NCBI GenBank assembly: GCA_902632605.1
Contig: CACPDB010000002.1
Span: 1 to 64,000 of the forward strand
DNA: 64,000 nt
Direction: 5' to 3'
From: an uncultured SAR86 cluster bacterium
Lineage (GTDB): Bacteria; Pseudomonadota; Gammaproteobacteria; Magnimaribacterales; AG-339-G14
In this document: in pieces, positions 1 to 64,000 of the stretch
Position numbering within the stretch: the first letter of the stretch is position 1
Layout: every line of letters starts with the position of its first letter
Program-made: the position numbers and the translations under genes
The notes under the pieces: generated by a model
Told to the model about the DNA's origin: nothing
The model's input: only the letters and a program-made list of their open reading frames with translations
The model's database searches: none

Positions 1-458
1 ACTTGCTTTGGTTGTGCCATAGTGACTTCGGGACGCCATCTTTTTGCTACTTCTTTGAAAGAGCTAACGTCTATATTTCTGTAGTGAAAGTACTCTTCTA
101 GTTGAGGCATATACAGTGTTAAAAACTTCCTATCGTGGTGAATTGTGTTTCCACAAAGCGGTGACTTATTTTTTCCCACATGTTCTTTTATAAAGTTCAG
201 CGTCCTCATCTCTGCGTCCTCTTGAGAAGTCTCACTCTTTTTAACTTCGTCTAATAATCCTGATCTAGAATGATGATCCTGATTCCAATCATCCATATTG
301 TCTAAATATTCTGTTGGTTGCGATATTACGATATTTGGTCCTTCAATTACTTCTGTTAAATCTTCATTAGTAATGGCGGTGAAAATCTCTATAATTCTTT
401 CGGATTGAGGTTCTAGACCAGTCATTTCTAAGTCTAGCCAAATTAATTTGTTTTCCAT
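1..458 (-). CDS. orn: Oligoribonuclease, C-terminus cut by window edge
   Basis: Minus-strand translation from ATG at 458: MENKLIWLDLEMTGLEPQSERIIEI...CGNTIHHDRKFLTLYMPQLEEYFHYRNIDVSSFKEVAKRW; DEDDh exonuclease motifs typical of Orn. Confidence 0.93.
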   Translation of the reverse strand, partial: MENKLIWLDLEMTGLEPQSERIIEIFTAITNEDLTEVIEGPNIVISQPTEYLDNMDDWNQDHHSRSGLLDEVKKSETSQEDAEMRTLNFIKEHVGKNKSPLCGNTIHHDRKFLTLYMPQLEEYFHYRNIDVSSFKEVAKRWRPEVTMAQPKQ

Positions 459-493
459 ATGAATAATCTACAATACTAACAGATTCCAACGAA

Positions 494-1243
494 ATGAGTA
501 AAAACGAAAATAACGAAACCAACTTTGGTTATAAGAATGTAGATAAATCAGAAAAACCAGAAATGGTTAAGGGTGTTTTTGATTCTGTTGCTGAAAATTA
601 CGATCTTATGAACGACCTAATGTCTTTAGGAATTCACCGCCTATGGAAGAGAGGCACAATCGAACTATCCAATTTAAAACAAGGTGATTCTGTTTTAGAT
701 GTCGCCGGAGGAACGGGAGATCTATCTATTTTAATGTCAGATTTGGTAGGAGAGTCGGGTGAAGTCATCCTCAGTGATATCAATGAGAAAATGTTAAAAC
801 TAGGTAAAACAAGAAGTCTTGATAAAAATAAATTGAATATAAAAACTGCTGTTGCTGACGCTGAAAACCTCCCTTTTCCCGATAACAGATTTAATTGCAT
901 AACCATAGGTTTTGGAATTAGAAACGTGACAAATAAGCTCGAAGCCTTAAAAAATTTTTACAGATGTTTAAAACCTGGAGGTAGACTTTTAGTCTTGGAA
1001 TTTTCAAAACCTGAATCTCCTTTGATATCTGACTTATACGATTTCTATTCATTTAAGATTTTGCCAAAACTTGGAAAATTTTTTGCTCAAGATGAGGAAA
1101 GTTATCAATATCTTGCTGAATCAATAAGGATGCATCCATCGCAAGAAGAATTTAAACAAATGCTTGAGTCTGTGAATTTTAAAAATGTTTCCTACGACAT
1201 CATGACCGCGGGCATAGTAACTCTTCATATTGCGGAAAAGTAA
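494..1243 (+). CDS. ubiE: Ubiquinone/menaquinone biosynthesis C-methyltransferase UbiE
   Basis: FDSVAENYDLMNDLMSLGIHRLWKR, VLDVAGGTGD, GFGIRNVTN, LEFSKP motifs. Confidence 0.97.
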   Translation: MSKNENNETNFGYKNVDKSEKPEMVKGVFDSVAENYDLMNDLMSLGIHRLWKRGTIELSNLKQGDSVLDVAGGTGDLSILMSDLVGESGEVILSDINEKMLKLGKTRSLDKNKLNIKTAVADAENLPFPDNRFNCITIGFGIRNVTNKLEALKNFYRCLKPGGRLLVLEFSKPESPLISDLYDFYSFKILPKLGKFFAQDEESYQYLAESIRMHPSQEEFKQMLESVNFKNVSYDIMTAGIVTLHIAEK

Positions 1244-1244
1244 A

Positions 1245-2780
1245 ATGGCTATTTTAGGTCTGATTCGCATCTCTTATATTTTTTGTAAATACAGATTGGA
1301 TGAACTATTTGATCCTTTGGTAAATAAAGTTCTTTTATCTCTTTTATTTTTATTGCCAAGAATCTTTTTCAGGAAGCATAAAGAAATAGAGCATCGTTTA
1401 AGTGATGCATTAGAAGAGATGGGTCCGCTCTTTATAAAGTTTGGTCAGCTCTTATCAACCAGACCGGATCTTGTTGGAGAAAAACAAGCAAAGGTCTTAA
1501 AAAAATTTCAAAACAACTTAAAGCCTTTTTCAACAAGAGAGGCTATCAAAATATTAGAGCAAGATTTGGAAAGTCCTATAAATCAAATTTTCGAGTCATT
1601 TAGTGAAGAACCACTCGCTGCCGCTTCTATTGCTCAAGTGCATGAAGCAATTTTAAAAGATGGTGAATCAGTGGTTGTAAAAATTGTTCGTCCTGGTTTG
1701 GATAAGAGAATTTCTACTGATGTTAACTCAATAAAATTTTTAGGCGGTTTAGCCGAATTAATCCTCTCTGATGCTCGAAGATTAAAACTGATGGATTTGA
1801 TAAGAGAATATGAATTGGTTATTACTGCTGAAACCGATCTAAAAAAAGAAGCAGCGAATGCCATCCAAACAAAAAACTTCTTTAAAGAAAATTCTCTTCT
1901 GTATATTCCAAAGGTTTTTGAAAATTTCTCTTCAAAAAATGTCATGACCATGGAAAAAATTTCTGGAATACCTGTAACGGACATAGAAGTACTAAAAAAA
2001 GAAAACATAAATTTAAAAGCCTTAGCCGAAACAGGAGTAAAGATTTTCTTCAAACAACTTTTTGATGATAATTTTTTCCATGCCGATATGCATCCAGGTA
2101 ATATTTTTGTAAACAATTCCAATCCTGAAAATCCCGCCTATGTTGCTGTCGATTATGCCATTTGCGGTTCCCTAACTGAAAAAGAACAGCTCATCATCGG
2201 CAAGATGCTTTCAGAAATGTTCAATAAAAATTATTCTGGGGTTGCCAAGACCATGATAAATGCCGGTTGGGTTGGCGAAGATACAAAAGAAGTTGAACTT
2301 GAAGTTGTGATAAGAACGGTTTTGGATCCAATTTTCGAGAAACCCTTCGATGAAATTAAATTTGGAGAAATGTTGCTTTATTTATTTGATGCTACAAGAA
2401 AATTTGATTTATCCCTTCCGACTTCATTGTTATTACTCAACAAAACCTTGATAAACATTGAAGGGTTAGGCAGACAAATTTATCCAGAATTGGATTTGTG
2501 GACAACAGCCAAGCCATTTATTCAATCTTGGGTTGCAAAAAAATACAGCCCCAAGGCAATGTTTGAAAGATTTAAAAATGATTCTTTTGCTTTGGCAGAA
2601 AAAGCTTACGAACTTCCTGAAAAAATTGAAATCATATTAGATAACTTGTCTAGATTAGAAGAATACAACTCGGAAATAAAAAACTTAAAAAAAGAGATCA
2701 AGCAATCTAAAAACAATAATAAATTTATATACATAGGTATTACTGTATTGCTTTTAGTTGCCATAATAGTCAGCCAATGA
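1245..2780 (+). CDS. ubiB: UbiB family kinase-like ubiquinone biosynthesis protein (ATG 1245 preferred over track start 1230)
   Basis: KFGQLLSTRPDL, AAASIAQVHEA, FFHADMHPGNIFV, C-terminal TM; follows ubiE. Confidence 0.95.
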   Translation: MAILGLIRISYIFCKYRLDELFDPLVNKVLLSLLFLLPRIFFRKHKEIEHRLSDALEEMGPLFIKFGQLLSTRPDLVGEKQAKVLKKFQNNLKPFSTREAIKILEQDLESPINQIFESFSEEPLAAASIAQVHEAILKDGESVVVKIVRPGLDKRISTDVNSIKFLGGLAELILSDARRLKLMDLIREYELVITAETDLKKEAANAIQTKNFFKENSLLYIPKVFENFSSKNVMTMEKISGIPVTDIEVLKKENINLKALAETGVKIFFKQLFDDNFFHADMHPGNIFVNNSNPENPAYVAVDYAICGSLTEKEQLIIGKMLSEMFNKNYSGVAKTMINAGWVGEDTKEVELEVVIRTVLDPIFEKPFDEIKFGEMLLYLFDATRKFDLSLPTSLLLLNKTLINIEGLGRQIYPELDLWTTAKPFIQSWVAKKYSPKAMFERFKNDSFALAEKAYELPEKIEIILDNLSRLEEYNSEIKNLKKEIKQSKNNNKFIYIGITVLLLVAIIVSQ

Positions 2781-3097
2781 AGAACATAGTAGAAAGATTA
2801 AGCGACTTACTGAAAGAGCGTAAGAATGCCGATCCTTCTTCATCTTATGTAGCGAGTTTGTTTGCTAAAGGAAACGAGAAGATTATTGAAAAAATAGTTG
2901 AAGAGACTGACGAACTAATTGCCGAAATAACTGAAGATCTAGAGAAAAATAAGGTTATTCATGAAGCTGCAGATTTATGGTTTCACGTCATGGTATTATT
3001 GACGAATAACGGAATTGATCCAACTGAGGTTTTAAAGGAACTTGAAAACAGAGAGGGTCTTTCTGGAATAGAAGAAAAAAAAGGAAGGAAAGAATAA
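2777..3097 (+). CDS. hisE: Phosphoribosyl-ATP pyrophosphatase
   Basis: EETDELIAEI...EAADLWFHVMVLL MazG-like HisE signature; upstream of tatA. Confidence 0.9.
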   Translation: MKNIVERLSDLLKERKNADPSSSYVASLFAKGNEKIIEKIVEETDELIAEITEDLEKNKVIHEAADLWFHVMVLLTNNGIDPTEVLKELENREGLSGIEEKKGRKE

Positions 3098-3274
3098 ATG
3101 GGTTTTGGTGGAATAAGTATTTGGCAATTGCTAATCATTCTTGCAATTATTGTTTTGATCTTCGGTACCAAAAGAATTAGAAATCTTGGTGGAGATTTAG
3201 GTTCTTTTGTTAAAGGGTTTAAAAAAGCAGTCAAAGAAGAAGATAAAAGTTTAGACGACAAAAAAGAAGATTAA
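3098..3274 (+). CDS. tatA: Sec-independent protein translocase TatA (58 aa, absent from the ORF track because short)
   Basis: [48 protein letters not shown]: single TM plus [14 protein letters not shown] amphipathic helix. Confidence 0.95.
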
Positions 3275-3481
3275 ATGTTCGACATAGGATTCTTTGAAAT
3301 CTTATTAATAGGAATCATTGCTTTACTTATTTTAGGCCCTAAAAGATTGCCGGGATTTCTCACCAAATTAGAAGAATATGTGAAGCTAATTCGCTCAAAA
3401 AGCTCTTCAATCTCGCAAGAGATAAAACAAGAGATATATTCGGAAGACTTCCAAAACAACAAAGAAAATAAAGATGACTGA
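3275..3481 (+). CDS. tatB: Sec-independent protein translocase TatB
   Basis: MFDIGFFEILLIGIIALLILGPKRLPGF. Confidence 0.95.
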   Translation: MFDIGFFEILLIGIIALLILGPKRLPGFLTKLEEYVKLIRSKSSSISQEIKQEIYSEDFQNNKENKDD

Positions 3482-4184
3482 AAAAAGTTATCTTGAACAT
3501 TTAAACTCCCTGCGGAATGTTCTTTTAAGAAGCCTTGGCGCAATTACTCTAATTTTTTTTGTGTTGGTATTTTTTAGAAATGAAATTTTTCTTGTTTTTG
3601 CCAATCCCTTAACAGAAATCTTACCTGCCAATTCTTCAATGATTGCAACTGGTGTGGTGTCACCCTTTTTGACTCCATTAAGGCTTACTTTTTATGTATC
3701 CACATTTGTAGCAATTCCATATTTACTTTTTGAGTTATGGAACTTCATTGCGCCAGGTTTATACAAAGAAGAAAAGATAGGTTTTTTTGCGGTTTTGTTT
3801 TCCAGCATAATTTTGTTCCTTGCAGGTATTTGTTTTGCTTTTTTTGTAATTTTTCCACTGATTTTCACTTTTTTTGTTCAAGCCTCTCCCTCGGAAGTTT
3901 TGGTAATGACCGACATCAATGAATACATTGATTTTGTTGTTAGAATTCTTTTTGTCTTTGGTTTTGCATTTGAGGTACCGATTGTTTTGATGTTGATGAT
4001 TTGGTCAGGAGTTACAAATGCTCAACAACTCTCTAGTGCCAGACCTTACGTGATCATAGGATGTTTTATTGTGGGAATGTTTCTAACGCCTCCAGATATT
4101 TTTTCACAAACGCTTTTGGCTCTTCCTGTCTGGCTGCTTTATGAAGTGGGACTTTTAGCGAGTAGATTTTTTATAAATAAATAA
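3474..4184 (+). CDS. tatC: Sec-independent protein translocase TatC
   Basis: SYLEHLNSLRNVLLRS, FEVPIVL, TPPDIFSQ, multiple TM. Confidence 0.97.
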   Translation: MTEKSYLEHLNSLRNVLLRSLGAITLIFFVLVFFRNEIFLVFANPLTEILPANSSMIATGVVSPFLTPLRLTFYVSTFVAIPYLLFELWNFIAPGLYKEEKIGFFAVLFSSIILFLAGICFAFFVIFPLIFTFFVQASPSEVLVMTDINEYIDFVVRILFVFGFAFEVPIVLMLMIWSGVTNAQQLSSARPYVIIGCFIVGMFLTPPDIFSQTLLALPVWLLYEVGLLASRFFINK

Positions 4185-4188
4185 AAGA

Positions 4189-5196
4189 CTATCCTTCTAA
4201 GTTTTCTGACCACTCACCTTTTGCTGCCAACATATTCATTTTAGCTCTATGGCTGAAGGCCTCTTGCGCGGCTTGCTCATTTTCTTGTTTGCCGCTCCAA
4301 GTTTTGAGAGCAGCCTGTTGCAAAGCACGGCCATAAGAAAAGCTGAGCTTCCATGGATTTCCACCAATTTTATTCATGGCATCTAAATGAGCTGTAGCGT
4401 CAATATCGGATTGTCCTCCAGAAAGAAATGTAATTCCTGGCAGATTACTAGGAACATTTTCCAATAAACAATTTAGTGTCATTTCTGCAACTTGTTGGAT
4501 TCCAGCTTGCTCCGAACATTCATTTCCTGAAACCACCATATTGGGTTTTAAAATGGTTCCTTCTACCAAAACGCCTTTCTGTGCCAAAGCTTCAAATAGA
4601 GTACTCAAACATCTTTTTGTTGCGTCTTCGCAAGATTCTATGGAATGACTGCCATCCATCAAAACTTCAGGCTCGACAATTGGAACCATGTTATTTTCCT
4701 GAACTATTTTTGCGTAATCAGCAAGAGCATCCATGTTTGCTTTGATAGCCCCTTGAGAAGGCAGACCGTCGGCAATTTTTATAACTGCACGCCACTTTGT
4801 AAATTTAGCACCAAGATCAAAATATTCTGAACATCTCTCATTAAGTCCTTCTAAGCCACCAGTGATATTTTCTTCAGGAGAAGAATCAAGCGGACTGATT
4901 CCCTTGTCTACCTTGATACCTGGCAATGCACCTTGTTCGGAAATTATATCTTTTAAAGGGGTGCCGTCTTTTCCGTCTTGTCTCAAAGTCTCATCAAATA
5001 AAATAACTCCGCCAATATTATTTTTCATTCCATCAGCTCGAAAAAGCATCTCACGATAATCCCTTCTGGAGTCTTCAGTGGACTCAGCATTTATTGTTGC
5101 AAATCTTTTCCCTATTGTTGGGGTACTCTCATCAGCTGCTAATATGCCCTTTCCATCAGAAACAATATAAGTTGCAATTTCTTCCAGTGATTTCAT
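4189..5196 (-). CDS. Class I fructose-bisphosphate aldolase
   Basis: GKGILAADESTPTIGKRF, VEPEVLMDG, LKPNMV, FLSGGQSD motifs of class I aldolase. Confidence 0.95.
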   Translation of the reverse strand: MKSLEEIATYIVSDGKGILAADESTPTIGKRFATINAESTEDSRRDYREMLFRADGMKNNIGGVILFDETLRQDGKDGTPLKDIISEQGALPGIKVDKGISPLDSSPEENITGGLEGLNERCSEYFDLGAKFTKWRAVIKIADGLPSQGAIKANMDALADYAKIVQENNMVPIVEPEVLMDGSHSIESCEDATKRCLSTLFEALAQKGVLVEGTILKPNMVVSGNECSEQAGIQQVAEMTLNCLLENVPSNLPGITFLSGGQSDIDATAHLDAMNKIGGNPWKLSFSYGRALQQAALKTWSGKQENEQAAQEAFSHRAKMNMLAAKGEWSENLEG

Positions 5197-5200
5197 ATTT

Positions 5201-6361
5201 CTATCCTTTATTTTTAGTTATTATCTTATCTATGCAAGGTAAGGAATTATTTTCTATATATTCTAAGAAAGCTCCCCCCGCAGTGGAAGCATAATCTACA
5301 GAATCCATTAAATTAATATTTGCAAAAGAGGTGATGGTCTCCCCGCCACCAATAATGCTATAGGCTTTAGATTCAGACATTATTTTTGCTACCTCAGAAG
5401 TCCCTTTAGAAAATCTTGGATCCTCAAACTTACCCAATGGACCATTCCAAAAAACAGTTTTAGCGGAATTAATATGTTTTTGAAAATACTCCAAAGATTT
5501 TTTACCCACATCGCAGATAGCTTCATGACTGGCTACATCATCAATATGCTTTTCAAATACAGAATCGTTAGATGTATCTAAAACAACGACATTTTCTGGC
5601 AATACAATCTTCTTATTACCAACTAATTTTTCTGCTACATCTATGTAATCTTCTTCAAATAACGATTTTCCAATGTTTTTTCCCATTGCCATATAGCAGG
5701 TATTTGCCAAAGCACCGCCTATGATTAATTTATCAACGTATGATGTAAGCGAATCAATGACATTAATTTTAGTTGAGATCTTTGATCCGCCAATAATCCC
5801 AATTAGAGGTTTTTTTGGATTCACCAAAATCTTTTTCAAAGCCTCCAGTTCATCTTCAACCAGAAAGCCAACACCTGCTTCAGCTACTGAATCAATTACT
5901 CCAAAAGTAGATGCTTGCTTACGATGAGCAGTGCCAAAAGCATCCATGATGTAAACATCTCCATAATTACCTAATGTTTTTGAAAGATTTGTAGAGTTTT
6001 CTTTTTCTCCTTCAAAAAATCTTATGTTTTCCAACATGATAATTTTTTTGTCTTGATCTAGATCATCTAGAGAATCAGCTATTGGAACAGGAATATCTAA
6101 TAATTGAGAGAGTCTTTTTGCTATTGGTTTAATCGAAAATTCAGGCTGAACTTCTCCCGATTCTTTAGGTCTACCACGATGCGTTATAATTCTGGTAGAT
6201 TTTGCTTTTTCCAATAAGTGTTTAATGGTCGGTAAAGCTCTGACCATTCTTTCATCGTTAAGAACTTCTTCGTCTCTGATTGGAATATTGAAATCTACTC
6301 TCAATAGAACTCTTTTTCCCTCGAAATCAAAAGAGGATAGTTTTGAATTTGTTAAATCCAC
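5201..6361 (-). CDS. pgk: Phosphoglycerate kinase
   Basis: GKRVLLRVDFNIPI, GGSKISTKI, FWNGPLGKFE, GGGETITS. Confidence 0.97.
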   Translation of the reverse strand: MDLTNSKLSSFDFEGKRVLLRVDFNIPIRDEEVLNDERMVRALPTIKHLLEKAKSTRIITHRGRPKESGEVQPEFSIKPIAKRLSQLLDIPVPIADSLDDLDQDKKIIMLENIRFFEGEKENSTNLSKTLGNYGDVYIMDAFGTAHRKQASTFGVIDSVAEAGVGFLVEDELEALKKILVNPKKPLIGIIGGSKISTKINVIDSLTSYVDKLIIGGALANTCYMAMGKNIGKSLFEEDYIDVAEKLVGNKKIVLPENVVVLDTSNDSVFEKHIDDVASHEAICDVGKKSLEYFQKHINSAKTVFWNGPLGKFEDPRFSKGTSEVAKIMSESKAYSIIGGGETITSFANINLMDSVDYASTAGGAFLEYIENNSLPCIDKIITKNKG

Positions 6362-8335
6362 TTAAATTGTTTTATTAATTTTCTCGATTATATTTTCAAC
6401 TGTAAAACCAAAGTGGTTCATCAAATCATCTATTGGAGCGGATTCACCAAATTTGTCGATACCGACTACTTGATCATCTCCTTCGCAATATTTCTTCCAA
6501 AAATCGCTCTGCCCTGCTTCTATGAAAATTTTTGGCAAGTCACCCAAAGTTTCTCTTTGATATTCTGGTGATTGTTCATCAAATATTTCGGTACATGGCA
6601 TTGAGACAACTCTTGATGAAATTTTTTGCTCATTAAGCTGATCTCGAACTTTCATGGCTAAGCCCACTTCTGAACCCGAAGCAACCAAAGTTATTTTGGG
6701 ATTTTGGTCTGAAGCAAGTTCGTATGCGCCTTGAAAAATTGAGTCATTTGTCTCTCTTTTCTGAGCATCTAATGATTGTCTGGATAAAATTAATGCTGAC
6801 GGTGCATCTTTGGATTCCAGCGCAAATTTCCACGCACAAGCAGTTTCAACCCCATCACAAGGTCGCCAAGTGTAAATACCAGGCGTTATTCTTAGCATTG
6901 AAATATGTTCCACCGGTTGATGAGTTGGACCATCTTCACCGACCCCGATTGAATCATGCGTATAAACAAAAATCACGGGCAATTTCATCAAGGCAGACAT
7001 CCTTACGGCATTTCTTGCGTAATCTAGAAAAGTAAGAAAGGTTCCTGCATAAGGTCTAATGCCGCCATGTAGGATCATTCCATTCATGATTGCCGACATA
7101 CCAAATTCTCGAACGCCATAATTTAAGTAATTACCTGAACCGTCTTCGGCAAGATGAGAAGTTCCCTTCCATTCGGTATTGTTTGAAGGAGAAAGATCTG
7201 CTGATCCGCCTATTAGCTCTGGCATGATTGGACCAATAGCATCCAAACACATTCCAGAACACTTTCTACTGGCATAAGAATTTTCATCTTTAGAAAAATT
7301 ATTAATTAGATTTTCGATGGTAGATTCAAAATTACTAGGCAAGCTTCCGGTGATTAATCTATGAAGCTCTTTGGAATCTTCAGGATGATTTTTTTCAAAG
7401 TCAGAAAGAATCTCTTGCCATTTTTCTTCACTTTCTTGTCCTTGTTTTTTGTGATCCCAAGCATCATAAATTTCTTCGGGAATTTCAAAAGGCTCATGCT
7501 GCCATTGAATGTTTTCTCTAGTGAGTTTAATTTCTTCTTCGCCGAGGGCTGCGCCATGAGCATCTGCTGAGCCTGATTTATTGGGAGATCCTTTACCGAT
7601 TTCAGTTTTACAACAAATTAGTGTCGGAAGATTAGATGATTTTGCATCTTCCAAGGCTTTATCGATACTCTGAAAATCATGCCCATCAACTTCTGCTATA
7701 ACGTTCCAACCATAACTTTTGAATCTTTCAGGCGTATTGTCTGTAAACCAACCTTCAACTTTGCCATCAATGCTGATTTTATTGTCATCATATAAAACAA
7801 TTAATTTATTCAGTTTATGAGTACCAGCTAAAGAACAAACCTCGTGAGAAATACCTTCCATCAAACAACCGTCACCACAAAAAACGTAAGTGTAATGATC
7901 GATTATTGGACAGTCTTTTTTGTTGAATCTCTTTGCAAGAATTTTTTCAGCCATTGCCATTCCAACTGCATTCGCAATACCTTGTCCAAGGGGGCCGGTA
8001 GTTGTTTCTACTCCGGGAGTCACGTCACATTCCGGATGTCCGGGTGTTTTTGAACCCAGTTGACGGAAATTTTTCAATTCATCTATGGAAAGATCATAAC
8101 CTGTCAAATGAAGAAGTGAATAAAGAAGCATGGAACCGTGTCCGTTGGATAAAACAAACCTATCTCTATCAAACCAATCGGGATTTGAGGGGTTATATTT
8201 AAGATGTTTGGTCCACAAAACTTGTGCGATATCTGCCATTCCCATGGGCATGCCAGGATGACCGCATCCTGCTCTCTGAACTGCATCCATAGATAGAGCT
8301 CTTATAGCATTGGCTAGGTTTTGTTGATCAGTCAT
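6362..8335 (-). CDS. tkt: Transketolase
   Basis: [54 protein letters not shown]. Confidence 0.97.
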
Positions 8336-8352
8336 GAAATTAAAATGTTATT

Positions 8353-8395
8353 TTCTACTATTTCAAGGTCAGTTCATAGTAGAATTGCTGACTTT
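8353..8395 (+). promoter_or_regulatory. Overlapping inverted repeats in tkt/metK divergent intergenic region (two mutually exclusive stems)
   Basis: TTCTACTAT (8353-8361) pairs with ATAGTAGAA (8376-8384); AAGGTCAG (8365-8372) pairs with CTGACTTT (8388-8395, one G.U). Confidence 0.5.
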
Positions 8396-8404
8396 ATTAT
8401 TATC

Positions 8405-9559
8405 ATGTCTGAGTACAAAACTTTCACGTCTGAATCTGTTTCTGAAGGTCACCCCGATAAAATGTGTGATCAAATTTCCGATGCGATTTTGGATGCTTAC
8501 CTAAAAGAGGATCCAAATGCCAGAGTAGCTTGTGAAACTTTGGTCAAAACTGATTTGGTAGTGATTGCAGGAGAAATAACCTCCTCTGCTCAACCTGACT
8601 TAGAAAAAGTTATTCGAGAAGTAATCAATGAAATTGGCTATGACAATGATGACTTAGGATTCAATGGCAACACAGTTGAAATAATAAATGCCATTGGACA
8701 ACAGTCAGTTGATATCGCTGCCGGAGTAGATGAGGGTTCTGGAACCGACTTGGATCAAGGCGCGGGTGATCAAGGTTTAATGTTTGGTTACGCTACTAAT
8801 GAAACTGATGTTCTGATGCCTGCACCAATTCACTATTCCCATCTACTAGTTAAGAAGCAGTCTGAAGTAAGAAAAAATGGAAAATTGAATTGGCTAAGAC
8901 CGGATGCAAAAAGTCAGTTAAGTTTTTTATACGATGATCAAGGAAATCCATCAAATGTTTCAGCAATTGTCTTATCAACCCAGCATGATCCAGATATAGC
9001 TGCAGAAACCATTAAAGAAGGAGTTATGGAAGAAATTATCAAGCCAGTCATTCCAAATGCATGGCTTAATAAAGATACAAAAATTTATATAAATCCGACA
9101 GGAAGCTTCGTAATAGGAGGTCCTGTCGGAGATTGTGGATTAACGGGAAGAAAAATAATAGTGGACACTTACGGTGGCATGGCCAGACACGGTGGTGGTG
9201 CTTTTTCTGGCAAAGATCCTTCAAAAGTTGATCGATCTGCCGCTTATGCTGGAAGATATGTGGCAAAAAATATTGTTGCCGCAGGCCTTGCAGATAAATG
9301 TGAGATTCAGGTTTCATATGCCATAGGAGTAGCTGAACCGACTTCCATCAGTATCAATACATTCGATACAAATAAAACAGAAGAGGCAAAAATTGTTGAG
9401 CTAGTTGAAAAGAATTTTGAACTAAAGCCCAAAAAACTTATCGAAATGTTAGATCTTAAAAAACCTATCTATCAGTTGACTGCTTCATATGGTCATTTTG
9501 GAAGAGAAGAAGAAAGTTTTTCTTGGGAATCAACTGATAAAATAGGACAACTTAAATAA
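8405..9559 (+). CDS. metK: S-adenosylmethionine synthetase (start at internal ATG 8405: [19 protein letters not shown])
   Basis: [56 protein letters not shown]. Confidence 0.97.
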
Positions 9560-9561
9560 TT

Positions 9562-10938
9562 ATGGAATTCAAAGACTATAAAGTAAAAGATATCTCTCTT
9601 GCTGAGTTTGGAAGAAAAGAAATAGAACTGGCTGAATCAGAAATGCCAGCTTTGATTAAACTCAGAGAAAGATATGGCAAAGACAAACCTTTGCAGGGTG
9701 CAAAAATTATGGGTTGCATACACATGACTATTCAAACTGCGGTTCTAATAGAAACCTTAGTTGAATTGGGAGCATCTGTGAGATGGTCGTCTTGTAATAT
9801 TTTTTCTACTCAAGATCATGCGGCCGCTGCAATCGCTCAAAAAGGCATACCTGTTTTTGCCTGGAAAGGCATGAATGAAGAAGAGTTTGATTGGTGTATA
9901 GAACAAACCATCCTATCTGATGGCAAACCATGGGATGCAAATATGATTTTAGACGACGGTGGTGACCTAACTGCTATGGTGCATGAAAAATATCCAGAAA
10001 TGTTAGAAAGGATTAATGGTATTTCCGAAGAAACGACAACTGGGGTATTGAGACTTTATGAAATGTTGGAAAAAGGTACACTTAAGGTACCTGCTATAAA
10101 TGTTAACGACTCAGTAACAAAATCTAAAAACGACAACAAGTATGGATGTAGACATAGTTTGAACGATGCTATTAAACGTGGCACAGATATGTTGCTTTCT
10201 GGCAGGAAAGCTCTTGTTTTTGGTTATGGTGATGTTGGTAAAGGCTCTGCGATGAGTCTTAGGCAAGAAGGAATGGTGGTCAAAATCACCGAAATCGATC
10301 CTATTTGCGCTATGCAGGCTTGTATGGATGGTTATGAAGTTGTTTCGCCTTACTTGAATGGGGAAAATTTAAACAATGATGAATCTATTAATAAAGCCCT
10401 TCTAAGTGATATTGATCTTGTGGTAACAGCAACTGGTAACTTCAATGTTTGTGATAAACACATCTTGAATAATTTAAAGTCAGGAGCAATTGTCAGTAAT
10501 ATCGGTCATTTTGATAATGAGATAGATACCCAATACATGAGGGATGAATGGACTTGGGAAGAGATTAAACCTCAAGTGCATAAGGTTTACAGAGGTCCCA
10601 AGGATAAAAAAGACTATTTACTTCTTTTAGCAGAAGGCAGATTGGTTAACCTTGGTAATGCCACCGGTCACCCTTCAAGAATTATGGATGGCTCGTTTGC
10701 CAACCAAGTTCTTGCACAAATATTTCTATACAAACAAGGTTTTGCTTCAATTAATGATGAAACTACAAAGCAAGAAATGTTAAAAGTCCAAGTTCTTCCT
10801 ATGGAACTGGACGAAGAAGTTGCATCATATATGGTAGAAGGTTTTGGAGGAGTCATTACAAAGCTTACAAAGGATCAAGCTGACTACATAAATGTAGATG
10901 TTGATGGACCTTATAAACCTGATTACTATAAGTATTGA
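9562..10938 (+). CDS. ahcY: Adenosylhomocysteinase
   Basis: [53 protein letters not shown]-terminal KPDYYKY. Confidence 0.97.
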
Positions 10939-12323
10939 TGTCAAAAAAAAATCCCTCGTGGGGAGGAAGATTTACCAAAAAACCTTCCCAAATTGCTCAG
11001 AATTTTTCGTCCTCTGTTGATGTAGATCAGGCCCTATATAGTGAAGACATTCAAGGTTCTATTGCTTATGCGGAAGCGCTGATGGAAGCCAAAGTGCTGT
11101 CCAAAAATGAATGCAATAAAATTAAGACTGGTCTTAAAAAAATTAAAAAGAAAATCGAAGCTGGCAATTTTAATTGGAATCCGGCTTTGGAAGATGTTCA
11201 CATGAATATCGAGGCTGCGCTTGAAAAAGAAATCGGAGTGACTGCAAAAAAACTTCACACCGGAAGATCCAGGAACGATCAAGTCGTGACTGATTTTAAA
11301 TTGTTTCTTTTAGAAAGAAGTACTGAAATTGAATCTTTGTTGAGAAATTTAATGCAAAACTTAGTTGTTAGAGCAGAGGGAGAGATAGAAACTCTTATGC
11401 CGGGTTTTACCCATCTGCAAAATGCTCAGCCGGTAAGTTTGGCGCACTATCTCTTATCTTGGTACGAAATGATGAAAAGAGATTTGGAAAGAGTTTCAGC
11501 AACTAAAAAGGAACTCAAGGTAAGCCCTTTAGGCTCCGGTGCCCTATCCGGTAATAGGTTTAAATTGGATAGACAAAAACTAGCTAAGTCTTTGGGATTC
11601 GATTCAGTTACCAGAAATTCCATTGATGCTGTATCTGATAGAGATTTTGCTTTAGAAGTTGCTTTCAATATGAGTGTCATGTCTATTCATTTTTCAAGAA
11701 TATGTGAAGAACTGATCATTTGGTCTTCTTCGCAATTTAATTATGCTCAATTGCCTGAAGAATTATGTACGGGTTCTTCGATTATGCCGCAGAAAAAAAA
11801 TCCAGATATGGCTGAGTTAGTCAGAGGAGGTTCTGCTAAAACAGTTGGTAATTTAATGACTTTGTTAAGCTTAATGAAGAATCAGCCTCTGGCTTACAAC
11901 AGAGACAACCAAGAGGATAAAGCACCTTTAATCAATTCGATAGAATATGCCTCAGAAGCATTGAGCATCATGATCGAGATGATCAAAGGCGTATCTTTTA
12001 ATAACGATCAAATGCTTGCTGATGTCTATGATGATTTTTTAACTGCCACAGATCTTGCTGAGTATTTAGTCATCAAAGGAGTGCCATTTAGAGAGGCTCA
12101 TGAAATTACTGGCATGGCAGTAAAATACGCTGAAGACAACGATCTCTTACTATTTGAAATGTCACTTGATGAATTTAAGAAAATTTCAAAGAAGATTTCC
12201 CAAGACGTTTTTGATTACATAGACCCGAGCGACTCTATCCAGGCAAAGACCTCAATTGGAGGCACTGCTTTGCAACAAATAAAAAAAGAAATTAAAAGAG
12301 CAAAAGACTACTTAAAGAAATGA
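10938..12323 (+). CDS. argH: Argininosuccinate lyase
   Basis: WGGRFTKKPSQ, KLHTGRSRNDQVVTDFKLF, GSSIMPQKKNPDMAELVRG. Confidence 0.96.
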   Translation: MSKKNPSWGGRFTKKPSQIAQNFSSSVDVDQALYSEDIQGSIAYAEALMEAKVLSKNECNKIKTGLKKIKKKIEAGNFNWNPALEDVHMNIEAALEKEIGVTAKKLHTGRSRNDQVVTDFKLFLLERSTEIESLLRNLMQNLVVRAEGEIETLMPGFTHLQNAQPVSLAHYLLSWYEMMKRDLERVSATKKELKVSPLGSGALSGNRFKLDRQKLAKSLGFDSVTRNSIDAVSDRDFALEVAFNMSVMSIHFSRICEELIIWSSSQFNYAQLPEELCTGSSIMPQKKNPDMAELVRGGSAKTVGNLMTLLSLMKNQPLAYNRDNQEDKAPLINSIEYASEALSIMIEMIKGVSFNNDQMLADVYDDFLTATDLAEYLVIKGVPFREAHEITGMAVKYAEDNDLLLFEMSLDEFKKISKKISQDVFDYIDPSDSIQAKTSIGGTALQQIKKEIKRAKDYLKK

Positions 12324-12439
12324 AAATTTTTTTACTTGGGTTATGTCTAATCAGTTTCGGCTTTCTAAGCTCGTGTGGCATAAAAGGTCCTTTATATCTA
12401 CCTGAAGATGAAGAAATCAATGAACTTAGAACATTTTAA
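12320..12439 (+). CDS. lptM: Small lipoprotein, LptM/YifL-like (39 aa, not in ORF track)
   Basis: MKIFLLGLCLISFGFLSSCGIKGPLYLPEDEE: lipobox followed by CGxKGPLYLP, directly upstream of lysA. Confidence 0.85.
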   Translation: MKIFLLGLCLISFGFLSSCGIKGPLYLPEDEEINELRTF

Positions 12440-13640
12440 TTTTAACGAAGGTGTCTTACATTCGGAAGACACTAACTTGCTTGAGCTAAGCCATAGCTTA
12501 GAAACACCTTTTTATGTTTATTCTTCGGAAACAATTAGAGAAAATTGTCGATCTTATAAAGCTGGCTTATCCTCCTCGGACCTAGCCTGCTATGCCGTAA
12601 AAGCTAACAGCAATCTAAGTATTTTGTCTTTGATTAAGGATGAAGGTTTAGGCTTTGACGTAGTATCTGGTGGAGAGTTAAAAAGAGTTTTAAAAATCGG
12701 TGCAGATCCAAAGAAGATTGTTTTTTCTGGAGTTGGTAAAAGCAAAGAGGAATTGAAAATAGCTTGTGATCACGAAATATTTTCCATCAACGTAGAATCT
12801 GAATATGAATTGGAACTGCTCGAACAACTAAATAAGATGCCAAGAATCTCATTCAGAATAAATCCGGATATTGCTGCAGAATCTCATCCTTATATTGAAA
12901 CTGGCAAGGCCGATTGCAAATTTGGTATTTCCGAAGAAGAAGCTCTGACTTTGGCAAAGAAGTATGGAACTGAAAAAATAAACTTAGTTGGTGTTTCAGC
13001 CCATATTGGATCCCAAATAACTAATACGGATTTACTGGTTGAAGCTTACGAAAAACTTGAAAATTTAGCAGACCAATTGGTTTCGCTGGGATTTGAAATA
13101 GATCACATAGATGTTGGTGGTGGTTTAGCAATCGACTATGAATTAGAAAAAAATTTTTCACCCGACGAATTAATAAAAAAACTGAAGAAGTTTTCTTCAA
13201 AATATAACTTAACTTTAGAGCCAGGACGTTCCATTGTTGCGCAAGCAGGTGTTTTGATAACCAAAGTATTGGGAATCAAAGAGAATGGCAGTCAAAAGTT
13301 TCTTATCGTTGATGCCGGCATGAACGATTTGATGAGGCCATCGTTGTATAGCGCAAGACACAAAATTGAGAATTTAGTGGAGTCCTCTGAAAAGAAGGAT
13401 CTTTATTCTGTAGTTGGGCCCGTCTGTGAGACTGCCGATAGTTTTGGTTCAGATTTCGAGGTCAGTGCAAATGCTGGAGATTATTTGGTTGTATATTCAG
13501 CAGGAGCCTATGGCTCGAGTATGGGCTCTAATTATAATACCCGACTTAAACCTGCTGAAATCTTAGTTGATCAAAAAAGCCATAAAGTTATCAGAAAAGC
13601 TGAAACCTTTGATGATCTCATTAAAGAAGAGGAGCTTTAA
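12420..13640 (+). CDS. lysA: Diaminopimelate decarboxylase (start may be 12408)
   Basis: YAVKANSNLSIL, GFDVVSGGEL, DVGGGLAIDY, EPGRSIVAQAG, GPVCETADSF. Confidence 0.96.
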   Translation: MNLEHFNFNEGVLHSEDTNLLELSHSLETPFYVYSSETIRENCRSYKAGLSSSDLACYAVKANSNLSILSLIKDEGLGFDVVSGGELKRVLKIGADPKKIVFSGVGKSKEELKIACDHEIFSINVESEYELELLEQLNKMPRISFRINPDIAAESHPYIETGKADCKFGISEEEALTLAKKYGTEKINLVGVSAHIGSQITNTDLLVEAYEKLENLADQLVSLGFEIDHIDVGGGLAIDYELEKNFSPDELIKKLKKFSSKYNLTLEPGRSIVAQAGVLITKVLGIKENGSQKFLIVDAGMNDLMRPSLYSARHKIENLVESSEKKDLYSVVGPVCETADSFGSDFEVSANAGDYLVVYSAGAYGSSMGSNYNTRLKPAEILVDQKSHKVIRKAETFDDLIKEEEL

Positions 13641-14455
13641 TGCCCTATATCCAGTTTATGGAGGCTTTAGGTAACAATTTCATAATTGTAGATTCAGTTA
13701 CGCAAGATTTTTCTTTCTCTAAAAACAGCATCCCGAAGTTTATTGATAAGGATGATTTTCTTGAGTTTGATCAAGTCTTGGTAATAGAACCTCCAGAAAA
13801 AGAAATTGCAGATTTTTCTGTAAAAATCTTTAATCAAGATGGCAGTGAGGCTGAAAACTGTGTCAACGGTATGAGGTGTGTTGCTAAATATCTATCCGAT
13901 AGAGATATATCCATCAGTGATACTGTGAAGTTACTCATAGGCACTAATCAAGTTACTGTTGAGAAGAGAAAAAATGATTATATTGTGGAAAATTTATTTT
14001 CACTATCTCCTTCTGAAATTGGTCTAAATGATAATGAGCAGGTTTTTGAGATTGAATTTGATGATAAAAAAGTTCCTTGTTTTGCAGTTTCGATAGGAAA
14101 TCCACATGCCGTAATTTTTAATAATGAGTTGGCTTTGGATGTGCAAAAGTTTGGAACATTTTTGCAAGAAAGTAATTTTTTTAAAAATGGTGTAAACGTT
14201 GGCTTTATTCAAATTAAAAATGCTCAGGAGATAAATTTAAGGGTTTTTGAAAGAGGTGTGGGAGAAACTCAAGCTTGCGGAAGTGGAGCTTGTGCAGCAG
14301 CTATTGCTTGTGCAATTCAAAAAGAATTGGATCAAGAGTTAAAAATAAACTTTCATCAAGGTCAGGTATTCACTAAAGTAAATTTAGAAGATTCAAAAGT
14401 TATGCTTCAAGGAAGTGCAGAATACAGAAAACAAGATGTTTTGTTAAACCTTTAA
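13640..14455 (+). CDS. dapF: Diaminopimelate epimerase
   Basis: EALGNNFIIVD, NQDGSEAENCVNGMRC, ERGVGETQACGSGACAAA. Confidence 0.96.
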   Translation: MPYIQFMEALGNNFIIVDSVTQDFSFSKNSIPKFIDKDDFLEFDQVLVIEPPEKEIADFSVKIFNQDGSEAENCVNGMRCVAKYLSDRDISISDTVKLLIGTNQVTVEKRKNDYIVENLFSLSPSEIGLNDNEQVFEIEFDDKKVPCFAVSIGNPHAVIFNNELALDVQKFGTFLQESNFFKNGVNVGFIQIKNAQEINLRVFERGVGETQACGSGACAAAIACAIQKELDQELKINFHQGQVFTKVNLEDSKVMLQGSAEYRKQDVLLNL

Positions 14456-14456
14456 A

Positions 14457-15140
14457 ATGAAACTTTTTAGTAAATCTCTTAAACCTGAAGAAGTAATTAA
14501 TTTCTTAAAAGAAAATCCTGATTTTTTTATTGATCATCCAGAAGCTATAGAACATTTAGAGATAAAACATGAATCAGGAGAAGCGGTAAGCTTTATTGAA
14601 AAACAGGTTGAATTCATAAAATCCAAGAATTTGGCAACGAGCACGCAACTCAAAGACTTTATTACAAACGCAAATGAGAATGAACTACTTTTTGAAAAGG
14701 TTAGAAAACTAATAAGTATTATTCTGAATGCCGAAGACTTAGAAAGTTTATTGACCGCTACTGAAAGTTTTTTTACGAACGAACTTGGTACAGAAAAATG
14801 TAAATTATTGTTCTTTACTCAAGAAGAATTGTATCAAGTATCTGAAAATAGAATCATTGAGCCAGAAATAGCTACCAAGACTTTCTCTAAGATTTTCAAA
14901 GAAGTAGATATTTTTTTAGGAAAGCTTACTAATGAAATTGCCTCCCTAACTTTTGGTGCACAAGCTGATATTAAAGAAGCAGTTATTGGTAAACTACATT
15001 CAGAAAAGATTGCAGGAATATTAATTTTAGGCTCTTCAGCAGATGAAAAATATACTCCGGAGCAGGATACATTATTTCTAAATTTTATTGTTGAAGTTTT
15101 AAGCCATCAAATAGATAGATTAATTGAAAACCGAGATTAG
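14457..15140 (+). CDS. DUF484 family protein
   Basis: FLKENPDFFIDHPE N-terminus and GAF-like remainder; canonical dapF-DUF484-xerC order. Confidence 0.88.
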   Translation: MKLFSKSLKPEEVINFLKENPDFFIDHPEAIEHLEIKHESGEAVSFIEKQVEFIKSKNLATSTQLKDFITNANENELLFEKVRKLISIILNAEDLESLLTATESFFTNELGTEKCKLLFFTQEELYQVSENRIIEPEIATKTFSKIFKEVDIFLGKLTNEIASLTFGAQADIKEAVIGKLHSEKIAGILILGSSADEKYTPEQDTLFLNFIVEVLSHQIDRLIENRD

Positions 15141-16023
15141 TAACTTAATAGAATCTTTTTTAAATTTTCTTAAAGAAAATCGTAACTATTCAGAACATAC
15201 TCTTAAAAGTTACAGGAATGATTTGAATAAATTCGTGGTCTTTCTTAATGAAAACAAAATTTTAACCATAGCAAAGGTTAACAATAATCTAGTAAGAAAT
15301 TTTTTAGGTTTGCACAGAAGAAAAGGACTTAGTCCGAAAAGTCTTGCGAGAATTTTATCTTCCCTAAGGAGTTTTTTTAAATTTCTTAAATCCGAAGGAA
15401 AATTTACTAACGATCCAACAGTTGGTATCAGCACCCCAAAGCAAGATGCTCTTTTACCAAAAGCACTTGATACCGACATGATCGACAAACTCTTGAATTT
15501 TGAACCAAAAAACTGGATAGAACATCGAGATAAAGCGATGATGGAATTGATCTACTCTTCTGGATTGCGACTTTCTGAACTTTGCTCTTTGAATTTAAAG
15601 GATCTTTTGCTGGAAGAACAAATGTGCAGAGTTCTAGGAAAAGGTAACAAGGAAAGACTTTGTCCTGTGGGCTCTAAAGCTATTGAGTCTTTGGAAAAAT
15701 GGTTTGCTCATAGAGCAACTAAAGCTAATCCAGACGAAACTTCAGTCTTTGTAAACAAGGAAGGAAATCGATTGGGTCCAAGAACGGTTCAAATTCGACT
15801 TAAAAAAATAAGTCAAGACAGAGGCTTGCCTTATATTCACCCTCATATGTTGAGGCATTCGTTTGCAACCCATATTTTAGAGTCCAGTGGAGACCTTAGA
15901 GCTGTTCAAGAATTATTAGGACATGCTAATCTAAGTACCACTCAAATCTACACTAAATTGGATTTCCAGCATTTGGCAAAGGTTTACGATAAAAGCCATC
16001 CACATGCAAAGAATAAAAAATGA
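15124..16023 (+). CDS. xerC: Tyrosine recombinase XerC (TTG start)
   Basis: YSSGLRLSEL, HPHMLRHSFATHILE, LGHANLSTTQIYTKLD. Confidence 0.92.
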   Translation: MKTEISNLIESFLNFLKENRNYSEHTLKSYRNDLNKFVVFLNENKILTIAKVNNNLVRNFLGLHRRKGLSPKSLARILSSLRSFFKFLKSEGKFTNDPTVGISTPKQDALLPKALDTDMIDKLLNFEPKNWIEHRDKAMMELIYSSGLRLSELCSLNLKDLLLEEQMCRVLGKGNKERLCPVGSKAIESLEKWFAHRATKANPDETSVFVNKEGNRLGPRTVQIRLKKISQDRGLPYIHPHMLRHSFATHILESSGDLRAVQELLGHANLSTTQIYTKLDFQHLAKVYDKSHPHAKNKK

Positions 16024-16718
16024 AAATTAAAGCAGTAACTTTTGATCTTGATGACACACTATGGCCGCTGCGAGAAGTCATCATCCATGCGCACAAAGAA
16101 TCCAATAACTGGATAATCGATAAATTTCCAAACATGTCTGAAGTCTTGTTCACAGAACAGGAGCAAAAGATGTGGCAAAAGCTCATCGCAAAAGATAATT
16201 CTCTCAGACATCGTTTATCTGAGCTTCGCATGAAAGTCATCGAGACATTGCTGATAGAAAATGGTATTTCCAATGAAGATGCAAAAGTAACCTCAAAAAA
16301 CGCATTCGATATTTTTTTAAAGCTTCGTCATGAAATTTCTTATTTCGAAGGAACTTTAGAGGTTCTTGAGTCATTAAAAAGTAAATATACGTTAGGTGTT
16401 TTGACTAATGGAAATGCGAGCATAGAAACTTTAAAAATTGATCACTTATTTGATTTTTATCTAAATGCAGAAATGGTAAATGATAGTAAACCCGGTGCAA
16501 AGATGTTTGAAGAAGCTTTAAAAATAATGCAACTTCAACCTGAGGAAGTCTGCCATGTAGGTGATCATCCAGAAAATGATGTCGAGGCTGCCATGAATCT
16601 AGGGATGAGAGCTGTATGGCTAAATTTGCTCGATGCAGAGTGGCCAGATAGCAAAAGACAAGCTGATATTGAAATTGAATCTTGGTGGAATCTAGAGAAG
16701 GGAATAGAGAGCTTATAA
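16020..16718 (+). CDS. HAD-superfamily hydrolase, YigB-like position
   Basis: VTFDLDDTLWPL, LGVLTNGNAS, KPGAKMFEEAL, HVGDHPENDV; follows xerC. Confidence 0.88.
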   Translation: MKIKAVTFDLDDTLWPLREVIIHAHKESNNWIIDKFPNMSEVLFTEQEQKMWQKLIAKDNSLRHRLSELRMKVIETLLIENGISNEDAKVTSKNAFDIFLKLRHEISYFEGTLEVLESLKSKYTLGVLTNGNASIETLKIDHLFDFYLNAEMVNDSKPGAKMFEEALKIMQLQPEEVCHVGDHPENDVEAAMNLGMRAVWLNLLDAEWPDSKRQADIEIESWWNLEKGIESL

Positions 16719-17027
16719 AGAGTCTAAGATATAACTGACTGCCATCTCAAGTTCCTGCTCAGAACAATTCATGCACAATCCCATTGCGGGCATTCCTCTG
16801 AGACCATTTTTAACGCTATAAGTTAGCTCGTCCAAACTTTTATTGACTCTTAGACCCCATGCTGATTTATCCCCAAAAGTTGGAGCACCAGCCAAACCAT
16901 TTTGGTGACAAACAGCACAAGCTACGTCGTAAACTGTCTTGCCATCTCTTGATATTTTTTCTTCAGAAAAAATCAAAGATGAGGTGAGAAAAAAGAATAT
17001 TAAGGAAGAAAAAAATAATTTAATCAA
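16713..17027 (-). CDS. Cytochrome c5-like monoheme cytochrome
   Basis: Signal peptide; YDVACAVCHQNGLAGAPTFGDKSAWGLRV...GMPAMGLCMNCSEQELEMAVSYI. Confidence 0.88.
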   Translation of the reverse strand: MIKLFFSSLIFFFLTSSLIFSEEKISRDGKTVYDVACAVCHQNGLAGAPTFGDKSAWGLRVNKSLDELTYSVKNGLRGMPAMGLCMNCSEQELEMAVSYILDSL

Positions 17028-17032
17028 AATAA

Positions 17033-17644
17033 TTATAATCTTGATAGGTAATCGTCCAACCTCTCTTGATTCATGACAAAGGTAGATTTTATCTGACTAG
17101 CAGCGGATTTTACTTCATCCAAGTTAACTGCTTCACCTACTTGAATAACGCCTACCATTGCCATCATTGCATGAGGTGTACAGTTGTAAACGTATACTCC
17201 TTCGACATCTAAAGTAACGCTGACACTTTCATTGATTGCACCATTCCAGCTTTCTGCATTTGATGGAATCATGTTAGGAAAAGATGCTGAGTTGTGCATA
17301 GGATCCACGAGAACGAAATTTATTGTATCTCCGACTGATACTTTTAATACAGGAGGTTCGAAAACCATAGTTCCATCTGCTCCAGCGTTGAGCATTTTAA
17401 CTTCATGCACACTACCTTCAGAGAGTTTCACTTTATTGGAAGCAGCAACAGGTTCAGCTGCCATACTATTATTCAAAGCTACTTTATAGCCAGGTCCGGA
17501 AGATTCTATGCCGCAGTCGTCAGTTTTTAGACAAACACTGGCAACAGAAGAAACGCGTTCAAGAATAGCTTCTTCACGCATATCAGCAGAAGCTGCTATA
17601 TGTGATAAAAGAAACGAAATTAAAGCAACTGATAATTTTTTCAT
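17033..17644 (-). CDS. Pseudoazurin-like cupredoxin with an extra N-terminal Cys-containing segment
   Basis: Signal peptide; VFEPPVLKVSVGDTINFV, PMHNSASFP, VYVYNCTPHAMMAMVGVIQVG Cu-ligand pattern; N-terminal AILERVSSVASVCLKTDDCG. Confidence 0.85.
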   Translation of the reverse strand: MKKLSVALISFLLSHIAASADMREEAILERVSSVASVCLKTDDCGIESSGPGYKVALNNSMAAEPVAASNKVKLSEGSVHEVKMLNAGADGTMVFEPPVLKVSVGDTINFVLVDPMHNSASFPNMIPSNAESWNGAINESVSVTLDVEGVYVYNCTPHAMMAMVGVIQVGEAVNLDEVKSAASQIKSTFVMNQERLDDYLSRL

Positions 17645-17785
17645 GGTGCGATTATAGACTCCTGTCTAACTAAATCTATCTCTGGGATGGAGAAAAGTTT
17701 AAGCTTATTTAAAAATATTTTAAGTATAGTGATTAGCTTCCTTCAATTTAGTTCTTTTACAATAAGTTTTACTTAAGGTATAGAA

Positions 17786-19108
17786 TTAAGTTCTGCCCAA
17801 CTCACCAACTTCAAGCAGTTGTTTTTTTTGGTCTGGCAAAATTTTCAATTCTAATGAATTTAGGTAATCTGTAAGTAATTCGTTTCCTATGCTCAATTTG
17901 AGGTGCCACTCATTATCCTTGATAACCTCATCGCGAACACACCCTTCTTCATAAAGCTTAGCCCTAGCAGCTGATGCTTTATGAGAAATCGATACCCAGC
18001 CTTTGAAAAGTCCATTGCTGATTCTCTCCAATATTTTTTCTTTCAAGGATTCAATACCGATATTCTTTTCTGCGGAAATAAAAAGTTCTTCAGGATGTTG
18101 AAATACCAACTCTTGTTGTTTGTTTTCAGAGAGGAAGTCAATTTTATTGTTCACTAAAAGTTGTGGGATTTCATCAACGTTCAAATCCTTTAAAATTCTT
18201 GTAACTTCCTTTTGCTTGATATCTTTTTCTGGATCATTGATATCGACCAAATGGATTAGTAAATCTGCTGATCTAAGATCATCTAAAGTGGTTTTAAATG
18301 ACTCTATCAACTCCGTTGGGATTTCTGAAATAAAACCCACAGTGTCCGTAAATAGAATTGCCCTGCTTCCGGGACTTAGATTCTTTCTAGTTACCGAATC
18401 TAAAGTTGCAAATAACTGATCTGCTTGATATTCGTCACCGCCAGTTAAAGCATTAAATAATGTTGTTTTGCCTGCATTGGTATAACCGACTAAAGCGACT
18501 ATTTTATTTTTTCCTTTTTTTCTAGCGTATCGATTCAAAGATTTTTGATTATGACTTTTAGCAAGTTTCTTCTTGAGTGCCTTAATTCTATTACCAATCA
18601 ATCTTCGGTCCGTTTCAAGTTGAGTTTCTCCTGGTCCTCGCAAGCCAATTCCTCCTTTTTGTCTTTCTAAATGACTCCAACCTCTAACCAGTCTGGTGGA
18701 TAAGTGGGATAGTTGAGCAAGCTCAACTTGAAGTTTCCCAATGTGACTAAAAGCACGTCTAGCAAAGATATCTAAAATCAATCCAGTTCTATCCAAAACC
18801 CTTGCTTTCAGATAGCGCTCGATATTTCTTTCTTGTGATGGCGATAAAGCATGATTAAAAATAACCAAACCAATTTTGTTTTTGTGCACTTCTTGCTTGA
18901 TTTCTTCCAGTTTTCCTTTTTGAATGAAATATCTGGGAGATACAAGTTCCTGCTTACCTTTGATCTCACCTGATACATTAGCCCCTGCTGAACGGGCTAA
19001 GTCTTTAAACTCTTCAAAAGAGTTTTCAAAATTTAAAATACGCCTGACTTTTGTAGTTTCAACTTGAACAAGCAGAGCTTTTTCAAGAAAGTTATTTTCG
19101 TTTGGCAT
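17786..19108 (-). CDS. hflX: GTPase HflX
   Basis: KGGIGLRGPGETQLETDRRLI, GYTNAGKTTLFNALTG, DTVGFISEIPTELIESF. Confidence 0.96.
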   Translation of the reverse strand: MPNENNFLEKALLVQVETTKVRRILNFENSFEEFKDLARSAGANVSGEIKGKQELVSPRYFIQKGKLEEIKQEVHKNKIGLVIFNHALSPSQERNIERYLKARVLDRTGLILDIFARRAFSHIGKLQVELAQLSHLSTRLVRGWSHLERQKGGIGLRGPGETQLETDRRLIGNRIKALKKKLAKSHNQKSLNRYARKKGKNKIVALVGYTNAGKTTLFNALTGGDEYQADQLFATLDSVTRKNLSPGSRAILFTDTVGFISEIPTELIESFKTTLDDLRSADLLIHLVDINDPEKDIKQKEVTRILKDLNVDEIPQLLVNNKIDFLSENKQQELVFQHPEELFISAEKNIGIESLKEKILERISNGLFKGWVSISHKASAARAKLYEEGCVRDEVIKDNEWHLKLSIGNELLTDYLNSLELKILPDQKKQLLEVGELGRT

Positions 19109-20184
19109 TAAGTTTGCTTAACCTCAAAAACCATATTTGTTCCAGTACGAGCTGACTCTCTAACATGATTAAATCCTGCAGAATTTAAAACATCCGTAAG
19201 CCTTTTTGGACCGGCCTGTGCACCCAAGCAGAGTCCCACATCTTGAGCTCTAGAAGTAGGAACACAAACTATTGTTGAAAAACCATATGCTAAACCGCCA
19301 AAAGTATTCAAGTTATCTTCTAAATTGTCTGCTGCAGCAGGTTCAACTAACATGAAAGTTCCGTCATCGGAAAGTACATTTTTAATGTGATTGGCAACGC
19401 CAACAGGATCGCCCATATCATGCAGAGCGTCAAAAATGCAGGCAAAGTTATATCCATTATCTGGAATCTCCCTGGCATCCGATACATGAAACTCAATGTT
19501 AGTGAGTCCGAGTTCCTTGGCTCTTGCACTAGCCTCTTCAATAGAAGGGCTATGAAAATCATATCCGTGAATTGTTGAATTGGGGTAAGTCTGAGCCATG
19601 ATGATAGTTGTAGAGCCCAGTCCGCAACCGATATCTGCTACCTTGGCACCAGCTTTCAACTGATCTTCAACTCCAGATAAAGACGGAATCCAATTGCTGA
19701 CTAAATTACCAACATACCCAGGTCTAAAAAATCTATCGGTACCACAGAAACAACACAGATGATGTTCTCCCCATGGTCTGCCTTTTCCTGATTGAAAGGT
19801 TTCTACAGCTTTTTCATGTTCTGCATATTGACCAACAATTGCTTGGAAGTATCCTTGTAAACAGGTAGGCTCACCGTCTTTTGCAAAGACAGCTGCTTGC
19901 TCTGGAGAAAGAGAAAATTTATCCTCTGCAGGTTCGTAAGTTACATACCCATTAGCAGCATTGGAAGAGAGAAATTCTCTTAAGTAACGTTCATCAAGAC
20001 CTGCTTTATCTGCAATTTCTTTTACAGATGAAGGGCCAAGTTCATCCATTGTTGTATAAACTTTTGATTGATCGCCAATGTAAGCCAGCAGTAACCCAAC
20101 TGCTCCTGCTGCATCACCAATGACTTTTTGAGTTAATTGACTGAGTTTTTCTGCATCCATGTTTTTTTCTCCTGAATAATTCAA
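19108..20184 (-). CDS. Class I SAM-dependent methyltransferase with N-terminal winged-helix-like domain
   Basis: VADIGCGLGSTTIIMA motif I; N-terminal SSVKEIADKAGLDERYLREFL wHTH-like. Confidence 0.85.
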   Translation of the reverse strand: MNYSGEKNMDAEKLSQLTQKVIGDAAGAVGLLLAYIGDQSKVYTTMDELGPSSVKEIADKAGLDERYLREFLSSNAANGYVTYEPAEDKFSLSPEQAAVFAKDGEPTCLQGYFQAIVGQYAEHEKAVETFQSGKGRPWGEHHLCCFCGTDRFFRPGYVGNLVSNWIPSLSGVEDQLKAGAKVADIGCGLGSTTIIMAQTYPNSTIHGYDFHSPSIEEASARAKELGLTNIEFHVSDAREIPDNGYNFACIFDALHDMGDPVGVANHIKNVLSDDGTFMLVEPAAADNLEDNLNTFGGLAYGFSTIVCVPTSRAQDVGLCLGAQAGPKRLTDVLNSAGFNHVRESARTGTNMVFEVKQT

Positions 20185-20228
20185 TTTAGTTTAATCCTCT
20201 AAATTGTTCCTGAAAAGAGTGGAAAGTC

Positions 20229-21398
20229 TTAATCTTGATCAACTGAAATATCTTTATCTAACCAATCTTTGAAAATTTCAAAAGTATGCTCACCAAGTTT
20301 TGGTGAGCGTCTGAATTCTTCATCGTGATTAGAAATTTTTACTGGGTTACCAGGCATTTTTACGGATGCACCGCTATCTTGAAGAACCTCAATGATCATA
20401 TTTCTTTTCAAAAGGTCAGCATCTTGGAAAGTTTCAGAAAGAGTATTAATAGGTCCGCAAGGAACTCGGTGTTCTTGTAATGTTTTCAACCAATGCTCGG
20501 TCGTATTTTTAATGAAAACTTCTTGCACAGCCTGATCAATATTTTCTCTATTTTTTAACCGACCACTTCTTACTTTATTTTCTTCAGTATCCAATTGTCT
20601 CAAATCAAGCGCTTTAATCAGGCTAGGCCAAAAATCTTCAGCAACCACTCCTATTTGGATAAAGCCATCCGAAGTTCTATAAGAATTGAACGGCACATGA
20701 TTCATGTGTTGATTTCCAATCGGCTCAGGATTCTCGCCCGAGAGAAAATGCATAGTAGCCATATAAGTCAATAAACTAACCTGTGTGTCCAGCATGGAAA
20801 TATCCACGTGTTCTCCTGAGTCATTTTTTTCTCGAGACTGCACAGCACTTAAAATACCAATTACAGCATAAAGTCCAGCTCCTAAGTCAGCTATAGGGAT
20901 ACCGGATTTGACCGGATTTTCTTTATCCATTCCGGTGATGGACATTGCTCCAGCGTAACCTTGAATGAGATTATCGTAAGCCGGTCGATTTACTTCAGTA
21001 TCGCCGAAGCCGCTTATTGAACACGTAATGATTTTTGAATTAACTTTTTTTAAAGTTTGGTGATCTATGCCCAAACGCTTTGTTACTCCTTTACTAAAAT
21101 TATCCACGACAACATCTGCAACTGAGACTAGCTCTTTGAAAAGTTTTAAGCCTTGTTCAGATTTAAGATCCAATTCAACGCTTTTTTTATTTCTACCTAA
21201 AGTGAGATGATATGCGCCGATCCCATCTAATGAATATTTTGGATCGTCTTTCAGAAGATTTCTGGTTATGTCGCCGGTTTTTGGTTGCTCGATTTTTACA
21301 ACTTCTGCACCCAAATCAGCCAGGATCATAGTCGTGTAAGGACCTGCCAACATGTGGGTTAAATCGAGGACTTTTAAGCCTTTTAAAGATTGCTTCAA
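20229..21398 (-). CDS. Family III CoA-transferase
   Basis: LKGLKVLDLTHMLAGPYTTMILADLGAEVVKIEQP; GDITRN; YDNLIQGYAG; DISMLD. Confidence 0.95.
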   Translation of the reverse strand: MKQSLKGLKVLDLTHMLAGPYTTMILADLGAEVVKIEQPKTGDITRNLLKDDPKYSLDGIGAYHLTLGRNKKSVELDLKSEQGLKLFKELVSVADVVVDNFSKGVTKRLGIDHQTLKKVNSKIITCSISGFGDTEVNRPAYDNLIQGYAGAMSITGMDKENPVKSGIPIADLGAGLYAVIGILSAVQSREKNDSGEHVDISMLDTQVSLLTYMATMHFLSGENPEPIGNQHMNHVPFNSYRTSDGFIQIGVVAEDFWPSLIKALDLRQLDTEENKVRSGRLKNRENIDQAVQEVFIKNTTEHWLKTLQEHRVPCGPINTLSETFQDADLLKRNMIIEVLQDSGASVKMPGNPVKISNHDEEFRRSPKLGEHTFEIFKDWLDKDISVDQD

Positions 21399-21399
21399 C

Positions 21400-21918
21400 T
21401 TAGTAATCTATCTTATCGTCTACAGCATTTCCCTTGATTGGAATTAAAGCAGAGCGTTTGAAGGAAGCTACAACATCCCCATTTTGGTTCTTACCAATTG
21501 TTTTTACTGTAACAATGCCTGCATTTTTCCTTGATTTGGAAAGACGAGTTTCTAAAACTTCAGACTCTGCATAAAGAGTGTCGCCGACAAACAACGGGTG
21601 CGGAAGAACAATGTCGGTCCAACCAAGATTGGCTATGGCTTTTTGACTGATATCACTCACGCTCATGCCAACCATCACAGATACAGTGAAAGTGCTGTTT
21701 ACTAAATTTTTCCCAAATTCTGTTGCCTTACCATACTCCTTGTCAAAATGAAGGGGATGAGTATTCATGGTTAAAAGCGTGAACCAAGTATTGTCCGATT
21801 CGGTAATGGTTCTGCCAGGACGATGTTCGTATATATGACCTACTTCAAATTCTTCGAAATAACGTCCGAAGGATTCTCTAAATCTATTGTTTCCTAAATC
21901 TTTGCTGGACTTTGACAT
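21400..21918 (-). CDS. MaoC-like hydratase
   Basis: YFEEFEVGHIYEHRPGRTITESDNTWFTLLTMNTHPLHFD hot-dog fold MaoC signature. Confidence 0.92.
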   Translation of the reverse strand: MSKSSKDLGNNRFRESFGRYFEEFEVGHIYEHRPGRTITESDNTWFTLLTMNTHPLHFDKEYGKATEFGKNLVNSTFTVSVMVGMSVSDISQKAIANLGWTDIVLPHPLFVGDTLYAESEVLETRLSKSRKNAGIVTVKTIGKNQNGDVVASFKRSALIPIKGNAVDDKIDY

Positions 21919-22746
21919 CTAGTCCTCCTTTTCTTTATCTCCTAAAGATAATTTTAGACGCATCGCTTCTGCAATGGGCTCGTCGACCATTTTGCCGTCT
22001 ATTTTAACAGCTCCACCGTCCATCTTTTGGTATTCCTCAAGAACTTTTTTGGCTTCCTCTTTTTCTTCTTGGGTAGGTTCAAATGCATCATTGATAAAAT
22101 CGATTTGCGAAGGATGAATCGCTGCTTTTCCAGTAAAACCAAGGTTCTTCACTTTTTCAGCTTCCTCTTTAAGTCCTTCTTCATCATCGATATAGAAAAA
22201 TGGTGCATCAATGGTAAAGAGGTTGTACATAGCTGCGGCTAAAGCTACTTTATGCCGAGCATATAAGAGCGGTTCCCATGCTAATTTAGAACCCATACCT
22301 GCAGAAAAATCTGCCGCTCCAAAGAATAGACCGATGACTCCTTTAAAAGCTGCTATTTGTGTAACAGTATCGACTGCTCTTGGCGTCTCAATCAAAGGAA
22401 CTAGTTTATTTTCAAAAGCAATCATTGGAGCAAGCGTTGCTAAGAAATCAAAACTTTGTGTTTTAGGAAGAATGATAGCCTCAATTTGATCTTCAAAATC
22501 TGATAGTGCATCAATATCCTGTCTGCCATTTTCATTCATAGCGTCGTTGACTCTCACAAAAAGCGGTTTGGTAAAGACATTGCCTTTTTTTAAAAGGCCA
22601 ATCAATTCTTCACGTGCATCGATTTTTTTTTCTTCTGGACAACCATCTTCAAGATCGATAATTAGGGCACTTGCGTTGCTATTAAGACCTCGGTCCAAAC
22701 GATTAAGCGTATGACCTGGAATGAACAAGTTTGATTTGTATCTCAT
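21919..22746 (-). CDS. HpcH/HpaI/CitE family acyl-CoA lyase
   Basis: SNLFIPGHTLNRLDRGLNSNASALIIDLEDGCPEEKK, VPLIETPRAV, GKAAIHPSQIDFIN. Confidence 0.93.
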   Translation of the reverse strand: MRYKSNLFIPGHTLNRLDRGLNSNASALIIDLEDGCPEEKKIDAREELIGLLKKGNVFTKPLFVRVNDAMNENGRQDIDALSDFEDQIEAIILPKTQSFDFLATLAPMIAFENKLVPLIETPRAVDTVTQIAAFKGVIGLFFGAADFSAGMGSKLAWEPLLYARHKVALAAAMYNLFTIDAPFFYIDDEEGLKEEAEKVKNLGFTGKAAIHPSQIDFINDAFEPTQEEKEEAKKVLEEYQKMDGGAVKIDGKMVDEPIAEAMRLKLSLGDKEKED

Positions 22747-22747
22747 G

Positions 22748-23371
22748 TTATTTCCTTTCTAAGTTAATGAGGTAATCGACCACGTCCAAAAGTTCGGAAG
22801 TTCCAACTTGTCTTGAGGCTGATACTTTATATTTTCCATTGACGATAAAAGCAGGTACTCCTCGGATTTCATATTTGAGTCCGAAGGTATCAGCTCTACG
22901 GATTTTGTTCTGCATAGCAAAAGAATTAAACAAAGATTGGTACTGATCTTCTGCAATACCAAAGCTTGCAAAAAAAGGTTGTAACTCTCTTTCAGAAGTC
23001 ATCATACGCTGATTAGCGTGAATCGAGACAAAAGTATTTGAAATAATTTCAGGCTTTTTGAAAAATTCTGCAGCGTAAAATAATTTGGCATGCGTTTTAG
23101 CCATTTCATTCCAAGTAATAGGCGAACGCCAAAAATCTATATCCTCAGGAAGTTTCTTCTCCCAGTTATTGAGTTGATTTTCTAAACTGTAACAATGTCC
23201 ACAACCAAACCAGAAGAACTCAATGACTTCGATTTTTTTTGCATCTCGAGTAGCAATGGGTTCGGATAAAACCTGATAGTGCTTGCCTGGCTGATAATCT
23301 TCTGCAACCAGCGCTGAACTGATTGAGAAAATTAAGACTAGTAAAAGTTTTTTAATAGAGGCCTGAAACAT
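22748..23371 (-). CDS. dsbA: Thiol:disulfide interchange protein DsbA-like (start set at MFQASIKK)
   Basis: EFFWFGCGHCYSLE active site CGHC, cis-Pro RGVPAFIVNGKY, signal peptide. Confidence 0.92.
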   Translation of the reverse strand: MFQASIKKLLLVLIFSISSALVAEDYQPGKHYQVLSEPIATRDAKKIEVIEFFWFGCGHCYSLENQLNNWEKKLPEDIDFWRSPITWNEMAKTHAKLFYAAEFFKKPEIISNTFVSIHANQRMMTSERELQPFFASFGIAEDQYQSLFNSFAMQNKIRRADTFGLKYEIRGVPAFIVNGKYKVSASRQVGTSELLDVVDYLINLERK

Positions 23372-23990
23372 AATTGGCGACCGCTCTAATCTCTTCAATG
23401 GTGAGTCTTGTAGCTATCCCTTGCATAATTTTACCGTGTTCATCGATAGCTCTTTCTCCAGTTTGATAGGCAATCAAACTTGTGACTACATATTCGGCTT
23501 TCTGTCCACTAAGCATCGGGTATTGTGCTGACTCAAGGCCTTTACCAGCAGGACCATGACAACCAGTACATGCAGGTACTCCTGATTTTAGATTTCCTGC
23601 TCGATATATTTGTTGACCTAAAGCCAAATTAGCTTCGTCTGCCTGACTTACTTTGGTTTTTTGGCTGGCATAAAATGCAGACACATCTCTTAAATCATCA
23701 TCGGAATAGTCATTCAAAAGGCCTTTCATAACTGCGATGATACGTTCTTCATCCCTGATGTGTTCAAGTTGCTCAAAGAGGTAACTTTCTCTTTGCCCAG
23801 CTAAAGTTGGCCACTGTCCCACTACACTATTGCCATCAGCTCCATGGCAAGCGACACAAGTACCAACAAGTTTAGAGCCTTTTTCGGCATCGCCTTTTTT
23901 CATTGGTTTAGCCTCAGCCATTTCTCCAGATGCAGCAAAAACACTTAAAGAACTAACTAGAAGCGATAGAAGTAATAATTTTTTTGTCAT
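23352..23990 (-). CDS. Cytochrome c4-like diheme cytochrome
   Basis: Two heme motifs CVACHGADGNS and CTGCHGPAGKG, signal peptide. Confidence 0.93.
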   Translation of the reverse strand: MTKKLLLLSLLVSSLSVFAASGEMAEAKPMKKGDAEKGSKLVGTCVACHGADGNSVVGQWPTLAGQRESYLFEQLEHIRDEERIIAVMKGLLNDYSDDDLRDVSAFYASQKTKVSQADEANLALGQQIYRAGNLKSGVPACTGCHGPAGKGLESAQYPMLSGQKAEYVVTSLIAYQTGERAIDEHGKIMQGIATRLTIEEIRAVANYVSGLY

Positions 23991-24063
23991 TTATTCTTTA
24001 TTAGTGGGCTAAATGGTAAGCAATTATATACTATAGAATATTGTTTTTTCCGATTTTAGAAGA

Positions 24064-24672
24064 ATGAGTTATAAGTCAAAACCTTTGCCTCTGACCTTTG
24101 CTTGTGCAGCAACAGAAAGCAAACTTTTTCCCTCCGATGCGGGCAATGAAATAGCTCTTTGTGGTAGGTCAAATTCAGGTAAGTCTACCTTGATCAATGC
24201 ACTAGCCAACCATAAAAAACTCGCCAAAACTTCTAATACACCAGGAAGAACCCAATCCATCAATTTCTTTCATCTAGAAAATGATACGGGAAAAAAAATA
24301 GTTGATCTGCCAGGTTTCGGTTACGCCAAAGCCAGTAAGCAAGATCAAAATGCTTGGGCCAAACTGATTTTGAGTTATTTAGAGAAAAGAGCAGCCCTGA
24401 GCGATCTAATTTTAATAATGGATATGCGTCACCCTTTTCAAACTAAAGACCTAGAGTTTTTGAATCTTTGTGAATCACTGAACTTGCCCATACATTTGGT
24501 TCTAACCAAAGCCGATAAACTTAATAATAAAGAAACGCAAACCGCTCTCAAAGTTGTCTCGGAAAAAATGGCCACTTACCCTACCATAGTCGACTCGCTC
24601 GCGTTTTCAGCAACTAAAAAAATAGGTTTGGAAACTTTGTTAAATAAAATTAAACTGCTTTTAGAAGTTTAA
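24064..24672 (+). CDS. engB: Ribosome biogenesis GTP-binding protein EngB/YsxC
   Basis: GRSNSGKSTLINAL, TSNTPGRTQSINFF, DLPGFGYAKAS, LTKADKL. Confidence 0.95.
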   Translation: MSYKSKPLPLTFACAATESKLFPSDAGNEIALCGRSNSGKSTLINALANHKKLAKTSNTPGRTQSINFFHLENDTGKKIVDLPGFGYAKASKQDQNAWAKLILSYLEKRAALSDLILIMDMRHPFQTKDLEFLNLCESLNLPIHLVLTKADKLNNKETQTALKVVSEKMATYPTIVDSLAFSATKKIGLETLLNKIKLLLEV

Positions 24673-24673
24673 A

Positions 24674-24711
24674 CCCGTCAGCAGTTTTCAGGGGAGAGAA
24701 ATGCTGACGGG
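24674..24711. terminator. Stem-loop between convergent engB and polA
   Basis: CCCGTCAGCA (24674-24683) perfect 10 bp complement TGCTGACGGG (24702-24711); 18 nt loop; no strong T-run. Confidence 0.55.
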
Positions 24712-24785
24712 CCACAAGGATTATGTATTTCCTTATTTTTAGGAGAACGCTTTTTAGACTGAGGATGTTTGAAAAAGTTCTTTGC

Positions 24786-27491
24786 TTAATGGGCTTCGCC
24801 CCAATTGGAAGCCAAGCCACTTTCAACTTCCAAAGGTACTCTCAATTTCGCTGCATCTTGCATTATTTTTGCAACTTCTTGTTCGACTTTAGAAGCATCT
24901 TGATCTTTGACCTCTAAAATCACTTCATCGTGAACTTGCATGATCATCCGAGCATCAACTTTTTCTTTAGCTAGCCACTCATAAATTTCAATCATCGCAA
25001 TTTTCATGATGTCAGCAGCAGTTCCTTGCATGGGAGCATTGATTGCTGCTCGCTCAGCTGCCATACGACTGCGACCGCTGTGGATTCCAGGTAAATAAAG
25101 TCTTCTGCCAAAGAAGGTTTCAACATAACCTTTCTCTTTGGCTAGCTCCTTGGTGCGTTCCATATAAATTTTTACGCCAGGGTATTTGTGAAAATATGAA
25201 TCAATGTAATCAGCAGCTAAAGGTCTGGAAATATTCAAAGCTTTGCTCAAACCAAAGGCCGACATGCCATAGATTAAACCGAAGTTGATCGCTTTAGCGC
25301 CGCGACGTTGTTCTGCAGTTACCTCTTCACCGGGTTCAGCAAAGACCTCTGCCGCTGTAACAGAATGAATGTCTTCGCCATTTTCAAATGCCGTAATCAG
25401 ACCTTTGTCTTCGGAAAGATGCGCCATGATGCGTAATTCAATTTGCGAATAGTCAACTGCTAGCAATTGATAGCCCTTTGGCGCAACAAAAGCCGTTCTG
25501 ATAAGTCTACCCTCATCGGTTTTGATAGGGATGTTTTGTAAATTTGGATCAGCAGATGACAATCTCCCAGTTGAAGTCACTGCTTGATGAAAAGAAGTAT
25601 GCACACGACCCGTCTTTTTCGATATTTGTTGGGGCAGACTATCGGTATAAGTACTTTTCAATTTTGCCAAAGTACGATGTTCCAATAGGATTTTTGGTAA
25701 TTCATAATGATTGGCTAATTCTTGTAAAACCGACTCATCGGTAGACGGTTGACCGCCAGGAGTTTTTTTCACGACCGGAAGTTCCATTTCATCAAAGAAA
25801 ATTGCTCTTAAATCTTTGGTAGAAGCCAAGTTGAATTCTTTTCCCGCTTCTCGGTAAGCTTGTTCTTCAAGCCCACTGATCCGTTGTCCTAAATTATTGG
25901 ATTGAACTTTCAAAGCCTCTTCGTTTACTAGAGTCCCAGCTTGTTCCATATCGGAAAGCACCGGCACCAAAGGCAATTCAATTTCGTGCAAAACTTTTTC
26001 CAAAGAAGGCGTCTTTGCTAAAGCTGGTTTCAAATGGGAATAGCAACGGAAAGTGATATCTGCATCTTCTGCTGCATAGTCACTCGCTTTCTCCAAAGGT
26101 ATCTGATTGAAAGTAAGTTGTTTGACGCCCTTACCAGCAACGTCTTCAAAAGTTGTGGTTTTGACATTTAAATAATGACTCGCCATGGCATCTAAATTAT
26201 GACGGGTCGCAGTTGGATCGTAGACGTAAGACATCAACATGGTGTCGTTTTCAATGGCATTCAAATGAATGTCGTAATTTGCTAAAACATTGCGATCAAA
26301 TTTTAAGTGTTGACCGATCAAAGGAGTCTTTTCAATGATAGGTTTGAGTTTTTTTAAAACCTCGTCTCGATCGAGCTGCTTTGGCGCACCTTCGTAATCG
26401 TGACCTACCGGGATGTAGTATGCATTCTCTTCGTCTGTTGCAACTGATAAGCCCACTAAATTGGCTTGGGTAAAATCCAAGGAGTCTGTTTCGGTATCAA
26501 AAGCCAAGACTTTGGCTTTTTTCAATTGCTTAATGAGATCATCCAAATCTTTTTTACTCAGAATGGCGCGGTAATTGTCTTTTGAAGCAGAGCCATTGGA
26601 ACTAGTTATTGAAGTTTTTTTTGTTTCGGCGCTTTTTAATAGGGTCTTAAATTCCAGTTCGGTAAATAGCTTGTGCAACTTGGCTTGATTGGTTTCTCCT
26701 ACTGCCAAGTCCTCAATCCCAAAATCCAATGCGACATCTTTTTTAATGGTGGTTAATTGTTGCGAAAGTTTGAGTTGCTCAATGCCTTCGCGTAAGTATT
26801 CGCCAACTTTACCGGTAATTTCTTCCGCTTTTTCAATGATGGTTTCAACCGTTCCATATTTGCTTAACCAGTTCACGGCAGTTTTGGGACCGACTTTATT
26901 TACCCCTGGAATGTTATCCGAAGTATCCCCGACAAGTGCCAAGTAATCGATGATTTGTTCTGGGGTTACGCCAAACTTTTTCTCTACCCCTTTTTGATCG
27001 AGAACTTCGTTGGTCATGGTATTCACCAATTTGATATTTTTAGTTACGAGTTGTGCCAAATCTTTGTCGCCAGTGGAAATTACTGTCGAAATTCCTTTTT
27101 CTTCTGCTTGCTTGGCAAGCGTGCCAATCACATCATCAGCCTCAACGTTATCGACTACAAAAATCTTGATGCCAAGAGCCTCAACAATGTCGTAAATGGG
27201 TTGAATTTGCGGACGCAAATCATCTGGCATCGGCGGTCGATTGGCTTTGTATTCTTTATACATATCGTGGCGAAAAGTATCGCCTTTGGCATCGAAGATC
27301 ATCCCAATGGGTGAATTTGGATGGTCTTCTAAGATACGCATCACCATGGTGGTTACTCCTCTTACCGCACCAGTTGGCTGACCAGAGGAAGTCGTTAGGG
27401 GCGGTAAAGCATGGTAGGCACGATACACATAAGAAGACCCATCGATGAGAATGACGGAGTCGGTATCTGCTGCGCTTTCTGGTTTTGCCAT
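24786..27491 (-). CDS. polA: DNA polymerase I (5'-3' exo, 3'-5' exo and polymerase regions)
   Basis: LIDGSSYVYRAYHALPPL, FDTETDSLDF, DYSQIELRIMAHLS, RRGAKAINFGLIYGMSAFGL, MQVHDEVILEV. Confidence 0.98.
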   Translation of the reverse strand: MAKPESAADTDSVILIDGSSYVYRAYHALPPLTTSSGQPTGAVRGVTTMVMRILEDHPNSPIGMIFDAKGDTFRHDMYKEYKANRPPMPDDLRPQIQPIYDIVEALGIKIFVVDNVEADDVIGTLAKQAEEKGISTVISTGDKDLAQLVTKNIKLVNTMTNEVLDQKGVEKKFGVTPEQIIDYLALVGDTSDNIPGVNKVGPKTAVNWLSKYGTVETIIEKAEEITGKVGEYLREGIEQLKLSQQLTTIKKDVALDFGIEDLAVGETNQAKLHKLFTELEFKTLLKSAETKKTSITSSNGSASKDNYRAILSKKDLDDLIKQLKKAKVLAFDTETDSLDFTQANLVGLSVATDEENAYYIPVGHDYEGAPKQLDRDEVLKKLKPIIEKTPLIGQHLKFDRNVLANYDIHLNAIENDTMLMSYVYDPTATRHNLDAMASHYLNVKTTTFEDVAGKGVKQLTFNQIPLEKASDYAAEDADITFRCYSHLKPALAKTPSLEKVLHEIELPLVPVLSDMEQAGTLVNEEALKVQSNNLGQRISGLEEQAYREAGKEFNLASTKDLRAIFFDEMELPVVKKTPGGQPSTDESVLQELANHYELPKILLEHRTLAKLKSTYTDSLPQQISKKTGRVHTSFHQAVTSTGRLSSADPNLQNIPIKTDEGRLIRTAFVAPKGYQLLAVDYSQIELRIMAHLSEDKGLITAFENGEDIHSVTAAEVFAEPGEEVTAEQRRGAKAINFGLIYGMSAFGLSKALNISRPLAADYIDSYFHKYPGVKIYMERTKELAKEKGYVETFFGRRLYLPGIHSGRSRMAAERAAINAPMQGTAADIMKIAMIEIYEWLAKEKVDARMIMQVHDEVILEVKDQDASKVEQEVAKIMQDAAKLRVPLEVESGLASNWGEAH

Positions 27492-27526
27492 AAAATTTTT
27501 TACCTAAATTTCGTTATACTTATACC

Positions 27527-28012
27527 ATGAATTTGCTGCAAGAAACGCGTGTTGTTTTAACTTTAATTCTGCTCGCTTGCATCGGTTTAATTGTCACTGC
27601 ATTTTACATGGAATACCAACTTGGGCTTGAACCCTGTCCCATGTGTATCGTGCAAAGAGTCGCCGTTGCGTTAGCTGGGGCTGCGGCACTGGTTGGCATA
27701 ATTCATAACAAATTAGACAAATTCTATTTGGGACTCACCGCTTTTTTTAGTGCTGCTGGTGGCGCTTCTGCCATCAGACATTTGTATCTGCAATCATTAC
27801 CGCCAGATCGTGTCCCGTCTTGCGGACCTGACTTAAATTATCTGCTGGATAACAATTTTGTCTCTGATGCATTGATTCAATTGTTTATAGGGGATGGCAA
27901 TTGCGCTGAAGTGATGTGGAGTCTCTTAGGCATATCCATTCCAGGCTGGGTACTGATTTGTTGTGCTGGGATATTTCTCTTGTCTCTACGCCAATTAAAT
28001 TTAAGAGGCTAA
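27527..28012 (+). CDS. dsbB: Disulfide bond formation protein DsbB
   Basis: YMEYQLGLEPCPMCIVQRVAV, multiple TM, SCGPDLNYLL. Confidence 0.93.
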   Translation: MNLLQETRVVLTLILLACIGLIVTAFYMEYQLGLEPCPMCIVQRVAVALAGAAALVGIIHNKLDKFYLGLTAFFSAAGGASAIRHLYLQSLPPDRVPSCGPDLNYLLDNNFVSDALIQLFIGDGNCAEVMWSLLGISIPGWVLICCAGIFLLSLRQLNLRG

Positions 28013-28076
28013 TACAAATTTTTTTCTAGAGACGAAATAAGAGTTATTTAAAAAAATGGATTAATTTGAATTCTTT

Positions 28077-28247
28077 TTATTTATCGCTTTCTTTATCTGA
28101 TTCAGATTTTAGTGCAGCTTTCAAATCTTGTTGAGCTTTTTCTAAGTCTTTAAGGTCCTTTTTTCCTTTGTCAGTACTGTAATACCAAACGAGCGCAGCT
28201 ATACATAGAGGAATTGCAATTAAAATAGCAAGAAGATCTTCATTCAT
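28077..28247 (-). CDS. Small single-TM protein (56 aa, not in ORF track), probably co-transcribed with upstream KAP NTPase
   Basis: MNEDLLAILIAIPLCIAALVWYYSTDKGKKDLKDLEKAQQDLKAALKSESDKESDK; starts 10 bp after KAP stop. Confidence 0.65.
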   Translation of the reverse strand: MNEDLLAILIAIPLCIAALVWYYSTDKGKKDLKDLEKAQQDLKAALKSESDKESDK

Positions 28248-28256
28248 ATTTTTAAA

Positions 28257-30404
28257 TTATGACATGGATAAGGACGCTGTTTTGAAATCTTCGATGATAA
28301 AAACATTATCTTCATGATTAAAGTTTTGTATAAAGTCATGCGCTTTTTTAAATTCTTCTGAGTCTTGAGGCTTATTATAAAAATCATGCTCGATTTCTTT
28401 TAATTTTTTTGACGTAAGTATTTCATCAGCATAATTTTTTCTAGCATCTAGACTGTATTCAACAACAAACCTAAAAAAATCGTCATCCCAATCTAACAAC
28501 CTATGCCATGCGCCAGAACATAAATCAGGAGCTGCAGCTCCTGGTAAAACTATTTCTCTTGGGTCTAGGCTCTTTACTCTGTAGCTTTTTTTGTATTGAT
28601 GGAACTTAAACCTAGGATTTGATAATTTAGATTCTAAATTTTTGAAGTAAGGAGGTTGATTACCAAATTTAGGATGTTTTGTCAGTTCAACACCCATTCC
28701 CCAATTCCTAGGGTCATTTAAATCTTCTTCCTTATCATAGAGCCAAAATCCAAAACTAACAGTTTTTTTCTTTTTATACTTAATAGTTAACATTCCAGAG
28801 TAATGAATAGTAATCTCTGCATCAGGATTTTCGACAGCATCTACTGCTTTGTATTCATTTTTTAAGATATCAACAAAGTTTTTAATTTTTTGAATGGGTT
28901 CATCAGGTATTTTTAAATCCACAATTTTTAATTTATTGGACATATCCTCTGTCTTACGTTGAATCCAATCATCAATGCCCTGATTGAAATGAGGTTTGTA
29001 AGAACCTTTTGCAGGTCTTACGTTTGGATTTTCCTTTGAAGTAATACTGGTAATTGCAGATTGTCCTAGAGCATTTGATATTAATTCTGTAAGGACATCT
29101 TTTTTACTTCCAAATTCTTCAATTAAGACTGATAAAAATCTTGAAATATCTGTTGTTTTGGCTCTTGCTCTGGGATTCAAATAACATATTTTAAATAAAA
29201 TCTTCTCCCACGACTCATCAAAGTCTTCTCCTTGTTTAGTAGCTTGTTCAAAATTAGATTGGAAATTTTCTTCCAGCATTTCTTTTCCTTGAGTAATTTT
29301 AAAAGCTATGTCTTCATCCCATTTTTGAAAATCAGGATAATCTGAAAGCAAATCATAAACTTCTGGATGGGCAGTTTGCAGACATACCATGGCAAACATA
29401 ACGGTTGCTCCATCTTTATCATTAAGAAAATTAGAATCTAAATCATCGGATAAATTATTGAAGATTTTTATCAAAGACAAAGAGTTTATAAGTCTTTTTA
29501 TTGATCTTGGATTACCTGTAATTGATAACTCAACAAAAGTTCTAATTAATTCTTCATCCAAACTTTCCTCTCCGGAATAAAAACCTATAGCTGAAAGTAA
29601 TTCAAGAACATAGTTCCCAATATCATAGTTAGACATTGGCATTTTGAAAGGAAGTTGAATAATCTTGTCAAAAAAAGCTCTGAACTCCCATTCATTTTCA
29701 GGCGTTTGTTTACCAAATTTTGCCTCCAATCCTTTAACAACAACTTGATAATCGATCGCTAATAAAAAAATACAATCTTGAATGTTGAAAATATTTTTTA
29801 AAAGCTCAAGAATTCTTACTGCATCTGGAGGGTCTATTCGATCTAAATCATCAACGTAAATTACAAATTTATCAAATGGATTAGTATCAAGGGCCTTAAT
29901 TTCGTTTGTTAGTTTTTTTAACTCTTCTCTTAATTGTTTGATTGAATTTTCATGTTGATCAAACATATCATCTGCTATATCTTTTCCTGCCGCACCCAAG
30001 GCTACGGCTCCCCCTATCCTTGCGGCTCCTCTTGCTAATTTGTTAATTCCGCTTGAAAGCTTTTCTACTCTTGTCTTTTTGTCATCTGAAGAAACTAGCT
30101 CAGAAATAATTTCATTTATTATCTTTATAAGACATTCCTCTGGAGAACATAATAATGAATGTTCCCAAGCGTTTATCCAGATTTGTTTGTATCTAACGGA
30201 ATCATCGTTTATGTCTCTTTTCTCCAATCCACTCCAAATTTGATTCAGCATAGAAGTTTTTCCACTACCCCATTCTCCTTGAATTCCAATTGTCATTGGT
30301 GTTGCGGTATTTTCAATAAAATTTAATAGGGAAAGTGTGTAGTTACTGATACTAAGTGAGTCTTCTCCATTTATTTCTAAAGCTTGATCAACTATTCCTG
30401 TCAT
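28257..30404 (-). CDS. KAP family P-loop NTPase (start at MTGIVDQALE preferred)
   Basis: Walker A GIQGEWGSGKTSML; WINAWEHS; Walker B FVIYVDDLDRIDP; FDKIIQLPF; GNPRSIKRLINSL; Gly/Ala-rich insertion between Walker motifs. Confidence 0.92.
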   Translation of the reverse strand: MTGIVDQALEINGEDSLSISNYTLSLLNFIENTATPMTIGIQGEWGSGKTSMLNQIWSGLEKRDINDDSVRYKQIWINAWEHSLLCSPEECLIKIINEIISELVSSDDKKTRVEKLSSGINKLARGAARIGGAVALGAAGKDIADDMFDQHENSIKQLREELKKLTNEIKALDTNPFDKFVIYVDDLDRIDPPDAVRILELLKNIFNIQDCIFLLAIDYQVVVKGLEAKFGKQTPENEWEFRAFFDKIIQLPFKMPMSNYDIGNYVLELLSAIGFYSGEESLDEELIRTFVELSITGNPRSIKRLINSLSLIKIFNNLSDDLDSNFLNDKDGATVMFAMVCLQTAHPEVYDLLSDYPDFQKWDEDIAFKITQGKEMLEENFQSNFEQATKQGEDFDESWEKILFKICYLNPRARAKTTDISRFLSVLIEEFGSKKDVLTELISNALGQSAITSITSKENPNVRPAKGSYKPHFNQGIDDWIQRKTEDMSNKLKIVDLKIPDEPIQKIKNFVDILKNEYKAVDAVENPDAEITIHYSGMLTIKYKKKKTVSFGFWLYDKEEDLNDPRNWGMGVELTKHPKFGNQPPYFKNLESKLSNPRFKFHQYKKSYRVKSLDPREIVLPGAAAPDLCSGAWHRLLDWDDDFFRFVVEYSLDARKNYADEILTSKKLKEIEHDFYNKPQDSEEFKKAHDFIQNFNHEDNVFIIEDFKTASLSMS

Positions 30405-30452
30405 TATTAAAACCTCTTTCAAAAAAACTTTATTTATTACTATAATAAATTA

Positions 30453-31886
30453 GTGGCTAAAAAAAAATACAGACTAACGACTTGTAATATTTGTGGAAGC
30501 CAAGCACCGGCAAATTTCATGGTACGTCATCCAAAAAAAGTGACAGCAACTTCTCGAAATACCGTTGGGGGTAAAGAAGTTGTGGGTGCCATTTTAGGAT
30601 TTCAAACATCACAAAAAGCCTTAGAAAGATCTCTACTAACGTCAAGAAAAAGAACACACACAACATACAGAACTGTCTGGATGTGTGAGGATTGTTCAGG
30701 TAAAAAATCTGAGGGAACTATTGCCAGAGAAAATCAAGAAAGAGAAGCAAAGGATTTGCTCAATGAAAAAGTAAAGCTTAATAAGGACCTTGAATACCTT
30801 GAGACAACGAAAATACCTGATCAAACAAAAATAGTTAAAGATTGGCAAAATAAATTTGATACAAAACAAGCTGAGTACATAAAAATACTTGAGGGAGGTG
30901 TAGATATTTTTCAGGGAATGAGAAATGATTTTGATTTAATCAAAAAAGATAATGCTGAAAACTTTGCAACGAATTTAATGAAAAATGAAATTTTTAGTAA
31001 CCTTAATAAGAATTATTTAAATACTAGTAAAAAAACGAATAAAAATACTAAAAAGACCATGACTCAAGCTGAAAAACTTGCTTTTAAGATAAAGGCAGAG
31101 GAACTAGCCGAGAAAATAGACAAGGAAAGAAGAAAAATAGGCACCAGATGGGAAGACAAAGCCAAAATGCGAAGATTGCTTGATGAACTTCACGCAGCTG
31201 AGGAAAAACTCAAAGTTACTAAGGAAGCACATGATTTAGCTGTTAAACAGAGATTTAGCGGCGGGCTGATAAAAAAATATCAAGACAAAAAATCCATTAT
31301 TGATCTTTACAATGAAAAACATGCGGATGTGTCTTTCAATGACGAGACAAATTTGTTTTCTTTGAAAAATTTTTCCTACAAGGAAGAATCTTTAGGGCCG
31401 GCAATATCTCCTGAAATTCAAAAAAAAATAGATTTTTGGATTGGATGGAATATTATTTTTGGAATTTTAGCAGTCGTGTTGGTTTTCTTTGAGCCCGAAA
31501 CGGCCTTTGATTCCATTGTGGGAGTTGGCATCATGTTTATGGCACCGGCCATAGTTAGAATTCTCGTATTAAAAGGAAAAAAATCTCCTGATAATAAGAT
31601 TCACAAAGTATTTTCATCATCTTTGGAAGCAAGCCTAAAAGATTGCATCGACAAGCTAAATAAAAAGGTAGAAGAGAACAGTTTATCTTTTAATTTAAAT
31701 CAATTTATTGATTACATGAAAGAATCTACTCAAGTTGGGAAAGAATTAGATGGAATAAGAGATGAATTAGAAACTCATAAGAAAGTTGTGAGTGATGACG
31801 AAACTCTAATGTATGAAATCAAAACAAAGCTTTCTACAATCACTGACAGATTAGCTGTATTAGACTCTGCAGGCGCCGCAAACTAG
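30453..31886 (+). CDS. Zinc-ribbon/coiled-coil membrane protein of unknown function (GTG start)
   Basis: CNICG...CEDCSG pair of CxxC motifs; long charged helical region; two TM (WIGWNIIFGILAVVLVFF, IVGVGIMFMAPAIVRILVL). Confidence 0.8.
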   Translation: MAKKKYRLTTCNICGSQAPANFMVRHPKKVTATSRNTVGGKEVVGAILGFQTSQKALERSLLTSRKRTHTTYRTVWMCEDCSGKKSEGTIARENQEREAKDLLNEKVKLNKDLEYLETTKIPDQTKIVKDWQNKFDTKQAEYIKILEGGVDIFQGMRNDFDLIKKDNAENFATNLMKNEIFSNLNKNYLNTSKKTNKNTKKTMTQAEKLAFKIKAEELAEKIDKERRKIGTRWEDKAKMRRLLDELHAAEEKLKVTKEAHDLAVKQRFSGGLIKKYQDKKSIIDLYNEKHADVSFNDETNLFSLKNFSYKEESLGPAISPEIQKKIDFWIGWNIIFGILAVVLVFFEPETAFDSIVGVGIMFMAPAIVRILVLKGKKSPDNKIHKVFSSSLEASLKDCIDKLNKKVEENSLSFNLNQFIDYMKESTQVGKELDGIRDELETHKKVVSDDETLMYEIKTKLSTITDRLAVLDSAGAAN

Positions 31887-32048
31887 ATGATTTTAATTTA
31901 CTTTGTCGGAGCAGTTTTAGTTGTCGCGCTATTGATAAACCTATTTAAAAACGATGATGAATTGAATATCAGAACACTCAAATATTTGCTCCCTGCATTT
32001 ATAGTGGTAAGTGTTTTATTTATTGCCTTGTTCACTTTCTTGAAGTGA
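31887..32048 (+). CDS. Two-TM micro-protein (53 aa, not in ORF track)
   Basis: MILIYFVGAVLVVALLINLFKNDDELNIRTLKYLLPAFIVVSVLFIALFTFLK; ATG abuts TAG stop of preceding gene. Confidence 0.7.
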   Translation: MILIYFVGAVLVVALLINLFKNDDELNIRTLKYLLPAFIVVSVLFIALFTFLK

Positions 32049-32096
32049 ATTAGAGTTAAATTTAATTTAAAATTTGGTTTAGCCTATTTTTTTAGT

Positions 32097-34190
32097 TTGA
32101 TGTCTTTGAAAAAACTTAAATTGAATTCAAATGAGATTAACTTTTGTATTTTCGTAGACTCTACTTTTTCTCACTTTCATATCATCCAAGCTTACTATCG
32201 ATATTTAGAAAAACTCATTAACTCTCAAGGAGGTATTGGATATAAAAAAATATTTATACACCTTCAAGATCAGTTTGAATTACAGGAAAACAAGCAAACC
32301 ATTTATGAATTTATTACGAACAATGACTTTCAATTTGTTTTGCACAACGGAGAACAACCTCATAATAAATTTGATATCAATACAGTACCTCAAAATTTCG
32401 AGCAATCCGAATGCATAGTGTTCTTTGGACGTGATAGAGATGTTTGCAATAGATATTTTAATTATTGTAAGTATGTTTACAGCACTGAAACATTTTCATC
32501 TGCAGGTGGTTATGCAGGTATAAGCAAGTTATTTCCCGAATACACCATCACGGCCGCTGTTGATGAGTCTAAAAAAGATTTGGAAGAAACGTTTAGAAAA
32601 GAAAATATAAATCCCATTTTTTGTACAAAAGATAATTTTAAAGATCTGCTTACAAAATATTTCGATAAACAGACGGACAAAGATATGTTCTATGCCTCTG
32701 CACTTTTTTACCCAGAAAATTTTTCAGAGCTAGATGTTGATGAACAAGAAAATTGGGGAGAGAGAGGTGACTATCTCTTAGACTTATTTTTTGAACATGG
32801 AGATGGAGAATTCTTTGATGGCGGAGGCGTATTTTATGAAACAGCTCAAGAGAGACTAACCATAAAAGAGAACAAAGAAAATAAATCTGTTCATTGTTAT
32901 GCCCCTTTAGATTATTTGGTTTACATGCGCTCTCAAGATATTTTAAAAACTTTTGACAAAACCCTTTCTAGTTGGAAGTTAAGTAAAATAGATAGTCGAC
33001 TTTTCCCGTCCTCAGTTATCAGTCTTCTTCAAGATATATTCAAAGAAACTAACTTGAATGATTTTAATTTTTCTGAAATTTTGGATCAGGCTGTGTTGGG
33101 TGTAAACAGAGTTGATGGGAAATCAGATATCCATAGAGGAGATTTTGGCAATATTGCTTTTCAAAACTTCGAAATGGCTCACACAGGTAAATATACCCTT
33201 GATCTTTCTCTGGCCAAAGATGGAAAGACGGTTAAAGAAAGGATGAGTAGGTATCAAAAGTTAGATTGGGATCAAAAAAATATTGACTCTATTAAGCCAG
33301 TTACTTACACCTATTTCGACATAGTAAATTTAAGAGAAATTTCAATTGAAGAAGGAACTTTTAAGGCTCAATTCTTTTTAGACATGACTTCAAAAATCCC
33401 TGATCCTATAAATATATTATCTTTCAATAATTTAGACTTAGATAAGGCAATGAAAACTAAAATTGTAAAACAAGACGAACTTGAAGGAGATTTCCATTTT
33501 TATAGATATTTAATTGACGCAAAATTTGATTTTTTTCCTGTCGTAGATAATTATCCTTTTGATAAACAACTGGTTTTTATTTCATACACCATTACGGATG
33601 AAGATAAACATGGAGTTTTACAACCCTTGCCAGTTGAAGAACTAGACAGAGAGTTTAGGCTTGAAGGTTGGCATATAAGAGATACTCGATCTGGGGTCTT
33701 TAGAAGAAAAGTTAATTTCAATACTTTCTTAGGCTCTGAAACCATGATTAAAATCGAAAAAGAAAATAGAGTTGGTTGGTTAATAAAAAGATCAAGCTCC
33801 ATGACTCTTTTGAAAGTACTAATCCCTATTTCCTTTCTTTTTGGAGTGGTTATGTACAGTGCAGCAATGCCGTCTCAGGATATTGGGCGAGCAGCAGAAC
33901 TACTAACAATTACATTTCTTGCAAGTATTGCTTTGTATTTTTCCTCAGAAAGACCTCAGCCATTAACAATGACAGTAATTGATTTTATCTTTGCCGGTTT
34001 TTATGCAATCACTGGAGTTGTTTCAATGTCTGTATTCATATTGGATTTTTTTCCGAAAGTGCATTCGTTATTAGCTGGCTACATATCGCTAGTTGTTCCA
34101 ATTGGAAGTGTGATGATGTTTCTATATTTATGGAGAAGAATTAATTCGAGTAAGTATGCTCCAAAAATGCTTTCTTCAGATGAAAATTAG
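32097..34190 (+). CDS. Pentameric ligand-gated ion channel-like (Cys-loop superfamily) protein fused to ~400 aa N-terminal PBP-I-like region
   Basis: C-terminal region has beta-rich LBD with DNYPFDKQLVF (YPFD Pro-loop), pre-M1 VGWLIKRSSSMTLLKVLIPISFLFGVVM, M2 RAAELLTITFLASIALYFSSERPQPLTMTVIDFIFAGFYAI (M2-M3), M3, M4 LLAGYISLVVPIGSVMMFLYLWRR; N-terminal LEKLINSQGGIGYKKIFIHLQDQ resembles PBP-I entry. Confidence 0.8.
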   Translation: MMSLKKLKLNSNEINFCIFVDSTFSHFHIIQAYYRYLEKLINSQGGIGYKKIFIHLQDQFELQENKQTIYEFITNNDFQFVLHNGEQPHNKFDINTVPQNFEQSECIVFFGRDRDVCNRYFNYCKYVYSTETFSSAGGYAGISKLFPEYTITAAVDESKKDLEETFRKENINPIFCTKDNFKDLLTKYFDKQTDKDMFYASALFYPENFSELDVDEQENWGERGDYLLDLFFEHGDGEFFDGGGVFYETAQERLTIKENKENKSVHCYAPLDYLVYMRSQDILKTFDKTLSSWKLSKIDSRLFPSSVISLLQDIFKETNLNDFNFSEILDQAVLGVNRVDGKSDIHRGDFGNIAFQNFEMAHTGKYTLDLSLAKDGKTVKERMSRYQKLDWDQKNIDSIKPVTYTYFDIVNLREISIEEGTFKAQFFLDMTSKIPDPINILSFNNLDLDKAMKTKIVKQDELEGDFHFYRYLIDAKFDFFPVVDNYPFDKQLVFISYTITDEDKHGVLQPLPVEELDREFRLEGWHIRDTRSGVFRRKVNFNTFLGSETMIKIEKENRVGWLIKRSSSMTLLKVLIPISFLFGVVMYSAAMPSQDIGRAAELLTITFLASIALYFSSERPQPLTMTVIDFIFAGFYAITGVVSMSVFILDFFPKVHSLLAGYISLVVPIGSVMMFLYLWRRINSSKYAPKMLSSDEN

Positions 34191-34194
34191 TAAC

Positions 34195-35802
34195 TTAATG
34201 ATCTAAGCCTACAGCCTCTGGTAAAAAGTTTATAAGCTTTTTCTTAAATTCTTCAGCTAATTCACTCCTATAAATAATGAGTTCTACTTCTTTGAAGATA
34301 TCTACTTCAACCTCTTTAAACATCTCTTTAATCTCTGAATTCCGTTTTAATAATTTTGAGCGAATAACTTCTTTTTCTTTTTTTTCTTTTGTTTCAGCTG
34401 CCAATTGAGTTAGGGATTTTATTTCTTCGTCTGTCTCAAATAAGTTGGTTAGTTCTTCTCTTTTATTTTCCCAAGGCTCCACTAAAAGTGATACTTCTTC
34501 AGATATTTTTGTATAAGCCTTTATATCTTTTGATTCCCCAAAGTACTCTTCTCCTTCATACGAAGATTTTTGATTTACTTTGTGAGCATTTTCAATCAAT
34601 GTTAAAACTGTCGCAAAAGTTTTAGGACTAAAAATACATACCTTTTTATTAGGATATTGGTGACTATCCTGAATGGAGTATTCGAGCCAAATTTGTCTCA
34701 ATACACTCCAATTAAAGGAAGAAATGTTTTTTTTAAGAAAGCTCTCTGTATCAAAGTCAGGATCAAAGTCATCTTCAAAATTGACTACCTCTATGGGTTT
34801 TTTCTTTTCATCTTCTTTATCAAGAGTTTTGGTAATATCTATTTCGTTTGTTTCAAAAAAGGATTTAGATTTTGATGCATCTTCATCTTGAGTTTTTTCA
34901 TCTGACTCTGTTTTTTCATTTCCTATTTCATCATCCGTTTCTGAACTTGTAGATTCTATATTTATATTATTATCTGAAAAGAATGAGTCCTTAGCTCCGG
35001 ATGCTGAAGCAATAGAGAGTTCCAATTCTTTCATTGCTCTTCTGTGGCTAAAGATAAGCGCAACTGCTATGAATCCTCCTAAGCCTGTTAGAGCCCAAAG
35101 TATGATGGTCGTTTCTCTTTTTTGCGCCAGCTCTGCTTCTTTTTGAATCTGAGCTTGTAGCTCCATTTCTTTTTTTCTTTTTTCTTCTTGTTCTTTTCGT
35201 TTTTTCTCAGCTGCTATTCTTTTCTTTTCCAGTTCCTCTTCAATAATTTTTCTTCTTTCTTCGTTATATGAAGTTTGAAAATCTATGGGTAATGAAGAAA
35301 ATTGATCGTTGATGAATTTTTCTAAGGGAATATTTAAATATTTTTCTAAAGTTCTAGTATTAACGTTATCTACAGTTGCGTTTGCTGAAACTGTATTCAC
35401 TTTGTTCCACTGCTCGATACCTTTTTCAATTTTATTGATTCCTCGATTGAGTTTTGTTCTTGAGGTTCCAGGTTGATTTTCTTTTATTACTTCCTCGGAG
35501 AGTTTTATGATATTTTTTCCTCGCTCCACTATCTGAGAACGATTTTTAGCCCTACACAAAAGTTCTCGACAATCCGATGCAGTTTTTCTGTCTCTGCTTG
35601 AACTTAAGTTGTCATAAAATGCACATTCAAATTTTCCCGCTAAGCTCAAACCTAAAGTAAGAAGAGCGCCAACTCCACTAGAGTGTTCCACAGATCCTGT
35701 TTTTTCCGGATTTAAGCAAATGGGCTTGCTTAAATCTTTTTTGTCTAACGGCAATAAAAAAGAAGCGAAGAAGAAGAAGAAAGTCAGCCAAAATTTGTTC
35801 AT
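34195..35802 (-). CDS. Membrane-anchored coiled-coil protein of unknown function
   Basis: N-terminal signal/TM, Lys/Glu-rich helix (EERRKIIEEELEKKRIAAEKKRKEQEEKRKKEME), central TM TIILWALTGLGGFIAVALIF, acidic low-complexity linker, C-terminal globular region. Confidence 0.75.
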   Translation of the reverse strand: MNKFWLTFFFFFASFLLPLDKKDLSKPICLNPEKTGSVEHSSGVGALLTLGLSLAGKFECAFYDNLSSSRDRKTASDCRELLCRAKNRSQIVERGKNIIKLSEEVIKENQPGTSRTKLNRGINKIEKGIEQWNKVNTVSANATVDNVNTRTLEKYLNIPLEKFINDQFSSLPIDFQTSYNEERRKIIEEELEKKRIAAEKKRKEQEEKRKKEMELQAQIQKEAELAQKRETTIILWALTGLGGFIAVALIFSHRRAMKELELSIASASGAKDSFFSDNNINIESTSSETDDEIGNEKTESDEKTQDEDASKSKSFFETNEIDITKTLDKEDEKKKPIEVVNFEDDFDPDFDTESFLKKNISSFNWSVLRQIWLEYSIQDSHQYPNKKVCIFSPKTFATVLTLIENAHKVNQKSSYEGEEYFGESKDIKAYTKISEEVSLLVEPWENKREELTNLFETDEEIKSLTQLAAETKEKKEKEVIRSKLLKRNSEIKEMFKEVEVDIFKEVELIIYRSELAEEFKKKLINFLPEAVGLDH

Positions 35803-36668
35803 AAGGACTGTGCCATAGTTAAAATATTTCCTATCATCCAGGATTCAGTTAGTTCCGAAGTATTTATCATAATGGCAGGTCTAGTCTTTAAATTTGTATT
35901 TAAAATCAATCCCTTATCTAAAGTTTCTACACTCGTAATGGAACTCAACCTTTCCTTTAAATCTCTACTGTCCGAAGTACCAAGAAAAAAGAAATGTTTA
36001 TTGGTAATGGCTATTTCCCCAAATCCAATCTTATTCCACTGATCATACTTAATCGGCTGGCCTCGGTGTTGACTATGTCTTATTCTAGTTTTTTTGGTAA
36101 GCTGATATGAAGCTCCTGTAGAGTGTCCCGCATATCTGGTTTTTACATCCAAAACTGATCCACCCCAAAGGAGATTGCTTCTAAAGATAAATTCTTCCCC
36201 TTTAGAAATCATGATTTGAGAATTTGGTTGCAAGCAACTGTAAGGCAGACCTCTTGCGCCTTCAAGGCCTTTTGATCTCAAGTAATAAAGAATCTGTCCA
36301 TACATTAATCTTTTTCCTTCGTCTGGACATAAAACCTTACTCACTGGAGAAGTTAAAACTTTTTCCCATTCCGCCATATATTTTGAGTAAAGATCGAATT
36401 CTTTGTTATCTATTTCGTCATCTTCCAACCATTTATCTACAGCAAACGAAGCACCAGCTTGTATGCAGGCACTCATTTCAGTGCTAGTTAAAAATTTTTC
36501 AGCTTCAATGAATTTTTTTGATAGCTCAGAAATTTTAAATGAGCCAGACAGTAATTTTTCTTCAATGTAATTGATTACATATGAACTATATTCATTGGAT
36601 TTCTTTTCACATTCGGGATGTTTTTTAACCCACATATTGAAGGCGACACCACAATAAGGACAATTCAT
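35799..36668 (-). CDS. Zinc-ribbon protein with GRAM/PH-like C-terminal region
   Basis: N-terminal MNCPYCGVAF; C-terminal GFGEIAITNKHFFFLGTSDSRDLKERLSSITSVETLDKGLIL GRAM/bPH-like; ATGA overlap with next gene. Confidence 0.7.
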   Translation of the reverse strand: MNCPYCGVAFNMWVKKHPECEKKSNEYSSYVINYIEEKLLSGSFKISELSKKFIEAEKFLTSTEMSACIQAGASFAVDKWLEDDEIDNKEFDLYSKYMAEWEKVLTSPVSKVLCPDEGKRLMYGQILYYLRSKGLEGARGLPYSCLQPNSQIMISKGEEFIFRSNLLWGGSVLDVKTRYAGHSTGASYQLTKKTRIRHSQHRGQPIKYDQWNKIGFGEIAITNKHFFFLGTSDSRDLKERLSSITSVETLDKGLILNTNLKTRPAIMINTSELTESWMIGNILTMAQSL

Positions 36669-36781
36669 AGTTATTCTTCAGAACTAATAATTTTGTTTAA
36701 ATTTACTTAATTTATAATAAGTTTTTCTATTTTTAGGAGCAAATTTAGAATAACTGTTATTTTGCTTTTTTTAGAGCTCTT

Positions 36782-37363
36782 TCAAAGTTTCTTGATGTTT
36801 CCGGATTTGAAAACTTGGTAGCCAGTGAAATCAACTTTGGGATATTCTTCTCGGAGAGAGAAAAAAGCTTTTAAATTATTTTTGTCATCATCAAACAATC
36901 TAATTCTTGCATAACGCCCTGTATCTAAATACTTTTTAAAGATTACTACTTTATTTTCACTCGCTGTTTCCTTTCCGATATTTCCAGCCCGCTCGACATA
37001 AACTCTACCGATATCAATGCCTTGTGCTTTAAAAGCTTCTTTGAAAAGTTTTTTGTCATCCATGTCCTGTCTTGCGGTGACGATAATAACCTTTGATCCT
37101 TTACGAGTAGCAAAATGAATGATTCTTTTTGCCCTTTTAATAACCTTAGCGATAGGAGTAGAGGTTTCTTTAAAGATTTTTGCGGACTTGAATTGTCCAT
37201 AGTTGAATGACTCACCCTTCTTTAATCGATATGTATTGTATTGTTGATTATCTAAGATTTTGACAATCTTGCCTTCCTTAGAAACTTGAACTTTGGCTTG
37301 GGTATGAAAGAGGGTCTCATCAATGTCAAAAATAGTCAGTCCTACTTTTTTTGAATCTGTCAT
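36782..37363 (-). CDS. HAD-superfamily phosphatase-like protein
   Basis: LTIFDIDETLFHT (motif I DxD), GSKVIIVTAR (motif II), RIRLFDDDKNN (motif IV). Confidence 0.82.
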   Translation of the reverse strand: MTDSKKVGLTIFDIDETLFHTQAKVQVSKEGKIVKILDNQQYNTYRLKKGESFNYGQFKSAKIFKETSTPIAKVIKRAKRIIHFATRKGSKVIIVTARQDMDDKKLFKEAFKAQGIDIGRVYVERAGNIGKETASENKVVIFKKYLDTGRYARIRLFDDDKNNLKAFFSLREEYPKVDFTGYQVFKSGNIKKL

Positions 37364-37376
37364 GTCTTTTTTTAAC

Positions 37377-37562
37377 CTAATGAGGTTTTTGGTGAATAGA
37401 GTCAGGGTATTCTAAAAATTTTACTGCCAAGTTGAAATCATCAATACCACTTAAAGTTTTTCCTCCAGTTTGTGCATCTTCAAGAATTTGTATGAACTGA
37501 TTATATTCTTTCTCATCCAATTTACCGATGACTTTATAGATAAGTTTTTTTAAGGGTTTCAT
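37377..37562 (-). CDS. Small protein of unknown function (61 aa from MKPLKKLIYK)
   Basis: MKPLKKLIYKVIGKLDEKEYNQFIQILEDAQTGGKTLSGIDDFNLAVKFLEYPDSIHQKPH; start 24 nt from palindrome 37587-37601. Confidence 0.6.
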   Translation of the reverse strand: MKPLKKLIYKVIGKLDEKEYNQFIQILEDAQTGGKTLSGIDDFNLAVKFLEYPDSIHQKPH

Positions 37563-37586
37563 CAAATGTAGTATGAATCGTTTGAA

Positions 37587-37601
37587 CGACAAAATATGTC
37601 G
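37587..37601. promoter_or_regulatory. Palindromic candidate operator CGACA-N5-TGTCG, copy 1
   Basis: CGACAAAATATGTCG; equidistant (24 nt) from minus-strand ATG at 37562 and plus-strand ATG at 37626. Confidence 0.7.
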
Positions 37602-37625
37602 CTTAAGTGATTTAAAATTGTTACT

Positions 37626-37835
37626 ATGAGAAAAGATAAAGATGCAAAGGTGTTGAACGAACTTCTCCAAGATGGGCGAATCATCAAGGAAGGTTTTACA
37701 GGAGTTTATTTTATGGTTAAGGACGGGAAGTTACTTTCCAGTTTAGAAATTCATACCAATGCTGGGGGAGATCCAGAAGTATTTAAAGCTTGGGAAGAGT
37801 CACAAAAAGATAAGGAATACTTTTCTAGTGAGTGA
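37626..37835 (+). CDS. Small protein of unknown function (69 aa)
   Basis: MRKDKDAKVLNELLQDGRIIKEGFTGVYFMVKDGKLL...; 3' end overlaps GTG start of WYL gene. Confidence 0.65.
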   Translation: MRKDKDAKVLNELLQDGRIIKEGFTGVYFMVKDGKLLSSLEIHTNAGGDPEVFKAWEESQKDKEYFSSE

Positions 37836-38823
37836 AACTATACTGCGCCAAATAAAGATGATGGAGCTTGTTCCAAGATATCCACAAAAAACATTTACAA
37901 ATAAAATTAAAACTCAACTCGAAGATAGAGGGTTTGATACGACACTTAGAACCGTTCAAAGAGACCTGCATGAACTTTCTAGGCTTTTTCCAATTGTCTG
38001 CGATGAACGCTCCTCACCATTTGGCTGGAGCTGGAAAAAAGATGCAGAAGTTTTTGCTCCTGCAATGGATCCTATCCAAGCGTTAACATTTTGCTTGGTT
38101 GCTCAGTATTTGGAGCCTTTAATGCCGAAAGCTAACTTCAAAAGAATTGAAGCGTTTTTCAATCGTGCAGAAAATATACTTTTAGGAGAAGAAAAATCCA
38201 ACCTCAACAAGTGGAGAAAAAGAGTCAAGGTAATCCCTGAAAATATAAGGTTTAAGGAACCAAAAGTTGATTTGAACCTTCGCCAAAAAATTTATAGGGC
38301 TGTATATGAGGGCATACAAATTAAGGCTTTGTATAGAAAAAGGGGTGAAAACCTAGCTGATGAAAGGTTTATCCACCCCTTGGGTATAGTTATCAAAGGC
38401 AGCATGCATTACTTGATTTGTATGATGGATGAGGATCCATTAAATCCAAGATATCTTCCCTTACAAAGGTTTGAAAAAGTAGAACTGCTTGATAAAGCAG
38501 TCAAGGAGCCTAAACATTTTGATTTTGATGAGTTTATTCATAAAAATAATTTAGGTTTTACTTTTAGCGATAAGCTATATGTATTAGAGGCTATCTTTGA
38601 TAGAACTATGGCATTTCATCTTATAGAAACCCCTTTAAATGATACTCAATCAGTTAAAGAAATTGGACAAGATAAATTGTACCTAAAAGCAAGAGTCCCT
38701 GATACATTACAATTTGAACAATGGCTGATGAGCTTTGGCTCAAATATTGAAATCCTTAAACCCAAAAAATTAAGAGATAAATTTAGGTCAGAAATAAAAA
38801 AAATGAGGTCTATTTATAAATGA
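37828..38823 (+). CDS. WYL-domain transcriptional regulator with N-terminal HTH (GTG start at 37828)
   Basis: FTNKIKTQLEDRGFDTTLRTVQRDLHELSRLFPI HTH; IQIKALYRKRGENLADERFIHPLGIVIKGSMHYLICMMDEDPLNPRYLPLQRFEKVELLD WYL core; C-terminal WCX-like. Confidence 0.88.
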   Translation: MSETILRQIKMMELVPRYPQKTFTNKIKTQLEDRGFDTTLRTVQRDLHELSRLFPIVCDERSSPFGWSWKKDAEVFAPAMDPIQALTFCLVAQYLEPLMPKANFKRIEAFFNRAENILLGEEKSNLNKWRKRVKVIPENIRFKEPKVDLNLRQKIYRAVYEGIQIKALYRKRGENLADERFIHPLGIVIKGSMHYLICMMDEDPLNPRYLPLQRFEKVELLDKAVKEPKHFDFDEFIHKNNLGFTFSDKLYVLEAIFDRTMAFHLIETPLNDTQSVKEIGQDKLYLKARVPDTLQFEQWLMSFGSNIEILKPKKLRDKFRSEIKKMRSIYK

Positions 38824-39713
38824 CAATCAACATTTTAGCTTTAGTTGTTTCATTAATATCTCTTGGAATTCTTTTCTTTGTTCTTATAAGGCTTAGAGAC
38901 AATTCTCAGTTAACTGAATCCAAAACAGATAAAATTGAGGAGAAAATAAATTCTTTTTCCGATGGTATGGGCAAAATAATCCAAGAACTAGCATCCGTCA
39001 CAACTCCAATAAATGAATTGAATCGCTTTTTAGGAGGCAATGTTACTACTGGTAGATTGGGAGAGTGGAGCTTGGAGTCCATAGTACAAGACATCATGCC
39101 AGATGGCAGTTACCATTTTCAGCATATTATAAATCCTCAAACTTCTGAGCAAGTTGATTGTGCTGTCTTAACGGCTGACGGAGTAAAGATTCCTATCGAT
39201 TCGAAATTTTATCCAGGCTTGTATAAAAATTATCAAAACTCCAAAACGGATACGGAAAGAAATACTGTTCTCAGAGATTTAAGGAAAGCGGTTCTAAATG
39301 ACGCGACTGATATTTCCGACAAATATATTCTTCAAAACACTACAACAAACTATGTAGTTTTATACATTGCTTCAGAAAAATTAATTGATCTGATCGATAG
39401 AATAGACGGTCTAAGACAAGAGTGCTTGACTGAAAAGAAAGTACTTATCCAAGGACCAAATACTTTAGCTGCCTTTTTAGATCATGTACGCGTAGGTCAC
39501 CATTATCTTAAACTTAATGAAACTGCTGAAAAAGTTGCTCAAGTTGTGAGAAACGTCCAAATCGAATTCAATAAGTTTGACACTAGTACAAGTAATGTGG
39601 AAAAAAAACTGGAAAGCTCTTTGAAAGAAGTTAGCTCCTTGAAGACAAGAATAAATGTTCTTGGCAAAACTTTAGATAGAGGAGCAGATAGTCTTGATGA
39701 TCTAGAAAACTAA
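38820..39713 (+). CDS. rmuC: RmuC family protein
   Basis: N-terminal TM; LNRFLGGNVTTGRLGEWSLESIVQDIMPDGSYHFQ, IPIDSKFYPGLYKNY, VLIQGPNTLAAFLDHVRVG; ATGA overlap with WYL gene. Confidence 0.88.
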   Translation: MTINILALVVSLISLGILFFVLIRLRDNSQLTESKTDKIEEKINSFSDGMGKIIQELASVTTPINELNRFLGGNVTTGRLGEWSLESIVQDIMPDGSYHFQHIINPQTSEQVDCAVLTADGVKIPIDSKFYPGLYKNYQNSKTDTERNTVLRDLRKAVLNDATDISDKYILQNTTTNYVVLYIASEKLIDLIDRIDGLRQECLTEKKVLIQGPNTLAAFLDHVRVGHHYLKLNETAEKVAQVVRNVQIEFNKFDTSTSNVEKKLESSLKEVSSLKTRINVLGKTLDRGADSLDDLEN

Positions 39714-39738
39714 TTATGTGAATAATTAAAATTTCTGA

Positions 39739-42700
39739 CTAAGAAAGATTACCTTCAGCATATTTTATTAGCGACATATAAAAATTTTGTAGTTCCATGT
39801 CTTTCACTGTTTTAGCCTCAGGTTGGTGCAGTTCTTCAGAACCAACAATAATAGCTAAAGTTTTAGCTCTAGTTATGGCAACGTTTAATCTGTTTTTTTC
39901 CATTAAAAACTCTATACCTCTTGGTGCTTCAAAAATATCGCTTGAGGTCATCGATACGATAACAACTTCAGCCTCCCTTCCTTGAAACTTATCGACTGTT
40001 CCAACTTCGATTTGATTAGTAAGTTTTCCCTTCAAAGAGCGCACTTGATGGTTATAAGGAGCAACTACTAAGATGTCCTTTTTTGATAATTTAGTAAAAC
40101 TATTTTTGTAAGGAACAAATTTTTCATGTGTTAGCAACTCATCAATTATGCTTGAAATTAACTCAATTTCTTCAGAGCTTGCCTGGCTATTTCCTCCATG
40201 CGAAGCAGGAATATAAAGTATTCCTGATTCTTTATTCACTAATTTTTGGTTGGGAGCTAATTTCAATTTTCTCTTTAGTGCATCGCCTTCTGATGTAAGT
40301 CTATCCTCATAAACTTCCTTAGAAATAAATTCACAAATATTGGGGTGAAGTCTGTGAGTACCAGATAAAAGAATCCCTATGTCGCTTGGAATAGTTGGTT
40401 TGTCACCAAGAAAATAAGATAAGCAGGATAACCCCGAATTCCCTGGATGAATTCCTTGTGAAGGTTGTCCCAACTGCATTTGATCGCCAATCAATACAAT
40501 GTTTGAAGTTGATTGTGACATACCAACAAGGTTAGCTATACTCACTTGGCCTGCTTCGTCGATAAATAAATAATCGAGTTCGTCTTGTATTGCTTGATTG
40601 GAAAATGCCCAAGCTGTGCCCCCAACTACAGATAATTTTTCATTCAGATTAACTGACTCGATTGAGTCAAACTTGATTAACCGTTGATTTTCATAAAGTT
40701 TTTCTTCCTCTGAAGTCCTATGGACTTTAGCTATATTTCCATCAATATTTTGTTCGTTCATTACAGAGATTAACTCTTCTATGACATTGTTTATGGCCTT
40801 GTGACTGTTAGAGGCAATTCCAATTTTTTTTCCTTTTTTTATAAGATCCGCAATTACTCTGGCGCAAACATAAGTCTTTCCTGAGCCAGGAGGGCCTTGG
40901 ATGCAAAGAGTAGAATCTTTCATAGAAGATATAACTTTTTTGGAGGACTCAAGAATATTTTCGCCCCAACTTGTTAGATCACTTGCTCGGTTAGAACCTT
41001 GTTTAAATGTAGGTCTTTTTTTATCAAAAAAAGTTTTTAGACATGGTTTTATGAATCCTTTTTCATAGTAATTATTTGTAATTGATTCAATGGATTGTTC
41101 AATTTTTTTTGCACTGACATGTTTGAAAAGAATTAGAGAAACCTCATTTGGTAAGTCAGAAGTTGATTTGAGCTCAAACCTTCCAGCATCCAAGTCCATA
41201 GAAAAAACTTCAGCATTAAGATTGGTATCAGATTTAATCTTAACCTGATCACCTTCTTTGATTTTTGACTCTTGCAAATTATTGAAATTATATTCATAAA
41301 TCATAGATCTTTTTTCTTTGTATTTTTTGCCTGTAAAGATGGAATGAGCTAAACAATCTAGTTCGAGTTCCAACTCATCATCTTCTGTTGCCAACATATC
41401 AAAATATCTCCACCATGAAGGTTTTGCCTCCCTTCTGTGGTAAAGACATAAATCCAGCAGAAGTTGTAAGTAAGGTTGGTTTTTTTTTGCAGTGTATTTT
41501 GAAGTTATTTCCTGAGTTATAAACTCTACAACAGAGCTATTTTCATCTTCATATAGATTTTCATAGGAGTAATTATTTTTAACTTGCTCCAAGCGCATCC
41601 AATCGACAAGCTCTATGAGCGAGAGGCAATCTTCTCGATTGTATTCCCAAATATTTTTTAGCAGTTTGCTGTCTTTTTCATCTTTACCATCTTTATCAGT
41701 AGCCCATAATTCATACTGAATCATAGATTCTGCTCCTCCAGTGACTTCTTCCGTTCGTTCATTTCTGTAAATTGGCTCAATATCTTTCAAACCATATCCA
41801 CTCGAACCGATACAAAAAGATTGTTTAACCAATTTGTACAAGTCGATAAAAATGTTGTTTCTTAAAAGATGGTCTAGTTCATCTGATCTTGAAGAGAAAT
41901 GACCGGCTAAAGATTTCAAAGTGCTTACTTCGAAAGATCCGTAGTGATAAACATGCATTTTTGGATCTTTTGAAAATTTATCAATTAACATATCTATAAA
42001 AGATTCGAAAACTTCTTTCATCTCTTCATGAGAATGGGCCCATAAAGTATCAAATTTTTTATGGGAATCTCTTTCATACGCAAAACCCCATAAGTAATGA
42101 AGAGAAATGGGGACAGCAAAAGTGTTGCTTTCTAAATCAAAATAGATGTCTTCAGGACTTTTTTCTGGCAGCCCTTTTAAGCCTAAGCCTCTTTCTAAAT
42201 GAGGAAGTACCTCAAAGCATATGTTGGAGTATTCATGGGATTTCAATTGAAGCTTTGCTTGCAGTTTCAAACGATCCAAAACTTTAGAATTTATCTTGAG
42301 GTCTTTAATGCTGTCAGTGTTTATCAGTTCTTCGCAAGAGTTTATGCCGACAGCTTTGAGTTTTTTTATTTGACCTTTTCTTATGCCGGTAATATTTGAT
42401 AGGTTGTTTTCTTGTTGAATTAAATTTTTTGCATACTCGGAATAACTCCCCCAATTATCGTACAAAGCAGGATCTGGCATATTGTTTGGATCAAAATTGG
42501 CATGAAAACTAAAAAAATTTTCTTTTAGAGCTTGGTAAAAGCTAAGAAAACTATTTAGGTCAAGTCCTTCTACCTTTCCATCACCAAAAATTAGATAAAC
42601 CTTGTCAGAACTCACACCCTGAAAACTTTCTAATAATTCTTCATAACATGCTAATTGGATTATATGTTCTGCTTTTGCCCTTCTTGCTAGCTTTGCATCT

Positions 42701-43083
42701 AATATTTCATACTTATATTTACCAAATTTAGATTTTCCTTTTTTCTTGACCAGAAAATCTGTTTTCCCAAAAAAAAATTCATTTTCCAAACTACCTTGAT
42801 AAATTACATCCGAACCATCACGCATTGCCTGAATTGTTGCCTCAACCCTTTCATCTCTTGGGCCATCTGGAGGAATCATTCTTATTGAAAGTTTTTTATC
42901 TTGGTACTCTTTAAGTATTTTGAGTTCATGCTCATCTCCTTTTCTTGCAGCCATAGCTAAGAATTCATCTTCGGGATCTTTTTCGAAAATGGACGAGTCT
43001 ATTTCAGAACTATATCTGTTAGCCCACGTTTCATATGGTGAGATGAAGAATCTCATGAGATCTGTGGGGGTAAATTTTCTCAT
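39739..43083 (-). CDS. TM0106-family RecB-like nuclease fused to superfamily 1 helicase
   Basis: LDAKLARRAKAEHIIQLACYEELL RecB-like nuclease; GPPGSGKTYVCARV Walker A; DYLFIDEAGQV Walker B; VGTVDKFQGREAEVVIVSMT; NVAITRAK. Confidence 0.9.
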   Translation of the reverse strand: MRKFTPTDLMRFFISPYETWANRYSSEIDSSIFEKDPEDEFLAMAARKGDEHELKILKEYQDKKLSIRMIPPDGPRDERVEATIQAMRDGSDVIYQGSLENEFFFGKTDFLVKKKGKSKFGKYKYEILDAKLARRAKAEHIIQLACYEELLESFQGVSSDKVYLIFGDGKVEGLDLNSFLSFYQALKENFFSFHANFDPNNMPDPALYDNWGSYSEYAKNLIQQENNLSNITGIRKGQIKKLKAVGINSCEELINTDSIKDLKINSKVLDRLKLQAKLQLKSHEYSNICFEVLPHLERGLGLKGLPEKSPEDIYFDLESNTFAVPISLHYLWGFAYERDSHKKFDTLWAHSHEEMKEVFESFIDMLIDKFSKDPKMHVYHYGSFEVSTLKSLAGHFSSRSDELDHLLRNNIFIDLYKLVKQSFCIGSSGYGLKDIEPIYRNERTEEVTGGAESMIQYELWATDKDGKDEKDSKLLKNIWEYNREDCLSLIELVDWMRLEQVKNNYSYENLYEDENSSVVEFITQEITSKYTAKKNQPYLQLLLDLCLYHRREAKPSWWRYFDMLATEDDELELELDCLAHSIFTGKKYKEKRSMIYEYNFNNLQESKIKEGDQVKIKSDTNLNAEVFSMDLDAGRFELKSTSDLPNEVSLILFKHVSAKKIEQSIESITNNYYEKGFIKPCLKTFFDKKRPTFKQGSNRASDLTSWGENILESSKKVISSMKDSTLCIQGPPGSGKTYVCARVIADLIKKGKKIGIASNSHKAINNVIEELISVMNEQNIDGNIAKVHRTSEEEKLYENQRLIKFDSIESVNLNEKLSVVGGTAWAFSNQAIQDELDYLFIDEAGQVSIANLVGMSQSTSNIVLIGDQMQLGQPSQGIHPGNSGLSCLSYFLGDKPTIPSDIGILLSGTHRLHPNICEFISKEVYEDRLTSEGDALKRKLKLAPNQKLVNKESGILYIPASHGGNSQASSEEIELISSIIDELLTHEKFVPYKNSFTKLSKKDILVVAPYNHQVRSLKGKLTNQIEVGTVDKFQGREAEVVIVSMTSSDIFEAPRGIEFLMEKNRLNVAITRAKTLAIIVGSEELHQPEAKTVKDMELQNFYMSLIKYAEGNLS

Positions 43084-43134
43084 TAACTTGATTAGACTAA
43101 ATGATGTCTTACCATTAAAAAAGATTATAGGAGA

Positions 43135-43434
43135 TTATAAGTTATGTAAATTATAGGCAATCTCCCAAGTTAGACTGTCATCAAGAAACTTTTCTGCTTT
43201 TCTGATGACGCCTAAATTGGAGTTATAAGATTTATTTGTCTTGATGACAGTTATTTTTTTGGTTTTCATGGCTGTGTCCATAATAAGATTGAAACAATGA
43301 CTACCATGACTTTTATCTTTTTTAAATTCCAAATGAATATCTGCATGAGGGAATTTTTCCCGCAAAAATGGAAGGTATTTTTTTACTTCTCTTATTGATT
43401 TATTATTTGCGCAACTTCTTTTCTTCATCGTCAA
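43135..43434 (-). CDS. Protein of unknown function (99 aa)
   Basis: ORF overlapping previous gene stop by 4 nt (43431-43434); conserved syntenic context not tested. Confidence 0.55.
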   Translation of the reverse strand: MTMKKRSCANNKSIREVKKYLPFLREKFPHADIHLEFKKDKSHGSHCFNLIMDTAMKTKKITVIKTNKSYNSNLGVIRKAEKFLDDSLTWEIAYNLHNL

Positions 43435-43994
43435 TGTCTCAACATTTCTATAAAATTCTTCAATGGAGGAGTATTAAGACCATCTCTTGTGGGTCGATAA
43501 CGAATCAACTCAATTTCATCATCACTTGTTCGTAGCCATTCATCTAGGGCTTCAAAAGTTCCACCTTTGGATACCTGATAATAATCGGAAGTAACGATGT
43601 CATATTTTCCCTGTCTTTTAAAATAGATAGCGTCTTTTTCATAATAAGGATCTTCTGGATCTTCTTTTTTAATCCAGTAAACAAATTCTTTGGTATAAAA
43701 AAAGTCAAAAAAAGTGCCTTTCATGTATGCATCTATCATCTCGAGGTATTCCGGTGATTCGCAACTAAAGCCAATCAAAAAACTATTCAATATCTTGTCA
43801 TGGTATTTAAGCGCTTCTCTTGTCATATCGTGATCCACCCCGAACCAAATATTTCTTTTATGCCAAGCTTCCAATTCCGGAGAAGTTCCGATTCTTAAAT
43901 TACTATTTAAACTCCACGTTTTAATAACTGGTTCAACTGCTTTTTCTTGTAATTCCATGAATCTATCCCAAAATTCGTAAACCCAACATTCCAT
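43431..43994 (-). CDS. Protein of unknown function (187 aa)
   Basis: MECWVYEFWDRFMELQEKAVEPVIKTWSLNSNLRIG...; intact ORF with SD GGGAGG 12 nt upstream. Confidence 0.65.
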   Translation of the reverse strand: MECWVYEFWDRFMELQEKAVEPVIKTWSLNSNLRIGTSPELEAWHKRNIWFGVDHDMTREALKYHDKILNSFLIGFSCESPEYLEMIDAYMKGTFFDFFYTKEFVYWIKKEDPEDPYYEKDAIYFKRQGKYDIVTSDYYQVSKGGTFEALDEWLRTSDDEIELIRYRPTRDGLNTPPLKNFIEMLRH

Positions 43995-44006
43995 TGGTAA
44001 TTAGGA

Positions 44007-44029
44007 CCTCCCAGTCCGTGACCGGGAGG
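44007..44029 (-). promoter_or_regulatory. Stem-loop occluding the SD of the 187 aa gene
   Basis: CCTCCC (44007-44012) / GGGAGG (44024-44029) on plus; on minus strand the 3' arm GGGAGG precedes ATG at 43994. Confidence 0.5.
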
Positions 44030-44052
44030 AATTTAACAACATTAGGAAATTG

Positions 44053-44253
44053 TTATTCTGAATTCTTTTCGTCATCTTCCTCTTCCTTAGAATCATTTTT
44101 TGGAAAAGGATTTAAAATAATCGTTGGTGGTTCTTGGTAGATGGGGTGATCCTCAGGAAGCATTTTTAATCCCAGACGTTCACTAATTTCGCGTAGGGTT
44201 TCTTGATATTCTTCCTCAGTAAGATCTGAGAGTTTTTGGTCCTTTTCAATCAT
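44053..44253 (-). CDS. Small acidic protein of unknown function (66 aa from MIEKDQKL)
   Basis: MIEKDQKLSDLTEEEYQETLREISERLGLKMLPEDHPIYQEPPTIILNPFPKNDSKEEEDDEKNSE; ATG 24 nt from palindrome 44278-44292. Confidence 0.6.
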   Translation of the reverse strand: MIEKDQKLSDLTEEEYQETLREISERLGLKMLPEDHPIYQEPPTIILNPFPKNDSKEEEDDEKNSE

Positions 44254-44277
44254 GGAGAATAATCTAATTGTGAGATG

Positions 44278-44292
44278 CGACAAATTATGTCG
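44278..44292. promoter_or_regulatory. Palindromic candidate operator CGACA-N5-TGTCG, copy 2
   Basis: CGACAAATTATGTCG, 14/15 identical to copy 1 at 37587; 24 nt upstream of ATG at 44253 (minus). Confidence 0.7.
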
Positions 44293-44493
44293 TTTTCAGA
44301 AATTATTCCAAGAACTTTCCTCGGAAATAAAGATACAGTAAATTTTAAGAAATCGTGAAAAAACACAGGAAACAATATTTTTATTTGAAGTCATTTTTTT
44401 TGAGTCCAATTATAGATATTTCACTGTTTCTTTGAGATTATATTCTTTTGTTAAAATCTTTAGATATTAAAAATAGATGAGGTTTTATCAATT

Positions 44494-45246
44494 TTGAATA
44501 CAATAGAGTTAATCAAAAGCAAACTTGAAGAAATAGGTTTTAGTGAAAAGCCAGGGTCAATTCTTTATTCGGGAAATGAAACTATCAAAAAAGGAAAGTT
44601 CTATTTTCTAGGAGCTAATCCAGGGGGTCATTCTGACCAAAAATTTGGAAACTATCCCGATACCGTTTTAAATCAATTATTGAGAAAAAATTCTTCACCA
44701 GAATTTAATGAGTATTTTGATGCTAAATGGCAAAAGAGAGGAGGCAAGCCATCTCAACCAGGCAGAGCATTACTTCAAAAAAGAATAAAGTATTTATTCA
44801 ATTATCTAGACATAAATTTAAGGGAAGTTTTATCAACTAACTTAGTATTTGTTCGTTCGCCAACTCTTGAGGAGTTTAATTTGGATTGGAGTGAAGCAGC
44901 TGATAAGTGCTGGAAAATACATGAGATTTTATTATCAAAAGTTCTTCCGGAGATTATTATCGCTTACGGTTCTGATGCTTATGTTTATATAAAAAATAAG
45001 ATGAATATTAAGAAAGAGAGTTCTTTTGAAGTTGAATCACGAAATGAAATAAAATCTTTTTATAGCGCTGAAGGCCTAATCAAGATAAATTCTGAAAATA
45101 AACTAATCAAATTGATTTCTAGTCCGCATTTGTCAAGATATAAGATTGATGCCAAAGGCGAACAACATGGAGATGCGTACGATACGAGACCTGCTTTGGA
45201 CTGGTTTATAAATGAGATATCAAAATTTTTGAAAAATGACTCGTAG
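44494..45246 (+). CDS. Uracil-DNA glycosylase-fold protein (TTG start)
   Basis: FYFLGANPGGHSDQ (motif 1 GxNPG), LISSPHLSRY (motif 2); overlaps MTase start by 11 nt. Confidence 0.72.
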   Translation: MNTIELIKSKLEEIGFSEKPGSILYSGNETIKKGKFYFLGANPGGHSDQKFGNYPDTVLNQLLRKNSSPEFNEYFDAKWQKRGGKPSQPGRALLQKRIKYLFNYLDINLREVLSTNLVFVRSPTLEEFNLDWSEAADKCWKIHEILLSKVLPEIIIAYGSDAYVYIKNKMNIKKESSFEVESRNEIKSFYSAEGLIKINSENKLIKLISSPHLSRYKIDAKGEQHGDAYDTRPALDWFINEISKFLKNDS

Positions 45247-45997
45247 GAAAGTTTTGCAATCAGAATTACATCATGAAGATTGTTTTGAAATTTTGCCCAC
45301 TCTTAAATCCAATTCCGTAGATTGCATCATTACGGACCCTCCTTATTTCCTATCGAACGATGGTATTACATGTAAAAGTGGAAAAATGGTCTCAGTCAAT
45401 AAGGGCAATTGGGATAAAAGCGAAGATTTTGATGAGATATATAGTTTTAATTTAAATTGGATTGAAGAAAGTTATAGGCTTCTAAAAGATGGCGGCACTC
45501 TTTGGGTAAGTGGTACTTATCATAATATCTTCATTATTGGCTCAATCATAAATAGTATTAAAGATTTTAGAATCCTCAATAATATTACTTGGGTTAAAAC
45601 TGCCCCACCGCCTAATCTATCTTGTAGATTTTTTACTCATTCGACTGAAACCATTTTATGGGTAAGAAAGGGAGAAAAATCCAAACATTTTTTTGATTAT
45701 GGGCTGATGAAAGAAACAAACGATGGAAAACAAATGAAAGACGTTTGGACCATTGGCAGACCCAAAAAAATAGAAAAAGAATTTGGCAAACATCCCACTC
45801 AAAAACCTGAAGAACTTCTTGAAAGAATGGTTCTGTCATCTACCAGAGAGAATGATGTAATTTTAGATATGTTTAATGGTTCTGGAACTACAGGAGTTGT
45901 GGCTCTTAGAAACAATAGAAAATATATTGGAATTGAATTGGAAAAAAAATATTTCAATATGACAAAAAAAAGAATTAGAAAGTGGCAACAGTTTTAA
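45236..45997 (+). CDS. DNA adenine methyltransferase, DpnA/M.DpnIIB-like
   Basis: DCIITDPPYFLSNDG (DPPY), HPTQKPEELLERMV, DMFNGSGTTGVVAL (order DPPY then FxGxG). Confidence 0.88.
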   Translation: MTRRKVLQSELHHEDCFEILPTLKSNSVDCIITDPPYFLSNDGITCKSGKMVSVNKGNWDKSEDFDEIYSFNLNWIEESYRLLKDGGTLWVSGTYHNIFIIGSIINSIKDFRILNNITWVKTAPPPNLSCRFFTHSTETILWVRKGEKSKHFFDYGLMKETNDGKQMKDVWTIGRPKKIEKEFGKHPTQKPEELLERMVLSSTRENDVILDMFNGSGTTGVVALRNNRKYIGIELEKKYFNMTKKRIRKWQQF

Positions 45998-46872
45998 CGG
46001 GAACCGATGTAAAACCTGTTTTAAAGTGGGCAGGTGGCAAAAGAGAACTTGTTCCAGAAATCAGAGAATTCTATAAAAACTTATCCCCAACAAAATACGT
46101 TGAACCGTTTTTTGGAGGAGGCGCGGTATATTTCGACATCCTAAAAACCTTGGGAATTCAACACAAAGAAACTGCCATTATCAATGATGTTAACCAAGAC
46201 CTGATTGACATGTATCGAAATATTAAAAGCAATCCAAAAGAGCTTTTGTATTGTTGCAATAACCTAAAAAAAGAATATGAAGAACATGGTTATTACTTCC
46301 TTAGAGAAAAGTTTAATGGATTGGACAGTAATAAAAATAATATCGAAAGATTTGAAGGCATAGAGCGTTCTGCGGCACTAATCGTAATAAATAGAACTTG
46401 TTTTAACGGATTATATAGAGTGAATAGTAATGGGTTTTTTAACGTTCCTAAAGGAAGTTATAAAAATCCAAGAATTGTTGATGAGGATAATTTATACAAA
46501 CTATCCAATTTACTTCCTAAGATGGAAAATATTAGGTGTCAGGAATTTGATGAAATTAAAGATATCAATAAAGGAGATTTCGTTTATTTTGATCCGCCAT
46601 ATTATCCCTTAAACGAAACTTCTTCATTTACTGCTTACAGCAGCTCTTTTGGAAAGAATGAGCAAATTAGGTTGAAAGATTATTTTAAAAAGCTCAATGA
46701 ATCTGGCGTTTATGTCATTTTGTCAAACTCTTCTTCCCCATTTATAGAAGAAATATATAGTGAATTTCAAATCTTGAAGATTTATGCAGGAAGAAATATA
46801 AATAGCAAGGCCCAAAAAAGAGGAAAAATACCTGAGTTTTTAATTCTTGGGGATAGCGTAGTCAGCCAGTGA
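45982..46872 (+). CDS. Dam-type DNA adenine methyltransferase, DpnM/M.DpnIIA-like
   Basis: PVLKWAGGKRELVPEI, EPFFGGGAVYFDI, INDVNQDLIDMYR, FVYFDPPYYPL. Confidence 0.92.
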   Translation: MATVLTGTDVKPVLKWAGGKRELVPEIREFYKNLSPTKYVEPFFGGGAVYFDILKTLGIQHKETAIINDVNQDLIDMYRNIKSNPKELLYCCNNLKKEYEEHGYYFLREKFNGLDSNKNNIERFEGIERSAALIVINRTCFNGLYRVNSNGFFNVPKGSYKNPRIVDEDNLYKLSNLLPKMENIRCQEFDEIKDINKGDFVYFDPPYYPLNETSSFTAYSSSFGKNEQIRLKDYFKKLNESGVYVILSNSSSPFIEEIYSEFQILKIYAGRNINSKAQKRGKIPEFLILGDSVVSQ

Positions 46873-47780
46873 AAAAATTAAATTTTTATAAAAAGCGGGA
46901 AATGAATACGCAAAAAAAGGTTTTTGAGGATTTGATTGATTCATTCTTGCTAAATAATAGAACTTGGGAATACTTTATAAACTGGCAAAAGGTATATCAA
47001 AGAACTGCTGACGTAAAAACAGAATTAAACGTTTTAAATTCTTTATGCAAATCAAAAAATTTTGATAGCGATTTAAAGAACATTTTAAAGAAATATCCTG
47101 AGGTGACAAAAGCCTTTCCAACTCTCTTAGGCATTCGAGATAAACAAATAAGTGTAATGGATAGCAATTCTTTACCGGAATTCAATTACATTGAGTTTTA
47201 TTTTAATGAACCTCCAAAAACAAAAGAGGAAATAGAAAATTTTGTTTTATTTTTTGAAAAAAGTGGTTTAAAAAATCTTATTTTAAATAGTGGTTTAACC
47301 AACCTGGCAGATTATGCTCATGGAGTAGAAGTCGGCTTAGATTCTAATGGGAGAAAAAATAGAGGCGGCTCTATTATGGAGGACTTAGTTGAGGTGATAC
47401 TCAAAAAGGTTTATCAATTAGATGAGTCTTCTTATATGACGCAAAGCTCGCCATCAAAAGTAAAGCAACTGTGGGATATCGATCTGCCTGTGGATAAGAC
47501 TTCTAGAAGGCCAGATTTTCTAATTCGCAAAAATCAGAAAATTTTTTGGATTGAAGCTAATTTTTTCTCTGCTGGTGGCTCAAAGTTAAAGTCTACTTGT
47601 GGTGAATACAAATCTTTATTCGATTTTTGTAGGAAAAACGGAATAGAATTCATTTGGATAACTGACGGAGCAGGCTGGAAAACAGCATTAAAACCTCTCG
47701 AGGAAACATTTGAGCATATTGATTACATATTCAACTTAAGAATGTTAAAAGACGGAATACTGAAAGATTTATGGAATTAG
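46869..47780 (+). CDS. DpnII-type restriction endonuclease (predicted GATC)
   Basis: YAHGVEVGLDSNGRKNRGGSIMEDLVE, TSRRPDFLI...IFWIEANFFSAGGSKLKSTCGEYKSL...ITDGAGWKTALKPLEE. Confidence 0.9.
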   Translation: MKKLNFYKKREMNTQKKVFEDLIDSFLLNNRTWEYFINWQKVYQRTADVKTELNVLNSLCKSKNFDSDLKNILKKYPEVTKAFPTLLGIRDKQISVMDSNSLPEFNYIEFYFNEPPKTKEEIENFVLFFEKSGLKNLILNSGLTNLADYAHGVEVGLDSNGRKNRGGSIMEDLVEVILKKVYQLDESSYMTQSSPSKVKQLWDIDLPVDKTSRRPDFLIRKNQKIFWIEANFFSAGGSKLKSTCGEYKSLFDFCRKNGIEFIWITDGAGWKTALKPLEETFEHIDYIFNLRMLKDGILKDLWN

Positions 47781-47851
47781 TATTAAAACTAATTAAGGCT
47801 CATTAAAATGAATCGTATTGGTTGATAAAATAATTAAAGAATTCGTTCCAA

Positions 47852-48319
47852 GTGACTAAAGTTATAAAAACATCTTATTTGCTTGCCCTTAGTCTTGCGA
47901 TAGGCTTTTTAAGTGCTTACACCGCATTGGAGGATATTCGGGTGATAGATGGAGATACCATCCGAGCAGAAGCCAAAGGGAAGGAAATAAAAATTCGTTT
48001 GGTAGAAATTGATGCACCTGAAATAAATCAACCTTTTGGCGCCAAATCGAAAAACTTTTTAAATAGATTGTTATATAAAAAAAATGTAACACTTATTTCC
48101 CAAGGAGAAGATCGATACGGCAGAATTTTGGGAGAAATATATGTTGATGGTGAGAGTGCAAATACATCAATGATCAGATCTGGATTTGCTTGGGTTTATG
48201 ATAGATATGTTAAAGATTTGTCTTTATATAAGTATCAGGATCAAGCTAAAGCTGAAAATTTAGGCTTATGGCAAGGTGATGATCCGATTGCTCCTTGGGT
48301 GTGGCGCAAACAAAAATGA
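47852..48319 (+). CDS. Secreted thermonuclease-like (SNase) protein (GTG start)
   Basis: Signal peptide; RVIDGDTIRAEAKGKEIKIRLVEIDAPEINQPFG; DRYGRILGEIYVDG; AKAENLGLWQGDDPIAPWVWRK. Confidence 0.9.
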   Translation: MTKVIKTSYLLALSLAIGFLSAYTALEDIRVIDGDTIRAEAKGKEIKIRLVEIDAPEINQPFGAKSKNFLNRLLYKKNVTLISQGEDRYGRILGEIYVDGESANTSMIRSGFAWVYDRYVKDLSLYKYQDQAKAENLGLWQGDDPIAPWVWRKQK

Positions 48320-48333
48320 ATTAAACTGTTCTG

Positions 48334-49353
48334 ATGCGTACTTTTCTGGCTAAACTTTTATTCAAATTGCCTGCTAGCATTCTGATCAGATGGTCCGGTA
48401 AAGAGCAAATTGAAAAAGGCTATCGTAAGTTGGATCCTGGTTTTCAATACTTATTAAAAGTTATGGAAGATACTGGTGCGAAACTTGATACTTCGAAGCC
48501 TGCAGCAGAATTACGCAAAGAGTTTGAAGAAAGTCGCGGTTTGCTTTCTTTGCCCTTACCTTCGGGAGTCAGAACTACTGATCACATAATTAAATCAAAT
48601 GGTGCAGAGATAAGAGTTAGAGAATACTCGCCAGAATCAATTGGAAATATGTATCCTGCAGTGGTTTACTTTCACGGCGGTGGATGGGTCATTGGTAGTA
48701 TTGAGTCGCATGAAGCTTTTACGGGATTTTTAGCAAAAGAACTCAAAGCAAAAATTTTCTCAGTGGATTATCGTTTAGCACCAGAACATCCCTTCCCTAT
48801 CCCTTTGGCCGATTGTGAAGCTGCTTTCAACTGGGTTAAGGACAACGCACTGGATTTGGGCATCAATCCAAATCGAGTATCAGTTGGTGGCGATAGCGCA
48901 GGAGGAAATTTATCTGCTGCTTTGTGCGTAAAACGCAAACAAGAAGAACTATTGATGCCAAAAGCGCAATTACTTATTTATCCGGTTACTGATCTTTCTT
49001 TGAAACATCCTTCTATGGATGAAATGGCTGAAGGTTTCTTTTTAACCAAAGCATCAATGGAATTCTTCCGTGATCAATACCTTGAAAGCGATGAGTTAAC
49101 AAAAGACCCTCTGATTTCTCCTCTGTTTGCAGATGATCTTTCAGGTCATCCGCCAGCTGTTGTGGTAACTGCAGGATTTGATCCCCTTAGAGATGAAGGT
49201 GATCAATACGCACAAGCTTTAAGGCAAGCCAATGTCGAGATTTACCATCGCACCCATGACAGTTACATTCATGGCTTTGTAAATATGATGCTAGTCGATG
49301 GAGTCGACTATGCTCTAAAAAGAATTTGCGACGATTTCAAAAAGATTTTTTAA
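48334..49353 (+). CDS. Alpha/beta hydrolase (hormone-sensitive lipase-like)
   Basis: VVYFHGGGWVIG, VSVGGDSAGGNLSAAL, TAGFDPLRDEGDQYAQAL. Confidence 0.93.
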   Translation: MRTFLAKLLFKLPASILIRWSGKEQIEKGYRKLDPGFQYLLKVMEDTGAKLDTSKPAAELRKEFEESRGLLSLPLPSGVRTTDHIIKSNGAEIRVREYSPESIGNMYPAVVYFHGGGWVIGSIESHEAFTGFLAKELKAKIFSVDYRLAPEHPFPIPLADCEAAFNWVKDNALDLGINPNRVSVGGDSAGGNLSAALCVKRKQEELLMPKAQLLIYPVTDLSLKHPSMDEMAEGFFLTKASMEFFRDQYLESDELTKDPLISPLFADDLSGHPPAVVVTAGFDPLRDEGDQYAQALRQANVEIYHRTHDSYIHGFVNMMLVDGVDYALKRICDDFKKIF

Positions 49354-49376
49354 GAGGGGAAGTATCACTTCCCCTC
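49354..49376. terminator. Bidirectional rho-independent terminator
   Basis: GAGGGGAAGT-ATC-ACTTCCCCTC, 10 bp perfect stem, flanked by T-rich and A-rich runs, between convergent genes. Confidence 0.9.
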
Positions 49377-49383
49377 AAAAAAA

Positions 49384-49806
49384 TTAAAATGGGTAAAAAG
49401 TCATTTCTAAAGTTTCCTCAGTTAGATTCAACTTTGAAATACAGAAATTTCTATTGCCATCAGTAACATCATCTAAAGAATGAAAGGTAATGATATTACC
49501 TTCTCTTTTCCAAACACCTTGACGAGAACCTGAATTTCGATTGCCTTCATCATTTATTCCAACACCACGACCAATAAAGGATCCTTGCGATGTGTAATTC
49601 GGATTGTCCAACTTTAAGTTATAAGTCAAAAAGACCTTGCCATATCTTCCTGCTTTGCTGGATACGTTGATCACTCCGCCTTGGTCAGTCAAAGAAATGG
49701 AAGTTACTTTTCCTGACAAAGTAAATTTCTCATCAGCACTTACCTTTAAACCAAAGAGACCAAATGACATCAAAGACGCCATTAAAATAATCATTATTTT
49801 TTTCAT
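49384..49806 (-). CDS. Secreted protein of unknown function
   Basis: Signal peptide MKKIMIILMASLMSFGLFGLKVSA; intact ORF. Confidence 0.65.
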   Translation of the reverse strand: MKKIMIILMASLMSFGLFGLKVSADEKFTLSGKVTSISLTDQGGVINVSSKAGRYGKVFLTYNLKLDNPNYTSQGSFIGRGVGINDEGNRNSGSRQGVWKREGNIITFHSLDDVTDGNRNFCISKLNLTEETLEMTFYPF

Positions 49807-49883
49807 GTTTTCTCCTAAAAATATTTAATGATTCATGATAGTTGAATCTTCAAAAGAAAAAAGGTTAATTTGGAAGGATTTAA

Positions 49884-50573
49884 TTATTTAAATTTTTTAC
49901 GCATATTTATCACCGCTTCCATGCCTGCGACTGGCTTCTTGCCCTCTGGAACGGTATTTCCCTTTTGGATAAGCTTTTCAAAGGAAGCCCCTTTTTTAAA
50001 CATGTCATAAAGCACATCGATATCCATGTTAGTGCCGATGGGCTCATCGGAAAAATCTGGAGAAATATTGGTTTTGAATTCTTCTTGGTTGCGCCAATGT
50101 TCAAAAAATATTTCTACTAAATTTCCATCTGGATCTTTGTAATACATTCCAGTAATCCACCCGTGATTGATTGTCCAATAAGGTTCCAGACCTTGCTCTT
50201 TGGCTTTGTGATAAAACTCAAACCACTTTTCAATAGGATTCAATTTATAAGAAATATGATCTAAACCAACAATTGAAGGTAACTTACGATTCATCCAGTT
50301 TTTTATTCGCAAGATGGTTTTTGGAATGATTCCAAGATTATTAAAAACACCCGAGGTATTGGCAACGGCTACTCTGTGATGCTCCTCATCAAAAGCTAGA
50401 AAAGTCAATTCTTCGCTTGTATATAGGGGCTTACAACCAAAAAGCTTGGTATAAAAATCAACCATGGCTTCATAATTTACGGTTTTAAAAGCCACGTGGT
50501 GAAAGTCCTCTGGAGCTTGATTGGAATTGAGGTTTTGATATAAATCTAAATTTAGTTTCTCATCTTTAACCAT
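49884..50573 (-). CDS. VOC/glyoxalase family protein
   Basis: FHHVAFKTVNYEAMVDFYTKLFG, GLDHISYKLNPIEKWFEFYHKAKEQG, YYKDPDGNLVEIFFEH. Confidence 0.9.
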   Translation of the reverse strand: MVKDEKLNLDLYQNLNSNQAPEDFHHVAFKTVNYEAMVDFYTKLFGCKPLYTSEELTFLAFDEEHHRVAVANTSGVFNNLGIIPKTILRIKNWMNRKLPSIVGLDHISYKLNPIEKWFEFYHKAKEQGLEPYWTINHGWITGMYYKDPDGNLVEIFFEHWRNQEEFKTNISPDFSDEPIGTNMDIDVLYDMFKKGASFEKLIQKGNTVPEGKKPVAGMEAVINMRKKFK

Positions 50574-50605
50574 CAGACAAATTCTAACCTATATAATTAC
50601 CGAAT

Positions 50606-52033
50606 ATGCCGGAACTGGACAGTTTAAAATTTTCAAATAAATTCGCTGATTTGCCTGAAGATTTTTTTCATAAGCAATCTTGGACACCCTTTGATAATCC
50701 AAGGTTGATTCACTTCAATAAAGAGTTAGCAGAAATCTTAGGCTTTCCAAAGAATCTAAATCCTAAAGATTTAGTGCCGTACGTAAATGGTAATAAATCT
50801 TTCAAACAGAGTAATCCTTTATCTATGGCATATGCTGGACATCAATTTGGTTCTTGGGTTCCTCAGCTTGGCGATGGTAGAGGTATTTTGTTGGGTCAAT
50901 TGCAGACTAAAGATGGCTTGATGGATTTACATATCAAAGGTGCTGGCAAAACACCCTATTCGAGATTTGGCGATGGTCGAGCGGTATTGCGTTCAACCAT
51001 TAGAGAATATTTATGTGGTGAGGCCATGCATCATCTTGGCATTCCAAGTTCTCGATCGCTGATTGTAATTGGGAGTGATGAACCAGTCTTCAGGGAAACA
51101 ACCGAATTTGGCGCAATGATGGTAAGAGTTGCAAAAACTCATATTCGCTTTGGACATTTTGAATATCTCATGCATAACAAAAAATCAGAATTCATTTCTA
51201 TTTTACTAAATCATGTGATTGAAAATTATTTTCCCGAACTTAAAGACTCAAAAGATGCCTATACCGATTTATTTGAAAAAATTGTGTATTCGACAGCGAG
51301 ACTCATTGCCAAATGGCAGGCTTTTGGTTTTGCTCATGGCGTAATGAATACCGACAATATGTCTATCTTAGGAGAGACTTTTGATTTTGGGCCTTTTGGA
51401 TTTCTCGATGATTACAATCCAGGATTCATTTGTAATCACTCAGATCACCAAGGACGTTATGCTTTCAACAACCAACCCTCTATAGGCTTATGGAACTGTC
51501 ATGCCCTTGCTGCTGCCCTTAAAGATCACATTGAAATCGAAAGAACCAAAGAAATAATAAATACCTACGAAAAAATATTTTACGAAGAGCTTACAGATAT
51601 CTTTAGAAAAAAATTAGGCTTATCGGAAATTAAGCCAAATGATCTTAAGCTGACTGAAGAGTTGCTCACATGGATGAAAATAAATAAAAAAGATTACACA
51701 AATACTTTTAGGGCGCTTTCCAAAACAGATATTCATTTATTTGATAATCAAGAAGGGAAACTATGGTTTGATAAATATCAAAAGCGTTTGAAAGATGAGA
51801 AAAATACTTTTGAAAAAAGAAAACAGATTATGGAGAAGATTAATCCAAAATATATTCTTAGAAACTACCTTGCTCAAGAAGCCATTCAGGATGCGGAGAA
51901 TTCTGATTTTTCCAAACTTTATAACTTAATTGAGGTTCTGAAGAACCCTTACCAAGAAAATGAGAATTTTGAGGATTACGCAAAAGTCCCTCCTGACTGG
52001 AGTAAAAAGTTAGAAATATCCTGTTCTTCCTAA
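50606..52033 (+). CDS. selO: Protein adenylyltransferase SelO (YdiU/UPF0061)
   Basis: YAGHQFGSWVPQLGDGRGILLGQ, LHIKGAGKTPYSRFGDGRAVLRSTIREYL, GVMNTDNMSILGETFDFGPFGFLDDY, C-terminal SCSS. Confidence 0.96.
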   Translation: MPELDSLKFSNKFADLPEDFFHKQSWTPFDNPRLIHFNKELAEILGFPKNLNPKDLVPYVNGNKSFKQSNPLSMAYAGHQFGSWVPQLGDGRGILLGQLQTKDGLMDLHIKGAGKTPYSRFGDGRAVLRSTIREYLCGEAMHHLGIPSSRSLIVIGSDEPVFRETTEFGAMMVRVAKTHIRFGHFEYLMHNKKSEFISILLNHVIENYFPELKDSKDAYTDLFEKIVYSTARLIAKWQAFGFAHGVMNTDNMSILGETFDFGPFGFLDDYNPGFICNHSDHQGRYAFNNQPSIGLWNCHALAAALKDHIEIERTKEIINTYEKIFYEELTDIFRKKLGLSEIKPNDLKLTEELLTWMKINKKDYTNTFRALSKTDIHLFDNQEGKLWFDKYQKRLKDEKNTFEKRKQIMEKINPKYILRNYLAQEAIQDAENSDFSKLYNLIEVLKNPYQENENFEDYAKVPPDWSKKLEISCSS

Positions 52034-53427
52034 TTATTGAGATTGTACCAAAAGTTAGCTGCAGGAAAATAACGTATAACAGGATTTAGGTTAGAGCCGG
52101 TAGCCGCTAGTGGAGCGGTAACTATGAAATTTGAGGCATTGGGAAAAGCTTCAATCATTTTTTTGTCAGACGAAACCTGTTCTATGGGAGCATACAAACC
52201 AAATCTAATCATGATGAGTTTATTCGTAAAATCCATCAACATATATTGTCCATCAAATCCTATTGGAGTTATTACGGTATTGTCAGGGACGCATTTTTTA
52301 TTGGATTGGGTGCCACAGTTACTAGCTCCATACAACGACCAAAACTTAAGACCATAACTTTGAACACCGCCAAAGGTTTCAGTTACTACGGAAGTGGTTG
52401 TAATATTTTTAATGGCCTGAACATAACTTAGAGGAACAACTTGTTCTCCTTGCCAAATTCCATTATTGACCAAAAGCAATGCTACTTTGGCAAAATCTCT
52501 CGCAGTCATGTCAAGGCAACAATAGGATAAATAATTTCCATTAGCTTGGCCTCCAGAAACATTATCTCGCCACCAATCTGCAGTTATGTTCAATTTTGAA
52601 AACAAAAAAGTATCTGCAAATGTCTTTATGTCCTGACCAACCGCTCGATAGAAAATTTCACCCAAAACCATTGTGTCGCAATTTTGATATACGAAATAAC
52701 CATTTTCAAAATTAACACTTCCGTTTCGATACCAATTATGTGCTTGTCCTGTAGCCGCCAGATTTCTATTGATACATCCAATAAGTTGATTTGTCGCGCT
52801 CGTCAAACCTCCTCCGCTTCCTATAGTTACAGCATTACAAATTGTCCAAGATGAGCTAGACGAGTCATAGCAAGCGGGCTCTAATCCAGAACGCATATCC
52901 AAGAGATTTTTCAGTGTAATTGTATTTCTTGAGTCATTTGCCCATTCAGTCAAGTAAGTTGCTGCAGAAGTTTCAAGGCCATTTGTAAAATACCCTTTTT
53001 CCTGAGCTATGCCAAAAATAATGCTAGTGTAGGATTTTGCGACAGACCAGCTGGTAACTAAGCTATTTATATCTTTCGAGCCAAATGCTAGATCTACAGT
53101 GCTTGAAGTCCAAGCTGAACCTGATTCAAGGATTAAAGTCTTTTCTGCAGCGCCTATCCCTTTATACTCCTCAGCGACTATTTTTCCATCTTTGATAATA
53201 ATGGCAGCTTGAGAGAACTTACCATCCTCCATTGCTAAATTCATAGCAGCCTGAACTTTGGCGCTATTTAGTCCCTGAGACTCCGGGCTTACAACCTGCC
53301 AACTAAATGATTGTAGTTCGGGTTCAGGTGGGGGTGATAGATTTCCTCCCCCTCCACCTCCACAGGAAAGGATTGAAATACTCAAAACATGTACTATTAA
53401 TTTTGTTCTTATGTATGTCATCCTCAA
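52030..53427 (-). CDS. Serine hydrolase (beta-lactamase/class C-like), lipoprotein
   Basis: Lipobox SILSCGGGGGG; SWSVAKSYTSIIFGIA (SxxK); LLDMRSGLEP. Confidence 0.88.
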   Translation of the reverse strand: MRMTYIRTKLIVHVLSISILSCGGGGGGNLSPPPEPELQSFSWQVVSPESQGLNSAKVQAAMNLAMEDGKFSQAAIIIKDGKIVAEEYKGIGAAEKTLILESGSAWTSSTVDLAFGSKDINSLVTSWSVAKSYTSIIFGIAQEKGYFTNGLETSAATYLTEWANDSRNTITLKNLLDMRSGLEPACYDSSSSSWTICNAVTIGSGGGLTSATNQLIGCINRNLAATGQAHNWYRNGSVNFENGYFVYQNCDTMVLGEIFYRAVGQDIKTFADTFLFSKLNITADWWRDNVSGGQANGNYLSYCCLDMTARDFAKVALLLVNNGIWQGEQVVPLSYVQAIKNITTTSVVTETFGGVQSYGLKFWSLYGASNCGTQSNKKCVPDNTVITPIGFDGQYMLMDFTNKLIMIRFGLYAPIEQVSSDKKMIEAFPNASNFIVTAPLAATGSNLNPVIRYFPAANFWYNLNN

Positions 53428-54374
53428 TAAGAGGATTTTACGTTTTCTGTAATAAAAGTATCCAAAATTTCTTTGATCTCTTTATTATGAGAAAAATGCA
53501 TGAAATGATCTGCGCCTTTGATAACATGAATTTTCGAATTCTTTACCTTTAATGATAATTCCTTTGAATGACTGATATTTACATTTATATCTTCATCACC
53601 ATGAATAGCGATAGTTGGAACAGAAATTTTTTCTAATGATAAAGATAAGTCTAGATAATTTTTAAAATCATTTTCATACCCTTCTTTTCTCAAGGACATA
53701 GGCCAAACAGACCAGAAATTATCTTTAAATTTATTGGATTGAGTCTTATTAGCTAAAACTTTTTCTTGATTAAGAGGATTTGGCATTAAAAATGAGACCA
53801 TGGTTTCAATACCCATCAGTTCAGCAATTTTAAAGATACACCAAAGTTGAAAATCTGATTGTTTTGACAAAGATTCTGCTCCATCGGGTCTATTTACCCA
53901 AGATTTAGTAAGAGCTTCGTAAGAAATTAGACCTTTAGTCATTTCAGGATACAAAATTGCAAATTCAATCGCTGAAGGCCCTCCGCCAGAACTGCCAAAA
54001 ACAAAAACCGACTCAATCTCTAAGCTGTCTAATAATGCTTTGTAAAGTTTTGCTTGATCCTTTGGTTTAAAACCTGATGAAAGAGGAGTTCTTAGATATC
54101 CCGGTCTAGAAATATTAATAATTTTATATTCACCTCCAAAAGGAAAATCTCTGTCATACCCGCCGGGTGTGCCATGAACGTATAAAATAATTGGTCCATC
54201 TTTCCCAGAAATCTTGTATTCAATTTCTCCATATGGAGTTTCTATTATCTTGCTTTGAGCTTTTAACTCGGATACCACTGAAGATTTATGGTAAGAATAA
54301 TACCCTGCAGAGATAATGAAGAAAGTTAGCGAAATAAGAAAAAACCAAAAGATTATTTTTTTAAATAAATTCAT
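53424..54374 (-). CDS. Alpha/beta hydrolase, membrane-anchored
   Basis: N-terminal TM; ILYVHGTPGGYDRDF, VFGSSGGGPSAIEFA, HGDEDINV, KGADHFMHF. Confidence 0.9.
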   Translation of the reverse strand: MNLFKKIIFWFFLISLTFFIISAGYYSYHKSSVVSELKAQSKIIETPYGEIEYKISGKDGPIILYVHGTPGGYDRDFPFGGEYKIINISRPGYLRTPLSSGFKPKDQAKLYKALLDSLEIESVFVFGSSGGGPSAIEFAILYPEMTKGLISYEALTKSWVNRPDGAESLSKQSDFQLWCIFKIAELMGIETMVSFLMPNPLNQEKVLANKTQSNKFKDNFWSVWPMSLRKEGYENDFKNYLDLSLSLEKISVPTIAIHGDEDINVNISHSKELSLKVKNSKIHVIKGADHFMHFSHNKEIKEILDTFITENVKSSY

Positions 54375-54486
54375 TCAACAAAAACTTTTTCTCATAGGAT
54401 CTTTAAAACTTGCTGAGCTTCGGTTATTACAAATTCTTCAAATTGCCCGACCACAATTAACTCTAAATTATTATTTCTAAAAAAGA

Positions 54487-54512
54487 AATCCCCTCGCCGA
54501 AGCGAGGGGATT
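54487..54512 (-). terminator. Rho-independent terminator with UUCG tetraloop (minus strand)
   Basis: Minus strand AATCCCCTCGC-TTCG-GCGAGGGGATT followed by TCTTTTTT. Confidence 0.88.
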
Positions 54513-54550
54513 AAGGGGGGAGAACTTTATAAATTTATTTCTTTATAGGA

Positions 54551-54643
54551 TTAGAAAAAGTTTATTCCTATCACTCCTAAATAAAGTATAAAAGAGAGGC
54601 AAAAACAAAATCCTAAAGTTCCTGATACCACTCTATTGATCAT
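54551..54643 (-). CDS. Small hydrophobic membrane protein (30 aa)
   Basis: MINRVVSGTLGFCFCLSFILYLGVIGINFF with AGGAG SD upstream and strong terminator downstream on same strand. Confidence 0.6.
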   Translation of the reverse strand: MINRVVSGTLGFCFCLSFILYLGVIGINFF

Positions 54644-55064
54644 CGCTAACTCCTTTTAAGCTGATGGTTAATTAAGATACTTACTAGAGAGATTAATTTC
54701 TTAAAAGTTCATTTAAAAAAGAAATTCTTTTAAATAAGTACTCTTTAAAATCGAAAGCATTATACAACTGCGAAAAAAGACCAAAATTGATGAAAAACAT
54801 ACGAAATTGCTGATTTTTGCACCCAAATTGAAATTTTGTTGTCTCAAATATTTACAATCGATTAGAAACGCTGGAAGTATAGTACTTATTGACTTTTTTA
54901 CTAGGTGTAAGATGGAGATTTCGCTTAAAATGTTAAAAAAATTATAACTAATTTCACAAAAGTTATAAAAAAACTTTTTTTTATTCTTTTTAAATCCTTA
55001 ATTTTAATTCTAAAAAAATGGACTTTTTTGTTCTAATAAAAATCTTACACACGAGGAATAAATT

Positions 55065-56078
55065 ATGAGACAAATGCAACTGGCGAAACCTGGGGGACTA
55101 GATAAATTCAAGCTTAACGAATTGGATATTCCTAAACCGAAAGATAATGAAATTTTAATCAAAGTTAATTCAAGTAGCCTTAACTACCACGATTTAATGT
55201 GTGCCTTGGGATTGATTCCTACCGATGATGGACGGGTTTTGCTTGGTGACGCTGCTGGAGAAATAGTTGAGATTGGAGCGGCAGTTAAGAGCTGGAAAGT
55301 TGGAGATAAAGTCATGAGTGCTTGTTTCCCAAATTGGATTGATGGACCACCGCGTTATGAATTATTGAGTTTTATCGGGGACAATCAGGACGGCTATGCC
55401 ACTGAGTATATTGCTATTGAAGAAACTGCCGTGACCAAAATGCCTTCAAAATGGTCCTTACAAGAAGCAGCTACTCTACCTTGTGCGGGTTTGACTGCTT
55501 GGCGAGCGCTTGTAGATGAAGGCAGATTGCAATCTGGAGAATCGGTTTTGGTTCAAGGAACCGGAGGAGTTTCAATTATTGCTCTACAGTTTGCTAAAGA
55601 AATGGGTGCGAAGGTTATTGCTACAACTTCATCTGAAGAAAAAGCTGAAAAATTAAAAGCTCTTGGGGCAGATGAGATTATCAATTACAAAGAACATCCT
55701 AAATGGGGAGAAAAAGTTCTAGAAGTTACTGACAATGAAGGCGTGGATCATGTTGTTGAAGTTGGTGGTGGAGAAACTTTCAATGAATCCATTAGGGCGG
55801 TGAAGCTTGGTGGTCATATTGCCTTGATCGGTGTATTGAGTGGGCCTGCAGCAAATGAATTGGTTTTGCCGCGAATTTTTCTAAAACAAGTCAGAACTAG
55901 TGGAATTGCGATGGCAAATCATCAATCGCAAAAGGCTATGGTTGAATATCTGGATAATTCAAAAATCAAACCTGTCATCAGCGATACTTTTGATTTGGCT
56001 GAATTAGCTGGAGCTTTTCAACATCAGATCGATAACAAACATTTTGGGAAAATTTCCATCATTATGGAACAATCTTGA
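55065..56078 (+). CDS. Zinc-type alcohol dehydrogenase/quinone oxidoreductase family
   Basis: MRQMQLAKPGGLDKFKL, GDAAGEIVEIG, LVQGTGGVSIIALQFAKEMGAKVIATTSS. Confidence 0.93.
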   Translation: MRQMQLAKPGGLDKFKLNELDIPKPKDNEILIKVNSSSLNYHDLMCALGLIPTDDGRVLLGDAAGEIVEIGAAVKSWKVGDKVMSACFPNWIDGPPRYELLSFIGDNQDGYATEYIAIEETAVTKMPSKWSLQEAATLPCAGLTAWRALVDEGRLQSGESVLVQGTGGVSIIALQFAKEMGAKVIATTSSEEKAEKLKALGADEIINYKEHPKWGEKVLEVTDNEGVDHVVEVGGGETFNESIRAVKLGGHIALIGVLSGPAANELVLPRIFLKQVRTSGIAMANHQSQKAMVEYLDNSKIKPVISDTFDLAELAGAFQHQIDNKHFGKISIIMEQS

Positions 56079-56112
56079 TAGAAAATATTTAAGTCTATAA
56101 AAGGGGAAGTTT

Positions 56113-57789
56113 ATGAACGAATTCGATTACATAATTTTAGGAGCAGGTTCGGCTGGCTGTGTTCTAGCTGGCAGACTTTCAGAAAATCCAAATCATAAAG
56201 TTTGTCTTATTGAAGCCGGCTCTAAAGATAAAGATGTGAGAATTCACGTACCTGCCCTGTTCGCTTACATGGGACCAACGAGCAAAATGAATTGGGCTTT
56301 TGAAACCGAGCCTCAAAAAGGTTTTGCTAAAGAAAATTTGCCTGCAAGAGAAGTAGTAGTGGCTGACCCGACAGGTCAGACGCACACCATGAAAGATGAA
56401 CCGGAAGAGCATCGAAAAGGTTACCAACCTAGAGGAAAAACATTAGGGGGATCGAGTTCAATAAATGCCATGCTGTATGTGAGAGGACATCGCTGGGATT
56501 ATGATCATTGGGCTAAACTTGGAAATTCCGGATGGTCATATGATGAAGTTTTACCTTACTTTAAAAAAGCGGAACACAATGAATTGGTTGATGATGCTTT
56601 TCATGGGCAGAATGGTCCTCTGAATGTTACTGCTGTAGAAAATAAATCAAAATATAAAGATTACTTTATTGAAGCGGGTAAGAAATTTTATAAAGAAAAT
56701 CAAGATTTCAATGGTGCCGATCAAGAAGGTATCGGCTACTACCACACAACTCAAAAACAAGGTAGAAGATGGAGTGCCGCTGCAGCCTATCTTACTCCTA
56801 ACCTAGATAGGCCCAACCTTACTGTCTTAACGGATACCCAAGTAGATAGAATTGTATTTGAAGGCAATAAAGCAACTGGCGTGAATTGTTTTGATAAATC
56901 AAAAAATAAAATTCATTTGAAATGTCACCGCGAAGTAATAGTTTCTTCAGGAGCTTTTGGTTCTCCGCAAATTTTAATGCGCTCTGGTATAGGACCAGCA
57001 GAAGAGTTGAACAGACATGGGATAGACACCATCTTTAACATCCCAGGAGTAGGAAAAAATCTTCAGGATCACATCGATTACATTACCAATCATCCAGTGG
57101 ATGATACTGATTTATTGGGTTTCTCACTTAAATCTCTTTTGTATCGTCAGCCGTTTGAACTTTTGAAATATCTATTTACCAGAAAGGGACAAATGACTTC
57201 TACGGTTGCAGAAGCTGGAGGTTTTATCAAAACTGAGGAAAGTTTGGAAATTCCAGATATCCAGCTGCACTTTGTACTAGCAAAAATAATTGACCATGGC
57301 AGAACCATTGCTTTTGGTCATGGTCTGGGTTGTCACGTTTGTTTGTTGAGACCAAAATCCACCGGCGAAGTTACGCTTAATTCGAATGATGCCTTTGACT
57401 CGCCAAGGATTGATCCTAAGTTTTTTTCCGAGAGAGAAGATATGGATGTCATGATAAAAGGTTATCGCAAAATGATGCAAATTATGGATGCCGAGCCATT
57501 GAGACCATATACCAGAAAAACTCAAGACCCTGTCAACATTGATAGCGATGCTGATATTGAAACCGCAATGCGCGCCCGAGCAGATACCGTCTATCATCCT
57601 GTGGGAACTTGCAAAATGGGTTCTGATGATATGAGCGTTGTGAATCACGAACTCAAAGTTCACGCGCTGGAAAATGTTCGAGTCGTTGATGCCTCGATTA
57701 TGCCAACTTTGGTTGGTGGAAATACAAATGCGCCGACCATCATGATAGGTGAAAAAGCAGCTGATATGATCAAATCCTCTTGGGCTTAA
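56113..57789 (+). CDS. GMC family oxidoreductase (choline/alcohol dehydrogenase-like)
   Basis: DYIILGAGSAGCVLAGRLSE, GKTLGGSSSINAMLYVRG, SSGAFGSPQILMRSGIGP, VYHPVGTCKMG, NTNAPTIMIGEKAADMI. Confidence 0.96.
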   Translation: MNEFDYIILGAGSAGCVLAGRLSENPNHKVCLIEAGSKDKDVRIHVPALFAYMGPTSKMNWAFETEPQKGFAKENLPAREVVVADPTGQTHTMKDEPEEHRKGYQPRGKTLGGSSSINAMLYVRGHRWDYDHWAKLGNSGWSYDEVLPYFKKAEHNELVDDAFHGQNGPLNVTAVENKSKYKDYFIEAGKKFYKENQDFNGADQEGIGYYHTTQKQGRRWSAAAAYLTPNLDRPNLTVLTDTQVDRIVFEGNKATGVNCFDKSKNKIHLKCHREVIVSSGAFGSPQILMRSGIGPAEELNRHGIDTIFNIPGVGKNLQDHIDYITNHPVDDTDLLGFSLKSLLYRQPFELLKYLFTRKGQMTSTVAEAGGFIKTEESLEIPDIQLHFVLAKIIDHGRTIAFGHGLGCHVCLLRPKSTGEVTLNSNDAFDSPRIDPKFFSEREDMDVMIKGYRKMMQIMDAEPLRPYTRKTQDPVNIDSDADIETAMRARADTVYHPVGTCKMGSDDMSVVNHELKVHALENVRVVDASIMPTLVGGNTNAPTIMIGEKAADMIKSSWA

Positions 57790-57814
57790 AATAATCAAGT
57801 CTTTTGGTAGACAA

Positions 57815-57831
57815 AAAGCCTTACGGGCTTT
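57815..57831. terminator. Short stem-loop after GMC oxidoreductase gene
   Basis: AAAGCC-TTACG-GGCTTT, 6 bp stem. Confidence 0.35.
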
Positions 57832-57863
57832 AAATTAAACCTTCAATTTATTAGGGAGAAAAA

Positions 57864-58841
57864 ATGATAAAAACGAAAATCACCGAAATGTTCGGTATCG
57901 AGCATCCAGTTATTCAGGGAGGAATGCACTACGTAGGTTTTGCAGAAATGGCTTCTGCAGTTGCAAACGCAGGCGGGCTAGGAATCATTACAGGTCTGAC
58001 CCAAAAAACTCCTGATGATCTAGCTAAAGAAATTGCAAAATGTCACGAAATGACTGATAAGCCTTTTGGCGTAAATTTAACTTTCTTACCTGGCTTTCAA
58101 GAGCCTGATTATCCTGGTTACATCAAAGCAATCGTTGAAGGAGGAGTAAAAATAGTCGAAACCGCGGGGAGAAGTCCTGAAGCTTACATGCCTGACCTCA
58201 AAGGTGCTGGCATAAAAGTCATACACAAATGCACTTCAGTTAGACATTCTTTAAAAGCAGAAAAAATTGGTTGTGATGCGGTCAGTGTTGATGGTTTTGA
58301 GTGCGGTGGACATCCGGGAGAGGATGATATTCCAAACATGATTCTTTTGCCAAGAGCTGCTGAAGAACTTTCAATTCCTTTTGTTGCTTCAGGTGGTATG
58401 GGTAATGGCCAGCAACTTGCAGCTGCTCTATCCATGGGGGCAGATGGTATCAATATGGGGACAAGATTCATTGCAACAAAAGAGGCGCCAGTTCACCAAA
58501 ACGTCAAAGAAGCTTTGGTTGCTGCTTCTGAATTGGATACCGAATTGATCATGAGACCGTTGAGAAATACTGAAAGGGTTTTAGCTAATGACGCAGTACA
58601 AAAGATCCTTGAAAAGGAAAAAGCCTTAGGTGATGAGATCCAAATCACCGACATCATGGATGAGGTGGCAGGAGTGTATCCAAAAATCATGCAAGAAGGC
58701 ACCATGGATGCTGGCGCTTGGAGTTGTGGAATGGTCGCTGGACTGATTCACGACATTCCTACTTGTAAGGAGTTGGTTGAAAGAATAGTTTCTGATGCTG
58801 AAGAAATTATCAAAAGCAGACTCTCTCAATTTGTAGCTTAG
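57864..58841 (+). CDS. Nitronate monooxygenase/2-nitropropane dioxygenase-like flavoprotein
   Basis: GIEHPVIQGGMHYVG, LANAGGLGIITGLT-type region, CGGHPG, VASGGMGNGQQLAAALSMGADGINMGTRFIAT. Confidence 0.93.
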   Translation: MIKTKITEMFGIEHPVIQGGMHYVGFAEMASAVANAGGLGIITGLTQKTPDDLAKEIAKCHEMTDKPFGVNLTFLPGFQEPDYPGYIKAIVEGGVKIVETAGRSPEAYMPDLKGAGIKVIHKCTSVRHSLKAEKIGCDAVSVDGFECGGHPGEDDIPNMILLPRAAEELSIPFVASGGMGNGQQLAAALSMGADGINMGTRFIATKEAPVHQNVKEALVAASELDTELIMRPLRNTERVLANDAVQKILEKEKALGDEIQITDIMDEVAGVYPKIMQEGTMDAGAWSCGMVAGLIHDIPTCKELVERIVSDAEEIIKSRLSQFVA

Positions 58842-58854
58842 AGCTTAAAAAATA

Positions 58855-58897
58855 AATTCTCTGGAAAGCATTTATGTTTTCTGGGGAATTTTTTTAT
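58855..58897. terminator. Bidirectional terminator between convergent genes
   Basis: AATTCTCTGGAAA...TTTCTGGGGAATT (13 bp including G.U pairs) followed by TTTTTTT on plus. Confidence 0.75.
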
Positions 58898-59751
58898 GCA
58901 ATGGCTTTTATGTAATCAGGACCTAACCCGCAACACCCACCAATAATGGAAGCTCCCAAATCTTCCCACAAATTTTTGTACTCCAGAAATTGCTTTACGG
59001 AAAGATTTCTAGGTTCAACTTGTACATCATTGTCTAAGGTCCAGTCGAAAGGCACGCCAAAAACATTTGGGTAACAGCCGATTGGTTTATCTGTAAGTTT
59101 GGATAATTTTTTAATGCCTTCGGTAATCGCAACCGGATCAGTGCAATTGAAAAGATAAGCATCAGGATTAAAACTTTCTGCAAGCTGAAAGGAATCTTCA
59201 ATGGATTCTTTACTTCTTAGTCTGCCACTTTTATCTTCTAACAAAGTCCACGAAAGCCAAATTTTTTTATCTTGCTTACCCTTGTTTTTTAGTGCTTTTA
59301 AAATATTTGAAGTTTCTGCCATCGAAGAAACAGTCTCGCATAAAAAAATATCAACGAAAGAATTTAGCTCATCAATTAGTTCTTCATAAATAGGTATGGA
59401 ATCTTCTTCATTTGGCACCAAATCCGGTCGATAACTTTCATCAAGAGGCGGCAAACTTCCTGCAACCAAGATTTCTTGACTATTGTTATCAGCTACTTCG
59501 CGGGCAAGAGCGCCGGCCTTTCTTATCAAGTCTTTCATTAAATGTGTTTTGTTCTCTTTTTGCAGGTAACTGGGGATAGTTGAATAAGTATTAGTGGTAA
59601 TGACTTGGGCGCCTACATCAACATAAGCTTGATGTACTTCTTTTACTAAATTTGGAGAGTCAATGAGAAATTGCGCTGACCACAAACCAGAAGAAGGCTT
59701 TTTGGTTCGTTTGAGCAACTCATTGCCCATGCTACCATCTAAAATAATCAC
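58894..59751 (-). CDS. Homocysteine S-methyltransferase family protein
   Basis: ILDGSMGNELLKR, AYVDVGAQVITTNTYS, LCETVSSMAET, IIGGCCGLGPDYIKAI (GGCCG Zn-binding). Confidence 0.93.
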   Translation of the reverse strand: MIILDGSMGNELLKRTKKPSSGLWSAQFLIDSPNLVKEVHQAYVDVGAQVITTNTYSTIPSYLQKENKTHLMKDLIRKAGALAREVADNNSQEILVAGSLPPLDESYRPDLVPNEEDSIPIYEELIDELNSFVDIFLCETVSSMAETSNILKALKNKGKQDKKIWLSWTLLEDKSGRLRSKESIEDSFQLAESFNPDAYLFNCTDPVAITEGIKKLSKLTDKPIGCYPNVFGVPFDWTLDNDVQVEPRNLSVKQFLEYKNLWEDLGASIIGGCCGLGPDYIKAIA

Positions 59752-60200
59752 AGAGATTTTTCAGCTTCTTGATTTATATACTTTTTTAATTGTTCAAGTT
59801 CATCGCAAGAGGTAGGGCATAATTGTTTGAGCTTATTCAAATTGACTTGCGCTAGTCCTAACCGTTTCGTTTCGACAAATAGTTCGCCTTGATACTCTAA
59901 AGCAATTTTATTTTCAGGATCTAACTTCAATGCTTTTTCGTAATTGGTTTCTGCTTTTTTGTAATTTTTCAACTTTCTTTGTGTAAAGGCATAAAGCGTC
60001 CAACCGTCGGCATCTTTTGGTTTGGACTTAGTGTATTTGCCAAGAGCTCTTAACGCCTTTCGATAATCTTCATTTTTTAGATGATTGGTCGCTTTCTCAT
60101 AGAGTTCCGTGGGATCTACCTTTTTATCGTATTTCGCTGTATGCAGCGAAACAGAAAAAACTACAAGGACTAAAAATCCTAAAATTTTAAAAATCTTCAT
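59748..60200 (-). CDS. TPR-repeat secreted protein
   Basis: Signal peptide; KNYKKAETNYEKALKLDPENKIALEYQGELF tetratricopeptide repeats. Confidence 0.85.
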   Translation of the reverse strand: MKIFKILGFLVLVVFSVSLHTAKYDKKVDPTELYEKATNHLKNEDYRKALRALGKYTKSKPKDADGWTLYAFTQRKLKNYKKAETNYEKALKLDPENKIALEYQGELFVETKRLGLAQVNLNKLKQLCPTSCDELEQLKKYINQEAEKSL

Positions 60201-60610
60201 TAATCTCTCAATTTTGTTTCAATATTTAATTGGCCAGCTAAACCAGCCACTCTGTGTTGGGCGCTTTCAATATAATCAGGATCTGAAATCATTTTCAACA
60301 TCGCCTTTCTATTTGGGTACATAGCAATTGCTACTTGATCCCAAAGCTCTTCCACCTCACCTAACATAAGTCTTGTTACATCTGAACCAAAAATGGGTTT
60401 ACCACCTACTTTTTCAAGATGTCCTACCACTTCCTTGCCATAGATTGCATAAGCTTCTCTGCCCGTAAGGTTAGTTTCTCGTTTATCGGGATATTCTGCC
60501 TTTTCTTTGAACTTCAAAAGATTAACCATGAATATAGGTCCATCATGGCCCTCTTCTAGAAACTCTTCCATTTGTTTTTCATTTGGCATCACTTTATTTT
60601 CTACTTTCAT
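60200..60610 (-). CDS. DUF1330-like protein
   Basis: DGPIFMVNLLKFKEKAEYPD...YAIYGKEVVGHLEKVGGKPIFGSDV...YPNRKAMLKMISDPDYIESAQHRVAGL. Confidence 0.8.
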   Translation of the reverse strand: MKVENKVMPNEKQMEEFLEEGHDGPIFMVNLLKFKEKAEYPDKRETNLTGREAYAIYGKEVVGHLEKVGGKPIFGSDVTRLMLGEVEELWDQVAIAMYPNRKAMLKMISDPDYIESAQHRVAGLAGQLNIETKLRD

Positions 60611-60630
60611 TTTTTTAAGCTCCTATTGAA

Positions 60631-61929
60631 TTAAAAATTTTGATATTCTCTTATTGCCTCTTGATCAGCCTTAGCATCCTCTCTGAATGCTTTCCAAGGT
60701 TTGAGATTTAAATCCGGCATTAACCCATTACCCATCTTTTTGATTTGTTGGTAAAACCAAGCTTGGGCACTAAATGCATTAATTGCCTGAATCAATCTGA
60801 AAGGACTGGTTGGTGATAACCACCATGGACCAATTGATAAAGTTTTTTCATACTTAGGTAATTCATCAATCTGTCCAGCTAATAGTTCTTTAATTGCATA
60901 GGGATTAGCACAGAGAGGTCTACCAACTCCAACTATTTCACAGGCTCCGTCTACCAATGCTGCATCCATTCCCTCTTTGGTACGAAATCCGCCGGTTACC
61001 ATCAACGGAATATTTACAACCTTTGCTATTTCCTCTGCATAAGAAAGGAAATATGCCTCTCGAGCAATGGTACTTTCTTTTCTGTTTTCACTTCTCTTTG
61101 GATTGATACTTACCTTGTCCAAGCCTAACAATCTTGGTTGCTCATAAGTTCCACCGGAAATTTCAATATTGTCTATCCCTGAGTCGCTGAACAATTTTGC
61201 AACCTGAATGGAGTCCTCTGGAGAAAAGCCACCTTTTTGAAAATCTGCAGAATTCATTTTTATGGAAATCGCGAAATCGCTGCCCAACTCTTCTCTGCAT
61301 TTTTTGATGATTTCTAGATGGATTCTAGCTCTATTTTCTAATGAACCGCCCCAAGCGTCAGTTCTTTGATTGATATCGGGAGATAAAAATTGAGACAAAA
61401 GGTAACCATGGGCGGAATGCAATTGGATGCCATCAAAGCCTGACTCTCTGGCAATTTTTGCCGTAAATACAAAACGGTTGATGACATCTTGAATGTCATC
61501 CTCAGTCATAGGAATTGGTTTACCATATTTCCTGCCCGGGATTTTTAATTGCACATCCGAAGGTGACATTGGATTCATGTTGATCTCGCCTGGAGTTTGT
61601 CTTCCGGCATGGGAAATTTGCATCCAAAGTCTACTGCCTTCTGCAGTTGCAGCTTCAGCCCATTTTTTTAACATCGGCATTTGTTCCTTATAAGTATCCT
61701 CCTCAATTGCAACATTAGCCGGACCTTCTAGATTATCTCTATGCACTTGGACATTGCCTGTGAGCAAAATGCCTATATCGCCTTCACCCCACATTTTATA
61801 AAGCTCAATATGCTTTTCGTTAGTGAAATTATTGCCCAAGGCAATTCGTTCTGTCATAGCAGCTTTGCAAACTCTATTTTTGATTATCTGTCCGCAAGGA
61901 AGAGTTAATGGATTATTAATTTTTGTCAT
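60631..61929 (-). CDS. NADH:flavin oxidoreductase (Old Yellow Enzyme family)
   Basis: ISHAGRQTPGEIN, SGFDGIQLHSAHGYLLSQFLSPDINQRTDAWGGSLENRARI. Confidence 0.95.
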   Translation of the reverse strand: MTKINNPLTLPCGQIIKNRVCKAAMTERIALGNNFTNEKHIELYKMWGEGDIGILLTGNVQVHRDNLEGPANVAIEEDTYKEQMPMLKKWAEAATAEGSRLWMQISHAGRQTPGEINMNPMSPSDVQLKIPGRKYGKPIPMTEDDIQDVINRFVFTAKIARESGFDGIQLHSAHGYLLSQFLSPDINQRTDAWGGSLENRARIHLEIIKKCREELGSDFAISIKMNSADFQKGGFSPEDSIQVAKLFSDSGIDNIEISGGTYEQPRLLGLDKVSINPKRSENRKESTIAREAYFLSYAEEIAKVVNIPLMVTGGFRTKEGMDAALVDGACEIVGVGRPLCANPYAIKELLAGQIDELPKYEKTLSIGPWWLSPTSPFRLIQAINAFSAQAWFYQQIKKMGNGLMPDLNLKPWKAFREDAKADQEAIREYQNF

Positions 61930-61953
61930 CTTTTTAAATTTATAAAATATATT

Positions 61954-61972
61954 TTGACATGCATACTGTCAA
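61954..61972. promoter_or_regulatory. Palindrome TTGACA-N7-TGTCAA in divergent promoter region
   Basis: TTGACATGCATACTGTCAA between divergent OYE-like and MBL-fold genes. Confidence 0.5.
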
Positions 61973-62020
61973 TAGTTAGATTATTTTAGTATATTTATCA
62001 TTCCAAAGTATGGAGCATTT

Positions 62021-63079
62021 ATGAGAATTTGGAAAATTTTTGGCGTCATTGTCGTCTTATTTTTAGTTGGTTTTGTTTCATTAAGAATTCCTTTTGTACA
62101 AGATTTAGTCATAAAAACAGCTGTTTCAAACTTAGCTACAACCGAAAGTCCTTTTCCCGAAGAAGACGCGCTAAGTGCTTTAATTTGTGGGTCTCGTTCT
62201 CCTTTACCATCTCCTGGAAGAGCGCAAACTTGTGTAGCCGTTAAAGCAGGAGAGGATATTTTTATCGTAGATATAGGTGATGGCGGTAATGTTAACTTAG
62301 GGAAGTACAGTGTCCCAACAAATCAAATTAAAGCAGTGCTATTCACTCACTTACACTCCGATCATATTTCTGACTTAGCCGATCTTCATTTGGCAACTTG
62401 GTTACCAGGCCGACCAAGAGCACTTCCTGTCTATGGACCTGAAGGCACAGACATTGTAACCGCAGGCTTTGAAATGGCATATAAATTAGACTATGGATTC
62501 AGAAATGAACATCATGGTGAGGCGCTTGCGCCAATTAAGTCTGTCGGCTTTGATACAACCATCGTAGATCTAGATAATCCAATCATTTATAACGAAAACG
62601 GTTTAAAAATAACGGCCTTTAAAGTAACCCATGAACCGATTGAGCCTGCTCTTGGTTATCGTTTTGATTACAAAGGAAGATCCTTAGTCATAACAGGAGA
62701 TACTTCTTATGACGAAAATATAGCTCTTAATTCTAAAAATGCTGATGTTTTGATTGCTGAAGCTCAAGCCAACCACATTATAAATGTTATGCAGGCAGCA
62801 CTTTCAGAACGAAATCCTAATCAACCCTTAGTAAAAGTGCTTGAAGATATAAAGACTTATCACATGACGCCAGTGGAGGCAGCTAAACTAGCTAATATAG
62901 CTAATGTTGAACACCTGATTTTTTATCACCTTACTCCAGCTCCACGAAACGGAATTATGGAAAATGTTTTTGTGAGAGGAGTTGATGAGATTAGGACGGA
63001 TTGGACCTTATCTAGAGATGGAACTTTTGTTGTCTTGCCTGTTGGCACTGAAGAAATAAGGGTCTCTGATTTAAATTAG
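62021..63079 (+). CDS. MBL-fold metallo-hydrolase (RNase Z-like fold), membrane-anchored
   Basis: N-terminal TM; VLFTHLHSDHISDL, SLVITGDTSYDEN, LIFYHLTPAP. Confidence 0.92.
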   Translation: MRIWKIFGVIVVLFLVGFVSLRIPFVQDLVIKTAVSNLATTESPFPEEDALSALICGSRSPLPSPGRAQTCVAVKAGEDIFIVDIGDGGNVNLGKYSVPTNQIKAVLFTHLHSDHISDLADLHLATWLPGRPRALPVYGPEGTDIVTAGFEMAYKLDYGFRNEHHGEALAPIKSVGFDTTIVDLDNPIIYNENGLKITAFKVTHEPIEPALGYRFDYKGRSLVITGDTSYDENIALNSKNADVLIAEAQANHIINVMQAALSERNPNQPLVKVLEDIKTYHMTPVEAAKLANIANVEHLIFYHLTPAPRNGIMENVFVRGVDEIRTDWTLSRDGTFVVLPVGTEEIRVSDLN

Positions 63080-63127
63080 AAGTTTTACTTTGATTGCATT
63101 AAGATAATTATCACTCGGGGAGAGAAA

Positions 63128-64000
63128 ATGAAAAAAAATATCAGCGCTTTAATTTTTACGGCATTAATTTTTGTTGGATGTACAGATACTTCATTGGAAG
63201 TGGTGGATTTTTCTATTACAGATAAACCTGCGCCTGGTCCTAGTAAAGACTTTAACGAATTAAGAAATGCCTACTTTGGTGATCTTCATGTTCACACAAG
63301 ATATTCATTCGATGCTTACGTATTTGGTACAACCGCCTCTCCTGATGATGCTTACAGATACGCTAAGGGTGACACTATAAAGCATGCCTTGGGCTTCGAT
63401 ATGAAACTTAGAGAGCCATTGGATTTTTATGCAGTTACCGATCATGGTTTTTTCCTTGGCATGATCCAAGCTTGGGCTGATACCTCAACCTATGCTTCTA
63501 CTCTTCCAGGGGCAGATATTTACCACAATATAAATGCTCCAGAAAACCAGACTTTAGAGTCTTCTGCATTTCGACTTGGTAGTTTCAGAGGTGCCGTTGA
63601 AGCAATCGCAAATCCTTATCCTTGGTATCATCCAAAATTTATACAAGCTTTTCTATCCAATCACATTCAATTAGCTGTCCAGTCTTTTGATGATGAAACG
63701 CATAAATCATCTTGGGCAGATGTAGCAAGAGCTGCTAATGAGCATAATGATCCAGGAAATTTTACAACCTTTATTGGGTATGAATTCACAACTTCTACGG
63801 ATGTAGAAAATGGAAATTTACACAGGAATGTAATCTTTGAAGGATCTAAAGCGCCTGAAAGACCATGGACTAGAATCGATTCAATTAATCCAGAAGATTT
63901 ATGGGCTTGGATGGATAAGCTTAGAGATAAAGGTATAGATTCTATTGCTATGCCTCATAACTCAAATGGGTCAAATGGACAAATGTTTGAAGTAGAACAA
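63128..64000 (+). CDS. DUF3604 family lipoprotein, 3' end cut by window edge
   Basis: MKKNISALIFTALIFVGCTDTS lipobox; NAYFGDLHVHTRYSFDAYVFGTTASPDDAYRYAKGD; DFYAVTDHGFFLGM. Confidence 0.9.
   Translation, partial: MKKNISALIFTALIFVGCTDTSLEVVDFSITDKPAPGPSKDFNELRNAYFGDLHVHTRYSFDAYVFGTTASPDDAYRYAKGDTIKHALGFDMKLREPLDFYAVTDHGFFLGMIQAWADTSTYASTLPGADIYHNINAPENQTLESSAFRLGSFRGAVEAIANPYPWYHPKFIQAFLSNHIQLAVQSFDDETHKSSWADVARAANEHNDPGNFTTFIGYEFTTSTDVENGNLHRNVIFEGSKAPERPWTRIDSINPEDLWAWMDKLRDKGIDSIAMPHNSNGSNGQMFEVEQ

Follow-up and report, generated by a model that had tools for sequence, protein, structure and literature searches.

Gene content of the locus and its integration hotspot

The window (the whole stretch of 64,000 nucleotides analysed here, derived from a SAR86 genome of 1.2 Mb) contains an ORF of 697 open codons on the forward strand, located at positions 32097-34190. 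The ORF as such is confirmed: An ATG at 32100 immediately follows the TTG at 32097, and no ATG, GTG or TTG codon is found between the ORF start and the in-frame TGA at 32046. The predicted protein combines an N-terminal domain with the ligand-binding beta domain (LBD) and the four transmembrane (TM) helices of a pentameric ligand-gated ion channel (pLGIC). All features are listed in Table 1.

Table 1. Features of the channel gene and of the surrounding hotspot, with positions in the window.
Feature	Position	Strand	Remarks
dsbB-like gene, left border of integration hotspot	27527..28012	+	congener comparison
KAP P-loop NTPase	28257..30422	-	PF07693, 7.6e-37; neighbour, not conserved partner
477-aa protein, CxxC...CxxC zinc-ribbon-like N-terminus, hydrophobic TM stretch	30453..31886	+	kept beside pLGIC in G003
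pLGIC gene	32097..34190	+	696 aa counted from ATG 32100; TTG 32097 as alternative start; without signal peptide
N-terminal sensor domain, probably PBP-I type (INSQGGIGYKK), predicted cytosolic	32100..33266	+	weak homology at domain level, without relevant Pfam match
pLGIC ligand-binding beta domain, residues ~396-563	33285..33788	+	profile, structure model, Foldseek
Pro-loop motif YPFD, residues 485-488	33552..33563	+	invariant among SAR86 relatives
M1, residues 567-585	33798..33854	+	invariant Arg564 before, invariant Pro576 within
M2, pore-lining helix (predicted), residues 598-616	33891..33947	+	alignment
M3, residues 630-648	33987..34043	+	invariant Asp628 before helix
M4, residues ~657-680	34068..34139	+	alignment, structure model
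Basic C-terminal tail (RRINSSKYAPK...)	34134..34187	+	almost all canonical pLGICs lack such a tail or have one with little charge
535-aa membrane-anchored protein	34195..35802	-	adjoins pLGIC in G003 too
DpnII-type restriction-modification operon, other hotspot cargo	45236..47780	+	PF04556, 6.2e-93
Nuclease (SNase) and esterase, right hotspot border	47852..49353	+	congener comparison

A preliminary description of this DNA had placed the channel gene in a defence-like island, next to a KAP NTPase, a nuclease-helicase module and a restriction-modification (R-M) operon. These neighbours were confirmed by Pfam (RNase_H_2/AAA_12 in case of the nuclease-helicase), which additionally recognized RmuC, and the island proved to be a true accessory hotspot with defence cargo. 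The hotspot dsbB-rmuC-nuclease-esterase (window 27527-49353) is variable across this SAR86 genus. In five congeners (G004, G011, G012, G013 and G009) 1.4-2.1 kb lie between the dsbB-like gene and the esterase gene, and the gap extends to about 4 kb in G010, 13 kb in G007, 12 kb in G015, 20 kb in the window and 21 kb in G014. The cargo comprises the DpnII R-M operon in the window, MzaB/C/E in G014 (L110) and PsyrT in G015 (L109).

Further ORFs were observed within the hotspot. Between the zinc-ribbon gene and the channel lies a hydrophobic ORF of 53 codons with likely two TM segments (window 31887-32048). Its start codon directly adjoins the zinc-ribbon stop codon (TAGATG), and some 50 bp separate its end from the channel start. 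Directly before the DpnII operon lies a gene resembling the uracil-DNA-glycosylase superfamily (window 44494-45246), whose PF03167 score of 8.4e-4 is below the cut-off. In G015 dsbB is adjoined by a relic (L109:13056-13157) that corresponds to the 34 terminal codons of a window-type channel; the channel gene of this genome itself is of another type and its halves lie on two contig ends.

Assignment of the channel and of its N-terminal domain

For the assignment of the channel a profile of 21 other pLGICs was used, from which SAR86 sequences of the window type were left out; the pLGIC set had been gathered via Pfam PF02931 and via the Filomicrobium homologue. Among all 208 window ORFs of at least 60 codons the channel ORF was the sole match (E 3.8e-10, LBD through M3), and the other SAR86 relatives matched the same profile with E values of 1e-14 to 1e-17. 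Conversely, a profile of the SAR86 family, with two canonical members included, retrieved ELIC (9.7e-10) and GLIC (2.7e-7). For the 306 C-terminal residues AlphaFold2 gave a model (pLDDT 70.6, pTM 0.65) with LBD strands and four helices, which Foldseek assigned to GLIC, GABA-A and sTeLIC structures (E about 1e-14 to 1e-13, probability 1.00, TM 0.6-0.7). The Pro-loop Y485-D488, R564 ahead of M1, P576 in M1 and D628 at M3 are invariant across alignment A2. The pLGIC module which the preliminary description had proposed for the C-terminal end is thereby borne out, and the motifs it quoted are present at their places.

Searches of the window protein in Pfam (including the gathering scores of Neur_chan), in PADLOC and, by single-sequence phmmer, in the PDB yielded nothing relevant, which indicates that the channel protein is divergent. 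L021, a sister sequence with signal peptide, is likewise without a Neur_chan match; the Neur_chan models thus miss the whole branch, and the Pfam test is not discriminating. As judged from profiles and structure model, the ORF encodes a divergent pLGIC with homology well beyond chance. In M2, numbered after GLIC by alignment, the gate leucine at 9' is retained. The charges near the selectivity filter vary between members (L014 has E at -2', L020 has D at -1', and the window has R at -1' together with E at 2') and do not indicate a particular ion selectivity.

The domain of about 390 residues ahead of the LBD opens with a beta strand, a helix and a motif, INSxGGIGG, of the kind usual in PBP-I domains; its predicted model follows an alternating beta/alpha order. 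The full-length AlphaFold model is poor (pLDDT 50), and the N-terminal domain is not usable from it. Direct comparisons gave no relevant match in Pfam, 4gnr as best match of the domain profile in the PDB (E 0.21) and an hhalign result against PBP-I with an E value of 0.004 but a probability of 8%; with the purer set A6 as query PBP structures were not retrieved. In the nearest relatives the same place is occupied by Peripla_BP_6 (L021 3.4e-11, L050 2.1e-21, L051 1.6e-14). Motif, beta/alpha order and descent from PBP-I-fused pLGICs suggest that the N-terminal domain is probably of the PBP-I type, although the direct tests are weak and do not make the assignment significant by itself; to this degree the corresponding earlier proposal can be upheld.

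Distribution, phylogeny and selection

The family is present in 10 of 204 genomes of the SAR86 order; the match in an eleventh genome (G202) is a canonical pLGIC outside the family. In the phylogenetic tree the SAR86 family forms one clade on a long stem (support 100/99), which is grouped with L021 (Filomicrobium), L050 and L051 with a support of 100/98. These nearest relatives are PBP-I-fused pLGICs of alphaproteobacterial type. No relative of the channel was found on plasmids and viral contigs, and among 395 alphaproteobacterial and 387 gammaproteobacterial genomes no further members of the presumably inverted kind were detected, the additional hits examined being canonical, one of them with a cut N-terminus.

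Between SAR86 relatives with intact full-length frames dN/dS amounts to 0.08-0.11, which supports purifying selection on the channel; the ratio of 1.25 for the pair L016/L017 was set aside, since a local frame change in one sequence inflates it. Selection and profile results contradict a chance ORF. A decayed ORF that does not yield a functional channel might be suspected from the copy in G003 (CM1_5m.P123), which is interrupted by many stops. However, this copy is 98% identical to the window DNA over its full length with only small gaps, and a helicase gene on the same contig is broken as well, which indicates indels of the assembly. Together with the low dN/dS values, this makes a chance or decayed ORF highly improbable.

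Some observations on the individual loci may be added. The G003 assembly (L013, L117) contains many small indels that break genes. In G007 and G015 a very acidic ORF of 122-123 aa with long Asp or Glu/Asp runs (L020:8178-8546 and L034:1121-1492) ends 5 bp ahead of the channel start, probably within one operon. In TMED226 a voltage-gated-type Ion_trans channel (PF00520, 8.1e-45; L018:5691-6410) is encoded upstream of the pLGIC at a distance of 2.7 kb; it was not seen in the two related loci.

Membrane orientation and possible function

Two features of the SAR86 family, the absent signal peptide and a reversed charge pattern, were missing from the preliminary description. Tasneem et al. (2004, PMC549065), who surveyed bacterial pLGICs for the first time, reported that all those they found had a signal peptide. 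In six SAR86 members and two N-terminal fragments the most hydrophobic 15-mer of the first 110 aa scored 0.54-1.28, compared with 1.6-3.6 in those canonical pLGICs whose N-terminus is complete and plausible. The long predicted N-terminus of L050 scored 1.07 and the same gene with a later start (L074) 1.99. By this hydropathy measure no signal peptide is present in SAR86 members with known N-terminus, and the frames upstream of the channel starts are closed. The sisters L021, L050 and L051 possess signal peptides and a normal charge pattern.

The charge bias was computed on the channel-domain alignment. K and R residues were counted in the two loops that are cytosolic in canonical pLGICs (M1-M2 and M3-M4), and the number found in the segments lying outside in these proteins (M2-M3 loop, C-terminal tail) was subtracted. 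For the seven SAR86 sequences the bias amounts to -8, -8, -7, -6, -6, -5 and -3, for 27 canonical pLGICs to 0 to +7, without overlap; the Mann-Whitney p value of 5.5e-5 is optimistic, since the SAR86 sequences, being of common descent, do not count as independent. In a further 16 loci, a few of which are re-fetched genes, the bias ranged from +1 to +7, whereby the +5 of L078 is too high because the alignment cut part of its basic tail. The result is stable under shifted segment borders. Compared with canonical pLGICs, the SAR86 family has an M3-M4 loop that is shortened by about five residues and holds one or two basic ones; the C-terminal tail holds four to seven. The signal comes from the family; the window sequence shows it least of all (bias -3) and is not significant by itself (p = 0.30 on shuffling within the sequence). 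A positive-inside check on window proteins was mixed, with incomplete TM detection in both of them (DsbB 5 in/2 out, TatC 5/5). In G202, which belongs to another SAR86 family, the canonical pLGIC (L032:117-1652) has a signal peptide and a bias of +4, so that the charge shift does not originate from low GC content or SAR86 composition. SAR86 hence holds both kinds of channels, canonical and window-type.

The missing signal peptide together with the reversed charges points to an inverted topology, which alters what the channel could sense. We estimate at roughly two in three the probability that the protein is a PBP-I-pLGIC homologue in which the signal peptide was lost and whose orientation in the inner membrane is the opposite of that of other pLGICs. 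The fold, the sister-group relation, the absent export signal, the reversed positive-inside pattern of charges and the purifying selection in relatives are supported, and as two separate features agree, topological inversion appears to be the simplest reading. Less probable by far is a canonical topology, in which the N-terminal domain would be exported without a cleavable signal, e.g., with M1 as reverse signal anchor. The pLGICs that have been studied do face outward, and the PBP-I-fused relatives were predicted as periplasmic sensors (Tasneem et al., 2004, PMC549065), but about 560 residues ahead of M1 would have to cross the membrane without a signal, no member has a hydrophobic N-terminus, and the four to seven basic residues of the tail would come to lie in the periplasm while the supposedly cytosolic loops carry only one or two.

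With the inverted topology, the cytosol would contain the N- and the C-terminus as well as the PBP-I-like domain and the LBD. Five subunits would surround a pore lined by M2, most likely as a homopentameric inner-membrane channel. An intracellular small molecule binding to the PBP-I-like domain, the LBD or both may open the pore, which would alter the ion content or the membrane potential. By default we read the protein as a channel gated by a metabolite or by stress.

The window channel shares LBD and TM fold with GLIC, ELIC and sTeLIC and has profile similarity to ELIC and GLIC (about 15-18% identity in structural alignments to GLIC/sTeLIC-type structures), whereas these channels have no extra N-terminal domain and a periplasmic LBD. 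In LacI-family repressors and AmiC the PBP-I fold serves as intracellular small-molecule sensor, but without fusion to a channel. Closest are the PBP-I-fused pLGICs (PMC549065; L021, L050, L051), which have the same order of PBP-I-like domain (in the SAR86 family a probable one), LBD and four TM helices and the short M2-M3 linker in common with the SAR86 family. They differ in their signal peptide and in an M3-M4 loop that is basic; the SAR86 family lacks both and carries a basic C-terminal tail. DeCLIC is also a pLGIC with an extra N-terminal domain; this domain, however, lies in the periplasm, is built from two beta-sheet lobes (PMC12664993) and is not PBP-I-like.

The preliminary description had furthermore suggested that the channel could act as depolarising effector or sensor in a conflict system, and that its homologues be surveyed for recurrent KAP and zinc-ribbon partners. 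Such a recurrent partnership with KAP, zinc-ribbon and defence genes is not supported. In G003, the nearest copy, the zinc-ribbon, channel and 535-aa genes are kept and KAP is absent between dsbB and the zinc-ribbon gene; KAP was therefore rejected as channel partner. The channel occurs in the hotspot only within the genus of the window (G000, G003 and the relic in G015). In other SAR86 clades it is found beside SDR/glyoxalase genes (one genus, in which the three genomes examined agree in their neighbours), beside alpha/beta-hydrolase/methyltransferase genes (two genomes) or beside tRNA-synthetase/porin/acyl-CoA-ligase genes, and comparison of G003 with these loci revealed no partner genes conserved across the orthologues. 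The neighbourhood survey thus retained the zinc-ribbon gene in G003, but neither KAP there nor a defence setting in the other clades. The channel is not tied to a defence setting, and with orthologues among housekeeping genes and KAP missing at the nearest copy a defence role is not supported.

We accordingly regard it as doubtful that an inward-facing channel depolarises the cell on an infection-derived intracellular signal, with KAP and zinc-ribbon partners as sensors. The location in a hotspot whose cargo is DpnII R-M in the window and Mza or PsyrT genes in its congeners, the sporadic occurrence of the gene and its relic tail beside dsbB would fit such an effector, as would a cytosolic sensor on a membrane pore; against it stand, besides the neighbourhoods, the absence of a second-messenger enzyme near the channel and of a PADLOC match for the channel itself. 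Just as speculative is an inverted pLGIC forming the depolarising output of an intracellular alarm, whose pore would be opened when a small molecule derived from infection or stress binds to the cytosolic PBP-I-like/LBD sensor, with the neighbouring zinc-ribbon membrane protein as accessory. Overall, the preliminary interpretation is partly supported.

In the open-access literature we found no description of inverted pLGICs or of pLGICs in SAR86. In textbooks the pLGICs figure as receptors that face outward. If the inverted topology holds true, the whole gating machine can work upside down. The clade would then exemplify topology inversion within a receptor family and provide a system for studying ligand gating from the cytosol. 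It would also imply an unknown intracellular signal in SAR86, a widespread group of uncultured marine bacteria.
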